Part shown: positions 1 through 50,557 of the stretch, one piece after another
Position numbering within the stretch: position 1 is the first letter of the stretch
Layout: each line of letters opens with the position of its first letter
NCBI GenBank assembly: GCA_014361015.1
Contig: JACIWJ010000005.1
Location: forward strand, 1-50,557
Direction of reading: 5' to 3'
From: Candidatus Bipolaricaulota bacterium
GTDB taxonomy: Bacteria; Bipolaricaulota; Bipolaricaulia; Bipolaricaulales; Bipolaricaulaceae
Length of the DNA stretch: 50,557 nucleotides
The notes under the pieces: generated by a model
What the model was told of the DNA's origin: nothing
Database searches by the model: none
The model's input: the letters and a program-made list of their open reading frames with translations, nothing else
Translations under genes and position numbers: made by a program

Positions 1-237
1 GATCGCGATCGGGTGGGAGATCGAGCAGATGCCGCAGATCCGCTCGGAGAGGTAGAGGGTCTGGATCAGGTTCCGCTTCATCCCCATGAACTCGATCCCG
101 CGGTGGGCGAACCCGGCGCGGACGTCCACGCCCCGGATCCGCTCCCCCTCCACCCGAAACGTCAGCCGGATTGGCTCCTTCAAGGCAGGGTGGATCGGGC
201 CGATTGGGATCTCGTACACGTTCTGGGTCTCAGGCAT
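1..237 (-). CDS. mbhL: [NiFe]-hydrogenase large subunit (MbhL/NuoD-like), N-terminal part, runs off window
   Basis: Minus-strand translation MPETQNVYEIPIGPIHPALKEPIRLTFRVEGERIRGVDVRAGFAHRGIEFMGMKRNLIQTLYLSERICGICSISHPIAI; contains the RxCGxC motif of [NiFe]-hydrogenase large subunits; follows the NuoC-like gene. Confidence 0.85.
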   Translation of the reverse strand, partial: MPETQNVYEIPIGPIHPALKEPIRLTFRVEGERIRGVDVRAGFAHRGIEFMGMKRNLIQTLYLSERICGICSISHPIAI

Positions 238-748
238 CCTTCCCCTCCCACTCCACGAGCCGGTTCACGAGCTTCGCCGTTTCCGGGTCGTCCTTCCGCC
301 ACGGGTGGCCGGGGAAGCCGTCGGGGAGGAACACGTGCGCCGTGGACGGGATCCCGGTGAAGTTCACCCCGAGGAACTCGATCTTCTCCCGCTCCGTCGT
401 CTCCGCGCCGGGGAGGATCCCGCAGATCGAGGGCACGGTCGGGTCGGACTTGGGAACGGTGAGGCGCAGGGTGACCATGACCTCGCCCCCCGGGGTCCCG
501 TACCCGGCGGCGAGGTGGTAGAGGAGCTCGATCTCCTCGCCCACGTCCCGGCCGGAGATGATCGAGATGTGGAGCGGCCCTGCGGCCTTGAGGGCCGCGA
601 CCGCGGGGACGAGCCCCTCGCGGGGCACCTCGGCCCACAGCTCGGGGACCTCGACCGGGGCCCGGACCCCGACCTTCCGCGGCCGGAGCTCGGGCTGAAG
701 CCCCGGCACGGCCGCCGTGAGCGCCCGCGTCACCTGATCGGCGGTCAT
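230..748 (-). CDS. mbhK: NuoC-like hydrogenase subunit (MbhK)
   Basis: MTADQVTRALTAAVPG...YHLAAGYGTPGGEVMVTLRLTVPKSDPTVPSICGILPGAETTEREKIEFLGVNFTG; 30 kDa complex I subunit pattern; overlaps mbhJ start/stop. Confidence 0.85.
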   Translation of the reverse strand: MTADQVTRALTAAVPGLQPELRPRKVGVRAPVEVPELWAEVPREGLVPAVAALKAAGPLHISIISGRDVGEEIELLYHLAAGYGTPGGEVMVTLRLTVPKSDPTVPSICGILPGAETTEREKIEFLGVNFTGIPSTAHVFLPDGFPGHPWRKDDPETAKLVNRLVEWEGKDA

Positions 749-1176
749 CGCTTCTCCCCCGTGAGCTCCTCGAGCTTCGCCACCGCGGTCACCACGCCGT
801 GGATGATCGCCTCCGGCCGGGGCGGGCAGCCGGGGACGTAGGCGGTCACGGGGACGATCTTGTCCACCGGGCCGACCACGTTGTAGCTGTCGTAGAACAC
901 GCCCGAGGTCGAGCCGCACCCCCCGACCACGACGACGGCTTTCGGGTCCGGTGTCTGCTCGTAGACGCGCTTCAGCCGCTCCGCCATCGGCCGCGTCACG
1001 GGCCCGGTCACGAGGAGGACGTCGGCGTGGCGCGGGGTGCCGACGAGCTTGATCCCGAACCGCTCCACGTCGTAGCGGGGGGTGAGGGCGGCCACGATCT
1101 CGATGTCGCAGCCGTTGCACGAGCCGGTCGCGATGTGGAACACCCACAGCGCCCGCTTGAACGAACCGAGACCCAT
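745..1176 (-). CDS. mbhJ: NuoB-like hydrogenase small subunit (MbhJ)
   Basis: CNGCD, GGCG and PGCPPRPE cluster-binding motifs of the 20 kDa subunit family. Confidence 0.92.
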   Translation of the reverse strand: MGLGSFKRALWVFHIATGSCNGCDIEIVAALTPRYDVERFGIKLVGTPRHADVLLVTGPVTRPMAERLKRVYEQTPDPKAVVVVGGCGSTSGVFYDSYNVVGPVDKIVPVTAYVPGCPPRPEAIIHGVVTAVAKLEELTGEKR

Positions 1177-1177
1177 C

Positions 1178-1504
1178 TCAGCCCCCCACGAGGACGATCA
1201 GGAACGCCACGGCCAGGATGACCACCAGCCACGCCACGTAGTCGTTGACGAGCCCGCTGTGGAGCGCCCGCAGCCGCGCCACGTACGGCCGGAGCCCCTC
1301 CACGAACCCCCAGTAGAGGTGCCCGCCCCCGACGTGGGCCCCCTCCGCCTTCTCGCCGGACAGGAACGGAAGTTCCCCGTCCGTCCCTCGGGTGTAGTCG
1401 CGCCGGCCGCGGGACCACACGAGGAGCGCGAGCAGGGTCACCCCGCCTGCGGCGGCGAGCCAGAGGAGCGGGTTCCAGAAGCCGTGCCCGGTGAGGAGGG
1501 TCAT
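1178..1504 (-). CDS. mbhI: small membrane subunit (MbhI-like)
   Basis: MTLLTGHGFWNPLLWLAAAGGVTLLALLVW...VVILAVAFLIVLVGG; two hydrophobic segments, position between MrpD-like and NuoB-like genes as in mbh operons. Confidence 0.7.
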   Translation of the reverse strand: MTLLTGHGFWNPLLWLAAAGGVTLLALLVWSRGRRDYTRGTDGELPFLSGEKAEGAHVGGGHLYWGFVEGLRPYVARLRALHSGLVNDYVAWLVVILAVAFLIVLVGG

Positions 1505-3039
1505 CGTCCGAGCACCGCCTGGAGGTAGAGGTCGCGGCCCGTCCACAGGGCGTCCGCCGCCGGCGCCACGAGGTGGCGGACGACGAGCTCGGGGAACAGG
1601 CCCAACGCGAGCACGCCCAGGGCGAGCACGCCCATCGCCACGAGCATCGGGACGGGAACCGGCTCGGCCTTTCTGAGCCTCGGCCCGAGGAACGCGCCCT
1701 GGAACGCCCGCACGAACACGGCGAGGAGGAGGATCGACGCCAGGATCGCCAGCGCGGACAGGATTGGGGAGAGGAGGAAGCTCGACTGGTAGATCATGAG
1801 CTTCGAGGCGAACCCGTTGAGGGGCGGGATCCCCGCCAGGGCGAGCGCGCCGAGGAGGAAGAACCCGGTGGTCCACCGGAGGTCGTGGCCCAGCCCGCCC
1901 AGAGTTCCCAAGTTCCGGCTCCCGCTCGCCCTCTCCACCGCGCCCACGGCGAGGAAGAGGAGCCCGATCGCCACCGCGTCGTTCAGCATGTGGAAGATCC
2001 CGCCTTGGATCGCGACGAGCCCGTACGCGGGCCGGGCGGCAACCGCGGTCAGCCCAACCCCGACCCCGAGGAGCATGTACCCGATCTGAGACACGGCCCC
2101 GAACGCCACGAGCCGACCGGCGTCCATCTGGACCACCGCCATCAGGGCCGCCACGAGGAGGGTCAGCGTGCCGAGGGCCACCACCAGCCACCCCACGCCC
2201 GGGTCGGGGACCCCGCCGTAGAGGGTGAACAGGACCCGGAACAGGGCGTAGAGGGAGATCTGGGTGTTGGCGACGAGGAGGATCACCGCCTGGGCCGGGG
2301 CCTCGCCGTAGGCATCCGGCGCCCACATGTGGAGCGGCACCGCGCCGGCCTTCATCAGGAGCCCGCCCAAGAGCAGGGCCAGCGCGATCCGGTCGATGAG
2401 CGACCCGCCGATCTGCCGGGCGAGGTAGGCGAGGTTGAGGGCCCCGTACTCCCCGTAGAGGAGGGCGACCGCCAGGAGGACGAACAGGCCCCCCACCGTG
2501 TACATGACCATCGTCTTGAACGCTGCCTCCGGGCCGCGGGACGCCCACGTGCGGTAGCCGACGAGGCCGCACGCGGCGATCGACGTCACCTCGAAGAACA
2601 CGAACAGGTTGAAGAGGTCCCCGGTGAACGCCATCCCGAGCATCCCCGCCCACAGAAGGGTCCCCAAGGTCAGGGCGAGGGTCTTCCCCTCGTCTTCCGC
2701 GAGGTACCGCCAGGCGTAGGCGAACCCGACCACGGCGACGAGGGCGGTGATGAGCCCCATGAACGCGCTGAGGGCGTCCACGGTGAGGATGATCCGGATC
2801 GGGAACCCGCCCGGCGCGACCGTGTCCGCGGGGAAGGAGGCGCCCAGGGTGTAGACCTGGATCCCAGTCGTGTAGACCTGCACGGCAACGAGAGCCGTGA
2901 GGGCGGCGGTGGCGCCCGCGACGAGGGCGAGCCACCCGTCGCGGAGGGACCGGTGGAGCTTCGCCCACAACGGAAGGGCGAACGCGCCGAGGAGGGGGAC
3001 GGCGATCGCGAGGATTGGCGCGTGCTCAGGGAGGTTCAT
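1501..3039 (-). CDS. mbhH: MrpD/NuoN-like antiporter subunit (MbhH)
   Basis: 512 aa polytopic protein MNLPEHAPILAIAVPLLGAF... with LMKAGAVPLHMWAPDAYGEAP motif of proton-conducting NADH dehydrogenase/Mrp subunits. Confidence 0.92.
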   Translation of the reverse strand: MNLPEHAPILAIAVPLLGAFALPLWAKLHRSLRDGWLALVAGATAALTALVAVQVYTTGIQVYTLGASFPADTVAPGGFPIRIILTVDALSAFMGLITALVAVVGFAYAWRYLAEDEGKTLALTLGTLLWAGMLGMAFTGDLFNLFVFFEVTSIAACGLVGYRTWASRGPEAAFKTMVMYTVGGLFVLLAVALLYGEYGALNLAYLARQIGGSLIDRIALALLLGGLLMKAGAVPLHMWAPDAYGEAPAQAVILLVANTQISLYALFRVLFTLYGGVPDPGVGWLVVALGTLTLLVAALMAVVQMDAGRLVAFGAVSQIGYMLLGVGVGLTAVAARPAYGLVAIQGGIFHMLNDAVAIGLLFLAVGAVERASGSRNLGTLGGLGHDLRWTTGFFLLGALALAGIPPLNGFASKLMIYQSSFLLSPILSALAILASILLLAVFVRAFQGAFLGPRLRKAEPVPVPMLVAMGVLALGVLALGLFPELVVRHLVAPAADALWTGRDLYLQAVLGR

Positions 3040-3383
3040 CCCGAAAGCTCCGTGACCTTGCGGCCGTCGAGGCTCTTCTTGTGGCGGTGGATCACGACGA
3101 CGAACGCGAGCATGAGCGCGGTCGTGGCGAGGCCGATCACGATGCTCGTCAGGGTGAGGGCCTGCGGCGTGGGGAGGACCATCACTGCGTCCGGTGGGGC
3201 GTAGGTGTAGATGGGAACGATCCCACCTCGCACGTAGCCGGTGGCGACGAGGTACAGGTTGACCCCGTTCTCGATGATCTTCACCCCGATCACGATCTTG
3301 ACGAGGTTTCTCCGAAAGAGGAGGGCCCACAGCCCGAGGAGGACGAGGACCATGCACACGACGAACGGGACGTTACCGATCAT
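3036..3383 (-). CDS. mbhG: MrpC/NuoK-like subunit (MbhG)
   Basis: 115 aa, three TM segments, [33 protein letters not shown]...QALTLTSIVIGLATTA. Confidence 0.88.
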   Translation of the reverse strand: MIGNVPFVVCMVLVLLGLWALLFRRNLVKIVIGVKIIENGVNLYLVATGYVRGGIVPIYTYAPPDAVMVLPTPQALTLTSIVIGLATTALMLAFVVVIHRHKKSLDGRKVTELSG

Positions 3384-3822
3384 CGTCGCCCCCGAACAGG
3401 CCGAACAGGACCATCACCGCGCCCAGCCCCCCCAGCACCTTGAACCCCACCGCCCAGTTCATGAGGGGCACCGTGCCGCCCGAGTTGAGGATCCCCGCGT
3501 TCGGACCCGTGGGCACCGGGGCTCCGAACAGACCGCCCATCCCGGCCAGGGAGTTCGCAAAGAACGTGAACCCAAGCCCCAGGAACGCCAGGACCACGAA
3601 CGCGATCCCCCCCAGGTCCTCGAGGACCGAGAACGGGGCCTTGAGCCTCTTCACCGCCGGCGCCCCGAACGCGACCAAGAGGAGGGCCACCGCCGACGCC
3701 GCGACTGCCCCGCCCTGGAACCCGCCGCCTGGGGTGAGGTGCCCGTGGAGGATCACGTACCCCCCGAACACGAGGATCACCGGGACGAGGATCCGGGCGA
3801 TCGTCTTGACGACGACGCTCAT
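3373..3822 (-). CDS. mbhF: MrpB C-terminal-like subunit (MbhF)
   Basis: [44 protein letters not shown]: MnhB/MrpB GGGFQGG motif. Confidence 0.88.
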
Positions 3823-4085
3823 CGCGTGAGCCTCCGCAGGACCAGGGCCACCCCGATCACGGCCGTGAACAGGACCGTCGCCTCGCCGAGGGTGTCGTAG
3901 CCGCGGTAGTCGAACACGATTGCGGTGACGACGTTGTTCGTCGCCGCCTCGCGCTGAGAGAAGGCGTTGAAGTAGCGGTCCATGAGGTCGTAGCGCGGCG
4001 CGCCGAACGGGCGCATCCGTGCCGCGCCGAGGAGGAGGCACCCGGCGACGATCAGGAACGTCACCACCACACCCCAGCGCCTCAT
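3819..4085 (-). CDS. mbhE: MbhE-like subunit (MrpA C-terminal/MrpB N-terminal type)
   Basis: [16 protein letters not shown]...[36 protein letters not shown]: conserved V-T-x-I-x-x-D-x-R-x-x-D-T-x-G-E motif. Confidence 0.85.
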
Positions 4086-4333
4086 TCCTCCTCCTTGCGC
4101 TGGGTCTTGCGGATCGCGAGGACGAAGATCGCCGTGGTCAGCGCCGCCCCGACCCCGGCCTCGGCGATCGCAACGTCGGGAGCCTGGAGTAGATAGAACT
4201 GAAGCGCAAGAAGCAGGCTCGACGCCCCCAGGGCGATCACGCTCGCCAGGAGGTCCTTCAACCACACGGCGAGGACCGACCCGGCAACGATCAAGATCAG
4301 GATTACCACCTGCAGGACCGCGAGGAGGGTCAT
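4082..4333 (-). CDS. mbhD: MbhD-like subunit (MrpA-derived, DUF4040 type)
   Basis: [65 protein letters not shown]: QAPDVAxxEAxVG motif. Confidence 0.88.
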
Positions 4334-4686
4334 GGGACCTCCCGGTGTCCATGCCCCACCTCTTCGAGGCGGTCCACCACGGCCCGGAACGGCTTGATCC
4401 CCGACCGGTGGGCGCCCCGCGCCAGGGCGTGGGATCCCGTCGGGTTCGTGAGAAGCAGGAACAGGAGTGCGAGAAACGCCCGCACGGCCATCGTTCCGCC
4501 CGCCCCGCCGCCCTGGGCGATCCCGTACACGGCGACGGCGAGGATGGAGAAGATCGAGCCGAACGTGGTGCACTTCGTCGCGCCGTGGATGCGGGTGTAG
4601 ACGTCGGGGAACCGGATCAGCGCCACCGCCCCCAGCGCGTTGAACGCGGCCCCGATCGCGAGGAACGCGTAGATGAGCCCGTTCAC
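4330..4686 (-). CDS. mbhC: MrpG-like subunit (MbhC), GTG start
   Basis: (V)[42 protein letters not shown]: MnhG/MrpG signature RFPDxYxRxHxxTK. Confidence 0.88.
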
Positions 4687-4949
4687 GACAGCCCCCGTTC
4701 CAGGTAGCGGGCGATGTAGAGCGTCCCCACGTACGACAGGAGCGCGTACACGAGCGCGACGTCCATCAGGACGACCAGGCCAAACGCCGCGCCGAGGAGG
4801 ACCATCGTCGCCACGACGAGGGTGTTGATCGTGTCCAGGGCCACCGCCCGATCGGCCGCGGTCGGGCCGATCGAGAGCCGGACCATGCACACGAGGATGA
4901 ACCCCAGCATGGCAAGGCCGGCAGCGGCGAACGGCAGGGCGACGATCAT
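4683..4949 (-). CDS. mbhB: MrpF-like subunit (MbhB)
   Basis: MIVALPFAAAGLAMLGFILVCMVRLSIGPTAADRAVALDTINTL: GPTxxDRxxALD signature of MrpF. Confidence 0.88.
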   Translation of the reverse strand: MIVALPFAAAGLAMLGFILVCMVRLSIGPTAADRAVALDTINTLVVATMVLLGAAFGLVVLMDVALVYALLSYVGTLYIARYLERGLS

Positions 4950-5461
4950 TCCGCGATCCTCCGCGCCCACTCTGGGAACGGTCCGCACACCGCGTCCGCC
5001 GTTGGCAAGGGATCTTTCACGTTGATCCAGTGCACGAAGAAGTCGCCCGAGCCCTCGTCCACGTCCACGGTGAGGGTCCCCGGGGTAAGGGTGATCGAGT
5101 TGGCGAGGAACGTGCGCCCGAAATCGGTCCTGAGGCCAGGGTTGAACCGGACGATCCCCGGGTTGATCCGGCCGGTGATCACCCGCCACGCCACGTCGAG
5201 GTTGGCCCTGGCCATCGCGTACAGGAACGGCCCCACGAGGTACACGAGGAACAGGAGCCACCGCTGGGGCTCGAGCAGTCGCCAGCCGCCGCGGCTCCAC
5301 GCGAACCGCCCCGTGGCGAGCCCGACGAGGAGGGCGATCACCCCCCCGGCGAGAAGTTCGTCCGGGGCCCACACCCCCCACCTCCCCGTGAAGGAGGCAA
5401 GCACAAGAAAGACGACGAACGCTAGCGTTGCCGTCGTCGCCCACTCCGCCACCCGGCGCAT
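4946..5461 (-). CDS. mbhA: MrpE-like subunit (MbhA), first gene of the operon
   Basis: 171 aa with NPGIVRFNPGLRTDFGRTFLANSITLTPGTLTVDV motif of MnhE/MrpE. Confidence 0.88.
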   Translation of the reverse strand: MRRVAEWATTATLAFVVFLVLASFTGRWGVWAPDELLAGGVIALLVGLATGRFAWSRGGWRLLEPQRWLLFLVYLVGPFLYAMARANLDVAWRVITGRINPGIVRFNPGLRTDFGRTFLANSITLTPGTLTVDVDEGSGDFFVHWINVKDPLPTADAVCGPFPEWARRIAE

Positions 5462-5469
5462 CGCGCCGG

Positions 5470-5498
5470 ACTATAGCGCGTCCGTCCCCACTGTGCAA
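5470..5498 (-). promoter_or_regulatory. sigma70-type promoter of mbhA: TTGCAC-17-TATAGT, 8 nt from ATG
   Basis: -35 at 5493-5498 and -10 at 5470-5475 (minus strand), start codon at 5461. Confidence 0.65.
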
Positions 5499-5541
5499 AC
5501 GGTCCGTAGCCCCTGCGCGAGGGGGGAGGGGCTCGGAACCG

Positions 5542-5562
5542 CCCCCGCTGCGGGGGTATCAT
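5542..5562 (+). promoter_or_regulatory. perfect palindrome CCCCCGC-T-GCGGGGG abutting hypB -10 TATCAT
   Basis: Palindrome 5542-5556, -10 at 5557-5562, hypB ATG at 5571. Confidence 0.5.
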
Positions 5563-5570
5563 CGCCTCCC

Positions 5571-6215
5571 ATGCACGACATCCGACTGGGGGCAGAAGAC
5601 GTGTTCAAACGGCAGCTCGAGCTCGCGTCCCGGAATTACGAGCTCCTCAAGGAGCGCGGGGTACGGGCGATCAACGTGATGGGGGCAATCGGATCGGGGA
5701 AGACGTTCCTCATCCTCCGCATGGCGGAACGCCTGAAGGAGAAGGGGGTGCGGGTGGGAGCGATCGCCGGCGACGTGGCGGGCGATGACGATTACCAGCG
5801 GTTCGTCGCCGCCGGGCTCATCGCTGTCAACCTCAACACCGGCGACGATTGCCACCTCGACGCCCACCGCGTGGGCCACGCCCTGGAGGGGTTCCCCCTG
5901 GGGGAGGTGGACGTCCTGTTCATCGAGAACGTGGGAAACCTCGTGTGCCCGGCGGACTTCCCCTTGGGAACGGACGGCGACCTCGTCGTGATCTCCGTGA
6001 CGGAAGGGGACGACATGGTGCGCAAGCACCCCAAGATCTTCGCCCAGACCGACGTCGTAGCGGTGAACAAGGTGGACCTGGCGAGCTTCATCGGGGTGGA
6101 CCCGGGCCGGCTCGTCGCCGACTACCGCCAGCTCAACCCCCACGGCCGGGTCGTCCTCACGGATGCCAGGAGCGGCCGCGGGAGCGACGAGCTCCTCGCC
6201 GCCCTCGGGCTCTAG
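5571..6215 (+). CDS. hypB: hydrogenase nickel incorporation GTPase HypB
   Basis: NVMGAIGSGKTFLILRMAERLKEKGVRVGAIAGDVAGDDDYQRF...NVGNLVCPADFPLG...VNKVDL: HypB signatures. Confidence 0.93.
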   Translation: MHDIRLGAEDVFKRQLELASRNYELLKERGVRAINVMGAIGSGKTFLILRMAERLKEKGVRVGAIAGDVAGDDDYQRFVAAGLIAVNLNTGDDCHLDAHRVGHALEGFPLGEVDVLFIENVGNLVCPADFPLGTDGDLVVISVTEGDDMVRKHPKIFAQTDVVAVNKVDLASFIGVDPGRLVADYRQLNPHGRVVLTDARSGRGSDELLAALGL

Positions 6216-6611
6216 GTGCACGAGTACTCGCTTGCCCACGCGCTCCTCGACGGCCTGACCGACCACCTCCGCCACCATCCGGTGGAGGGGCGGGTGAGAG
6301 CGGTCCACATCCGCAAGGGCGAGCTCCTCATCCTGTCCGAGGAGGCGCTGGCCGAGGCATGGCGAATCCTGACAGAGGGGACGGAGGTCGCCGGCTCGGA
6401 GCTGCGCATCGAGAACGTCCCGGTGAGGGTGCGCTGCCCGGGGTGTGGCTACGAGGGGCCGGTGAAGTACATGACCGAGGAGGGGTGGCACTTCGCGGTG
6501 CCGGTGCTCGCCTGCCCACGGTGCGCGGGCCGAGCGGACGTGATCGAGGGCCGCGACCTCGCCATCGTCGGCTTGTCCGTAGACGACGCGCCGGAGCACC
6601 CACAGCCCTAG
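6216..6611 (+). CDS. hypA: hydrogenase maturation nickel metallochaperone HypA
   Basis: GTG start, (M)HEYSLAHALLDGL N-terminus, zinc motif CPGCGYEG...CPRC; starts right after the hypB stop. Confidence 0.9.
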   Translation: MHEYSLAHALLDGLTDHLRHHPVEGRVRAVHIRKGELLILSEEALAEAWRILTEGTEVAGSELRIENVPVRVRCPGCGYEGPVKYMTEEGWHFAVPVLACPRCAGRADVIEGRDLAIVGLSVDDAPEHPQP

Positions 6612-6711
6612 CAGCCCGTGTGGGTGCTGGTGCACTCTGGGGTTGAGTTGCAGGGGCGGAAACGCACGCTACCCTTCCTCCATCAACTGTTCCGGACGGA
6701 AAGGGGGATCC

Positions 6712-8034
6712 ATGTTCACACGCACAGCACGCAGTCGAGGGTGGACCCTGCTCGCGGTGCTCGTCCTCGGGCTGGGCGCGCTCGGGCAGGAGACGGGCGA
6801 GGTGACCGTCTGGGCAAGCCTGGACGGGGCGCCGGTCGACGTGCGGGTGGTTGTCCAGGGCGAGGATGGGGTGGTGGGGATCTTCTATAGCCCGGCGGCG
6901 GTTCCCGGCATCGCCCGCTTCTCCCTCCCTGTGGGGAACTACACCCTGGCCATTGAGCACGGGGCCGGGTTTGCCCGCGGGGCCGAGGTCCGGGAGGTCA
7001 CCCTGCGCGCCGGCGAGAAGAGCGAGGTTAGCGTGGAGTTCCCGCGCGGGTTCTCCCCAGCTCAGGCCTGGGGCTACTACAGCGCTGATCTGCACGCCCA
7101 CTCCAGCGCGAGCTTCGATGGGTCGACACCGCCGGACGAGCTCGTGGCGGTTCAGATGGCTGCCGGCCTCGACCTCGGGTTCCTGAGCGACCACAACACC
7201 GGGGACGGGCACGCCCCGTTCGCCGCTGCGGTCGCGCAGCGGGGGTTCCCGGTGATCCTCGGGGTCGAGCTCACCGCGTTCCGCTGGCACTGGGTGGCGT
7301 ACCCGGTGGAGGCGTACGTCCCGAACATCGACCCCATGGTGTGGATGGGGGTCGGCTCCCCGGCGGGGGTGTTCGCCGAGGCCCGGGAGAAGGGCGCGCG
7401 GGTCATCCAGGTCGCCCACCCGTATTGGTCGGGGGCGCCGTACTTCGACGCCCTCGGCAAGCCGTTCTTCGACTACGGGTTCGACCTGGTGGAGATCGTG
7501 AACGGCGAGTTCGACGAAGACGACCAGCGGGCGATCGAGCGGATGTTCCGGTTCTGGAACGAGGGCCGACGCTACGTGGCCGTGGGGGCGAGCGATGCCC
7601 ACCACTGGAGGGACCCCGCCCACGTCTACGGCCGACCCCGGACCTACGTCCACGTCGCGGGGGAGCTGACGGTGGAAAAGTGGCTCGACGCGCTCGCCCA
7701 GGGGAGGGCGTTCGTGACATCCGGCCCCTTGGTGAACCTCACCGCGCAGGGTGGCGTGGCCCGCCCGGGGGACACGGTGACCCTCACGGCGGGGGAGGAG
7801 ATCCGGCTTCGGGCCGAGCTGTTCGTCGCCCCGCGCGAGGCGCCGCGGGGGCTTGCGCTTGCCCAGGTGATCCGCAATGGCGAGGTTGCCGGCGAGTTCG
7901 CGCTGGGGGGGAAGGCCGAGGCCACGATCGCCCTCACCGACGTGCCTGGCACGTCGAGCTGGTACATCGTGCGCGTCGTGGCCACCGACGGCGACCAGGC
8001 GTGGACGAACCCGATCTGGGTCGAGGTGAAGTAG
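6712..8034 (+). CDS. secreted PHP-domain metal-dependent hydrolase (CehA/McbA-like)
   Basis: Signal peptide; YSADLHAHSSASFDGSTPPDELVAVQMAAGLDLGFLSDHNTGDGH and GVELTAF PHP motifs. Confidence 0.8.
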   Translation: MFTRTARSRGWTLLAVLVLGLGALGQETGEVTVWASLDGAPVDVRVVVQGEDGVVGIFYSPAAVPGIARFSLPVGNYTLAIEHGAGFARGAEVREVTLRAGEKSEVSVEFPRGFSPAQAWGYYSADLHAHSSASFDGSTPPDELVAVQMAAGLDLGFLSDHNTGDGHAPFAAAVAQRGFPVILGVELTAFRWHWVAYPVEAYVPNIDPMVWMGVGSPAGVFAEAREKGARVIQVAHPYWSGAPYFDALGKPFFDYGFDLVEIVNGEFDEDDQRAIERMFRFWNEGRRYVAVGASDAHHWRDPAHVYGRPRTYVHVAGELTVEKWLDALAQGRAFVTSGPLVNLTAQGGVARPGDTVTLTAGEEIRLRAELFVAPREAPRGLALAQVIRNGEVAGEFALGGKAEATIALTDVPGTSSWYIVRVVATDGDQAWTNPIWVEVK

Positions 8035-8037
8035 CGC

Positions 8038-10359
8038 CTAATCAAGCTCGACGATCGTGACCCCGTCCCCGCCTTCAGCGGGGGGGGCGAGGTGGAACCG
8101 CTTCACGTAGGGCGTGCGCCGGAGGTAGGCGTGGAGGGCCTCCCGGAGCGCACCGGTTCCCTTGCCGTGGACGATCCGCCCCGTGCCGATCCCGGCCCGG
8201 AGGAGGCGGTCGAGCCAGGCCTCCACTTCCCGCTCGGCCTCGGCCACGGTCAGTCCGCGCACGGAGAGTTCCAGACCCACCTGCCCCACCGGACCGGGCG
8301 CGGGCACGGGTGCCCGCGGCGCGGGCTCCTCCGCGGCCGGTTCGAGGGCTTCGAAAGGAAGCGCAATCCGTCGCCCCCGTACCTCGACCTCGACCCGGTC
8401 CTCGCCCACGCGCCGGACCTTCCCCAACGCGCCCGATGAGCGCACCCGCACCGTCATCCCCTCCTCAAGCGCGACCGGCGGTGTCCCCGCGGCGGGAGGG
8501 GTCGGGAGGGCGGCCGCGATCCCCTCCACCCGCTTCAGGATCCCCCTCCGTTCCTCGCTCCTCTCCGCGGCCCGCGCTTGGGCGATGAGGTCGGAGAGCT
8601 CGTTGCGCGCGGCGCGGATCTCCCTTTCCAAACGGGCCAACTCCTGCCCCAGCGCCTCGACCTTCTTCTCCTTGAGGGCGAGGAGGCGCCGTTCGTAGTC
8701 GGCGCGCATCTTCCTCACCGTTTCCCGCTCCAGCTCGAGGTTCGCCCGCAACCGACGGGCCGCCCCCCGTTCCCGCTCGAGCTCGGCGATGATCTCCTCG
8801 GCGCGGATCTCCCCGGAGGTGAACGAGCCCCGCGCTCGCGCGATCAGCTCCTCGGGAAGCCCGAGCCGCCCCGCGATCTCAAGGGCGCACGACCGCCCTG
8901 GTACCCCCTCTTGAACGCGGTAGGTGGGGGACAACGTCTCCAGATCGAACTCCATCGAACAGGAGAGGACCCCGGGGTGGGAGACAGAGAAGCGCTTGAG
9001 GGGCGTGAGGTGGGTTGCCACCGCCGCTGTGCACCCCAGCTCCAGGAGGCGCTCCACGATCGCCAGCCCAAGCGCTGCGCCCTCCTGGGGATCCGTCCCC
9101 GCCCCCAGCTCGTCGAGGAGGACGAGCGTCCGCTCGTCGGCGTCGCGGAGGATCTCCACGATGTTCGTCATGTGGGAAGAAAACGTGGACAAGCTCTGCT
9201 CGATCGACTGCTCCTCCCCGATGTCGGTGCGCACCTTGGGGAACACGGACAGGACGGTACGCGGCGAGGCGGGGATCGGGATCCCGCTCTGGGCCATCGC
9301 CGTGAGGAGGCCGATCGTCTTCAGGAGCACCGTCTTCCCGCCCGTGTTCGGGCCGGTGATCACCGCCAAGCGCCTTGCCCCTCCGAACCGGATCGTGACG
9401 GGAACGGCCCGCTCCCCGAGGAGGGGGTGGCGGGCGTCCACGAGCTCGATCCGCCCGTCCTCGGCGAGGGTGGGGATGGTCGCGCGCGCGGCTTGGCCCC
9501 ACCGCACCCGGGCGTAGAGGGAATCGAGCCGGGCGAGGAGCGCGGCGTCGCGCCGGAGGCGTCCCTCCTCTGCGAGAAGCCGCGCGGTGAGCTCGGCCAG
9601 GATGCGGCGCTTCTCGCGCCCGATCTCGTCGTCGACCGCCCGCAACCGGTTGTTGAGCTCGACCACCGGCGCCGGCTCGGCGAACAGGGTCTGCCCGCTG
9701 GCGGACGTCTCGTGGACGACGATCGACCCCCCGCGGGCCCCGGCCTTCAAGGGCACGACGAACCGCCCCCCGCGCTGGGTCACCACCGGCTCCTGGACGA
9801 GGTCGCGGTTCCGGTCGAGGAACCGGCGCAGGGCGTCCGTGATCCGGTCCGCGAGCGCCCGCCTCTCTCGGGTGAGGTCCCGCAGCGTGGGGGTCGCGTC
9901 CTCCCTGATCTCCCCTCGTTCGTCGAGCGCCCGCCAGATCGCGCGGAGGAGGGCCGTCTGGTCGGAGAGCCGCTCCGCGAGGGCGGCGAGCCCGGGGAGG
10001 GGCGCGTGCGACAGCGCCTGGCGCACCTCCCCCCCCGCCGCGAGGATCCCCGCCACCGTCACGAACCGGTCCGGGGGAAGGATCCCGTGCTCCCGCGCCT
10101 CGTCGAGGAGGGACGACAGGTCGCCGATCCCACCTGGCGAGAACCCACCCCGCACCGCGTTCTCCATCTCCGCCACGAGGGCGAACTCCCGTTCGAGGGG
10201 CTCCCGCTCGGCCCGCGGGGTGAGGTTCCGCACCGCGTCCGCCCCGAGCGAGCAGGCGGCGAACGAGGCCACTTGGTCGAGGACCTTCTCCAGCTTGAGG
10301 TCCCGCCTCGTGCGGGGGGAGAGGACGTCGGCCGTGCCGCCCACTGCCGAGGGAGCCAT
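8038..10359 (-). CDS. mutS2: endonuclease MutS2 with C-terminal Smr domain
   Basis: Walker A GPNTGGKTVLLKT, Walker B LVLLDELGAGTDPQEGAAL, Smr HGKGTGALREALHAYL. Confidence 0.95.
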   Translation of the reverse strand: MAPSAVGGTADVLSPRTRRDLKLEKVLDQVASFAACSLGADAVRNLTPRAEREPLEREFALVAEMENAVRGGFSPGGIGDLSSLLDEAREHGILPPDRFVTVAGILAAGGEVRQALSHAPLPGLAALAERLSDQTALLRAIWRALDERGEIREDATPTLRDLTRERRALADRITDALRRFLDRNRDLVQEPVVTQRGGRFVVPLKAGARGGSIVVHETSASGQTLFAEPAPVVELNNRLRAVDDEIGREKRRILAELTARLLAEEGRLRRDAALLARLDSLYARVRWGQAARATIPTLAEDGRIELVDARHPLLGERAVPVTIRFGGARRLAVITGPNTGGKTVLLKTIGLLTAMAQSGIPIPASPRTVLSVFPKVRTDIGEEQSIEQSLSTFSSHMTNIVEILRDADERTLVLLDELGAGTDPQEGAALGLAIVERLLELGCTAAVATHLTPLKRFSVSHPGVLSCSMEFDLETLSPTYRVQEGVPGRSCALEIAGRLGLPEELIARARGSFTSGEIRAEEIIAELERERGAARRLRANLELERETVRKMRADYERRLLALKEKKVEALGQELARLEREIRAARNELSDLIAQARAAERSEERRGILKRVEGIAAALPTPPAAGTPPVALEEGMTVRVRSSGALGKVRRVGEDRVEVEVRGRRIALPFEALEPAAEEPAPRAPVPAPGPVGQVGLELSVRGLTVAEAEREVEAWLDRLLRAGIGTGRIVHGKGTGALREALHAYLRRTPYVKRFHLAPPAEGGDGVTIVELD

Positions 10360-10431
10360 GACAGGTACTATAGCCGGTCCTTCCCCCCGCCCGCTAGAAG
10401 AGATCTGACGGGATCACTACAATCAGAAGCC

Positions 10432-11418
10432 ATGCCCGCCAACCTGAGCCCCGCTTTCCTTGCCGCCCGGGACCGCCTCAACCGGGCCAAGACGGATGAG
10501 GAACGCCTCGATGCCCTTCAGGAGATGCTGGCGACCATCCCCAAGCACAAGGGGACGGAGAAGATGCAGGCCGACATCCGCAAGCGGATCGCCAAGCTGA
10601 AGGAAAAGGCCGAACAGCAGCGCCGCTCCGGCAAAGGGGGGGGGCCGGCGTACCACGTGCCGCGGGAGGGAGCAGCCCAGGTGGCCCTCGTCGGGGCGCC
10701 CAACGCCGGGAAGTCGGCCCTCCTCGTCGCCCTCACCCGTGCCCAGCCGGAGGTCGCGCCCTACCCGATGTCTACCCTCCGCCCTACGCCGGGGATGATG
10801 GAGTTCGAGGACGTCCAGATCCAACTCGTGGACCTTCCGCCGATCACCCGCGACTACACCGAGGGCTGGGTGTACAGCGTGGTTCGGCTGGCGGATGCGG
10901 TCGCCCTGTGCGTGGACCTGGAGAACCCCCGGGGGCTGGCGGAGGCGGAGGAGGTGATGGACCTCCTGGCGGAACATCACACCCGGCTCACCCCGGGCCC
11001 CAGCCGGCAAGTGGACTGGCGGGTTGTGGAGCGGAAGGCGGTCGTCCTCGGCCTCAAGGCCGACCTGGGAGGTGAGCGGGTGGCGGCGTTCCGCGCCTGG
11101 GCCGAGGGGAGGTTCCCCGCGATCGCTGTCTCCGCAGCAACCGGGGAGGGGCTGGACGAACTGCGGACGTTCATCTTTCGCCACTCGGGGGTGGTGCGGG
11201 TGTACACGAAGAAGCCCGGCCAACCCCCCGATCTCACGCGACCGTACACGATTCGGGAGGGAGCAACGGTGCTAGATGTAGTCGAACAGATCCACAAGGA
11301 GTTCGTGAGCCGCCTGCGCTACGTGCGCCTGTGGGGTTCGGGCCGGTTTGACGGCCAGCACGCCCCCCAGGACCATGTCGTCCAGGACAAGGACATCGTG
11401 GAGATCCACCTCTCATGA
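10432..11418 (+). CDS. DRG/Obg-like GTPase with C-terminal TGS domain
   Basis: GAPNAGKSALL P-loop; C-terminal KPGQPPDLTRPYTIREGATVLDVVEQIHKEF...VQDKDIVEIH TGS domain. Confidence 0.88.
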   Translation: MPANLSPAFLAARDRLNRAKTDEERLDALQEMLATIPKHKGTEKMQADIRKRIAKLKEKAEQQRRSGKGGGPAYHVPREGAAQVALVGAPNAGKSALLVALTRAQPEVAPYPMSTLRPTPGMMEFEDVQIQLVDLPPITRDYTEGWVYSVVRLADAVALCVDLENPRGLAEAEEVMDLLAEHHTRLTPGPSRQVDWRVVERKAVVLGLKADLGGERVAAFRAWAEGRFPAIAVSAATGEGLDELRTFIFRHSGVVRVYTKKPGQPPDLTRPYTIREGATVLDVVEQIHKEFVSRLRYVRLWGSGRFDGQHAPQDHVVQDKDIVEIHLS

Positions 11419-12584
11419 TCGATCCTGTGCGCTTGGCCCAAGAACTGGTGCACATCCCGAGCCCTTCGGGGATGGAGGGGGATCTGGCCGAATACCTGTT
11501 CCAGACCCTGAAGGGATTCTGCGAGGTGGAGCGCGGCCCGCTGGGGGCGGTGGTGGGACGGATCTCCCACGGGCAAGGCCCCACCGTGATGGTGGAAGGG
11601 CATCTCGACACGGTCCCCGTCGGGGAGGAGGAATGGACGCAGGGGCCGTTCGCCGGGGCGATCGCGGATGGGATGCTGTGGGGGCGGGGGGCGGTGGACA
11701 TGAAGGGGGCGATCGCCTCCCAGATCGCCGCGGCAGCCGCGACGGCCAAGGAGGTCCAGGGCACGCTCCTCCTCGCCTACGTTCCCCATGAGGAGACCGC
11801 AGAAGGGGTGGTCCTGGCACGGGTGCTCGACCAGGTGGGGAGGCCCGACCTCGTGGTGCTGGGCGAGCCCACCGACCTCCGCCTGGGGATCGGCCACCGC
11901 GGCCGGGCGGTGGTCCGCCTCGAGGCGCGGGGCAGGGCAGCCCACGCCGCGATGCCGGAGCTGGGGGACAACGCGATCGTGCGCATGGTGGAGACCCTCC
12001 CGCTGACGTTCGACACCCTCCTCCCCGAAGATCCTCTCCTCGGCGAGGAGTCGGCAACGCCGATCGCAATCGGGACCCCGTCCGATGGGCCGGTTGTTCC
12101 CGAGCGGTGCTGGGTCCTCGTGGATCGACGCGTGGGGCGCGGGGAGACCCCGGAGTCCGTGCTCGCCGCTTACGAGGGGCTCGAGGTCGAGGCGAGGATC
12201 GAGCGGGTTGAGCTCGTCGCCTACACCGGGGAACGATTTGGGGCCGACCTGTTCTTCCCCGCGTGGTGGATGAACCCCGAGCACCCGTGGACGGTGCGGG
12301 CTTGGGAGGGCTTGGGCTCCCCACCGATGCGGGTGTGGCGGTTCTCGACGGATGGCGTGGAGTCCTGCGCCCGGCGGGGGATCCCCACTGTGGGCTACGG
12401 GCCCGGCGACGAGATGCTCGCCCACCAGGCGAACGAGCGCGTGGCCGTGGCCGACCTGGAGCGGGCGGCTCACGCCTATCGCCGTCTCCTGCGCTCGCTG
12501 CTCGGGCCGGGAGGCCAGGAGACGAAGCCGGTTCAAGCCGGACGTCGGGAGGAACGACGAGGCCGCAACAGGCGCCGCCGGTAG
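11415..12584 (+). CDS. M20-family peptidase/deacylase (DapE/YgeY-like)
   Basis: GHLDTVP, WGRGAVDMKG, HEET, GEPTDL, GIPTVGYGPGDEMLAHQANERV. Confidence 0.85.
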   Translation: MIDPVRLAQELVHIPSPSGMEGDLAEYLFQTLKGFCEVERGPLGAVVGRISHGQGPTVMVEGHLDTVPVGEEEWTQGPFAGAIADGMLWGRGAVDMKGAIASQIAAAAATAKEVQGTLLLAYVPHEETAEGVVLARVLDQVGRPDLVVLGEPTDLRLGIGHRGRAVVRLEARGRAAHAAMPELGDNAIVRMVETLPLTFDTLLPEDPLLGEESATPIAIGTPSDGPVVPERCWVLVDRRVGRGETPESVLAAYEGLEVEARIERVELVAYTGERFGADLFFPAWWMNPEHPWTVRAWEGLGSPPMRVWRFSTDGVESCARRGIPTVGYGPGDEMLAHQANERVAVADLERAAHAYRRLLRSLLGPGGQETKPVQAGRREERRGRNRRRR

Positions 12585-12609
12585 CGCTCCCCAGACGACC
12601 CACGGGCCG

Positions 12610-13383
12610 ATGACCGAGGACGGGGTCCTGCCCGTGGGGGAAGGAGCACTGGAGATCCCACCCCGCCGGCGGTGGTGGGTTCCTCTCCTTGTCCTCCTCC
12701 TCGCGGGGGCCCTGCTCGCCGTCTACATCCCCGGCCTTCTGCCCGAGGAGCGGACGGGATCCGGCACTGGGTTTGCGATCCGCGATGGGGGGTACATCCT
12801 CACTGCGGCCCACGTGGTGCAGGGGGCGACCGAGATCGTCGTGCGTTGGGAAGGCCACAGCTACCGCGCGACGACGATCGCCCTGAGTGCAGCGCACGAC
12901 CTCGCCCTCCTCCTCGCGGAGGATGCCCTGCCGATCCCCGCGGCCGCGTTGGCGAGCGATCGACCCCGGTTCGGCGACCGGGTCACGGCCGTGGGCCATC
13001 CCACCGGAGCTGCCCAACCGGTCGCTCTCTCCACCCACGTCAGCGGCGTTGGCGGGTGGGCGGTGGGGCCGGAAGGGGTCGTGTTGCGGGACCTCATCGC
13101 CACCCAGGATCCGTTCCAGCCCGGCTACAGCGGGGCCCCGCTCGTGAACGAGGCGGGCCAGGTGGTGGGGATCGTGACGGGCAGCGTGACCTCGGCAAGC
13201 GGACAGGAGTACGGGTTTGCCGTGTCCATCCACCGGGCGGCGGACTGGCTCGCCGGACGGGGGATGATCCTCCCCCTCCAGGGCGGCTCCCCCGCCGTGG
13301 TGCTGAGCGAAGCGGACCAGGTAGACGCGATCCGCCCCGCGGTGGTCCGGGTCGAGGCCCGGTTTCCCCCTGGGGCACGGTGA
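12610..13383 (+). CDS. membrane-anchored trypsin-like serine protease (S1C type, no PDZ seen)
   Basis: N-terminal TM then TAAHVV, HDLALL and GYSGAPLVNEAGQVVGIV triad motifs. Confidence 0.82.
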   Translation: MTEDGVLPVGEGALEIPPRRRWWVPLLVLLLAGALLAVYIPGLLPEERTGSGTGFAIRDGGYILTAAHVVQGATEIVVRWEGHSYRATTIALSAAHDLALLLAEDALPIPAAALASDRPRFGDRVTAVGHPTGAAQPVALSTHVSGVGGWAVGPEGVVLRDLIATQDPFQPGYSGAPLVNEAGQVVGIVTGSVTSASGQEYGFAVSIHRAADWLAGRGMILPLQGGSPAVVLSEADQVDAIRPAVVRVEARFPPGAR

Positions 13384-13452
13384 CCGGGAGGCTCAGGAGC
13401 AGCGCCCGCGGTAGCGCGCCCCCCCGGGCAGCGCGGCGGGATCGCTCGGGGG

Positions 13453-14001
13453 CTACACCGTGCTCCCCGGGCCCGACAGGGCGGCGATGATGGCGCGGGT
13501 GAACGCGGGGAGGTCGCTGGGGACACGGGATGTGATCAAGTTCCCGTCCACAACCACCTCCTCGTCGACCCACGTCGCCCCCGCGTTCTCGAGGTCGTCG
13601 CGGATCGCCACGAAGCTCGTCACCCTCTTCCCCTTCACCACCCGCGCCGAGCAGAGCATCCACCCCCCGTGGCAGATCGCCGCCACGACCTTGCCGCTCG
13701 CGGCCATCTCGCGCACGAACGAGACGAGGGCCGAACTGCGGCGCATGTGGTCCGGGGCGTAGCCGCCGGGGATGACGACCGCCGCGAACTCCGCCGCCTG
13801 CGCGTCGGCCGCGGCGAGCTCGGCCGGGGCGGGGTACCCGAGCTTGCTGTGGTACTCCCTGGTCTCCGGTCCGACCGCGACAACCGTTGCCCCTTCCTCC
13901 TTCAGCCGGAGGTACGGGTACCAGAACTCGAGTTCCTGATACATGTCCGCCACCAGCACCGCGACGCGCTTTCCGTTGAGGTTCAATTTCCCCTCCATCA
14001 T
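13453..14001 (-). CDS. DJ-1/PfpI family protein
   Basis: RVAVLVADMYQELEFWYPYLRLKEEGATVV...VIPGGYAPDHMRR...VAAICHGGWML; cysteine in AICHG. Confidence 0.9.
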   Translation of the reverse strand: MMEGKLNLNGKRVAVLVADMYQELEFWYPYLRLKEEGATVVAVGPETREYHSKLGYPAPAELAAADAQAAEFAAVVIPGGYAPDHMRRSSALVSFVREMAASGKVVAAICHGGWMLCSARVVKGKRVTSFVAIRDDLENAGATWVDEEVVVDGNLITSRVPSDLPAFTRAIIAALSGPGSTV

Positions 14002-15008
14002 TGCACCCACCACACTTCCGCTGGGCCGACGTGGGCCCGGCCGCTCGCCCCCCGCCGCAGGCGGTCCATGATCGCCACCCCCAACCCCTCCTCCGGGACC
14101 GGCTCCGCGACGATCGCGGCGAGGCCCGCCCGATCGAGCCGGTCCAACGCCGCGAACAAACGCGCCCCCGCCTCCATGAGGTCCCCACGGGGGGAGAGGA
14201 CCTCCACCCGCCCGAACCCGCTCCACTCCTCCCGGAACGCGAGGAAACCGCACTCCAGGCGATCGAGGGGCTTGCCCTCATCCGGCGCCGAGCCGCGCTC
14301 GAGGAGAAGGAGGGGCGTCGTGGGGACGTAGTGGCGGGGGAGGCTCCCCGGGGAGGCCACGGAACCGGTCGGCGCCCCCATTCTGAGGTCCGGGACGACC
14401 TCTCGCAGCGCCTCCAACGGCGCCCCGCCGGCGCGGAGGACGACGGGCGGGTCCTCGACGAGCGATACCACGGTGGATTCGATCCCGACCGGGGTCGCCC
14501 CGCCAGCGACGATCGCGTCGATCCGCCCGCCGAGTTGGTCCACCACCGCGTCGTGGTGGGTCGGGGAGAGGCGACCGAACCGGTTCGCGCTCGGGGCGGC
14601 GACCGGCCGCCCCGCGGCCCGGATGAGGGCGAGGGCCACGGGATGATCCGGCATCCGCACCGCCACCGTGGGCAGGCCGGCGGTGACGATCCCGGGGACC
14701 CTCCTCCTTCGGGGGAGGACGAGGGTCAGAGGTCCTGGCCAGAACCGCTCCATGAGCGTCCGGGCGAGCGGCGGGACGTTCGTCCACAGGGTTTCGACAT
14801 CCTCAGGGGAGGCGACATGGACGATGATCGGATCGAACCGGGGCCGCTCCTTGGCCGCGAACACCCGCGCCACGGCCCGCGCTGAGAAAGCGTCCGCCCC
14901 GAGGCCATACACGGTCTCGGTGGGGAACGCCACCGTCCCCCGACGGCGGATCACGTCCGCCGCGGTGGCGATCCCTTCCTTGTCCGGAGCGAGAACCCGG
15001 GTCTCCAT
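13998..15008 (-). CDS. L-threonylcarbamoyladenylate synthase (Sua5/TsaC)
   Basis: GTVAFPTETVYGLGADAFSARAVARVFAAKERPRFDPIIVHV; PSANRFGRLSPTHHDAV; C-terminal Sua5 domain. Confidence 0.93.
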   Translation of the reverse strand: METRVLAPDKEGIATAADVIRRRGTVAFPTETVYGLGADAFSARAVARVFAAKERPRFDPIIVHVASPEDVETLWTNVPPLARTLMERFWPGPLTLVLPRRRRVPGIVTAGLPTVAVRMPDHPVALALIRAAGRPVAAPSANRFGRLSPTHHDAVVDQLGGRIDAIVAGGATPVGIESTVVSLVEDPPVVLRAGGAPLEALREVVPDLRMGAPTGSVASPGSLPRHYVPTTPLLLLERGSAPDEGKPLDRLECGFLAFREEWSGFGRVEVLSPRGDLMEAGARLFAALDRLDRAGLAAIVAEPVPEEGLGVAIMDRLRRGASGRAHVGPAEVWWVQ

Positions 15009-15124
15009 CTCGCTCTATCCTACAACGTGCCGCGGGAGAGGGAAGCCCCCCCATCCACGGGAGATCCCCTGGCACGGGCTGGGAGTCGTCTCCCCGAGGC
15101 CAGATCGTGGATAATGGTCCCGCG

Positions 15125-16627
15125 ATGTCGGTGGACCTGATCCTCCAGGGAGGACCCGTGTTCGGCTCTGACCGGGCGGATGCCCTCGCCGTCCGTTGCG
15201 GGAGGATCGTCGCCGTGGGCCCGGCAGTGGATGTCCTCCGCTTGAAACAGTCCAAGACGGTTCTGATTCCCCTCCGTGGGCGGCCCGTCCTCCCCGGGTT
15301 CTTCGATGCCCACACCCATTTCGTCCGGGTTGGGCTGGAGCGCACGTTCTACGTGGAACTGAGGACGGCGCGGTCCCTCGCCGAAGCCCTGGAGCGGCTG
15401 CACGGCGCGGCCCGTGACCGGCCCGAGGGGTGGATCGTCGGTCGAGGGTGGGACGAGTCGTTATGGCCGGAGAGGCGGTACCTGGAGCGAACCGACCTCG
15501 ACCGGGCCGTGTCCCATCAGCCGTGCTATGCGATGCGTGTGGACGGGCACCTCGTGGTTTGCAACACCCTTGCCCTCGCCCGCTGCACCCGCCCCGACGG
15601 GGAGTTCGTGGACCGCGACCTGGGGCACCTCCGGGAGGAGGCAGCGTGGGAGCTGTCCCGGCTGGCGCGGCCGGACCGGGATACGCTCGTCGAGGCCGTG
15701 ACCGCCGCGTCGCGCCACGCCGCCTCGCTCGGGGTCACCTCGGTCGCGGATATGGCCGCCCGCGGCGATCTCGCTGTCTACCAGATGACGGCACAGCGGG
15801 GGACTCTCCGAACGCGGGTCTTCCTCTACCTTCCCGGCGAGGATCTCTCTGCCCTGGAGAAGCTGGGGGTGAGCCGTGGGTTCGGTTCCGCCCTCCTCAC
15901 GATCCAGGGGGTCAAGGCGTACGCCGACGGTTCGATCGGGGCCCGGACCGCAGCCGTCGGGGCACCGTACCGGAACGGAGGGGGAACCGGCCAGCTCCTG
16001 ATCGAGCGGGAGGCGCTCGCTCGCCTGTGGAGAGAAGTCGAGGAGGCTGGGCTCCAGATGGCGGTCCACGCCATCGGCGACCGGGCGATCGGGGAGGTCC
16101 TCGCCGCGGCCCACGCTGCGGGGGTGAACCGCTGGGACCGGCACCGGATCGAACACCTCGAGCTCCCGAGCCCGGACCAGCTGGACGAGGTGGCGGCCCT
16201 GGGACTGGTGGGGTCGATGCAACCGAACTTCCTCCAGTGGTCCGGCCCGGGGGGGATGTACGAGGAGCGCCTCGGGCCGGAGCGGGACGCCCTGATCGAC
16301 CCCCACCGCGAGGTCCTCGCGCGGGGGATTCCCCTTGCGTTCGGCTCCGATGGGATGCCGATGGGTCCCCTGTACGGGATCGGCCTCGCCCTCGACCCGC
16401 CCTACCCGACCCAGAGGATGTCCCTCTCCGAGGCGATCCGCGCCTACACGGAAGGGGCTGCCCACGCCGCGTTCGCCGAAGGGGACCTCGGGACGATCGC
16501 CCCGGGGAAGCAGGCCGATCTCGTGGTCCTGTCCGGAGATCCCGATCGCCAGCCATGGGGCGAGCTCGCGGTGGACATGACGTTTCTCGCCGGAGAACGC
16601 GTTTACCTCCGCGAGGGCGCCGCGTAG
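15125..16627 (+). CDS. amidohydrolase (YtcJ-like)
   Basis: PGFFDAHTHFVRVGLER...GWDESLWPERRYLERTDLDRAVSHQPCYAMRVDGHLVVCNTLAL...AVHAIGDRA...FGSDGMPMGP. Confidence 0.9.
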   Translation: MSVDLILQGGPVFGSDRADALAVRCGRIVAVGPAVDVLRLKQSKTVLIPLRGRPVLPGFFDAHTHFVRVGLERTFYVELRTARSLAEALERLHGAARDRPEGWIVGRGWDESLWPERRYLERTDLDRAVSHQPCYAMRVDGHLVVCNTLALARCTRPDGEFVDRDLGHLREEAAWELSRLARPDRDTLVEAVTAASRHAASLGVTSVADMAARGDLAVYQMTAQRGTLRTRVFLYLPGEDLSALEKLGVSRGFGSALLTIQGVKAYADGSIGARTAAVGAPYRNGGGTGQLLIEREALARLWREVEEAGLQMAVHAIGDRAIGEVLAAAHAAGVNRWDRHRIEHLELPSPDQLDEVAALGLVGSMQPNFLQWSGPGGMYEERLGPERDALIDPHREVLARGIPLAFGSDGMPMGPLYGIGLALDPPYPTQRMSLSEAIRAYTEGAAHAAFAEGDLGTIAPGKQADLVVLSGDPDRQPWGELAVDMTFLAGERVYLREGAA

Positions 16628-16630
16628 TCG

Positions 16631-17404
16631 ATGCCCGAGCTTCCCGAGGTGGAGACGATGGTCCGCGGGCTCCGCCCGCACGTCGTGGGGAAGACGCTCA
16701 TTGCGACCGAGGTGGGAGATCCCAAGTTCGCCGCTCTCCGCTCGGCCCTCGTCCTTCCAGCCGTGGTGAGATCGATTGAACGCCGCGGAAAGTACGTCCT
16801 GGTCAACCTCAGGGACCAAGTGCTCGTCCTCCATCCCCGGATGAGTGGCCGGGTGCTGTGGGCGAGGCGGAAGCCCGCCGGCCGGGTTCGGCTTTCGCTG
16901 CGGTTTGCCGACGGCGGGGTGCACTTCGTGGACCCGCGCCGGCTGGGGACGGCCGAAGTCGTGGGGGAGTTCGAGGAGGCCCTCGGCCCGGAGCCCCTGG
17001 GCGACCTCGCCTGGCTCCCCCCCGCCCTGAGCGGGAGCCGGATGCCGATCAAGCTCTGGCTCATGGACCAGAAGAAGATCGCCGGGATCGGGAACATCTA
17101 CGCCGCGGAGATCCTATTTCGGGTGGGAATCGCCCCCCACCGTCCGGCGAACTCCCTCTCTCGAAAGGAGATCGCGCTCCTCACGCAGGCGATCCCCGCG
17201 GTGCTGGCCGAGGCGATCGCCTGTTGCGGGACCACCCTCGCCGACGGCCAGTACCGCGGCCCGCGGGGCGAGGTCGGCGCTTTCGCCTGCGAACTCACCG
17301 TGTACGGACGGGCCGGCGAGCCGTGCCGGAGGTGCGGGTCCCCCATCGTGCGAACCGTCCTCGGCGGCCGGGGCACCTATGCCTGCCCCCGCTGCCAGCG
17401 CTAG
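16631..17404 (+). CDS. mutM: formamidopyrimidine-DNA glycosylase
   Basis: MPELPEVETMVRGLRP start; KIAGIGNIYAAEILF; C-terminal zinc finger CRRCGSPIVRTVLGGRGTYACPRCQR. Confidence 0.95.
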   Translation: MPELPEVETMVRGLRPHVVGKTLIATEVGDPKFAALRSALVLPAVVRSIERRGKYVLVNLRDQVLVLHPRMSGRVLWARRKPAGRVRLSLRFADGGVHFVDPRRLGTAEVVGEFEEALGPEPLGDLAWLPPALSGSRMPIKLWLMDQKKIAGIGNIYAAEILFRVGIAPHRPANSLSRKEIALLTQAIPAVLAEAIACCGTTLADGQYRGPRGEVGAFACELTVYGRAGEPCRRCGSPIVRTVLGGRGTYACPRCQR

Positions 17405-18768
17405 GGCGCCTCTGCTCCCATCATCCGGAAGGCCGCGCCGAGCGAACGCAGGGCCTCGATGAAGGTCGCTGCATACCCATCTCCATCGCCGGCATCCCAG
17501 AGCCCTCGCAGACGCTCCAGGTAGCCCATGGCCCGACCGCGGATCTCCGGCGGAACCTCGTCGTCTTGGGCCATAAGCTGAAGAACGCACTCCCTCTTGC
17601 GCATCTCCTCTAGAGCTGCTTCGCTCGGGGTGGGGATCGGGCCAAAGATATAGTCCCAGAAGACCCCAACGTCTTCCTCTTGCTCGATCCCGCGGACGAG
17701 GACCCAGACATCCGGGAACAGGGGCTCGACCAGCTGTGCCCAAGCGAACACGCCATCAAGCAGGATCCGCTGATGGACTACTGCGCCAGGATCGACCTCC
17801 CCGCCCAACCAGTCTCGCCACTCCACCTCCCACTGGGCAAGCGACGATGGCCAATCCTCAAGCCACTCCGGAAGCTTGTTCAACACACGCACGAAATGGG
17901 TGTGCTCTTTGCGGACGAGGAAGTCCACCAGGCTCAGCCCGACTGAATAGACGAGACTTCCGGGCACGTCGGCCAACCCACCCCGGCGCGCCCACGCTGC
18001 TGAGACGGAGTGGATCTCCACAGGCTTCGCGGGGAGCCGATGGAGAGGACGGGAATGAAGAGAGTAGAGCGTGTAGTCTGCCAGCCCTTCCGTCAGAAGC
18101 CTGGGCATCTCATCCATGCTGAGCCCATGCTCCTCCGCCCAGACCAGCGTTGCCCAGTGTGCCATCTCGTGCGCGAGGAGCATCAGGAAGTCGTCGTTGG
18201 GCGCGAACGGCGGCCTTCCCTCCAGAGGGACAACGACCACTGGCCCCTCCGATTCCGTCACCAAGGCGGCAACCTGACGATCCGGAAACCCTGGAAAGCT
18301 CTCAGGCGTCGGGCTTGGGACGAAAAACCCGGCAGTGCCGAAGCGGCAGAACGCTTCCTGGAGAGCGTTCACGCCCGCGAATACAACCATCGTCAGAGGC
18401 CTGATCTCCCGTTCACCCAACAGGAGTGGGGACAGGGCCCAGAACGAACCCTCCTCAGGTCCCGGTACGATCACCCCCGCGAGGGGGAAGTCCGGGCCCA
18501 AGATCTCCCTGGCTTCCTCTCTGCTTGCTGCAGGCACCTCCCGTGGGCTCCGCCAGTCTCCCGTCGGTCTCGGAAGGGGCGTCAGATTCCAGAACACGAA
18601 CACCCTCTCCGCCCAGTTGGTGGCCATGTTCAGGTAGGCCTCGGGGTTCTCCGGCACCTCCCCCACCCAGTAGATGACCCCGTACCGCCAGGGGGTCGGG
18701 GTGATCGTGGGAGCCGCAATCCCCACCAAACCGACGAGCAGAACACAGAGCAGCGCCATCGGTCTCAT
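17401..18768 (-). CDS. secreted putative zinc metallopeptidase (HEXXH) of unassigned family
   Basis: Signal peptide; LLAHEMAHWATLVWAEEHG...LLTEGLADYTLYSL (HEXXH plus downstream TEGLADY). Confidence 0.7.
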   Translation of the reverse strand: MRPMALLCVLLVGLVGIAAPTITPTPWRYGVIYWVGEVPENPEAYLNMATNWAERVFVFWNLTPLPRPTGDWRSPREVPAASREEAREILGPDFPLAGVIVPGPEEGSFWALSPLLLGEREIRPLTMVVFAGVNALQEAFCRFGTAGFFVPSPTPESFPGFPDRQVAALVTESEGPVVVVPLEGRPPFAPNDDFLMLLAHEMAHWATLVWAEEHGLSMDEMPRLLTEGLADYTLYSLHSRPLHRLPAKPVEIHSVSAAWARRGGLADVPGSLVYSVGLSLVDFLVRKEHTHFVRVLNKLPEWLEDWPSSLAQWEVEWRDWLGGEVDPGAVVHQRILLDGVFAWAQLVEPLFPDVWVLVRGIEQEEDVGVFWDYIFGPIPTPSEAALEEMRKRECVLQLMAQDDEVPPEIRGRAMGYLERLRGLWDAGDGDGYAATFIEALRSLGAAFRMMGAEAP

Positions 18769-18894
18769 GGGTCCTCCTTCGAGAGGAGTATAGCGGGGTC
18801 AGCCAAGCGGGTCGCCGCTGAGAGGGCCGCAGGCCTGCTCCAGCCGCCGCCTGGCCAGATGAGGCAAGTCAGCAGGGGACAGGGCATCGAGAGG

Positions 18895-20172
18895 CTATGG
18901 ACCCAGAACCCTCGCGGGCGACGAGACGTAGAGCTTGAGCCCGTCGAGCTCGAACACGAGCTCGGCGAAGAACGCCGTGTACCCCGCTCCCGCCGCGACA
19001 TGGGCCCCCCAGCCCTCCGCGGCCGCCGGGAGCTCCCGCTCGACCCACCGCGCCTCGCGGAAGTCCGGGGTCGGGCTCTGTGCGACCCACAGCCGCGCCT
19101 CGACCGGTGCCCAGTCCGCGCGAACGTTGACCATGGCCCCGTTGAGGGTCAACCGAACCGCGCTCTCCACCCGTGGCGGCTCCTCCCCTCGCGCCACCAG
19201 GCGCGCGAACAGGGCGAGCGAGCCCATCACCCGCCCCAGGTCGAGCACCCCGTGCCCGGCGTTGGGGACGACGAGGAGGAGCTTTGGCTCCGGCAGCCCC
19301 GGCCAGTAGAGGCCCGTCGCGTCCACGGTCCAGTACGGGTCGTTTGACCCCACCACGACGAGCTTGGGCATGGTGTAGGCGTGGCGGTACGAGTACGGGT
19401 CCACGATCCACGCCAGCCGCGCCCCCTCCGGGGCCGCGGTGAACTCCCCCGTGAGCCCGCGCGACGTGTAGTCCCTGAGCATCGGCGATGGGCCGCCGAG
19501 GAACTCCTCCTGCTGGACGAGCTGGGCCGGGATGTTCAGGAAGTCGAACACGATCGGGATCATCCCGAGCACGCGCCCCGGCGCGGTGGCCGCGGCGAGG
19601 TACGCCGTCCAGCCCCGCTTCGACGCGCCCGTGACCACGAACCCCCGCAGCTCCGCCCCCCACAGCTCGGGGGCAAGCGCCTCCAGGGCCTCCATCGCCG
19701 CGTGGGCGCTCCGGGTCATGGGGAGGAGGAGCGGCCAGTCCGGGTCCCCTTCCTCGAGGTACCGCTCGAACGTGTGGGCGATGAGCGCGTCCTCGCGGAG
19801 GCCGAACAGGGGCTGGTTGGGGACTCCGCCCAAGACCGCCACCCGCAGGCCCGCGAGCGACGCCATCGTCAGCCCAAGGAGGGCGTCGGCCCGGCCCTGC
19901 CCTCCCGTGATGTACACCACCATCACGTCCTGGACGAGCACGCTCCCCGGATCGCACACGTGGAGCACGTGGTCCCAGGGGATCCCCCGCCAGACCTGGG
20001 ACCGGAGGCGGACCTCCGTGATCCGGCCCGCTCCAACCGCCTCGGCTCCCACCACCTCCCAGACCGCCGTTCCCGCTGCCGCGTCGAGGTAGTCGAACAG
20101 CTCCACCGGCGGCCGGGCACAGGCGATGACCCCAACCAGCGCGACCGCGATCACCCCCAACCGTTGGTGCAA
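18895..20172 (-). CDS. PhoPQ-activated pathogenicity-related protein (PqaA)-like, secreted, TTG start
   Basis: GIPWDHVLHVCDPGS...VVYITGG...LRGFVVTGASKRGWTAYLAAAT...VVGSNDPYWTVDATGLYWPGL...NAGHG; SD GGAGG before TTG. Confidence 0.82.
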   Translation of the reverse strand: MHQRLGVIAVALVGVIACARPPVELFDYLDAAAGTAVWEVVGAEAVGAGRITEVRLRSQVWRGIPWDHVLHVCDPGSVLVQDVMVVYITGGQGRADALLGLTMASLAGLRVAVLGGVPNQPLFGLREDALIAHTFERYLEEGDPDWPLLLPMTRSAHAAMEALEALAPELWGAELRGFVVTGASKRGWTAYLAAATAPGRVLGMIPIVFDFLNIPAQLVQQEEFLGGPSPMLRDYTSRGLTGEFTAAPEGARLAWIVDPYSYRHAYTMPKLVVVGSNDPYWTVDATGLYWPGLPEPKLLLVVPNAGHGVLDLGRVMGSLALFARLVARGEEPPRVESAVRLTLNGAMVNVRADWAPVEARLWVAQSPTPDFREARWVERELPAAAEGWGAHVAAGAGYTAFFAELVFELDGLKLYVSSPARVLGP

Positions 20173-20351
20173 GGTGCCTCCTTTGTCCGGGTCGAGTCTA
20201 CCCGGGGAGCAGCCCCGGGGGGCCTCCACGGGCCGATGGGACTGCCGCCGGATCCACAACCGAACTCGACAGCCGTCGGCAGCTGGCGTCTCGGGAGCTG
20301 TACAATGCATCCGCCCGGCCGGGTGTCCCCGGTTCCGACGGGAGGTGGACG

Positions 20352-22286
20352 GTGGTGGATGAGGACCGGCGCAGGCTCGCCGCGCTGATGCTCACCGACC
20401 TGGTGGGCTACACGTCCCTCTGTCAGCGCAACGAGAACCTCGCCCTGGAGATCCTCCGCGATCAGTCGCGGATCGTCCGCGCGGAGGTTGCCCGTCACGG
20501 TGGTCGGGAGGTCAAGTGCACGGGCGACGGGTACCTGGTCGAGTTCCCCAGCGCCCTGGCCGCCCTGGAGTGCGCCGTCGCGATCCAACGGGCGGTCGAC
20601 CGTCGCAACGCCTCTGTGCCCGAGGAGGACACGTTCCACCTTCGGATCGGGCTGCACCTGGGCGACGTCGTGGACCGAGGGGGTGACCTGTTCGGGGACG
20701 GGGTGAACCTCGTCGCCCGCATCGAGCCCCTCGCCCCGCCAGGAGGGGTCTGTGCGTCTCAGCAGGTCTACGATCAGGTCTGGAACAAGACCGAGGAACG
20801 CCTCGTCTACGCGGGAACGGAGTCGCTGAAGGGGCTGGAGCACCCCACCAAGATCTACCGCGTCGCCCGCACCGGGGATCCCCGCCTCCCCGCCGATCGG
20901 GGAGCCGACCGGCGGCGGATCGCCGTCCTCCCCCTGGTGAACGTGAGCCCCGATCCCGCCGACGCCTACTTCACGGACGGGATGACCGACGAGCTCATCT
21001 GTACGCTGGCCCAACATCCCGAACTGAAGGTGATTGCCCACACGTCTGTACTCCGCTACAGGGGAACCACGAAGTCCATCGCCGAGATCCGGGAGGAGCT
21101 CGGGGTGGGGACGATCGTCGAGGGCAGCGTCCGCAAGGTGGGCGAGCGCATCCGGATTTCCCTCCAGCTCATCGACCCCTACAGCGAGGAACACCTTTGG
21201 GCGCGGGCCTACGATGGGGTGCTCGGCGACGTGTTCGCGTTCCAGGCCGACGTCGCTTCCCAGGTGGCGCGGGCCCTGGAGCTCCTGCTCGTGGAGGGAG
21301 GGGCGCACCCGGTGCGGCGAGAGCCGACACGCAACCTCGACGCCTACACGCTCTACCTCAAGGGGCGTTACCTCTGGAACCGCCGCACCGAGGCCGACCT
21401 GCGGGCGGCGATCGGTTGCTTCGCGAGGGCGACCGAGCTCGACCCACGCTTCGCCCTCGCCCACGTGGGACTGGCCGATGCCTACGCCCTTCTCCCCGAG
21501 TACGGGACCCTATCGCCGCGGGATGCCCACCCCCAGGCCCGCGCGGCCGCCCTCCGCGCGCTGGAGCTGGACGAGTCCCTGGCCGAGGCACACGCATCCC
21601 TGGGCATGATCTGCGCCCATCAGTCGTTCGACTTCGGCGCGGCGCAGCGCGAGCTGCAGCGGGCGATCGAGCTCAACCCCAACTACGCCACCGCCCACCA
21701 CTGGTACGCGCTCGTGCTCATGTACACCCACCGGTTGGACGAAGCCCGGCGCGCCATCGACCGGGCGCTGGAGCTCGACCCGTTGTCCCTCGTCGTGAAC
21801 CGGAACCTCGGCCGGATCCTCCTTGCTGGCCGTCGGACCGATGAGGCGATCGCGGCGTTGGAGAGGGTGTTGGCCCTCGATCCTTCGTTCCCGATGACCC
21901 GCGTCAACCTCGCCCTTGCGTACGTGCAGAAGGGCGACCTGCAGCACGCGCTGGCTGCGGTGGAGGGGGAGCGGTCCGTGAGCGGGGGGTCGCCGTGGCC
22001 AGCGGTGATCGCGGGCTGCCTCCGCGAGATGAGCGGAGAGCGGGGGGCGGTGGCCGCCGCGCTGCGGGAACTCGAGGGCCGGGCCGCACGAGGCCACGTC
22101 CCCCCGACCTGCTTCGCCGCGTGCTACCTGGCGGTCGGCGACCTGGAGCGAGCCCTTGCCTGGCTCGAGCGCGCGTACGCTGAGCGAGATGAGTGGCTTC
22201 TCACCGCGCTCACAACCTCGTTCGTCGATCCGGTGCGGTCAGACCCGAGGTTCGTTCGGCTGGTGGCCCAGGTCCTCGGATCGTGA
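20352..22286 (+). CDS. class III adenylate/guanylate cyclase + FlgO/TolB-like domain + TPR protein
   Basis: LMLTDLVGYTSLCQRN, EVKCTGDGYLVEF, GDGVNLVARIE cyclase motifs; RRRIAVLPLVNVSPDPADAYFTDGMTDELI; several TPR repeats; GTG start. Confidence 0.87.
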   Translation: MVDEDRRRLAALMLTDLVGYTSLCQRNENLALEILRDQSRIVRAEVARHGGREVKCTGDGYLVEFPSALAALECAVAIQRAVDRRNASVPEEDTFHLRIGLHLGDVVDRGGDLFGDGVNLVARIEPLAPPGGVCASQQVYDQVWNKTEERLVYAGTESLKGLEHPTKIYRVARTGDPRLPADRGADRRRIAVLPLVNVSPDPADAYFTDGMTDELICTLAQHPELKVIAHTSVLRYRGTTKSIAEIREELGVGTIVEGSVRKVGERIRISLQLIDPYSEEHLWARAYDGVLGDVFAFQADVASQVARALELLLVEGGAHPVRREPTRNLDAYTLYLKGRYLWNRRTEADLRAAIGCFARATELDPRFALAHVGLADAYALLPEYGTLSPRDAHPQARAAALRALELDESLAEAHASLGMICAHQSFDFGAAQRELQRAIELNPNYATAHHWYALVLMYTHRLDEARRAIDRALELDPLSLVVNRNLGRILLAGRRTDEAIAALERVLALDPSFPMTRVNLALAYVQKGDLQHALAAVEGERSVSGGSPWPAVIAGCLREMSGERGAVAAALRELEGRAARGHVPPTCFAACYLAVGDLERALAWLERAYAERDEWLLTALTTSFVDPVRSDPRFVRLVAQVLGS

Positions 22287-22389
22287 GGATGGATCAACCT
22301 TTCCTGCCTCGCCGTGGGTCCACAGGGGGGGACGGGGGCTTTCCCACCCCAGGGCTGTCGGCCGGGCGGGAGCGCGCCGCACGCGCCCT

Positions 22390-22640
22390 CGTTCTCGACA
22401 GGTGGTTCCACCCGGCGGAGGTCGATCGGCGCCCCGGGGGACGGGTCATCGAAGAGGTGCATGTGCAGGTGGGGGATGGTGTTCCCGTGGATCTCGGAGT
22501 CGATCTTCACCGCGCCGGTCACGGCCTTCGGCGTCCGGCGGGGATGGGCGACGGGCCACGACGTGGGGGACTCCCAGATCGTCACGCGATCCTCGGGCTC
22601 CGGCCAGGGCACACCGGGCAGCCTTCCCGCCGGGAGAACC
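22390..22640 (-). pseudogene. decayed HIT-family (Ap4A hydrolase-like) gene
   Basis: REGCPVC in one frame, PEPEDRVTIWESPTSWP...KAVTGAVKIDSEIHGNTIPHLHMHLFDDPSPGAPIDLRRVEPPV in another; HIT motif HLHMH retained but central part and frame lost. Confidence 0.55.
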
Positions 22641-22753
22641 TTCCCCCCTCCGCGAAGTCGTGTGAACGCTCACGGTACCTCCTCCCCCACATACCCGGTC
22701 TCGAGCGAAGGGACGCCGCTGGGAGCTCGCGGGGAAAGGGCCGACGTCGCGTG

Positions 22754-23557
22754 CTATGACGGTGGACTGTGGGTCGCGGAGAGGAGGAGCTCGTCCTCGG
22801 CACACCCTTCCTGCCGGAAAAGCCTGACCAGGTCATCCACAGCCAACGCCCGTTTCTCCGTGGAAGGAAGGTCGAGGAGGATCCGGCCCCGATGGAGCAT
22901 CACGAGCCGGTCTCCGCAAGCCAATGCTTGGTCCATGCGGTGGGTGACCATGAGCGTGGCCAAGCCCCCTGCGCGGACGAGGTCCTCCGTGACCGCGAGC
23001 ACGCGCTCGGCATTGGCCGGATCGAGGGCCGCCGTGTGTTCGTCGAGGAGGAGCAGCCGTGGCTGGGCCAGGGTGGCCATGAGCACGGCAAGCGCCTGCC
23101 GCTCCCCACCGGATAGGCAGGCGACCCGCTCGGAGAGCCTCTCCTCCAGCCCCATGCCGAGCCCAGCCAGCGCTTGCTGCACCACCGTGCGGCGGCGGCG
23201 GGTCAACGGGAAGCGAAGCCCCCTCTTCCCTTTGCGCGAGGCGAGGGCGAGGTTCTCGGCGACGGTGAGGGAGGGCGCGGCCCCCTGCCGCGGATCCTGA
23301 AACACGCGTCCGATCCAACGGGCCCGGCGGTGGGTCGGCCAACCCGTCACGTCTCGACCGAGCAGGTAGACCTTCCCCTGGTCCGGGCGTGCACCTCCTG
23401 CGATCACGTTCAGCAGGGTGGTCTTCCCCGCTCCGTTGGAGCCGATGACCGTCACGAACTCCCGCTCGGCGAGGGCGAACTCCACCCCCGCCAAAGCGGA
23501 GACGAGCTGGGCACCGACCGCGTACGACTTCCGTACCCCCACAAGCTCAAGGATCAT
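22754..23557 (-). CDS. ABC transporter ATP-binding protein (TrpXYZ-type)
   Basis: GSNGAGKTTLLNVIAG, CLSGGERQALAVLMA, LLLLDEHTAALDP. Confidence 0.93.
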   Translation of the reverse strand: MILELVGVRKSYAVGAQLVSALAGVEFALAEREFVTVIGSNGAGKTTLLNVIAGGARPDQGKVYLLGRDVTGWPTHRRARWIGRVFQDPRQGAAPSLTVAENLALASRKGKRGLRFPLTRRRRTVVQQALAGLGMGLEERLSERVACLSGGERQALAVLMATLAQPRLLLLDEHTAALDPANAERVLAVTEDLVRAGGLATLMVTHRMDQALACGDRLVMLHRGRILLDLPSTEKRALAVDDLVRLFRQEGCAEDELLLSATHSPPS

Positions 23558-24438
23558 CTTGCCTCCTCCCGGTGCAGCCGCCACGCCGGGGCCACGAGGG
23601 CCCCGAGCACGACGAGGGCGGTGAGGAGCCTCAGGTCGGAGGCGGTGAACCCCACGGCTGCCCCATAGCGCAACGCGACGAGGATCGCTCCCCGGTACAG
23701 GCACGACCCGACCATCACCGCTCCCAACGCCCACAGGATCGAGCGCGGACGGAGGAGGATCTCCCCGACGATCACCGACGCCAGTCCTGCGACAATCGTC
23801 CCCACTCCGAGCCCGACGTCGGCGAACCCGGAGTGCTGGGCAGCCAGGGCGCCGGACAGGGCGACGAGCCCGTTGGCGAGCGCGAGGCCCAAGATGACCA
23901 TCCCCTCAGGGCTTGTGCCGTAGGCCCTCACCATCCCAGGGTTGTCCCCCGTGGCGCGGAGGGTCAGGCCGACCTCGGTCCGAAACAGAAGGTGAAGGAG
24001 GAAGATCGCTCCCAGCATGAGCGACGCCGCCACAGCGAGGTTGGCCGACGGCAGGGGGATCCCCCCCCACTGGGCGGCGAGACGGAACACGGATGGGCGG
24101 CCGAGCAGGGGAAGGTTGGGCCTCCCCATGATGCGCAGGTTCAGGGAGTAGAGCATGATCATCGTCAGCACCCCCGCCAGAAGCCCCTGGATGCGGAGCT
24201 TGGTGGCGAGCACCCCGGTGAATGCCCCGCCCACGGCCCCAGCGACGAACGCGATCCCGAGCGCTGCGTACGGGTTCCATCCCCCCACGATCAGCGTCGC
24301 CCCCACCGCCGCCCCGAGGGGGAACGTCCCGTCCACGGACAGATCGGGGAACGAGAGGATGCGGAACGAGATGTACACCCCGAGGGCCATCAGGCCATAG
24401 ATGAGCCCCTGCTCGACCGCTGCCATGACGATGCTCAT
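23554..24438 (-). CDS. ABC transporter permease (TrpXYZ-type)
   Basis: MSIVMAAVEQGLIYGLMALGVYISFRILSFPDLSVDGTFPLGAAVGA; typical of permeases paired with ABC_sub_bind proteins. Confidence 0.9.
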   Translation of the reverse strand: MSIVMAAVEQGLIYGLMALGVYISFRILSFPDLSVDGTFPLGAAVGATLIVGGWNPYAALGIAFVAGAVGGAFTGVLATKLRIQGLLAGVLTMIMLYSLNLRIMGRPNLPLLGRPSVFRLAAQWGGIPLPSANLAVAASLMLGAIFLLHLLFRTEVGLTLRATGDNPGMVRAYGTSPEGMVILGLALANGLVALSGALAAQHSGFADVGLGVGTIVAGLASVIVGEILLRPRSILWALGAVMVGSCLYRGAILVALRYGAAVGFTASDLRLLTALVVLGALVAPAWRLHREEAR

Positions 24439-24448
24439 GCCGACGCGC

Positions 24449-25429
24449 TCACTCTCCGGAAACGAACCGACGGCCGCCGATGAGGATCCCCGTCGCTTGG
24501 TCCAGCACCGCCTGCGGGAAGGTGAACCCGATCGCCTGCGCCGTGTCCAGGTTGAGCAGGACCTCGCGCTTCCCAAATTCCGTGTCCTTCTGGTAGATGA
24601 GCTGGATCTGATCGGGTCTCTTGCCCGTGAGGAGATCGAGCACAACCTTTCCGGTCAATAGACCGTGGCTGTAGTAGTCCCACCCCGCACAGAGCAGTGG
24701 TCCCCGTCCGATGCTGAACGGGTCGGCCATGAGGAACGGGATCCGCTCAGCGTTCGCGACCTGCACGACCCCTTCGATTCCCGCGGCGACAGTGTTGTCC
24801 GTGGTCGCGTAGAAGGCGTCCACACGCCCGATGAGGGACTGCGCGGCCAGCATCACCATGGCCGTGCTCTCCGCGGCAGCGGTCACGATCTGAAGGCCCA
24901 GCCCACCGGCCGCCTCCTGGGCCACCTTCGTCAGATAGTCGGAGTTCGCTTCCCCGGGGTTGTACACGATGCCCACCCGACGGATGGCGGGGGACAGGGC
25001 CTTGAGCAACGCCAGGTCCAACGCGGGCTCGATGAGGTCGGAGACCCCGGTGACGTTGGGGTGGCCAGTGAGGCCGTACTCCTCGGGGGCCGTGACCGCG
25101 CTGTAGACCACGGGGACGTCTGTCCCAGCGAAGACTTGGACGGCGGCGAGGGCGGTGGGGGTAGCGATGGCCACCACCAGGTCGACCCCGCGGGCCCGGA
25201 ACTCCTGAGCAATGGCGATCGCCAGAGAGAAGTCCCCCTGGGCATTCGCCAGGACGTACCGCACGTTTTCCCCTTCCACGTACCCCGCCTCGGCCAGGGC
25301 GGAGATAATGCCGTCCCGGACAGCGTTAAGCGCCTGGTGCTCAACGATCTGGGTGATCCCGATCACGATCGGTTGGCCGACGGCACTGGCCGCGCACACC
25401 ATGAGCAGTACTGCGAGTGCAACCTTCAT
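24449..25429 (-). CDS. ABC transporter substrate-binding protein (ABC_sub_bind / TrpX-like)
   Basis: Signal peptide; VIGITQIVEHQALNAVRDGIISALAEAGYVEGENVRYVLANAQGD...VDLVVAIATPTALAAVQVFAGTDVPVVYSAVTAPEEYGL. Confidence 0.9.
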   Translation of the reverse strand: MKVALAVLLMVCAASAVGQPIVIGITQIVEHQALNAVRDGIISALAEAGYVEGENVRYVLANAQGDFSLAIAIAQEFRARGVDLVVAIATPTALAAVQVFAGTDVPVVYSAVTAPEEYGLTGHPNVTGVSDLIEPALDLALLKALSPAIRRVGIVYNPGEANSDYLTKVAQEAAGGLGLQIVTAAAESTAMVMLAAQSLIGRVDAFYATTDNTVAAGIEGVVQVANAERIPFLMADPFSIGRGPLLCAGWDYYSHGLLTGKVVLDLLTGKRPDQIQLIYQKDTEFGKREVLLNLDTAQAIGFTFPQAVLDQATGILIGGRRFVSGE

Positions 25430-25444
25430 CTGTTCCTCCTCGAC

Positions 25445-25475
25445 AAAGAAAAACCCGCAAGCGTCCTGCTTGCGG
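25445..25475 (-). terminator. intrinsic terminator in 5' leader of the TrpX-like operon (candidate attenuator)
   Basis: Minus strand CCGCAAGC-AGGAC-GCTTGCGG-GTTTTTCTTT, 8-bp perfect stem, U-tract, located between leader ORF and SBP gene. Confidence 0.85.
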
Positions 25476-25518
25476 TCTCCGGGCGCACCTCTCCCCACGA
25501 GCGGAGGAGGTCGCGCCC

Positions 25519-25590
25519 CTATGCGAACCAATACCCGTAGAAGCTCGACTTCCCGGCGATCACCCCCCCGCTCATGATCATCTCTTCCAT
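25519..25590 (-). CDS. leader peptide MEEMIMSGGVIAGKSSFYGYWFA (23 aa)
   Basis: ATG GAA GAG ATG ATC ATG AGC GGG GGG GTG ATC GCC GGG AAG TCG AGC TTC TAC GGG TAT TGG TTC GCA TAG; 5 aromatic codons in 6 just before stop; promoter 8 nt upstream, terminator downstream. Confidence 0.75.
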   Translation of the reverse strand: MEEMIMSGGVIAGKSSFYGYWFA

Positions 25591-25598
25591 CACACTTT

Positions 25599-25627
25599 CA
25601 AATACGACGCCCTGGGATCCCTGTCAA
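25599..25627 (-). promoter_or_regulatory. promoter TTGACA-17-TATTTG of TrpX-like operon
   Basis: -35 25622-25627, -10 25599-25604; leader ATG 8 nt downstream. Confidence 0.75.
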
Positions 25628-25902
25628 GAGCCCTGTCCCCGCTTGGGTCATCACATGGGCACGATCCGCGTCGCGTAGCGCGATGTGCATCGTGGCCGTG
25701 CGCTTGCGAAGAAGGACTTCCACCGGCCGGCGGAGGCCGATCGTGTCGCCCCCTCGCCTGTCAGCGCTGGAATGCTGAACGCACGCTTCATTGGCCGAGA
25801 CGTGGGCGCCCTCCTGTGCACACCTCCGCCAAGGTTCCGCCCCCCAGCGTAGTCGGGCTGTCCCTGGCCTGCGGTGCACCCCACCGGGATCCGATGGGGT
25901 TG

Positions 25903-25974
<72 letters not shown>

Positions 25975-25984
25975 GTAGGTGATG

Positions 25985-26013
25985 AGCATAGCCTGCGCGT
26001 GGCCAGGGGACAA
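25985..26013 (-). promoter_or_regulatory. probable tRNA-Gln promoter TTGTCC-17-TATGCT
   Basis: Minus strand hexamers upstream of tRNA 5' end at 25974. Confidence 0.5.
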
Positions 26014-26095
26014 GGGTTTGTCTCTCCCAGCGCATCATCGCGTAGACTTCACCCGTGGACGGCTGGTTGCGGTCGCCTCTCTCGTCGAGGTGGGC

Positions 26096-26686
26096 GTGAA
26101 GTTCTTCCTCTTCTCCCTCCTCGGCTTCGCATTGGGATCGCTCCCGTTCTCGGTCTGGTTGGGAAGGATTGGGGCCAAGGCTGACATCCGCCGCCACGGC
26201 GACGGGAACCCCGGTGCGGCGAACGCCTGGCGCGCCGGGGGGTGGCGGATTGGGCTTCTCTCTCTCATCCTCGACGTGACCAAGGGCGCTCTGCCCGTGG
26301 CGCTCGCCCGGTCGCTTGGGAACCTCTGGGGATGGGCGCTTCTTCCCGTCGCCGTCGCGCCCCTCCTCGGCCACGCGTTCTCGCCGTGGCTCGGGTTCCG
26401 GGGAGGGAAGGCCGTCGCATCGACGTTCGGCGTGTGGTCCGCTCTGACGTACTGGGAAGTCCCAACCGTGCTTGGTCTCTCGTTCGCCCTCCTCCGAACC
26501 GTGCAGGCGGTGGACGCGTGGACGGTCGTCCTCGCCCTCCCCGTCGTGGCCCTGTTCCTCGCCCTCCGGGGGGCGGAGCCGTGGCTTCTTGCCACCTGGG
26601 GGGCGAACCTCGTTCTCCTCGTGTGGACCCACCGCCACGGCCTCCGCTCGCCCCCGCGGTGGCGCCCCAGAAAGGGGTCCCCGTGA
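26096..26686 (+). CDS. plsY: glycerol-3-phosphate acyltransferase PlsY-like
   Basis: GTG start with GAGGTGG upstream; LGSLPFSVWLGR, DIRRHGDGNPGAANAWRAGG, GHAFSPWLGFRGGKAVAST. Confidence 0.88.
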   Translation: MKFFLFSLLGFALGSLPFSVWLGRIGAKADIRRHGDGNPGAANAWRAGGWRIGLLSLILDVTKGALPVALARSLGNLWGWALLPVAVAPLLGHAFSPWLGFRGGKAVASTFGVWSALTYWEVPTVLGLSFALLRTVQAVDAWTVVLALPVVALFLALRGAEPWLLATWGANLVLLVWTHRHGLRSPPRWRPRKGSP

Positions 26687-27819
26687 GCTTCCTCGTCTCC
26701 CACGAGTGGAGCTTGGTCGTGTTCATGTCGGTGTTGGCCACGATCGCCCTCACGAACTTGGTGGCGATGCGGCGGCTCGGCAGGCACCCTGTTCTGCCCG
26801 AGTGCCCCGCGGTCTCGGTCCTCGTCCCCGCCCGCGATGAGGAACGGAACATCGTGGCGTGCGTGGAGTCGCTCCTCCGCCAGGACTACCCCCAGTTCGA
26901 GGTGATCGTGCTCGACGACGACTCCCGCGATGGGACGGGCCGGCTGCTCCAGGTGATCGAGGCGCGATCCCAAGGCCGTCTGAGGGTGATCCGCGGCGCA
27001 CCCGTGCCCCCGGGCTGGCTCGGCAAGCACTGGGCCTGTCACCAGCTCGCCCAAGCCGCCCACGGGGAACTCCTCCTGTTCACGGACGCGGACACCGTGC
27101 ACCACCCATCCGCTCTGCGGGACGCCGTGGCCGCGTTGGAGGCCGAGGGCGCAGGCGCCTTGAGCGCCCTCCCCCGGCAGGTGGTGGGGAGCCCGGGCGA
27201 AATCCTCGTGATCCCGATCCTGAGCTGGACCCTTCACACGTTCGTGCCGTTCCTCCTCCCGCGGCGGGCACCGACCGCGGTCGGGCAGTTCATGCTGTTC
27301 CGCCGGGACGTCTATGCGGCGGTGGGCGGACACAAGGCGGTGAGGGCGGAGGTGTTGGACGACCTCGCCTTGGCCCACAACGTGCACCGGGCGGGCCACG
27401 GCTGGGCGTTCCTCGACGGCTCGCGGCGGGTGACGACGCGGATGTACCACGGGTGGAGGGAGACGGCACGGGGACTGGCGAAGAACCTGTTTCCCGTGTT
27501 CCACTACAACATCCCCCTGTTCCTGTTCGTGTGGACGTGGCTCCTGTGGCTGGCGTGGCAACCGCTCGTCGTCCTCGTGCTGCATGTCACGCGAAGCGCT
27601 GTTCTCGAGGGAATCGTGGTGCCAGCGGCGGTGACAGTCGGGTTGTCGCTCCTCACGTGGGCGCTTGCCGCAGTGCGGTTCCGACTGCCCCTCGTTCAGA
27701 TCCCCCTCTATCCGGTGACGGTCCTCCTCGTCACGGGGATCGCGTTCCGGTCGCTCCTGTGGCACCTCTGGCAGAGGGGCACCTGGAAGGGGCGGGGGAT
27801 TCACGTGGGCAACCGTTAG
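26683..27819 (+). CDS. family 2 glycosyltransferase (HpnB/CruC-like)
   Basis: VSVLVPARDEERNIVACVESLLRQDYPQFEVIVLDDDSRDGT; FTDADTVHHPSALRDAV; multiple C-terminal TM segments. Confidence 0.87.
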   Translation: MSFLVSHEWSLVVFMSVLATIALTNLVAMRRLGRHPVLPECPAVSVLVPARDEERNIVACVESLLRQDYPQFEVIVLDDDSRDGTGRLLQVIEARSQGRLRVIRGAPVPPGWLGKHWACHQLAQAAHGELLLFTDADTVHHPSALRDAVAALEAEGAGALSALPRQVVGSPGEILVIPILSWTLHTFVPFLLPRRAPTAVGQFMLFRRDVYAAVGGHKAVRAEVLDDLALAHNVHRAGHGWAFLDGSRRVTTRMYHGWRETARGLAKNLFPVFHYNIPLFLFVWTWLLWLAWQPLVVLVLHVTRSAVLEGIVVPAAVTVGLSLLTWALAAVRFRLPLVQIPLYPVTVLLVTGIAFRSLLWHLWQRGTWKGRGIHVGNR

Positions 27820-27919
27820 GGAATCCCCCCTCACCCTGCCCTCCCCCACACGGGGAGAGGGTCACCGCTGGAGGTCGCATGCCGATGGGGGCGGGGCAGG
27901 TCAGGAACCCATGGCCCGC

Positions 27920-28687
27920 TCACCGGCCGAACAGGGCCCGCCAGTTCTCCTTGAGGTCATCGCAGGTCGTTCCCGCCGGAACCCGAATCGCCACGAAGTA
28001 GCTCCGTTCGCGCACCGGGTCGACCTGGGCATTGCCGCTCGTGTTGAGGAAGGGGTTGCTCGCCCCAATCGTGACCTGCTCGTTGGACCACGTGATCAGG
28101 CCGCGGATGAGATCAGGGGTCACCACCTGCCCCTCGAGGAGCTTCGACAGGCGTTGCACTGCGTACACCTCTCCCGAGATGAGACCCAGGACGGTCACTC
28201 GCACTGTGATCCCCGGCTTGCCGTCCCCATCCTGATCGAACACGCGGGGATCATCGGCCGCGGTGGGGAGGGGATCGTTCACTGGATCGGCGAGGCGCGC
28301 CCCGTGGATCTCGGTCGGCCACGGTTCGACGAACCGCCACCCATCCGCGGTGGCCTCGAGGGTCGCCGTCCGTTCGACCACGCCCAGAGAACGGAGGAAC
28401 GCCTCGGGGATCTCCGTTGTGACCATGGTTGTTCCGGTGTCGGTGTCCACCAGGCAGTGGGACTCGTAGACCTGGACTTCCGTTCCCTGCTGCCTCATCT
28501 CGACGCGGAGGATGAGGGTCGTGGTGCGCGTCTTCTCGCCCACGAACGGGTAGACAACGATGTCCGAGGTCACCTGCATCACGGCCCACGTCCCCGTGAG
28601 ATCGAACGGGGGGTCCTGACCGATCTCCGATGCAGAGGGCCCGAGCCCGATCACTGTCAGCAACAAGAACAAAGCCCATCCTCTCAT
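27920..28687 (-). CDS. secreted protein of unknown function
   Basis: Signal peptide MRGWALFLLLTVIGLGPSAS; 255 aa; last gene downstream of ABC export operon. Confidence 0.6.
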   Translation of the reverse strand: MRGWALFLLLTVIGLGPSASEIGQDPPFDLTGTWAVMQVTSDIVVYPFVGEKTRTTTLILRVEMRQQGTEVQVYESHCLVDTDTGTTMVTTEIPEAFLRSLGVVERTATLEATADGWRFVEPWPTEIHGARLADPVNDPLPTAADDPRVFDQDGDGKPGITVRVTVLGLISGEVYAVQRLSKLLEGQVVTPDLIRGLITWSNEQVTIGASNPFLNTSGNAQVDPVRERSYFVAIRVPAGTTCDDLKENWRALFGR

Positions 28688-28741
28688 GTCTCTCTCCTCG
28701 ACCGGATGCGGAGGCCCGCTCCGGGCCAAGAACGATATCCT

Positions 28742-29437
28742 CTATCGTACCCGCTCGTCGCGGACGACGCGGCCGTCCTCGAGGCCGATCACCCGGTCGA
28801 CGCGGTCGAGGAGCCGCGTGTCGTGGGTGGCGAAGAGGAACGTCGTCGCGTGCTCCTCGTTCATCCGCCGCATGAGGTCGATGAGGTCGAGGCCCGTCTT
28901 CGTGTCGAGGTTCGCCGTCGGTTCGTCGGCGAGGACGATCGCCGGCTCGGAGACCACGGCTCGAGCCACGGCTACCCGCTGCTGTTCCCCACCGGAGAGG
29001 CGGTTCGGGAACTGGTGCGCGTACTTCTCGACCCCCAGTTCGGCGAGGATCGCCCGGGCCCGGCGGAGCCGCTCTCGCCAGCGAACGCCCTGCAGTTCGA
29101 GGACGAACGCGGTGTTCTCCAGCACCGTGAGCACCGGGATCAGGTTGTAGGCCTGGAAGACGAACCCAATCCGCGTCAGCCGCAGCCGGGCCAGCTCGTC
29201 CTTGGAGAGGCCGGACATCGGTTGGCCAGCGAGGTAGATCTCGCCGCCCGTCGGCCGATCGAGCCCGCCAAGGAGGTGGAGGAGCGTGGACTTCCCCGAA
29301 CCCGATGGCCCGGCGGTCGCCGTGAACTCCCGCTCCTCGAGTTCCAGATCGACGCCCCGCAGTGCCGGCGTTTCGGTCACCCCCGTCCGGTAGACCTTCC
29401 ACAGGCCTTCGGTCCGGATCACGGCGCTAGTCGACAT
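28742..29437 (-). CDS. ABC transporter ATP-binding protein (LolD/MacB type)
   Basis: GPSGSGKSTLLHLLGGLDRPTGG, LSGGEQQRVAVARAVVSEPAIVLADEPTANLDTKTG. Confidence 0.93.
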   Translation of the reverse strand: MSTSAVIRTEGLWKVYRTGVTETPALRGVDLELEEREFTATAGPSGSGKSTLLHLLGGLDRPTGGEIYLAGQPMSGLSKDELARLRLTRIGFVFQAYNLIPVLTVLENTAFVLELQGVRWRERLRRARAILAELGVEKYAHQFPNRLSGGEQQRVAVARAVVSEPAIVLADEPTANLDTKTGLDLIDLMRRMNEEHATTFLFATHDTRLLDRVDRVIGLEDGRVVRDERVR

Positions 29438-30662
29438 ATCGCATGGCCTCCATTGGTTCCAGCCTCGACGCCCGACGTGCTGGCCACCACGCGGCGAGCA
29501 GGGCCACCGCGGCCATTGCCCCCGTCGCCAGCGCGACCTGTCCCCGGTCCACGGTCAGGTGGAGCACGGACGACATCCCCATCTCCCGCATGAACTCCGC
29601 CGCCGCGCCCCACAGGGGGATCCCGCCGAACGCCTCCACCCCCAGGATCAGCGCGACTCCAGTGACCGCTCCGCCTGCGGCACCGACGACGGCGATCGCC
29701 CCCGCCTCGGCGAGGACCATCCACACCACCCGGCGCCGCGCGGCGCCGAGCGAGAGGATGAGCCCGAGCTCGCGCGTGCGTTCGAGCACGGAGAGGTAGA
29801 TCGTGTTCAGGACCACGAGCCCCCCGAGGGCGAAGAAGATCCCCCCCACGATCAGGAGGGCCGGGGTCAGGATCCCCATGTACGTTGCCACCAGCGGGGC
29901 CAGCTCCAGCCAATCCTGCACCTCGTACCCCGCGGGGAGCGCGGCGCGCACCTCCTGCACCACCCGGTCGAGGGTGGCCTGATCCCGTGGGCTCGCCACG
30001 CTCGCCACGCGGATCACGATCGCTGTGGCAGCAGCCTCGCTCCGCGCCAGCCGCCGCGCTGTCTCCAGGTCCGCGTAGATCACCGTGCGGCCGAGCGTCG
30101 CCTCCGGGGCGCGGTACACCCCGGTCACCGGCGCCCGGATCGCGCCGAACGCCGCCTCCGGGTGCGCGCCGAGGAGGGCGACCTCGTCACCCACCTCCAG
30201 CTTGAGCAGCCGGGCGAGCTCCTCGCCCACCACGACCCCGCCCCTGCCGGTCGCCAGGGGCTCCCCGGCGACGATCCGATCGGCCAGCCCACCGACCGGC
30301 GCGACCTCCTCGGGCACGACGCCCCGCACGTGGACCGCCCGCGACCGGTCCCCTGCACTCGCCATCGCCGGGAGATCGAGCCGCACCGTCCACCCCTCGA
30401 TCCCCTCGATCGTGGCCAGAACGGCCAGCGCATCGGCCGGGTCGCGCATGAGCGGGATCGCTCCTCCCATCGGCCGTGTAGCCACAGCGCGGATCTGGGC
30501 GTGGCCCGTGTCGAACCGCGTCGCGGTCTCGAACATGTCCTGGAGGTTCGCGTTGGCGAACCCGAACATGAACACGAGGAAGTACACCGGGATCAGGACC
30601 GCGAGCAGCGTGAGGAGGGTCCGCCGCCGGTTCCGAACGAGGTGCCGTAGCGCGACCCTCAC
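29427..30662 (-). CDS. ABC transporter permease, FtsX/LolC-E type
   Basis: LRHLVRNRRRTLLTLLAVLIPVYFLVFMFGFA; C-terminal ERTRELGLILSLGAARRRVVWMVLAEAGAIA...WWPARRASRLEPMEAMRYV. Confidence 0.9.
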   Translation of the reverse strand: MRVALRHLVRNRRRTLLTLLAVLIPVYFLVFMFGFANANLQDMFETATRFDTGHAQIRAVATRPMGGAIPLMRDPADALAVLATIEGIEGWTVRLDLPAMASAGDRSRAVHVRGVVPEEVAPVGGLADRIVAGEPLATGRGGVVVGEELARLLKLEVGDEVALLGAHPEAAFGAIRAPVTGVYRAPEATLGRTVIYADLETARRLARSEAAATAIVIRVASVASPRDQATLDRVVQEVRAALPAGYEVQDWLELAPLVATYMGILTPALLIVGGIFFALGGLVVLNTIYLSVLERTRELGLILSLGAARRRVVWMVLAEAGAIAVVGAAGGAVTGVALILGVEAFGGIPLWGAAAEFMREMGMSSVLHLTVDRGQVALATGAMAAVALLAAWWPARRASRLEPMEAMRYVD

Positions 30663-31414
30663 TCGCCCGCCTCCAGCCGCTCCACGGTGAAGAACGACGG
30701 GTCGAGCGCGATGCCGAACTCCGGATCGAGGATCCGCTGGACGGCGCGATCACCGTTCGCGTCCACGACCACGACCTTCGTCGGGAAGAGGATTTCCCCG
30801 ATACGGACCACTTCCTCAAACGCCGCGGTGCGGAGCACGGCGCCCCGTTGGTCGTAGTACACGATTTTGGAGAGAACGTAGTCCGCCGTCACTGTGACCG
30901 CGAGCTTTCCGTAGACGACCGGCGCGCCCGGCCGCGGGAGGAGCGTAAGTAGGTACCCCACGAGCGCGCCGTCCGCGCCGGTGACCGCTTCCGCCTGAAC
31001 GTCGTGGTCGCGGGACAGCGTCCCCTGGGCGAGGTCCCCCAGCGAGGGCCCCGCCCCGAACAGCGCCTGCGTGAGCCCCATCGCGGGAAGCGCGATCGCG
31101 GTTCCCAGGGCTGGGCTGTAGTACCACAGGGCATCGCCGAGCTGGAGGTAGCCCGACCCCGCCTCGGCCTCCGGCTCGACGATGCGGACGAGGGCCCGGT
31201 CCTCACCGCACGTCCACACCTCCACCAGGTGGCGGCGGGTCGTTCCCGAGACCGTGATCTCGATCTCGACCAAGGCGTGGAAGCTCTCCCCGCGCCAACC
31301 CGCGCGCACCTGTTCCAGGATCATGGCGGCATCGAGGGGTTCGTCCGCAGCGGATACCCAGCCCGCGCCCGCCGCGATGAGGAGCATCCCAAGGAACGCT
31401 CGCACTCGGCCCAT
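30659..31414 (-). CDS. outer-membrane lipoprotein-sorting (LolA-like) protein
   Basis: Signal peptide; ALVRIVEPEAEAGSGYLQLGDALWYYSPALGTAIALPAMGLTQALFGAGPSLGDL...YYDQRGAVLRTAAFEEV. Confidence 0.82.
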   Translation of the reverse strand: MGRVRAFLGMLLIAAGAGWVSAADEPLDAAMILEQVRAGWRGESFHALVEIEITVSGTTRRHLVEVWTCGEDRALVRIVEPEAEAGSGYLQLGDALWYYSPALGTAIALPAMGLTQALFGAGPSLGDLAQGTLSRDHDVQAEAVTGADGALVGYLLTLLPRPGAPVVYGKLAVTVTADYVLSKIVYYDQRGAVLRTAAFEEVVRIGEILFPTKVVVVDANGDRAVQRILDPEFGIALDPSFFTVERLEAGE

Positions 31415-31424
31415 CGTCTTCTCC

Positions 31425-32645
31425 TTATCCCTCGCGGATCGCGGTCACCGGCTCCAGCCGGTTTGCCCGCCGCGCGGGGTACCACGCGGCGACGAGCGCC
31501 GTGAATACGACCACGCTGAACGCCGCCATCCAGTACCACCCCGAGGCCGCGGCGTAGATCACCGTCGGCATCCCCAAGGATCCGCTCACGTCCCGCACGA
31601 ACGACGAAAAGTCGAGGCCGTTCCTGCCGAAGTAGAGGAGCCCCGCGTACCCAATACCTCCGCCGATCGCGAACCCCATCGCCCCGACGAACGTGGCCTC
31701 GAGGAGGACGACCCCGGCGAGGGTCTTCCCGCTCATCCCGACCGCCCTCATCACCCCGAACTCCCGCGTGCGCTCGACCACTGAGTAGAACGTCGTGTTG
31801 GCTACGCCGAACCCGGCGAGGAGGCCGATCATGATCACGAACGGGATCAGTTTGATCGTCGAGCCCGAGATCATCACCCGGGCCAGGGGGTTCAGATCGA
31901 AGTACCCTGCCACCTCGAGGTCGGGGTGGTCGGCGAGCCGCCGGCGTGCCTCCGCCACTGCCCGTTCAGATGGCGTCCCGTGGGGAAGCCCCACCGCGAG
32001 GGAGGTCGCCCCCTGAACCCCTGTCAGCTCCCGCACATCCTCGATCGAAGCGACCGCCACCCGTTCCATCTCCACCACCGTCGGGGAGAACAGGCCGACG
32101 GTCACGAACCCCCGCGACTTCACCCCCGCGCTCCCGCTCACCACGACGACGACCCGTTCCCCAACGCGCACGTCGAGCTCCGCCGCAAGCGCGACGGAGA
32201 GGAGGATCTCCCCGCTTCCCGTCAGGTAGCTCCCGGCGACGACCATCTCCGGTAGCCGCGTCACCGTCCGCTCGGCGACCGGGTCGATCCCCCGCAGGGC
32301 CACTCCGTCCGTCCCGTAGGCGCTGCGCAGCATCGCCCCGGCTTCGAGGCGCGGCGCGATCCCGGCGAGCCGCATCCCGTTGAGGGCCACTCCGAGCTGC
32401 GCGAGCTGCTCAGGGGAGAGGGCGTGCTCCAAGGCGGGGTCGGCCGCGTACGCGGCGGTCCGGAGTTGGAAGCTCCCCTGGTCCTCCGCGACATGCGCCG
32501 CGGTCATCGAGCCGACGAAACCGTCGACGATCCCGAACAGGACGAGGATCACGAGGCTCCCGAACGCGACGATCACCGTCATGAGGAGCGTCCGCTGGGG
32601 GTGCCGCCACAGGTTCCGCCACGCGATGCGGAAGGCTGCGTTCAT
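31425..32645 (-). CDS. ABC transporter permease, FtsX/LolC-E type
   Basis: AWRNLWRHPQRTLLMTVIVAFGSLVILVLFG; ERTREFGVMRAVGMSGKTLAGVVLLEATFVGAMG; AWYPARRANRLEPVTAIREG. Confidence 0.9.
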   Translation of the reverse strand: MNAAFRIAWRNLWRHPQRTLLMTVIVAFGSLVILVLFGIVDGFVGSMTAAHVAEDQGSFQLRTAAYAADPALEHALSPEQLAQLGVALNGMRLAGIAPRLEAGAMLRSAYGTDGVALRGIDPVAERTVTRLPEMVVAGSYLTGSGEILLSVALAAELDVRVGERVVVVVSGSAGVKSRGFVTVGLFSPTVVEMERVAVASIEDVRELTGVQGATSLAVGLPHGTPSERAVAEARRRLADHPDLEVAGYFDLNPLARVMISGSTIKLIPFVIMIGLLAGFGVANTTFYSVVERTREFGVMRAVGMSGKTLAGVVLLEATFVGAMGFAIGGGIGYAGLLYFGRNGLDFSSFVRDVSGSLGMPTVIYAAASGWYWMAAFSVVVFTALVAAWYPARRANRLEPVTAIREG

Positions 32646-33265
32646 CCCGCCCTCCTTGCCGGGCAGGTGAGCCCGTCGGCGATCACCTGGCTCATTCGGG
32701 TCACAAGTCTGGGATAGAGCTGGGGGTCGATTTGCCTCTTGCTGAACGGAAGTGCTTTGATCATGCCGAGCACTCCGAGGATCTCCAGCACGTCTCCGTC
32801 GATGATCTCCCTCCGCCGTTGCGCTCCCTGGATCTCCGCGACCAGGGGGGCCAGGGCGCTCATCGCCATCGTTGGGACCTCGTGGACATCGAGGTGGCCC
32901 GTGAGGGGGGAGGTGTACTCCTGAAGGTCCATAACCACAGCCCTGACCAGGTCGTCTTCCTCGATCAAGGTCACGAGTTCCCTCTGGAACAGCACCAGGG
33001 CTTCGTTGACGTCGGCGGTGGAGTGGAACGACCGCTCCAGGAGGCGTTGAACCAGGCGTGGCAGCTCCTGAAGGAGGAGCTCGACGTAGAGGTCCTCCTT
33101 GGACGCGAAGAAGAGGTAGAACGTGCCTTTGGCGATTCCGGCCGCACGGGCCAGTTCCTCCACCGTGGTCTTCCTGAGCCCGTAGCGGGCGAAGAGCTCC
33201 CGCCCGGCTTCGACCAGCCGGGCCCGGATCGCCTCTCGCTCCGTTTCTGTCAAGGCTCGTGGCAT
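32642..33265 (-). CDS. TetR-family transcriptional regulator
   Basis: AGRELFARYGLRKTTVEELARAAGIAKGTFYLFFASKEDLYVELL HTH. Confidence 0.93.
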   Translation of the reverse strand: MPRALTETEREAIRARLVEAGRELFARYGLRKTTVEELARAAGIAKGTFYLFFASKEDLYVELLLQELPRLVQRLLERSFHSTADVNEALVLFQRELVTLIEEDDLVRAVVMDLQEYTSPLTGHLDVHEVPTMAMSALAPLVAEIQGAQRRREIIDGDVLEILGVLGMIKALPFSKRQIDPQLYPRLVTRMSQVIADGLTCPARRAG

Positions 33266-33278
33266 AGTTCTGACCGTC

Positions 33279-33302
33279 TGACCATAGATTCCATTTTGGT
33301 CA
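33279..33302 (-). promoter_or_regulatory. candidate TetR operator TGACCA-N12-TGGTCA
   Basis: Perfect 6-bp inverted repeat (TGACCAAAATGGAATCTATGGTCA on minus strand) just upstream of tetR; an additional GGTCAGA copy follows. Confidence 0.55.
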
Positions 33303-33963
33303 CACGTCGATGGTATGTCGCGCCGACTGCCCTGTCAAGGAACTTCCCCACCCGGACCAGGCGCTGGATCCTCCCGGGAGGGGCGGCAACCTCGGCGGGC
33401 GGCGCTCCCGATGCCCACTACCGGGAAGCCTGTGCTCCGCGGTCTGAGCGTGGCGGATCTGGACGCCCTTGTGGTGCTCCACGCGCCCAACCTGCGTAGG
33501 GCTCTCGACGAGGCGGCGGGAGACGCAGCCGCGGGTCGTGTGGTCTCGCTGGACGAGGCGATCAGCCAAGCCGCGGTTGGACGTCCGGCTCGCCTCGAGG
33601 GCTCAAGGGAATCTGGCCGTCTCCCCGCGCTTCCTCCGTGCCCTGTGTGGGGGTCCTCGCGGGACCGTTGCCCCAGGGCTTGCCTGGTCGATGGCGCCTG
33701 GAAGGCATTCACGGGCCGGAGGTCCACGGTTGGTCATCGGCTCCTGCCGCATCCTGCTCACGGGGGAGTCCGACGTGATCACGGTCCTGCGCGTGATCAT
33801 CGACCAAGAGCCTGCCCAGGTCATCCACCTCGCCACGTGGTGGCGACGCTGGATCGCTGCTGCTCTCCCCGTCTCTCTCGGTCTCACCCCTGTGCAGCCT
33901 CCAGGATCGGGTCCGGGCCTCTCGCTGGCTTGTAGGGGCTCGGGTTCGAGTGCCGAACCGATT

Positions 33964-34914
33964 TCAGAGGCTCGTCACGAACTCCAGCGCCCAAGCAAGC
34001 CGTGCCGGAAGGTCCTCCGGGATCTCGTGGCCCAGGCCGGGGACCACCGTGAGCTGGCAGGTCAAGCCGGCGTGAACGAGCAGCTCGTGGAGGTCCCGCA
34101 CCTTGCCCACGCGCGGGTCCTTGTCTCCGGTAAGGATCCACCCGCGCACCCCGCGCCGCGCGGCATGAGGCGCAAGGGCGAGCGCTGCCTCCGTACCCCT
34201 CGAAGAGGGCACAACGGCGATGAACCCGCAAGCTGGGATGGGCGCGCCCGTTAGTGCGAGGCCAATCGCGAGCTCCCCGCCCTGCGACACCCCGGCGAGG
34301 ACGGCTCGCCCTCGGTCTACGGGTTGTGACTGAACCACATCGGCGTAGGCCCACGCCACGTCCCGCTCCGCCTGGGCCGGTTCGTCCCAGGTGTACATCT
34401 CATCTCCCTCAAGCTGCGTTCCCTGGGCTAGGGCCACGATCCACCCCCAGGAGGCCGCTGAAGCGAAGTGCGGGGCGCACTCGGCCGCGCTCCCGCCCCG
34501 GCTGTGGAGGGCGAGGAGCAACGGGTGAGGGAGGGCGGGAAGCAGAACGTCCGGGCGCAGGACGAGCACCCGCGGCTTCGCTGCAGCCTGGGCGGCTCGG
34601 TGAACTCGTTGGCACTCCTCCGCCAACCTCAGGAACTCCGTGCGACCCCACAGCGGCTCCAGGTCGGGGTCCTTCAGCAACAGTCCCTCTCCCCACCAGT
34701 GTCCGCGGCTCCGCGCCGTGAGGAGAACGCGCAGGGCTCCCGCGGGATCTCCCACCCGACAGAGGAGGCACGCCACCCAGTAGGCAGTCCGCGCTTCATG
34801 CTCCGGGAAACGTCTCCACGCCTCCCGAGCGGCGGCGAGGGCCTCTTCATATCGCCCCTCACCGTGGGCGCGGAAGAGGGCCCGGCGGAGATCCTCGAAC
34901 GTCGAGGTGCTCAT
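33964..34914 (-). CDS. TPR-like + alpha/beta-hydrolase (esterase) fusion
   Basis: N-terminal helical repeats ([46 protein letters not shown]), C-terminal [35 protein letters not shown] (Ser/Asp/His). Confidence 0.78.
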
Positions 34915-34989
34915 GCGCCCGGAGCGTACCTGGGGGCTCCGCGTCGGTCCACCTCGACAGGCGAGGGGCAACCGGCTATACCTCCCCCT

Positions 34990-35442
34990 GTGAAGCGGGT
35001 GCGTATCTACACCGACGGTGCGTGCATCGGGAATCCCGGTCCCGGCGGGTGGGGGGCGGTCCTCCTCTCGGGACCTCACCGCAAGGAGATCTCCGGCCGG
35101 GAGGACCGGACGACGAACAACAGGATGGAGCTCCGGTCCGCGATCGAGGCTTTGCGTGCCCTGCGTGAGCCCGCCGAAGTGGACCTGTACACCGACTCCG
35201 CCTACCTCAAGCGCGGGATCACGGAGTGGCTCCCCCGCTGGAAGGAGCAGGGCTGGAAGCGTCGCGGGGGGAAGCGCCTCCTGCCGGTGGCGAACGAGGA
35301 CCTGTGGCGAGAGCTCGACGAGCTGGTTCGGGTTCACAGGGTCCGCTTCCACTGGCTCGCTGGCCACGCCGGACACGCGGAGAACGAGCGCGCGGACCGC
35401 CTCGCCCGCCTCGCCGCCGAGGGCCCAGCTCGGTCCACGTAG
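34990..35442 (+). CDS. rnhA: ribonuclease HI
   Basis: [58 protein letters not shown] start. Confidence 0.94.
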
Positions 35443-35573
35443 GGCCGCGTGGCCGCGGTGGGCCTCCCACCTGGCCCAAGAACCGCCGTTGGTCGGATCA
35501 GGGTCTCGGAATCCGGCACCGAGGAGCAGCCAGACGTGCCCTGGACGACCTGCCGTCCGAGGGCATCCCCCTG

Positions 35574-35693
35574 GTGCGCGATCCATCGCCGGAGCGATCG
35601 ATCGGGTGGGCGTACATCGTTGTGGGCGGGGTCTTCTGCCTGGTCGTCGTGACGGCCGCGCTCTCAGCCTACGGGCGCGGACAGGCGAGGTGA
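35574..35693 (+). CDS. candidate small single-TM protein (39 aa)
   Basis: GTG start: MRDPSPERSIGWAYIVVGGVFCLVVVTAALSAYGRGQAR; GAGGG ~10 nt upstream. Confidence 0.4.
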   Translation: MRDPSPERSIGWAYIVVGGVFCLVVVTAALSAYGRGQAR

Positions 35694-35865
35694 GGGTTCT
35701 CACCCTGGATCGGTGCGTTCCCCATCGAACCCGCACCCTTCTCCCCCGGCTCATCCTCCTGGCGCCACAGCGACCCCGGGGGTACACTGTGATCACAAGA
35801 CCAAAGACCGCATCGCACGCCCCAATCGCGGGGTTGCTGGCAGAGACCTTGAGCTGAGAGTGCGA

Positions 35866-35889
35866 CTTGGCTCACGAGAGCCAAGGAGG
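35866..35889 (+). promoter_or_regulatory. mRNA hairpin CTTGGCTC-ACGA-GAGCCAAG overlapping the SD of the DEAD-box helicase
   Basis: 8-bp perfect stem; 3' arm supplies AAG of AAGGAGG SD (35883-35889); start codon at 35896. Confidence 0.6.
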
Positions 35890-35895
35890 CTTTCC

Positions 35896-37116
35896 GTGGA
35901 TTTCCAGGAGTTCCCGTTTCACCCCCGGATTAGGTCCGGGATCCAGGCCGTTGGCTACGTTCACCCCACCCCAATCCAAGAGAAGGCGATCCCCGTTGTC
36001 CTCGAAGGCCGCGACCTGATCGGCGTGGCCCAGACTGGCACTGGGAAGACGGCCGCGTTCGTGCTCCCCATCCTCCAGCGCATCGCCGAGGGGAAGAGGG
36101 ACCGTGTGGAGGCCCTCGTCCTCGCCCCAACGCGGGAGCTCGCCGAGCAGATCCACCAGGTGACGTGCGCGCTTGGCAAGGAGCTCGGCATCCGCAGCGT
36201 CGCTGCCTACGGTGGGGTGAAGAAGCGGCCCCAGGCCGTGGCGCTCCGCCGCGGTGCGGAGGTGGTCATCGCCTGCCCGGGCCGGCTCCTTGACCTCCAC
36301 GGAGACCGGGCGATCGACCTTTCACACGTGGAGGTTCTCGTCCTCGATGAGGCAGACCGGATGTGCGACATGGGGTTCCTCCCTGACATTCGGCGCATCC
36401 TCGCGCTCCTGCCCAAGAATCGGCAGACCCTGTTCTTCTCGGCGACGATGCCCCCTGAGGTCCGGCGGCTGGCGGAGGGCATCCTCCGTGATCCGGCCAC
36501 GGTCGAGGTGGACGCCGCTGCCCCAGCGAAGACGGTGTCCCACGCGTTCTACCCGATCACCGAGGGCCGCAAGCGCGACCTCCTTCTCGCCCTCCTCCGG
36601 GGGCCGGCCACGGGGCGCGTCCTCGTGTTCACGCGCACCAAGCACCGCGCCCAGGGCCTGGCCTGTTTCTTGGGCAAGGCGGGGTTCAACGTGGCGGCGA
36701 TCGAGGGCGACATGGCTCAGCGGGACCGACAGGGAGCGCTCGACGGGTTCCGCTCTGGGAGGTACGACATCCTCGTCGCGACCGATGTCGCGGCGCGCGG
36801 GATCGACGTGGAGGACATCACCCACGTCATCAACTTCGACATGCCGGACAGCGTCGATGCCTACACCCACCGTGTGGGTCGCACCGGCCGGGTGGCGAAG
36901 TCCGGGCAAGCGCTGACTCTGTCGGCGCCGACAGACCGCCTGCGCCGAAGTTGGGTGGAAAAAGCGGTGGGCAAGCCGATCGAGTCGCGGCGCGTTCCGG
37001 GGTTCGACTACGGGGCAGCGCATCTCTCCGCTCGCACCCAGCCGGTCCGCGCCCCCACGTCGCGCATCACCTCTCCCCGGTCTCGCTACGGCCGTCCGGC
37101 GTACCTGCGCCAGTAG
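35896..37116 (+). CDS. DEAD-box ATP-dependent RNA helicase
   Basis: AQTGTGKTAAFVLPIL, LVLAPTRELAEQI, VLDEADRM, FSATMP, ATDVAARGIDVEDITHVINFDMP, HRVGRTGRVAKSG; GTG start behind AAGGAGG. Confidence 0.95.
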   Translation: MDFQEFPFHPRIRSGIQAVGYVHPTPIQEKAIPVVLEGRDLIGVAQTGTGKTAAFVLPILQRIAEGKRDRVEALVLAPTRELAEQIHQVTCALGKELGIRSVAAYGGVKKRPQAVALRRGAEVVIACPGRLLDLHGDRAIDLSHVEVLVLDEADRMCDMGFLPDIRRILALLPKNRQTLFFSATMPPEVRRLAEGILRDPATVEVDAAAPAKTVSHAFYPITEGRKRDLLLALLRGPATGRVLVFTRTKHRAQGLACFLGKAGFNVAAIEGDMAQRDRQGALDGFRSGRYDILVATDVAARGIDVEDITHVINFDMPDSVDAYTHRVGRTGRVAKSGQALTLSAPTDRLRRSWVEKAVGKPIESRRVPGFDYGAAHLSARTQPVRAPTSRITSPRSRYGRPAYLRQ

Positions 37117-37127
37117 CGGTGAGGCGG

Positions 37128-37808
37128 CTAGAACCGACCTGTGACGCTGATCCGCAGGTGGACGGTGGGGAGAGGTGTGTCGATCTGCAGCCGCACGGAG
37201 TCGAACGCCCACACAAGGATGCCGGCGCTGAAGTGGGGAGGCCCCACGCCCCCCTCCAGGACGAGCTTGACGTTCCGCCCCACGTCGAGGTGGACGCCGG
37301 CGTACGGCTCCATCCTCAGCGCGGGGTAGAACACGAGGGAGATCCCGGGGTGGAGGGAGAGGAACGGGAGCACCCGCCAGCTCAGCACCCATCCGCCGTG
37401 GAGGCTCCACGCCGGGATGGGGATGAGGAGCTGGAGCCCGAACGGGATCGCCAAGGACACGGGCCCGCTGGTCCCCACTTGGGCCTTGCCCCACGCCTGT
37501 ACATCGCCGAACAGGGCGGATAGGGGACGCATCCCCACCTGAACCGAGTCGGTCAGCCCGAACTCGAACTGAAAGAACTCCAGCGGATTCGTGGGGGAGG
37601 CGAACGCGAAGAACTGGACCTCGACCTTGCCCCGCGGGAGGACGTAGGCGGTGGGCCTGTGCAGGCCCCGCGGGGGCGGCGCGTCCCAGAACGCGGACCC
37701 AGCGCCAGGGGCGCTCAACCCCACCGCGAGGATGGACACCGCCACCCACATCGGCCAGGGTCGCCAGGAACGGAACATGGCGCGTGCCGGTCGCGAGCGC
37801 AAGCTCAT
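37128..37808 (-). CDS. secreted/outer-membrane-like protein of unknown function
   Basis: Signal-like N-terminus, amphipathic alternating segments, C-terminal ...LRISVTGRF; start overlaps xdhA stop (ATGA). Confidence 0.6.
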   Translation of the reverse strand: MSLRSRPARAMFRSWRPWPMWVAVSILAVGLSAPGAGSAFWDAPPPRGLHRPTAYVLPRGKVEVQFFAFASPTNPLEFFQFEFGLTDSVQVGMRPLSALFGDVQAWGKAQVGTSGPVSLAIPFGLQLLIPIPAWSLHGGWVLSWRVLPFLSLHPGISLVFYPALRMEPYAGVHLDVGRNVKLVLEGGVGPPHFSAGILVWAFDSVRLQIDTPLPTVHLRISVTGRF

Positions 37809-40129
37809 TTCCCTGCGGCGCGCCGGGAGAGGAGGACCCGCTCCGGGGTGAACGGAGCCTGGGTAAGACGGACCCCCATCGCGTCGTGGATCGCGTTGGA
37901 GATCGCGGGGAGCGGACCGTTGATCCCGATCTCGGAGATCGATTTTGCCCCCCACGGCCCGGTCGGTTCCTCGCTCGGGACGAGGATCGCCTCGATCTGG
38001 GGCGCGTCGAGGGACGACGGGAGCTTGTAGTCGAAGAACCCCGCGTTCACGCAGCGGCCGCTGTTGGCGAACAGCATCTCCTCGTACAGGGCGTGGCCGA
38101 TCCCCTGGAGGATCGCCCCCTCGAGCTGGCCCTCGGCCGCCTGCGGATGGATCGCCGTTCCGCAGTCGGCGGCAACCACGAACCGCTCCACCCGCACCAC
38201 GCCGGTCTCCCGGTCCACGGCGACCTCGCAGAAGAACGCGGCGAACGGGGGTGGCGACTCGGGGCAGGCGAACGAGGCGGTGGCCGCGATCTGGCGCTGG
38301 TCAGTGACGTAGGTCGCCCGGTGTCCGATCTCGCTCAGAGAAAGGCGTTTGCCCGTCTTCCGGCTCTGCACAGCGCCGGCGGTGAGCTCGAGGTCGGCGG
38401 CCCTCTCCTCAAGCGCCTCGGCAGCCACAGCGAGGATCTGGCGGTGCACTTCCTGCGCTGCGCGGAGGACGGCGTTGCCGGACACGTACGTGGTGCTCGA
38501 GGCGTAGGCGCCGGTGTCGAACGGGGTGAAGTCCGTGTCCGAGGAGTAAACGAGGACCCGGTCCACTGGGACCCCCAGCTCCTCGGCCGCGATCTGGGCG
38601 AGGATCGTGTCCGAGCCGGTCCCGAGGTCGGTCGCCCCGACGAGGAGGCGGAAGCTCCCGTCGTCCTGCATCACGAGGGTCGCCGCGGCCATGTCCACCC
38701 CCGTGATCCCCGATCCCTGCATCGCGCACGCCATCCCAAGGCCGTGGACCCATGGCCCGTCCTCGCGGCGTCGCCCCCGGTTCTCCTTCCACCCGATCCG
38801 GTCGGCGCCGATGCGGAGGCACTCCCCCAGGGCACACGACCGGATGATCTGGGCCGTCCCCTCCCGCCCCTCGCCGATCTTCTCGAAGATGGGCGATGTC
38901 TCCCCGACCCGAATGTGGTTCCGCCGTCGGAGCTCGACCGGATCGATCCCCAGTTTCTCGGCCAGGACGTCCATCGCCACCTCGAGGGCGAAGTAGCCCT
39001 GCGTCGCCCCGTACCCCCGGTACGCCCCGGCCACGGGGAGGTTCGTGTACACCGCCTTCCCGTGGAACCGGAGGTGGGGGGCCTTGTTGTACAGGGGGAG
39101 GGTCTTCGACCCCACGTTGGACAGGACGGTCAAGGCGTGGGCCCCGTAGGCGCCGGTGTTGGAGAGGACCTCCATGTCGATGGCCTGAAGGACACCGTCC
39201 TCCCTCGCCCCCAGCTTCACGTTGACCCTCATCGGGTGTCGGGTACGGCTGGCGACGAACACCTCCTGCCGGGTGTACGCCATCCGCACCGGCCGCCCGG
39301 TGCGCAGGGCGAGGAGCGCCGCCACCGGTTCGAGGACGATCTCCTGCTTGGAGCCGAAGCCCCCACCGATCCGCGGTTTGATCACGCGGATGCGGGCTGG
39401 ATCGAGGCCCACCACCCGGGCCACGATCCGCCGGACGTGGAACGGGACCTGGGTCGAGGTGCGCAGGACGAGTCGGCCTGCCTCGTCGAAGTACGCGAGC
39501 ACGCAGTGGGGCTCGATCGCCGCGTGCTGGGAGTACGGGATCTCGCACGTCGCCTCCACCGCCACGTCCGCCTCGGCGAGGGCCCGCGCGACGTTCCCCA
39601 CCGGGATGTCCACTGCCGCGGCGATGTTGTGCTGGGCGTCGTAGATCCCCTCGGCATCGGGCTCGTCGTGGATCACCGGAGCGCCGTCGGCCTGGGCGTC
39701 CTCGGGGGAGAGGACGGCGGGAAGGACATCGTACTCGACGCGGATCTTCGCCAGGGCTTCCTCCGCGGCTTCCTCCGTCTCCGCGGCCACCGCCGCCACC
39801 CGGTCCCCGACGAACCGGACCTTCCGGTCGAACAGGACGGTGTCGTAGGGGGAGGGCTCCGGCCAGCCCTGGCCGGCGGTGGTGTAGGGGACGCGGGGGA
39901 CGTTCCCGTGGTGGAGGACCGCTCGGACCCCGGGCACGGCCTCGGCCTCGGAGGTGTCGACCGAGACGATCGCGGCGTGGGCGTGAGGCGAGGGGAGGAT
40001 CTTCCCCACCAGGGCCCCGGGGAGGTCGAGGTCGAGCGTGAACACCGGCTTCCCCGCCACGAGGGACGGCCCATCGACCTTCGTCACGCTCCTCCCGACC
40101 GCCACTCTCTGGCGGGTCTCTACCGCCAT
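37805..40129 (-). CDS. xanthine dehydrogenase-family molybdopterin-binding subunit
   Basis: VDGPSLVAGKPVFTLDLDLPGALVGKILPSPHAHAAIVSVD; RIGGGFGSKQEIVLEPVAALLAL; GYGATQGYFALEVAMDVLAEKLGIDPVELRRRN. Confidence 0.93.
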   Translation of the reverse strand: MAVETRQRVAVGRSVTKVDGPSLVAGKPVFTLDLDLPGALVGKILPSPHAHAAIVSVDTSEAEAVPGVRAVLHHGNVPRVPYTTAGQGWPEPSPYDTVLFDRKVRFVGDRVAAVAAETEEAAEEALAKIRVEYDVLPAVLSPEDAQADGAPVIHDEPDAEGIYDAQHNIAAAVDIPVGNVARALAEADVAVEATCEIPYSQHAAIEPHCVLAYFDEAGRLVLRTSTQVPFHVRRIVARVVGLDPARIRVIKPRIGGGFGSKQEIVLEPVAALLALRTGRPVRMAYTRQEVFVASRTRHPMRVNVKLGAREDGVLQAIDMEVLSNTGAYGAHALTVLSNVGSKTLPLYNKAPHLRFHGKAVYTNLPVAGAYRGYGATQGYFALEVAMDVLAEKLGIDPVELRRRNHIRVGETSPIFEKIGEGREGTAQIIRSCALGECLRIGADRIGWKENRGRRREDGPWVHGLGMACAMQGSGITGVDMAAATLVMQDDGSFRLLVGATDLGTGSDTILAQIAAEELGVPVDRVLVYSSDTDFTPFDTGAYASSTTYVSGNAVLRAAQEVHRQILAVAAEALEERAADLELTAGAVQSRKTGKRLSLSEIGHRATYVTDQRQIAATASFACPESPPPFAAFFCEVAVDRETGVVRVERFVVAADCGTAIHPQAAEGQLEGAILQGIGHALYEEMLFANSGRCVNAGFFDYKLPSSLDAPQIEAILVPSEEPTGPWGAKSISEIGINGPLPAISNAIHDAMGVRLTQAPFTPERVLLSRRAAGK

Positions 40130-40593
40130 TTCCCCTCCCGCTTCCAACGAGCAGCGAGGAGGACCGCGTCCACGATCTTGACGTACCCCGTGCACCGGCA
40201 GAGGTTGCCGGAGATCGCCTCCCTCACCTGATCGGGCGTCGGGCTCGAGTTACGGGTGAGGAGCTCGTGGGCGACGAGGATCATCCCCGGGGTGCAGAAC
40301 CCGCACTGCACCGCCCCACTGTCGAGGAACGCCCGCTGCAGGGGATGGGGATCGTCGAGCGTACCGAGTCCCTCGACGGTCATGACCCTTCTCCCCTGGA
40401 CCTGGGGGGCGACCATGAGGCACGAGCGCACGGCGCGGCCGTCCACGAGCACGGTGCACGCCCCGCAGTCCCCCGTGCCGCACCCCTCCTTGATCGACTT
40501 CATCCCCAGCCGGCGGAGGAGGGCCGCGAGGCGCTCCCCGGGGTCGACCTCGAGGTACTTCAGCTCCCCATTCAGTTCGAATGAGATCTTCAT
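40120..40593 (-). CDS. xanthine dehydrogenase-family [2Fe-2S] subunit
   Basis: GMKSIKEGCGTGDCGACTVLVDGRAVRSC; QCGFCTPGMI; GNLCRCTGYVKIVDAV. Confidence 0.95.
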   Translation of the reverse strand: MKISFELNGELKYLEVDPGERLAALLRRLGMKSIKEGCGTGDCGACTVLVDGRAVRSCLMVAPQVQGRRVMTVEGLGTLDDPHPLQRAFLDSGAVQCGFCTPGMILVAHELLTRNSSPTPDQVREAISGNLCRCTGYVKIVDAVLLAARWKREGKWR

Positions 40594-41447
40594 GCGCTCG
40601 CCTTCCTCGCGGCCCGGGCGACGGCCCGCGCCACGAGGACCCCCGCCACCGTCCTCCGCCACTCCCCGCTCGCCCGACGGTCTTCCCCGACCTCGATCCG
40701 CTCCTCCACCAAACGGCGAACTTCGTTCCACAACGGTTCCCCTGGCACCCGGCCCACGAGCGCCTCCTCGGCCCAGGGGAGCCGCTCGCCGCGGGTCGGT
40801 CGCGCCCCGACGGCCACCCGGGCCCAGGCGATCCTCCCATCCTCGACTCCCACTCCACAGCACGCGTTGAGGAGGGCGATGTCGTAGCGGGTTCGGCCCA
40901 CCTTCTCGTAGGCGAACGCCCCGTTCCACGGGGGAAACCGAACCTCGGTCACCACGGCGCTCCGGAACAGGCCGCGGAATGGTGTGCGGTACAGCTCCTC
41001 GACGAGCGATCTCCCCTCCCGCTCCCCTTGCCAGCGCACCTCCGCCCCCAGGGCGACGAGGGCGGTCGGGATGTCGGCCCACGGGTGAGCGGATACGACC
41101 GCCCCGCCCAGCGTGGCCATGTTCCGCAACGGGAGGGACGCCACCGCGCGCAGCACCTCGGGGAGGATCCCCCCGGCGTAGTCATGACCCGCCTGGCTCT
41201 CCAGGACCCCGCTGAGGGTCGTCGTCGCCCCGATCGCCACTCCCCCCCCGGTCTCCCTGACGGAGGAGAGCCCGATCCGCGTGATGTCCACCAGACCCTC
41301 GACGTCCCCGCGGGGGGAGCGGAGGAGGTCGACTCCCCCGGCGAGGACCGCCCCCCGGCTACCGTAGGCGGCGAGCAGGGACAGGGCTTCCTCCACGTCG
41401 CGGGCGAAGTGAAACCGGCGGACCCGCCCTCCGTGCATCCCGTTCAC
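40590..41447 (-). CDS. xanthine dehydrogenase-family FAD-binding subunit
   Basis: AVLAGGVDLLRSPRGDVEGLVDITRI...LPLRNMATLGGAVVSAHPWADIPTALVALGAEV; GTG start 7 nt after TATACT (alternative ATG at 41438). Confidence 0.9.
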   Translation of the reverse strand: MNGMHGGRVRRFHFARDVEEALSLLAAYGSRGAVLAGGVDLLRSPRGDVEGLVDITRIGLSSVRETGGGVAIGATTTLSGVLESQAGHDYAGGILPEVLRAVASLPLRNMATLGGAVVSAHPWADIPTALVALGAEVRWQGEREGRSLVEELYRTPFRGLFRSAVVTEVRFPPWNGAFAYEKVGRTRYDIALLNACCGVGVEDGRIAWARVAVGARPTRGERLPWAEEALVGRVPGEPLWNEVRRLVEERIEVGEDRRASGEWRRTVAGVLVARAVARAARKASA

Positions 41448-41485
41448 CGGCCCGAGTATAGCAGCGGGGGAACCTGTCAGACAAC

Positions 41486-41515
41486 TTGACCAGCGCAGCG
41501 GCCCGCCGTTATACT
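41486..41515 (+). promoter_or_regulatory. promoter TTGACC-18-TATACT, 7 nt from ATG of BMP-transporter ATPase gene
   Basis: -35 41486-41491, -10 41510-41515, ATG 41523. Confidence 0.7.
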
Positions 41516-41522
41516 GCCCGCC

Positions 41523-43082
41523 ATGAGGGCTGCTGCCGGCTCGGGCCACCCGGACGGACCGCCGGAATCCCCTCATCTCATTCGCCTTGAGGAGGTCACG
41601 AAGTCCTTCCCCGGGGTCACCGCCAACGACCGCGTGACGTTTGAGGTCCGGCCCGGTGAGGTCCACGCCCTGCTCGGGGAGAACGGGGCGGGCAAGACCA
41701 CGCTGGTGAACATCCTCTACGGCCTGTACCGCCCCGACTCCGGCTCGATCGTGGTCCGCGGGCGGCGGGTCGCGATCCGTTCGCCCCGCGAAGCGATCGC
41801 CCTCGGGGTCGGGATGGTCCACCAGCACTTCAAGCTCGTCCTCCCCCACACCGTGGCGGAGAACGCCGCCCTGGGGTTGCCGGGGACCCCGTTTTGGGCC
41901 CCGGCACGCGACGTCGGGCGCAGGCTGTGCGCGCTCGCGGAGCGCTACGGCCTGCCCGTCGATCCGGACCGGCGGGTGTGGGAGCTCTCCGCGGGGGAGC
42001 AGCAGCGGGTGGAGATTCTGAAAGCCCTCCTCCGGGGAGCGCAGGTCCTCATCCTCGATGAGCCCACGAGCGTCCTCACTCCGCAGGAGACGGGCGAGCT
42101 GTTCAAGGTCCTGTCCCGGATGCGGGAGGAGGGGCACGGGGTGATCTTCATCTCCCACAAGCTGACCGAGGTGCTCGAGGTGGCGGATCGGATCACGGTC
42201 ATGCGCCGGGGGCGCGTCGTGGGGACGGTCGCCGCCGCGGAGGCGAACAAGCCGATGCTGGCTCGGATGATGGTCGGTCGGGAGGTCGTGTTCCGCCTCA
42301 CCAAGGCGGCCTGCACTCCGGGGGAGGCGGCGCTCAGCGTGGAGGGGATCCATGTCCGTAACGATCGGGGGCTCCCAGCGGTGCGGGGGGCGACCTTCCA
42401 CGTCTGCCGGGGGGAGATCTTCGGGATCGCGGGGATCGCGGGGAACGGCCAACGGGAGCTGGTGGAGGCGCTGACCGGCCTCCGCCGGATCGAGCAGGGG
42501 AAGGTGAGGATCCTCGGGAACGAGGTGACCAACCGCTCCCCACGCTTCCTGGCTGACATCGGCGTGGCCCATGTCCCCGAGGAACGGATCCGCATGGGGA
42601 TTGTCCCCGGGCTCTCCGTCGAGGAGAACCTGATCCTGAAACGCCACCACCGGCCCCCGTTCTGCCGGGCCGGGCTCCTCCATCTGGCGTCCGTACGGAG
42701 GTTCGCCCAGGGGGTGATCGAGGAGTACGGAATCGTGACCTCCAGTCCCAACACGCCCGCCAAGCTCCTCTCGGGAGGGAACATCCAAAAGCTGATCCTG
42801 GCGCGGGAGCTGTCCGGCCAGCCAGCCCTCGTCCTCGCTGCCCATCCGACCTACGGCCTCGATGTGGGGGCCACGGAGCAGATCCGGGACCTCCTCCTCC
42901 GCCAGCGGGCAGGAGGGGCCGCGGTCCTCCTCGTGTCGGAGGACCTCGAGGAGGTGATGGAGCTCGCCGATCGGATCGCGGTCATGTTCCGCGGCGAGAT
43001 CACCGGGGTCGTGGCAGGGGGGGAGGCGGACCGCGAGGAGATCGGGCTGATGATGGCGGGAGAGGAGCGGGTGCGGGGATGA
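41523..43082 (+). CDS. nucleoside/purine ABC transporter ATP-binding protein (BMP-type, duplicated ATPase)
   Basis: GENGAGKTTLVNILYGLYRPDSG, ELSAGEQQRVEILKALLRG, second half LLSGGNIQKLILARELSGQPALVLAAHPTYGLDVGA. Confidence 0.92.
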   Translation: MRAAAGSGHPDGPPESPHLIRLEEVTKSFPGVTANDRVTFEVRPGEVHALLGENGAGKTTLVNILYGLYRPDSGSIVVRGRRVAIRSPREAIALGVGMVHQHFKLVLPHTVAENAALGLPGTPFWAPARDVGRRLCALAERYGLPVDPDRRVWELSAGEQQRVEILKALLRGAQVLILDEPTSVLTPQETGELFKVLSRMREEGHGVIFISHKLTEVLEVADRITVMRRGRVVGTVAAAEANKPMLARMMVGREVVFRLTKAACTPGEAALSVEGIHVRNDRGLPAVRGATFHVCRGEIFGIAGIAGNGQRELVEALTGLRRIEQGKVRILGNEVTNRSPRFLADIGVAHVPEERIRMGIVPGLSVEENLILKRHHRPPFCRAGLLHLASVRRFAQGVIEEYGIVTSSPNTPAKLLSGGNIQKLILARELSGQPALVLAAHPTYGLDVGATEQIRDLLLRQRAGGAAVLLVSEDLEEVMELADRIAVMFRGEITGVVAGGEADREEIGLMMAGEERVRG

Positions 43083-44170
43083 AGCGCATCGGTCCCCTCA
43101 TTGTGGAGCGGAGGCTCGCCCCACCGCGCCACGTTGTGTTCGGGGTGTCGGTGCTCGCGGTGGTGGTCGCCCTTCTGCTGGCCGCCCTCGTTTTCTGGGC
43201 CTACGGGGTGAGCCCGTGGCGGGCGTACGCCGAGATCGGCCGCGGGACGCTGGGGACGGTGGGGGGGCTGTCCGACATCGTCCGTCGGGCGATCCCGCTC
43301 ATCCTCTGCGGGGTTGGGCTGACGCTCGCGTTCCGGGCACAGTTTTGGAACATCGGGGCCGAGGGCCAGCTCCTGGCGGGGGCGGTGGCGGCGAGTGGGG
43401 TGGCCCTGTTCCTCCGCGTTCCCGATGTGCTGAGGCTCCCCCTGGTGTTCCTCGCCGGGTTCGGCGCGGGAGCCGTATGGGCGGTGATCCCGGCCCTCCT
43501 CCGGGTCAAGCTCCAGGTGAACGAGGTCATCTCAACCCTGATGATGAACTACATCATGGCCTACATCGTGGAGTGGCTCGTCCACGGGCCGTGGAAGGGC
43601 CCCACGATGCGGGGGTTCGCGTACACGGACATGTTCCCGGTCGCAGCCCGCCTCCCCCTGATCGCCGGGACGAGGGTCCACTGGCCGACGCTGGCGGTGG
43701 GCGTCGCGGCAGCGCTCGTCGTGGGGCTGATCCTCTCCCGGACCCGGTTGGGGTACGAGGTACGGGTGGTGGGGCAGAGCCCAGATGCCGCCCGCTATGC
43801 GGGGATCAGTTTCACCACGGTCCTCGCCCTGACGATGGTCGTCTCCGGGGGGCTGGCCGCCCTCGCCGGGGTGGGAGAGGTGGCGGGGATCCACTGGCGG
43901 TTGCGCAGCCCGTCCCATATCTCGATGGGCTACGGGTACACGGCGATCATCGTCGCCTGGCTCGCCCGGGGAAGCCCCGTTGCCGCGATCCTTACCGCGC
44001 TCCTGTTCGGCCTCATCTTCGCCGCCGGCGATCTCATGAAATCCACGCTGGGGCTTCCGTTCCAGATCACCGGGGTGTTCAACGGGTTGATCCTCTTCTC
44101 TCTCATTAGCTCGGATCTCCTCATGTACTGGCGGATCCGCTGGGGCAAGAAGGGGGAAGCATGGACCTAG
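43079..44170 (+). CDS. BMP-type ABC transporter permease
   Basis: IPLILCGVGLTLAFRAQFWNIGAEGQLLAGA; NEVISTLMMNYIM; GQSPDAARYAGIS. Confidence 0.92.
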   Translation: MKRIGPLIVERRLAPPRHVVFGVSVLAVVVALLLAALVFWAYGVSPWRAYAEIGRGTLGTVGGLSDIVRRAIPLILCGVGLTLAFRAQFWNIGAEGQLLAGAVAASGVALFLRVPDVLRLPLVFLAGFGAGAVWAVIPALLRVKLQVNEVISTLMMNYIMAYIVEWLVHGPWKGPTMRGFAYTDMFPVAARLPLIAGTRVHWPTLAVGVAAALVVGLILSRTRLGYEVRVVGQSPDAARYAGISFTTVLALTMVVSGGLAALAGVGEVAGIHWRLRSPSHISMGYGYTAIIVAWLARGSPVAAILTALLFGLIFAAGDLMKSTLGLPFQITGVFNGLILFSLISSDLLMYWRIRWGKKGEAWT

Positions 44171-45087
44171 GTTGGCTCGTGAGCACGGTCAGCCGGGCCC
44201 TGGCGTTCGGGGTTCCCCTCCTGTGGGGCACGCTCGGCGAGATCTACGCCGAGCGGTCTGGCGTTGTGAACCTCGGGGTGGAGGGGATGATGATCCTCGG
44301 GGCCTACGCCGGCTTCGCCGTGGCCCAGACGGTGGGCGTCCCCGCGCTGGGCCTCCTCGCCGCAGCCGTCGTGGGAGCGGCCGCGGCGCTTTGGCACGCG
44401 TTCCTCACGGTCACCCTCCGTGCGAACCAGTACGTATCGGGCCTCGCCCTCACCTTGTTCGGGCTGGGGCTGGCGGGGCTCCTCGGGCGGGGCTGGGAGG
44501 GAAAGCCCCTCCGGGTCCCGCTGGGGGCGATCACCGTCCCCGGCCTCGCCGAGATTCCCGTGCTGGGGCCGATGCTGTTCGTGGACCAGACGATCCTCAC
44601 CTACCTCGGGGTCCTCCTTGCCGTGATCCTGTGGGTGGTCCTGTTTCGCACCCGGTGGGGGGTCGTGATCCGCTCGGTGGGAGAATCCCCAGCCACCGCT
44701 GACTCGTTGGGGATCAACGTGACCCTGGTCCGCTACTTGTGCGTGGCGTTGGGGGGCCTCCTCGCCGGGGTCGGGGGAGGGTACCTCTCGGTGGCCTACC
44801 GCCCGTCGTGGACGGAGGGGATGACGGCGGGGATGGGGTGGATCGTGATCGCGCTCACCATCTTCGCGTCGTGGGACCCCCTCCGAGCGATCTGGGGCGC
44901 GTTCTTCTTCGGCGCCCTGTACCATCTGTCGTTCCGCCTCCAGGCGTACGTGTCCCCGGAGCTCCTCAAGCTCATGCCCTACGCGTTCGCTATACTGGTG
45001 CTGGCAGTGAGTGGGTTCGGCGGGGCGCGGTGGCGCCGACGGGCGCCAGGTTCCCTCGGGATCCCGTACGTGCGGGGTGAGAGATGA
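44161..45087 (+). CDS. BMP-type ABC transporter permease
   Basis: LLWGTLGEIYAERSGVVNLGVEGMMILGAYAGF; SVGESPATADSLGINV. Confidence 0.92.
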   Translation: MDLGWLVSTVSRALAFGVPLLWGTLGEIYAERSGVVNLGVEGMMILGAYAGFAVAQTVGVPALGLLAAAVVGAAAALWHAFLTVTLRANQYVSGLALTLFGLGLAGLLGRGWEGKPLRVPLGAITVPGLAEIPVLGPMLFVDQTILTYLGVLLAVILWVVLFRTRWGVVIRSVGESPATADSLGINVTLVRYLCVALGGLLAGVGGGYLSVAYRPSWTEGMTAGMGWIVIALTIFASWDPLRAIWGAFFFGALYHLSFRLQAYVSPELLKLMPYAFAILVLAVSGFGGARWRRRAPGSLGIPYVRGER

Positions 45088-45163
45088 ACGGGGGGTGAGA
45101 GCTGGGTCGAAACGATGTGCGCGTCCCATACATCCGCAGCAGGATGACCTCTGGAGGTGACAG

Positions 45164-46315
45164 ATGAACGTGCGGAAGCTGTGGTTGCTCGTAGCAGCGT
45201 TGGTCATGGGGGGGCTCCTGGCGATGGGAGCGGACAAGATCAAGGCCGGGTTCATCTACGTGGGCCCGATTGGGGACTACGGCTGGACCCACGCCCACGA
45301 CGTGGCCCGGCGGATCGTGGACGAGCAGTACGACTGGCTTGAGACGGTGTACATCGAGAGCGTGCCCGAGGGCGAGGTCGAAACCTACATCGACCAGTTG
45401 GTGCGACAGGGCTGCAACGTGATCTTCACCACGAGCTTCGGGTTCATCGATGGGACGTTCGCTGCCGCCCAGCGTTACCCGAACGTGATCTTCGCCCACG
45501 CGTCCGGGTTCAAGCGAGCCCCGAACATGGCGACCTACATGGCCGACTTCTACCAGGTGTACTACCTGAACGGCCTGATGGCGGGGGCGCTGACCAAGAC
45601 GGGGAAGATCGGGTACGTCGGAGCGTTCCCGATTCCCGAGCTGAAGCGGCACATCAGCGCGTTCACGATCGGGGTGCGGGAGGTGAACCCCACCGCCGAG
45701 GTGCACGTGCGCTGGATCTACGAGTGGTACAACCCGGCGGCGGCGAAGGAGGCCACTGAAGCCTTGATCGCCGAGGGGTGCGATGTGTTCGCGTTCACCG
45801 AGGACTCGCCGACGGTGATCCAGGTGGCGGCAGAGCGGGGGTTGGCATCGTTCGCCCACTACTCGCCGATGTACGCGTTCGCCCCGGACTACGTCGTTTC
45901 CGGGCAGCTCGTGCACTGGGAAGTGATCTACGACGACTTCCTCGTCAAGGTCCACGAGGGGGTCTACACCAACAAGAACCTGACCCACGTGGACTACTGG
46001 TGGCTCTTGGCCCAGAAGGCGGCGGAGCTCGGGGCGGAGATCGGGATGCCGGTGAACCCGCAGTACGTGGCTCCGCTCCAGGGGTACGTGATCGACCATC
46101 CCACCTTCGGCCGGATCTCCGTGTACGACCTCGTGTTCGTCCGCTACAACCAGATGGCGGACCCGGGGATCACCTTCGACCCGTTCGAGGGACCGGTGTA
46201 CGACCGGAAGGGGAACCTCGTCGTTCCCGCTGGAATGTGGATGAGCTACGACCACCTCATCACCATGGAGTGGGCGGCCGACGGGGTCGTCGGCCCCTGG
46301 CCGGGTGAGCCGTAG
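45164..46315 (+). CDS. BMP-family substrate-binding protein
   Basis: Signal peptide; KIKAGFIYVGPIGDYGWTHAHDVARRIVDEQYDWLETVYIESVPEGEVETYIDQLVRQGCNVIFTTSFGFIDGTFAAAQRYPNVIFAHASG. Confidence 0.93.
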   Translation: MNVRKLWLLVAALVMGGLLAMGADKIKAGFIYVGPIGDYGWTHAHDVARRIVDEQYDWLETVYIESVPEGEVETYIDQLVRQGCNVIFTTSFGFIDGTFAAAQRYPNVIFAHASGFKRAPNMATYMADFYQVYYLNGLMAGALTKTGKIGYVGAFPIPELKRHISAFTIGVREVNPTAEVHVRWIYEWYNPAAAKEATEALIAEGCDVFAFTEDSPTVIQVAAERGLASFAHYSPMYAFAPDYVVSGQLVHWEVIYDDFLVKVHEGVYTNKNLTHVDYWWLLAQKAAELGAEIGMPVNPQYVAPLQGYVIDHPTFGRISVYDLVFVRYNQMADPGITFDPFEGPVYDRKGNLVVPAGMWMSYDHLITMEWAADGVVGPWPGEP

Positions 46316-46327
46316 GTCGAAGGAAGA

Positions 46328-46366
46328 CCAGGGCGGCTGCCACAGGCAGCCGCCCTGGTTCTTGTC
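46328..46366 (+). terminator. strong hairpin between SBP gene and ade
   Basis: CCAGGGCGGCTGCC-ACA-GGCAGCCGCCCTGG (14-bp perfect stem) then TTCTTGTCCT; ends 3-4 nt before ade ATG. Confidence 0.8.
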
Positions 46367-46369
46367 CTC

Positions 46370-48148
46370 ATGGCTTCCTGGGCTGACGTGACGCGGCGAC
46401 TCGTCGCCGTGGCCTCCGGCCGGCGGCCGGCCGATCTCGTGATCCGGAACGGCCGCTGGGTCAACGTGAGCTCGGGGGAGATCCTCCCCGGGACCGACGT
46501 CGCCATCCTCGGGGACCGGATCGCGTACTGCGGCCCCGACGCCGGCCCAGCGATCGGGCCGGACACACACGTGATCGACGCCGCGGGCCGGTACCTTGTC
46601 CCCGGCCTCCTCGATGCCCACGTCCACATCGAAAGTTCGATGCTCACCCCAACCGAGTTCGCCCGGGCCGTCCTCCCGCGGGGGACGACCGGTGTGTTCG
46701 CCGACCCCCACGAGATCGCGAACGTCCTCGGTCTGCGCGGCGTGAAGCTCTTCCTCGACGAGGCGCACGGGCTCCCGCTCAAGGTCTTCCTCCAGGTTCC
46801 ATCGTGCGTGCCAGCGGTGCGGGGTTTGGATACCCCCGGGGCGGAGATCGGCCCGGCGGAGGTGGACGAGGCGCTGGCCTGGCCCGGGGTGATCGGCCTG
46901 GGGGAGGTGATGGACTACCGCGGCGTAGTCGCGGGCGAGGAGGAGGTCCACGCCAAGATCGCCGCTGCCCTCCGCGCGGGGAAGGTCGTGGGGGGCCACT
47001 ACGCATCCCCGGACCTCGGCCGGCCGTTCCACGCCTACGCCGCGGGAGGGCCTGCTGACTGCCACGAGGGAACCCGGGCCGCGGATGCCGTGGCCCGGGT
47101 TCGGCAGGGAATGCGGGCGATCCTGCGCCAGGGGTCAGCATGGCGGGACCTCGCCGAGGGCCTGCGGGCGGTGACCGAGCTCGGGCTCAACCCACGCCAC
47201 GTTCTCCTCGCCACCGACGACCGCGACGCGGAGACCCTCCTCGGGAAGGGGCACATGGACGACGTCGTCCGGATCGCGATCGCGGCAGGCGTGGCTCCGG
47301 TCGTGGCGATCGCGATGGCCACCCTGAACACGGCGGAGCACTTTGGGGTCGATCGCGATGTGGGGGCGATCGCCCCGGGCCGGATCGCCGACCTCCTGAT
47401 CGTGTCCGACCTTGAGCGGTTCACGGTCGACACCGTCGTCGCCTCCGGGCGGGTCGTCGCCGAGGGAGGGGCGCTGCGGGTCAGGTTCCCCCCGTTCCCG
47501 TACCCGGATTGGGCCCAGGGGACGGTCCGGCTCGCTCGGCCCCTTTCGCCCGCGGACTGCGCGATCCGAGCCCCGGTGGACGAGGGAGAGGTCGAGGTCC
47601 GGGTGATCGAGCTCGTCGAGCACCAGGCCCCAACGCGGGAGGGGCGGGTCCGGCTTCCTGTTTGGGACGGTCAGGTTGAGGTCGGGCCCGGGGTCGCCCG
47701 GGTGGCCGTCGTCGAGCGACACCAAGGGTCCGGACGCATTGGGCAGGGACTCCTCGTGGGCCTGGGGCTCGAACCGGGGTGTGCGGTGGCGAGCACCGTG
47801 GCCCACGACAGCCATCACCTCCTCATCGTGGGGACGGATCCCGCAGCGATGGCCCAGGCGGGGAACACCGTGGCTGAGGCCGGCGGGGGGATTGGGGTGG
47901 TCCGGGGCCAACAGGTGCTCGCTTTCCTTCCCCTTCCGATCGCGGGGATCCTGTCCGAACGGGAGGCGGCCGAGGTGGCAGCGGGGCTGGCAGCGGTGCG
48001 CGGGGCCCTTCACGGGTGTGGGGTGAGGCTCGCCGACGCCCTCATGACGCTGTCGCTCCTCGCCCTGCCCGTGATCCCCGCGTTGCGGGTCACGGACCGC
48101 GGGTTGGTGGACGTCGAACGAGGGGAGATCGTGTCCCTGTTCGTGTAG
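46370..48148 (+). CDS. ade: adenine deaminase
   Basis: LDAHVHIESSMLTPTEFARAVLPRGTTGVFADPHEIANVLG; GHMDDVVRIAI; SDLERFTVDTVVASGRVVA; VAHDSHHLLIVG. Confidence 0.95.
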   Translation: MASWADVTRRLVAVASGRRPADLVIRNGRWVNVSSGEILPGTDVAILGDRIAYCGPDAGPAIGPDTHVIDAAGRYLVPGLLDAHVHIESSMLTPTEFARAVLPRGTTGVFADPHEIANVLGLRGVKLFLDEAHGLPLKVFLQVPSCVPAVRGLDTPGAEIGPAEVDEALAWPGVIGLGEVMDYRGVVAGEEEVHAKIAAALRAGKVVGGHYASPDLGRPFHAYAAGGPADCHEGTRAADAVARVRQGMRAILRQGSAWRDLAEGLRAVTELGLNPRHVLLATDDRDAETLLGKGHMDDVVRIAIAAGVAPVVAIAMATLNTAEHFGVDRDVGAIAPGRIADLLIVSDLERFTVDTVVASGRVVAEGGALRVRFPPFPYPDWAQGTVRLARPLSPADCAIRAPVDEGEVEVRVIELVEHQAPTREGRVRLPVWDGQVEVGPGVARVAVVERHQGSGRIGQGLLVGLGLEPGCAVASTVAHDSHHLLIVGTDPAAMAQAGNTVAEAGGGIGVVRGQQVLAFLPLPIAGILSEREAAEVAAGLAAVRGALHGCGVRLADALMTLSLLALPVIPALRVTDRGLVDVERGEIVSLFV

Positions 48149-48167
48149 GGGGAGGTACACTCAGGCC

Positions 48168-49487
48168 ATGATGCACGTGATCACAAGCGCGCGGGTCGGC
48201 GACCTATTCGGGACCTACTGGGAGAGCGGCCACGTCGTGCTGGAGGGGGATCGGATCGCCCGCGCCGGGCCCGGACCGGCCCCGGACGTTCCGGGCGCGG
48301 AGGTCCTCGACGCCGGCGGGCGGCTGGTGACACCGGGGCTCGTCAACGCCCATGCCCACCTCTACTCTGCCCTCGCGCGGGGGATTCCCCTCCGGCGGTT
48401 CGACCCGACCTCGTTCAGGGAGATCCTGGAGCAGCTGTGGTGGAAGCTCGATCGGGCCCTGGACCTGGACGGCGTGTACCACTCCGGCGTCGTGGGGGCC
48501 CTCGGCCACCTCCGGGCCGGGGTGACGGCCCTGTTCGACCACCACGCCTCGCCCACCGCGATCGAGGGGTCCCTCTCCCAGCTCAAGCGGGCCCTGTCCG
48601 AGGTCGGGCTGCGCGCCGACCTCTGCTACGAGGTCACGGACCGGGGCGGGGAGAGCGAGCGGGACGAGGGGATCGCGGAGAACGTCCGGTTCGCCCGCGA
48701 GGGCCGGGTGCCGGGGTTCTTCTCTGCCCACATGGGGCTCCACGCCTCGTTCACCCTGTCCGACGAGACGCTCGGCCGGGCGCGGGCCGCGGCGGAGGAA
48801 CTGGGCCTCGGGTACCACGTCCACCTCGCCGAGGGGAAGGAAGACCCGATCGATGCCCTGCAGAAGCACGGCGTTCGCACGGCGGAGCGGTTGGACCGGT
48901 TCGGGGTCCTCGGGGAGGGGTCGCTCCTGGTCCACGGGATCCAGCTCTCGGGGGCCGAGGTCGAGTTCCTCGCCGCGCGGGGGGGGACGGTCGTCCACAA
49001 CCCCCGCTCGAACATGAACAACGCTGTCGGCGTCGCCCCGGTACCGGCGATGCTCGCCAAGGGGATCCGCGTTGCCCTGGGGACAGACGGGTTCGGCTCG
49101 GATCTGCTCACCGAGGCCCTCACCGCCCGGCTCCTTGCCCACCATGCCTCGGGCGACCCAACGTCGCTCCCCGACCCCCAGCTCCTCGCCCTCCTCCGGG
49201 AGAACTACAACCTCGCCGAGCGGGCGTTCGGGGTGCCGATGGGGAAGATCGCCCCGGGGTTTGCCGCGGACGTCGTGGTGTGGGACTACGTCCCGCCGAC
49301 CCCGGTCGACGCGGGAAGCCTCCTCTCCCACCTCCTGTTCGGTTCGATCTCCGAGGGGATCCGGCCGCGGACGGTGCTCGTCGCCGGGGTGCCCCGCTTT
49401 CGGGATGGGGTGGTGACGGGCCTCGACGAGCGCGCCGCCCTCGCCGCCGCAGCGCAGGCGGCGCGGGCCCTGTGGGGGAGGATCTAG
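48168..49487 (+). CDS. ssnA: SsnA-like aminohydrolase
   Basis: PGLVNAHAHLYSALARGIPLRRFDPTSFREILEQLWWKLDRALD; HMGLHASFTLSDETL; VHNPRSNMNNAVGVAP; LGTDGFGSDLLTEA. Confidence 0.88.
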   Translation: MMHVITSARVGDLFGTYWESGHVVLEGDRIARAGPGPAPDVPGAEVLDAGGRLVTPGLVNAHAHLYSALARGIPLRRFDPTSFREILEQLWWKLDRALDLDGVYHSGVVGALGHLRAGVTALFDHHASPTAIEGSLSQLKRALSEVGLRADLCYEVTDRGGESERDEGIAENVRFAREGRVPGFFSAHMGLHASFTLSDETLGRARAAAEELGLGYHVHLAEGKEDPIDALQKHGVRTAERLDRFGVLGEGSLLVHGIQLSGAEVEFLAARGGTVVHNPRSNMNNAVGVAPVPAMLAKGIRVALGTDGFGSDLLTEALTARLLAHHASGDPTSLPDPQLLALLRENYNLAERAFGVPMGKIAPGFAADVVVWDYVPPTPVDAGSLLSHLLFGSISEGIRPRTVLVAGVPRFRDGVVTGLDERAALAAAAQAARALWGRI

Positions 49488-49488
49488 G

Positions 49489-50557
49489 GTGCGCCCGCTC
49501 CCGGCCGAGACGCTCCTCTCGTGGGCCCTGGACGAGCTTGACCGCGCTGGGGCGATCTACGGGATCCCCCGGGAGGCGTTCTGGGTCCCCTCCTCCGACG
49601 TCCCGTACCGATCGGAGGTGTTTGCCCAGCCGCTCCTCACCCCGATCGGCCCAGCGGCGGGGCCCCACACCCAGCTCGCCCAGAACATCGTCGCCGCCTG
49701 GCTCTGCGGGGGACGGTTCATCGAGCTCAAGACCGTCCAAATCATGGACGAGCTGGAGATCCCCCGCCCGTGCATCGACATGGAGGACGAGGGGTACAAC
49801 GTCGAGTGGTCCCAGGAGCTCAAGCTCGACCAGTCCGCAGGGGAGTACGTGAAGGCGTGGGTCCTCGTCCACGTCCTCCACCGCCACCTCGGGTTCCGGG
49901 GGCCGGTCGGCACGGTGTTCAACATGAGCGTGGGCTACAACCTGGATGGGATCCGGAGCGGGCGGATGACGGCGTTCATGGACCGCCTGACCGACGCCGC
50001 GGACGGGATCGCGGCCCTGCGGGAGGTGATCGCCAGCCGGTGGCCGCAGTTTGCCGACGTCGAGATCCCAGGGCGGATCGCGGACAGCGTGACCCTGTCC
50101 ACGATGCACGGCTGCCCGCCCGACGAGATCGAGAGGATCGGACGGTACCTCCTCGAGGAGCGCGGGCTGCACACGTACATCAAGCTCAACCCGACGCTCC
50201 TCGGGAAGGACGAGGTCCTGGGGATCCTCCACGACCGGCTCGGGTTCCGGGAGATCGAGATCCCGGACCGGGTGTTCGACCACGACCTCCAGTACGACCG
50301 GGCGGTGGAGCTCATTCAGTCTTTGCGGAACGTCGCTGCGAAGCGGGGGCTCGCGTTCGGGGTCAAGCTCTCGAACACCCTCGCCATGGCGAACCACAAG
50401 CGCTACCTCCCCGGGGACGAGGTGTACATGTCGGGGCGGGCCCTGTACCCGATCACGATGACCCTGTTCCACCGCCTGGAGGAGGAGTTCGGGGGCGACC
50501 TCCCCGTGTCCTACGCCGGGGGGGCGGACTCCGGCAACGTGGCCACGATCCTCGCCT
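49489..50557 (+). CDS. ygfK: YgfK-like putative selenate reductase/SDMH-associated oxidoreductase, partial
   Basis: GTG start; FAQPLLTPIGPAAGPHTQLAQNIVAAWLCGGRFIELKTVQIMDELEIPRPCIDMEDEGYNVEWSQELKL...STMHGCPPDEIERIGRYLLEERGLHTYIKLNPTLLG; open to window end, absent from the ORF track. Confidence 0.9.
   Translation, partial: MRPLPAETLLSWALDELDRAGAIYGIPREAFWVPSSDVPYRSEVFAQPLLTPIGPAAGPHTQLAQNIVAAWLCGGRFIELKTVQIMDELEIPRPCIDMEDEGYNVEWSQELKLDQSAGEYVKAWVLVHVLHRHLGFRGPVGTVFNMSVGYNLDGIRSGRMTAFMDRLTDAADGIAALREVIASRWPQFADVEIPGRIADSVTLSTMHGCPPDEIERIGRYLLEERGLHTYIKLNPTLLGKDEVLGILHDRLGFREIEIPDRVFDHDLQYDRAVELIQSLRNVAAKRGLAFGVKLSNTLAMANHKRYLPGDEVYMSGRALYPITMTLFHRLEEEFGGDLPVSYAGGADSGNVATILA

Follow-up and report, generated by a model that had tools for sequence, protein, structure and literature searches.

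The window, a 50,557-nt stretch of DNA from a Candidatus Bipolaricaulota bacterium, probably encodes a ribosome-mediated transcription attenuator, which would sense charged Tyr, Trp and Phe tRNAs and control a TrpX-type aromatic importer. The leader is very probably a genuine, unannotated aromatic attenuator leader of phylum-wide occurrence, unusual in the apparent absence of an antiterminator. A promoter, leader ORF, hairpin, terminator, GGAGG sequence and substrate-binding gene had been reported on the minus strand in an earlier note, and direct reading confirmed each of these at its place (Table 1). The analysis presented here extends that description with a predicted nearly leaderless start, an internal GGNGGTGAT motif, the exact spacing between the hairpin (P1) and the Trp codon, and a phylum-wide range that includes a second architecture. 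A tRNA-Gln (TTG) gene is located on the leader's strand at 25902-25974, approximately 300 nt upstream of the leader.

Table 1. Features of the leader region and of the operon that follows it in the window.
Feature	Position	Strand	Remarks
-35 element TTGACA	25622..25627	-	Direct sequence reading; same place in most relatives
-10 element TATTTG	25599..25604	-	17-nt spacer from -35; start codon 8 nt further on
Leader ORF MEEMIMSGGVIAGKSSFYGYWFA, 23 codons and TAG stop	25519..25590	-	ATG at 25590; frame kept in 43 leaders, N-terminus variable
Internal SD-like motif GGGGTGATC	25558..25566	-	Within codons 9-11; complementary to 16S 3' end
Y-W-F regulatory codons TAT TGG TTC	25525..25533	-	Conserved; TAT/TAC and TTC/TTT swaps among relatives
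Hairpin P1, 38 nt	25481..25518	-	Begins directly after stop, 12 nt from first base of Trp codon; -28 kcal/mol; compensatory changes
Intrinsic terminator T, 8 bp and U tract	25445..25475	-	Stem-loop CCGCAAGC-AGGAC-GCTTGCGG at 25475-25455
GAGGAGG ahead of substrate-binding gene	25435..25441	-	Direct sequence reading
ABC substrate-binding protein, TrpX-like (PF04392)	24449..25429	-	ATG at 25429; genome's sole PF04392 copy
ABC permease (BPD_transp_2)	23554..24501	-	Domain match
ABC ATPase (ABC_tran)	22754..23560	-	Domain match

Distribution of the leader and the genes that it precedes

Searches at the DNA level produced matches in 17 of 60 genomes, the window's own counted; the two weakest match sites (L017 and L019) were spurious. 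Within the window's family, a covariance model built on 15 leaders identified 26 copies in 24 of 40 genomes; it identified none in the phylum's other 60 genomes. The transporter gene is present in all 24 family genomes with the leader, and no PF04392 gene was found in the 16 family genomes without it, suggesting that leader and transporter have been gained or lost jointly. Outside the window's family, a PF04392 gene was found in 17 of 52 Bipolaricaulota genomes, each with an aromatic leader ahead of one copy (17 loci). The comparison therefore included 43 related leaders, 26 from the window's family and 17 from two further Bipolaricaulota families. No aromatic leader was found ahead of the distant PF04392 paralogues L145 and L147-L149, and L144 is a fragment. 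The 58 PF04392 loci from outside the phylum displayed only two aromatic ORFs, both of which are chance-like.

The architecture differs somewhat between families. The 5' arm of P1 is partly within the ORF in family f2, with the stop codon at or inside P1, and P1 starts slightly before the leader stop in family f5. Across Bipolaricaulota, the predicted leader, hairpin and terminator are conserved as one unit, far above chance. Two side observations concern the organization of these loci. One genome (L155, L156) has two leaders, each ahead of its own PF04392-type transporter gene. In f2 (L055, L057-L065, L067, L128-L143), the terminator and the transporter gene are separated by up to approximately 200 extra nucleotides, often with further inverted repeats and GGAGGTGA-like motifs.

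The operon downstream of the leader encodes a PF04392 substrate-binding protein, a BPD_transp_2 permease and an ABC ATPase. The assignment to TrpX-type transporters made in the earlier note was supported by this linkage, by the PF04392 domain and by a match to the TrpX model NF041285, but the score of 190.6 bits falls below the equivalog cut-off of 390. Most of the substrate-binding protein can be aligned with 3lkv, 6hni and 3lft (E 5e-34 or better), and the importer is likely to be of the aromatic or Trp type. In genome L154, the order is leader L034, a TrpB-like gene that scores above the cut-offs of NF009057 and TIGR01415, leader L045 and the transporter gene. Leader L045, separated from the trpB-like stop by 9 nt, differs in its terminator stem, AGCCGCG/CGCGGCT. 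The presence of a leader ahead of the TrpB-like gene provides a link to tryptophan that is independent of the transporter. TrpA was found above cut-off in 7 of the 40 family genomes, the window's genome not being among these, and with TrpA mostly absent the import of tryptophan upon starvation makes sense.

Aromatic codons and a predicted nearly leaderless start

The leader peptide in the window ends in FYGYWFA. In the 42 distinct ORFs, aromatic codons account for 65% of positions -6 to +1 relative to the last Trp, as compared to 3% elsewhere. Tyr is found before the last Trp in 38 and Phe after it in 36 of these ORFs, and W, Y and F are all present in each of the 42, mostly as Y-W-F. Thus, the suggestion that a single peptide carries all three aromatic amino acids holds for the entire set. 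The leader ORF was judged to be coding from its conservation across relatives: TAT/TAC and TTC/TTT interchange synonymously and the reading frame is kept in the 43 leaders, a coding-like pattern that agrees with the earlier note, and the N-terminal residues are not conserved. Aromatic codons that are kept next to a free N-terminus fit codon sensing better than an arrest peptide. As expected for an attenuator, the predicted short leader ORF contains codons for the amino acids that are putatively subject to regulation.

The reverse logic, similar to that of TnaC, would be that the operon is turned on by abundant aromatics, through an arrest of the ribosome close to the stop codon. Such a logic would suit a Trp-bearing leader ahead of a Trp-type transport operon, and in L022-L024 the opening of P1 could free an antiterminator, which makes the opposite logic possible there. 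However, the distance from Trp to stop varies from 9 to 30 nt in the 43 leaders while that from Trp to P1 is fixed, the N-terminus of the peptide is not conserved, and the scarcity of TrpA is consistent with import on starvation. We consider this reading very unlikely.

The leader start codon is located 6-11 nt past the -10 element in 40 of the 43 leaders, the exceptions being the internal copy L045 and two f5 leaders. This spacing places the AUG at or within approximately 4 nt of the predicted transcript 5' end, and the leader mRNA is predicted to be nearly leaderless, with a 5' UTR of 0-4 nt in the window. Inside the ORF, an SD-like motif (GGNGGTGAT-like) is present in 27 of the 42 distinct ORFs, in the window's family and in f5 (L020-L045, L133 and L142), and absent in f2. 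No start codon follows the motif at a usable spacing in the leader ORF. The GGNGGTGAT sequence is a near-perfect complement of what we take to be the 16S 3' end, for which the established sequence was used and not that of this genome. The motif is possibly an element for ribosome pausing or recruitment.

Geometry of the hairpin and the terminator

Three terminator-like sites were identified, as compared to a mean of 0.2 in shuffled sequences, and a terminator is present at the matching place in all 26 family leaders. Like other attenuators, the locus has an intrinsic terminator between the leader and the structural genes. In the alignment of P1 and T, 95.9% of the cells are paired and 26 cells are changed on both sides, versus 8.8 in shuffles (0/500). 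The earlier note had made its reading depend on the conservation of the aromatic run and the terminator in relatives, and both are conserved in the set of 43 leaders, with covariation in P1 and T above that of shuffles. The ORF, the aromatic codons, P1, T, their spacing and the linkage to the transporter genes are thus established by comparison at the sequence level.

In the predicted folds of the 43 leaders, P1 begins 7-13 nt from the Trp codon in all but one (mean 11.1, sd 2.1 over all), and in the outlier, L040, a Tyr codon occupies the place 12 nt ahead of P1. The gap between P1 and T is 0-5 nt, and the span of P1 itself varies from 28 to 60 nt; a second segmentation of the leaders gave much the same geometry. 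As judged by toeprinting, a ribosome extends approximately 12 nt past the first base of the codon in its A site. The similarity of this reach to the Trp-to-P1 spacing suggests what the conserved quantity is: a ribosome stalled at Trp would just spare P1, with T following at once after P1.

The short gap between P1 and T would also suit a pause hairpin, by which P1 holds RNA polymerase in the 5' arm of T until the ribosome comes, so that termination is set by ribosome timing. A pause hairpin directly before a terminator is known from the vmlR leader (PMC9226507). Pausing alone, however, explains neither how T is avoided during starvation nor the constant spacing between the Trp codon and P1. 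Although we regard it as rather unlikely to be the correct explanation, polymerase pausing at P1 competes seriously with steric blocking. Past the stop codon, 25 of the 26 family leaders stay open in frame 0 across T, as would be required if regulated readthrough allowed ribosomes to translate through P1 and T. But there is a stop within P1 in L041 and a tandem stop in L128, and readthrough has no connection to the aromatic codons, which makes it extremely improbable.

In the family, the stem of the terminator (CCGCAAG/CTTGCGG) hardly varies, and yet it was found nowhere else in the window's genome; that it represents a common genomic terminator was therefore rejected. The stem differs in L043 and L045.

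Search for an antiterminator and the proposed mechanism

Analysis of duplexes with the upstream RNA of the family leaders identified no conserved partner for either terminator arm. No conserved antiterminator emerged from partition functions for three states, namely a ribosome at Trp, one at the stop and none, or from the comparison with shuffled controls. In the 43 leaders, T is predicted to form with a mean pair probability of at least 0.94 when the ribosome is at Trp and of at least 0.84 when it is at the stop; most leaders are predicted to form T even if no ribosome is present. In each of the 43, a ribosome at Trp leaves the 5' arm of the terminator with less pairing than in the shuffled controls. 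Thus, a classical attenuator of the three-hairpin form with a mutually exclusive antiterminator is not supported. The weak candidate of the earlier note, GCUUcuaCGG with CCGcAAGC, turned out not to be conserved, and no mutually exclusive fold of the kind it anticipated was conserved in the duplexes, partition functions and shuffles. Two other candidates were rejected. For GGNGGTGAT and the 5' arm of P1, pairing occurs in many cells but covariation scores lower than in shuffles, and a helix of four pairs between GUGA and the F-A codons is accounted for by coding and wobble.

An antiterminator may nevertheless have been overlooked, for example in the early ORF or as lineage-specific pairings. 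The three-hairpin arrangement is the standard mechanism for such leaders, as in mycobacterial ilvB1 (PMC13236596), and the unusual conservation of a stem that is unique in the genome looks as though it had another partner. In the window's clade (L022-L024), the opening of P1 lets the upper P1 strand pair with the 5' arm of the terminator, a possible alternative helix within a whole fold of -14 to -19 kcal/mol. However, other lineages have no such fold, neither terminator arm has a consistent partner in the family, pairing of the 5' arm falls below shuffles throughout with the ribosome at Trp, GGNGGTGAT and P1 do not covary, and the stem itself is altered in L043 and L045. On balance, an overlooked antiterminator seems unlikely.

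The mechanism that we tentatively favor is that a ribosome stalled at Trp blocks T sterically through P1, as suggested by the spacing and by the absence of an antiterminator. RNA polymerase would start nearly at the AUG, the ribosome would load at the transcript 5' end, and a leader peptide of approximately 22-34 residues that has Y-W-F at or close to its C-terminus would be translated. When aromatics are plentiful, the ribosome would proceed, invade P1 and terminate, and T would halt transcription. When aromatics are scarce, it would stall with the Trp codon, or a neighboring Tyr or Phe codon, in the A site. The front edge of the stalled ribosome would then be at the base of P1, and P1 would stay folded and absorb the slack RNA. 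Kept within 0-5 nt of T, the ribosome would prevent T from closing inside RNA polymerase, and the operon would be read. The stalling of the ribosome and the direction of the response, on at shortage, are expected from the established logic of attenuation. Since T is predicted to form by pairing alone even with the ribosome at Trp, the switch rests on the steric argument, and this model would not require so invariant a terminator stem. For a stalled ribosome that obstructs a terminator directly there is a precedent in msrDL (PMC10314930). The leaders may represent a phylum-wide class of antiterminator-free attenuators, in which the spacer is a hairpin whose length is free and which sets the codon-stalled ribosome 0-5 nt from the terminator, the ribosome itself blocks, and the adjoining Tyr-Trp-Phe codons pool the three aromatics.

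Comparison with known attenuators

A literature search gave no description of a leader peptide from Bipolaricaulota. The leader resembles the trp, phe and ilv attenuators, such as E. coli trpL, mycobacterial ilvB1 (PMC13236596) and the trp leaders of Corynebacterium and Streptomyces (PMC1262725), in the combination of an ORF with regulatory codons, an intrinsic terminator and an amino acid operon. Unlike these, the Bipolaricaulota leader has no conserved antiterminator that overlaps the terminator, is nearly leaderless by prediction, contains codons for all three aromatics and keeps a constant spacing between the Trp codon and P1. The fixed distances and the variable hairpin length predict how a stalled ribosome could prevent termination without alternative pairing, which bears on leaders that lack part of the attenuator components, a point raised in PMC1262725.

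The polycysteine uORF attenuators of mycobacteria, as cited in PMC9031893 (Canestrari 2020), are similar in being leaderless short ORFs with runs of the sensed codon, but according to that citation sense cysteine and not aromatics; in a 2005 comparison, the mycobacterial cys leaders showed no obvious terminators (PMC1262725). The T-box ahead of trpXYZ in Streptococcus suis also attenuates transcription of a related Trp transporter, but is a tRNA-binding RNA without a leader peptide (PMC9382623), and the Rfam T-box model had no match in the window or in five related regions, nor did any other Rfam family match the leader. The TrpX/PF04392 proteins (NF041285; 3lkv, 3lft, 6hni) are homologous to the product of the regulated gene, which scores below the TrpX equivalog cut-off. 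A parallel in terms of obstruction is provided by the macrolide attenuators msrDL and mefAL, for which direct obstruction of an intrinsic terminator by a stalled ribosome has likewise been proposed; these differ in that the arrest is induced by a drug, the signal is another one and, in the sections of PMC10314930 used for this comparison, no spacer hairpin is described.
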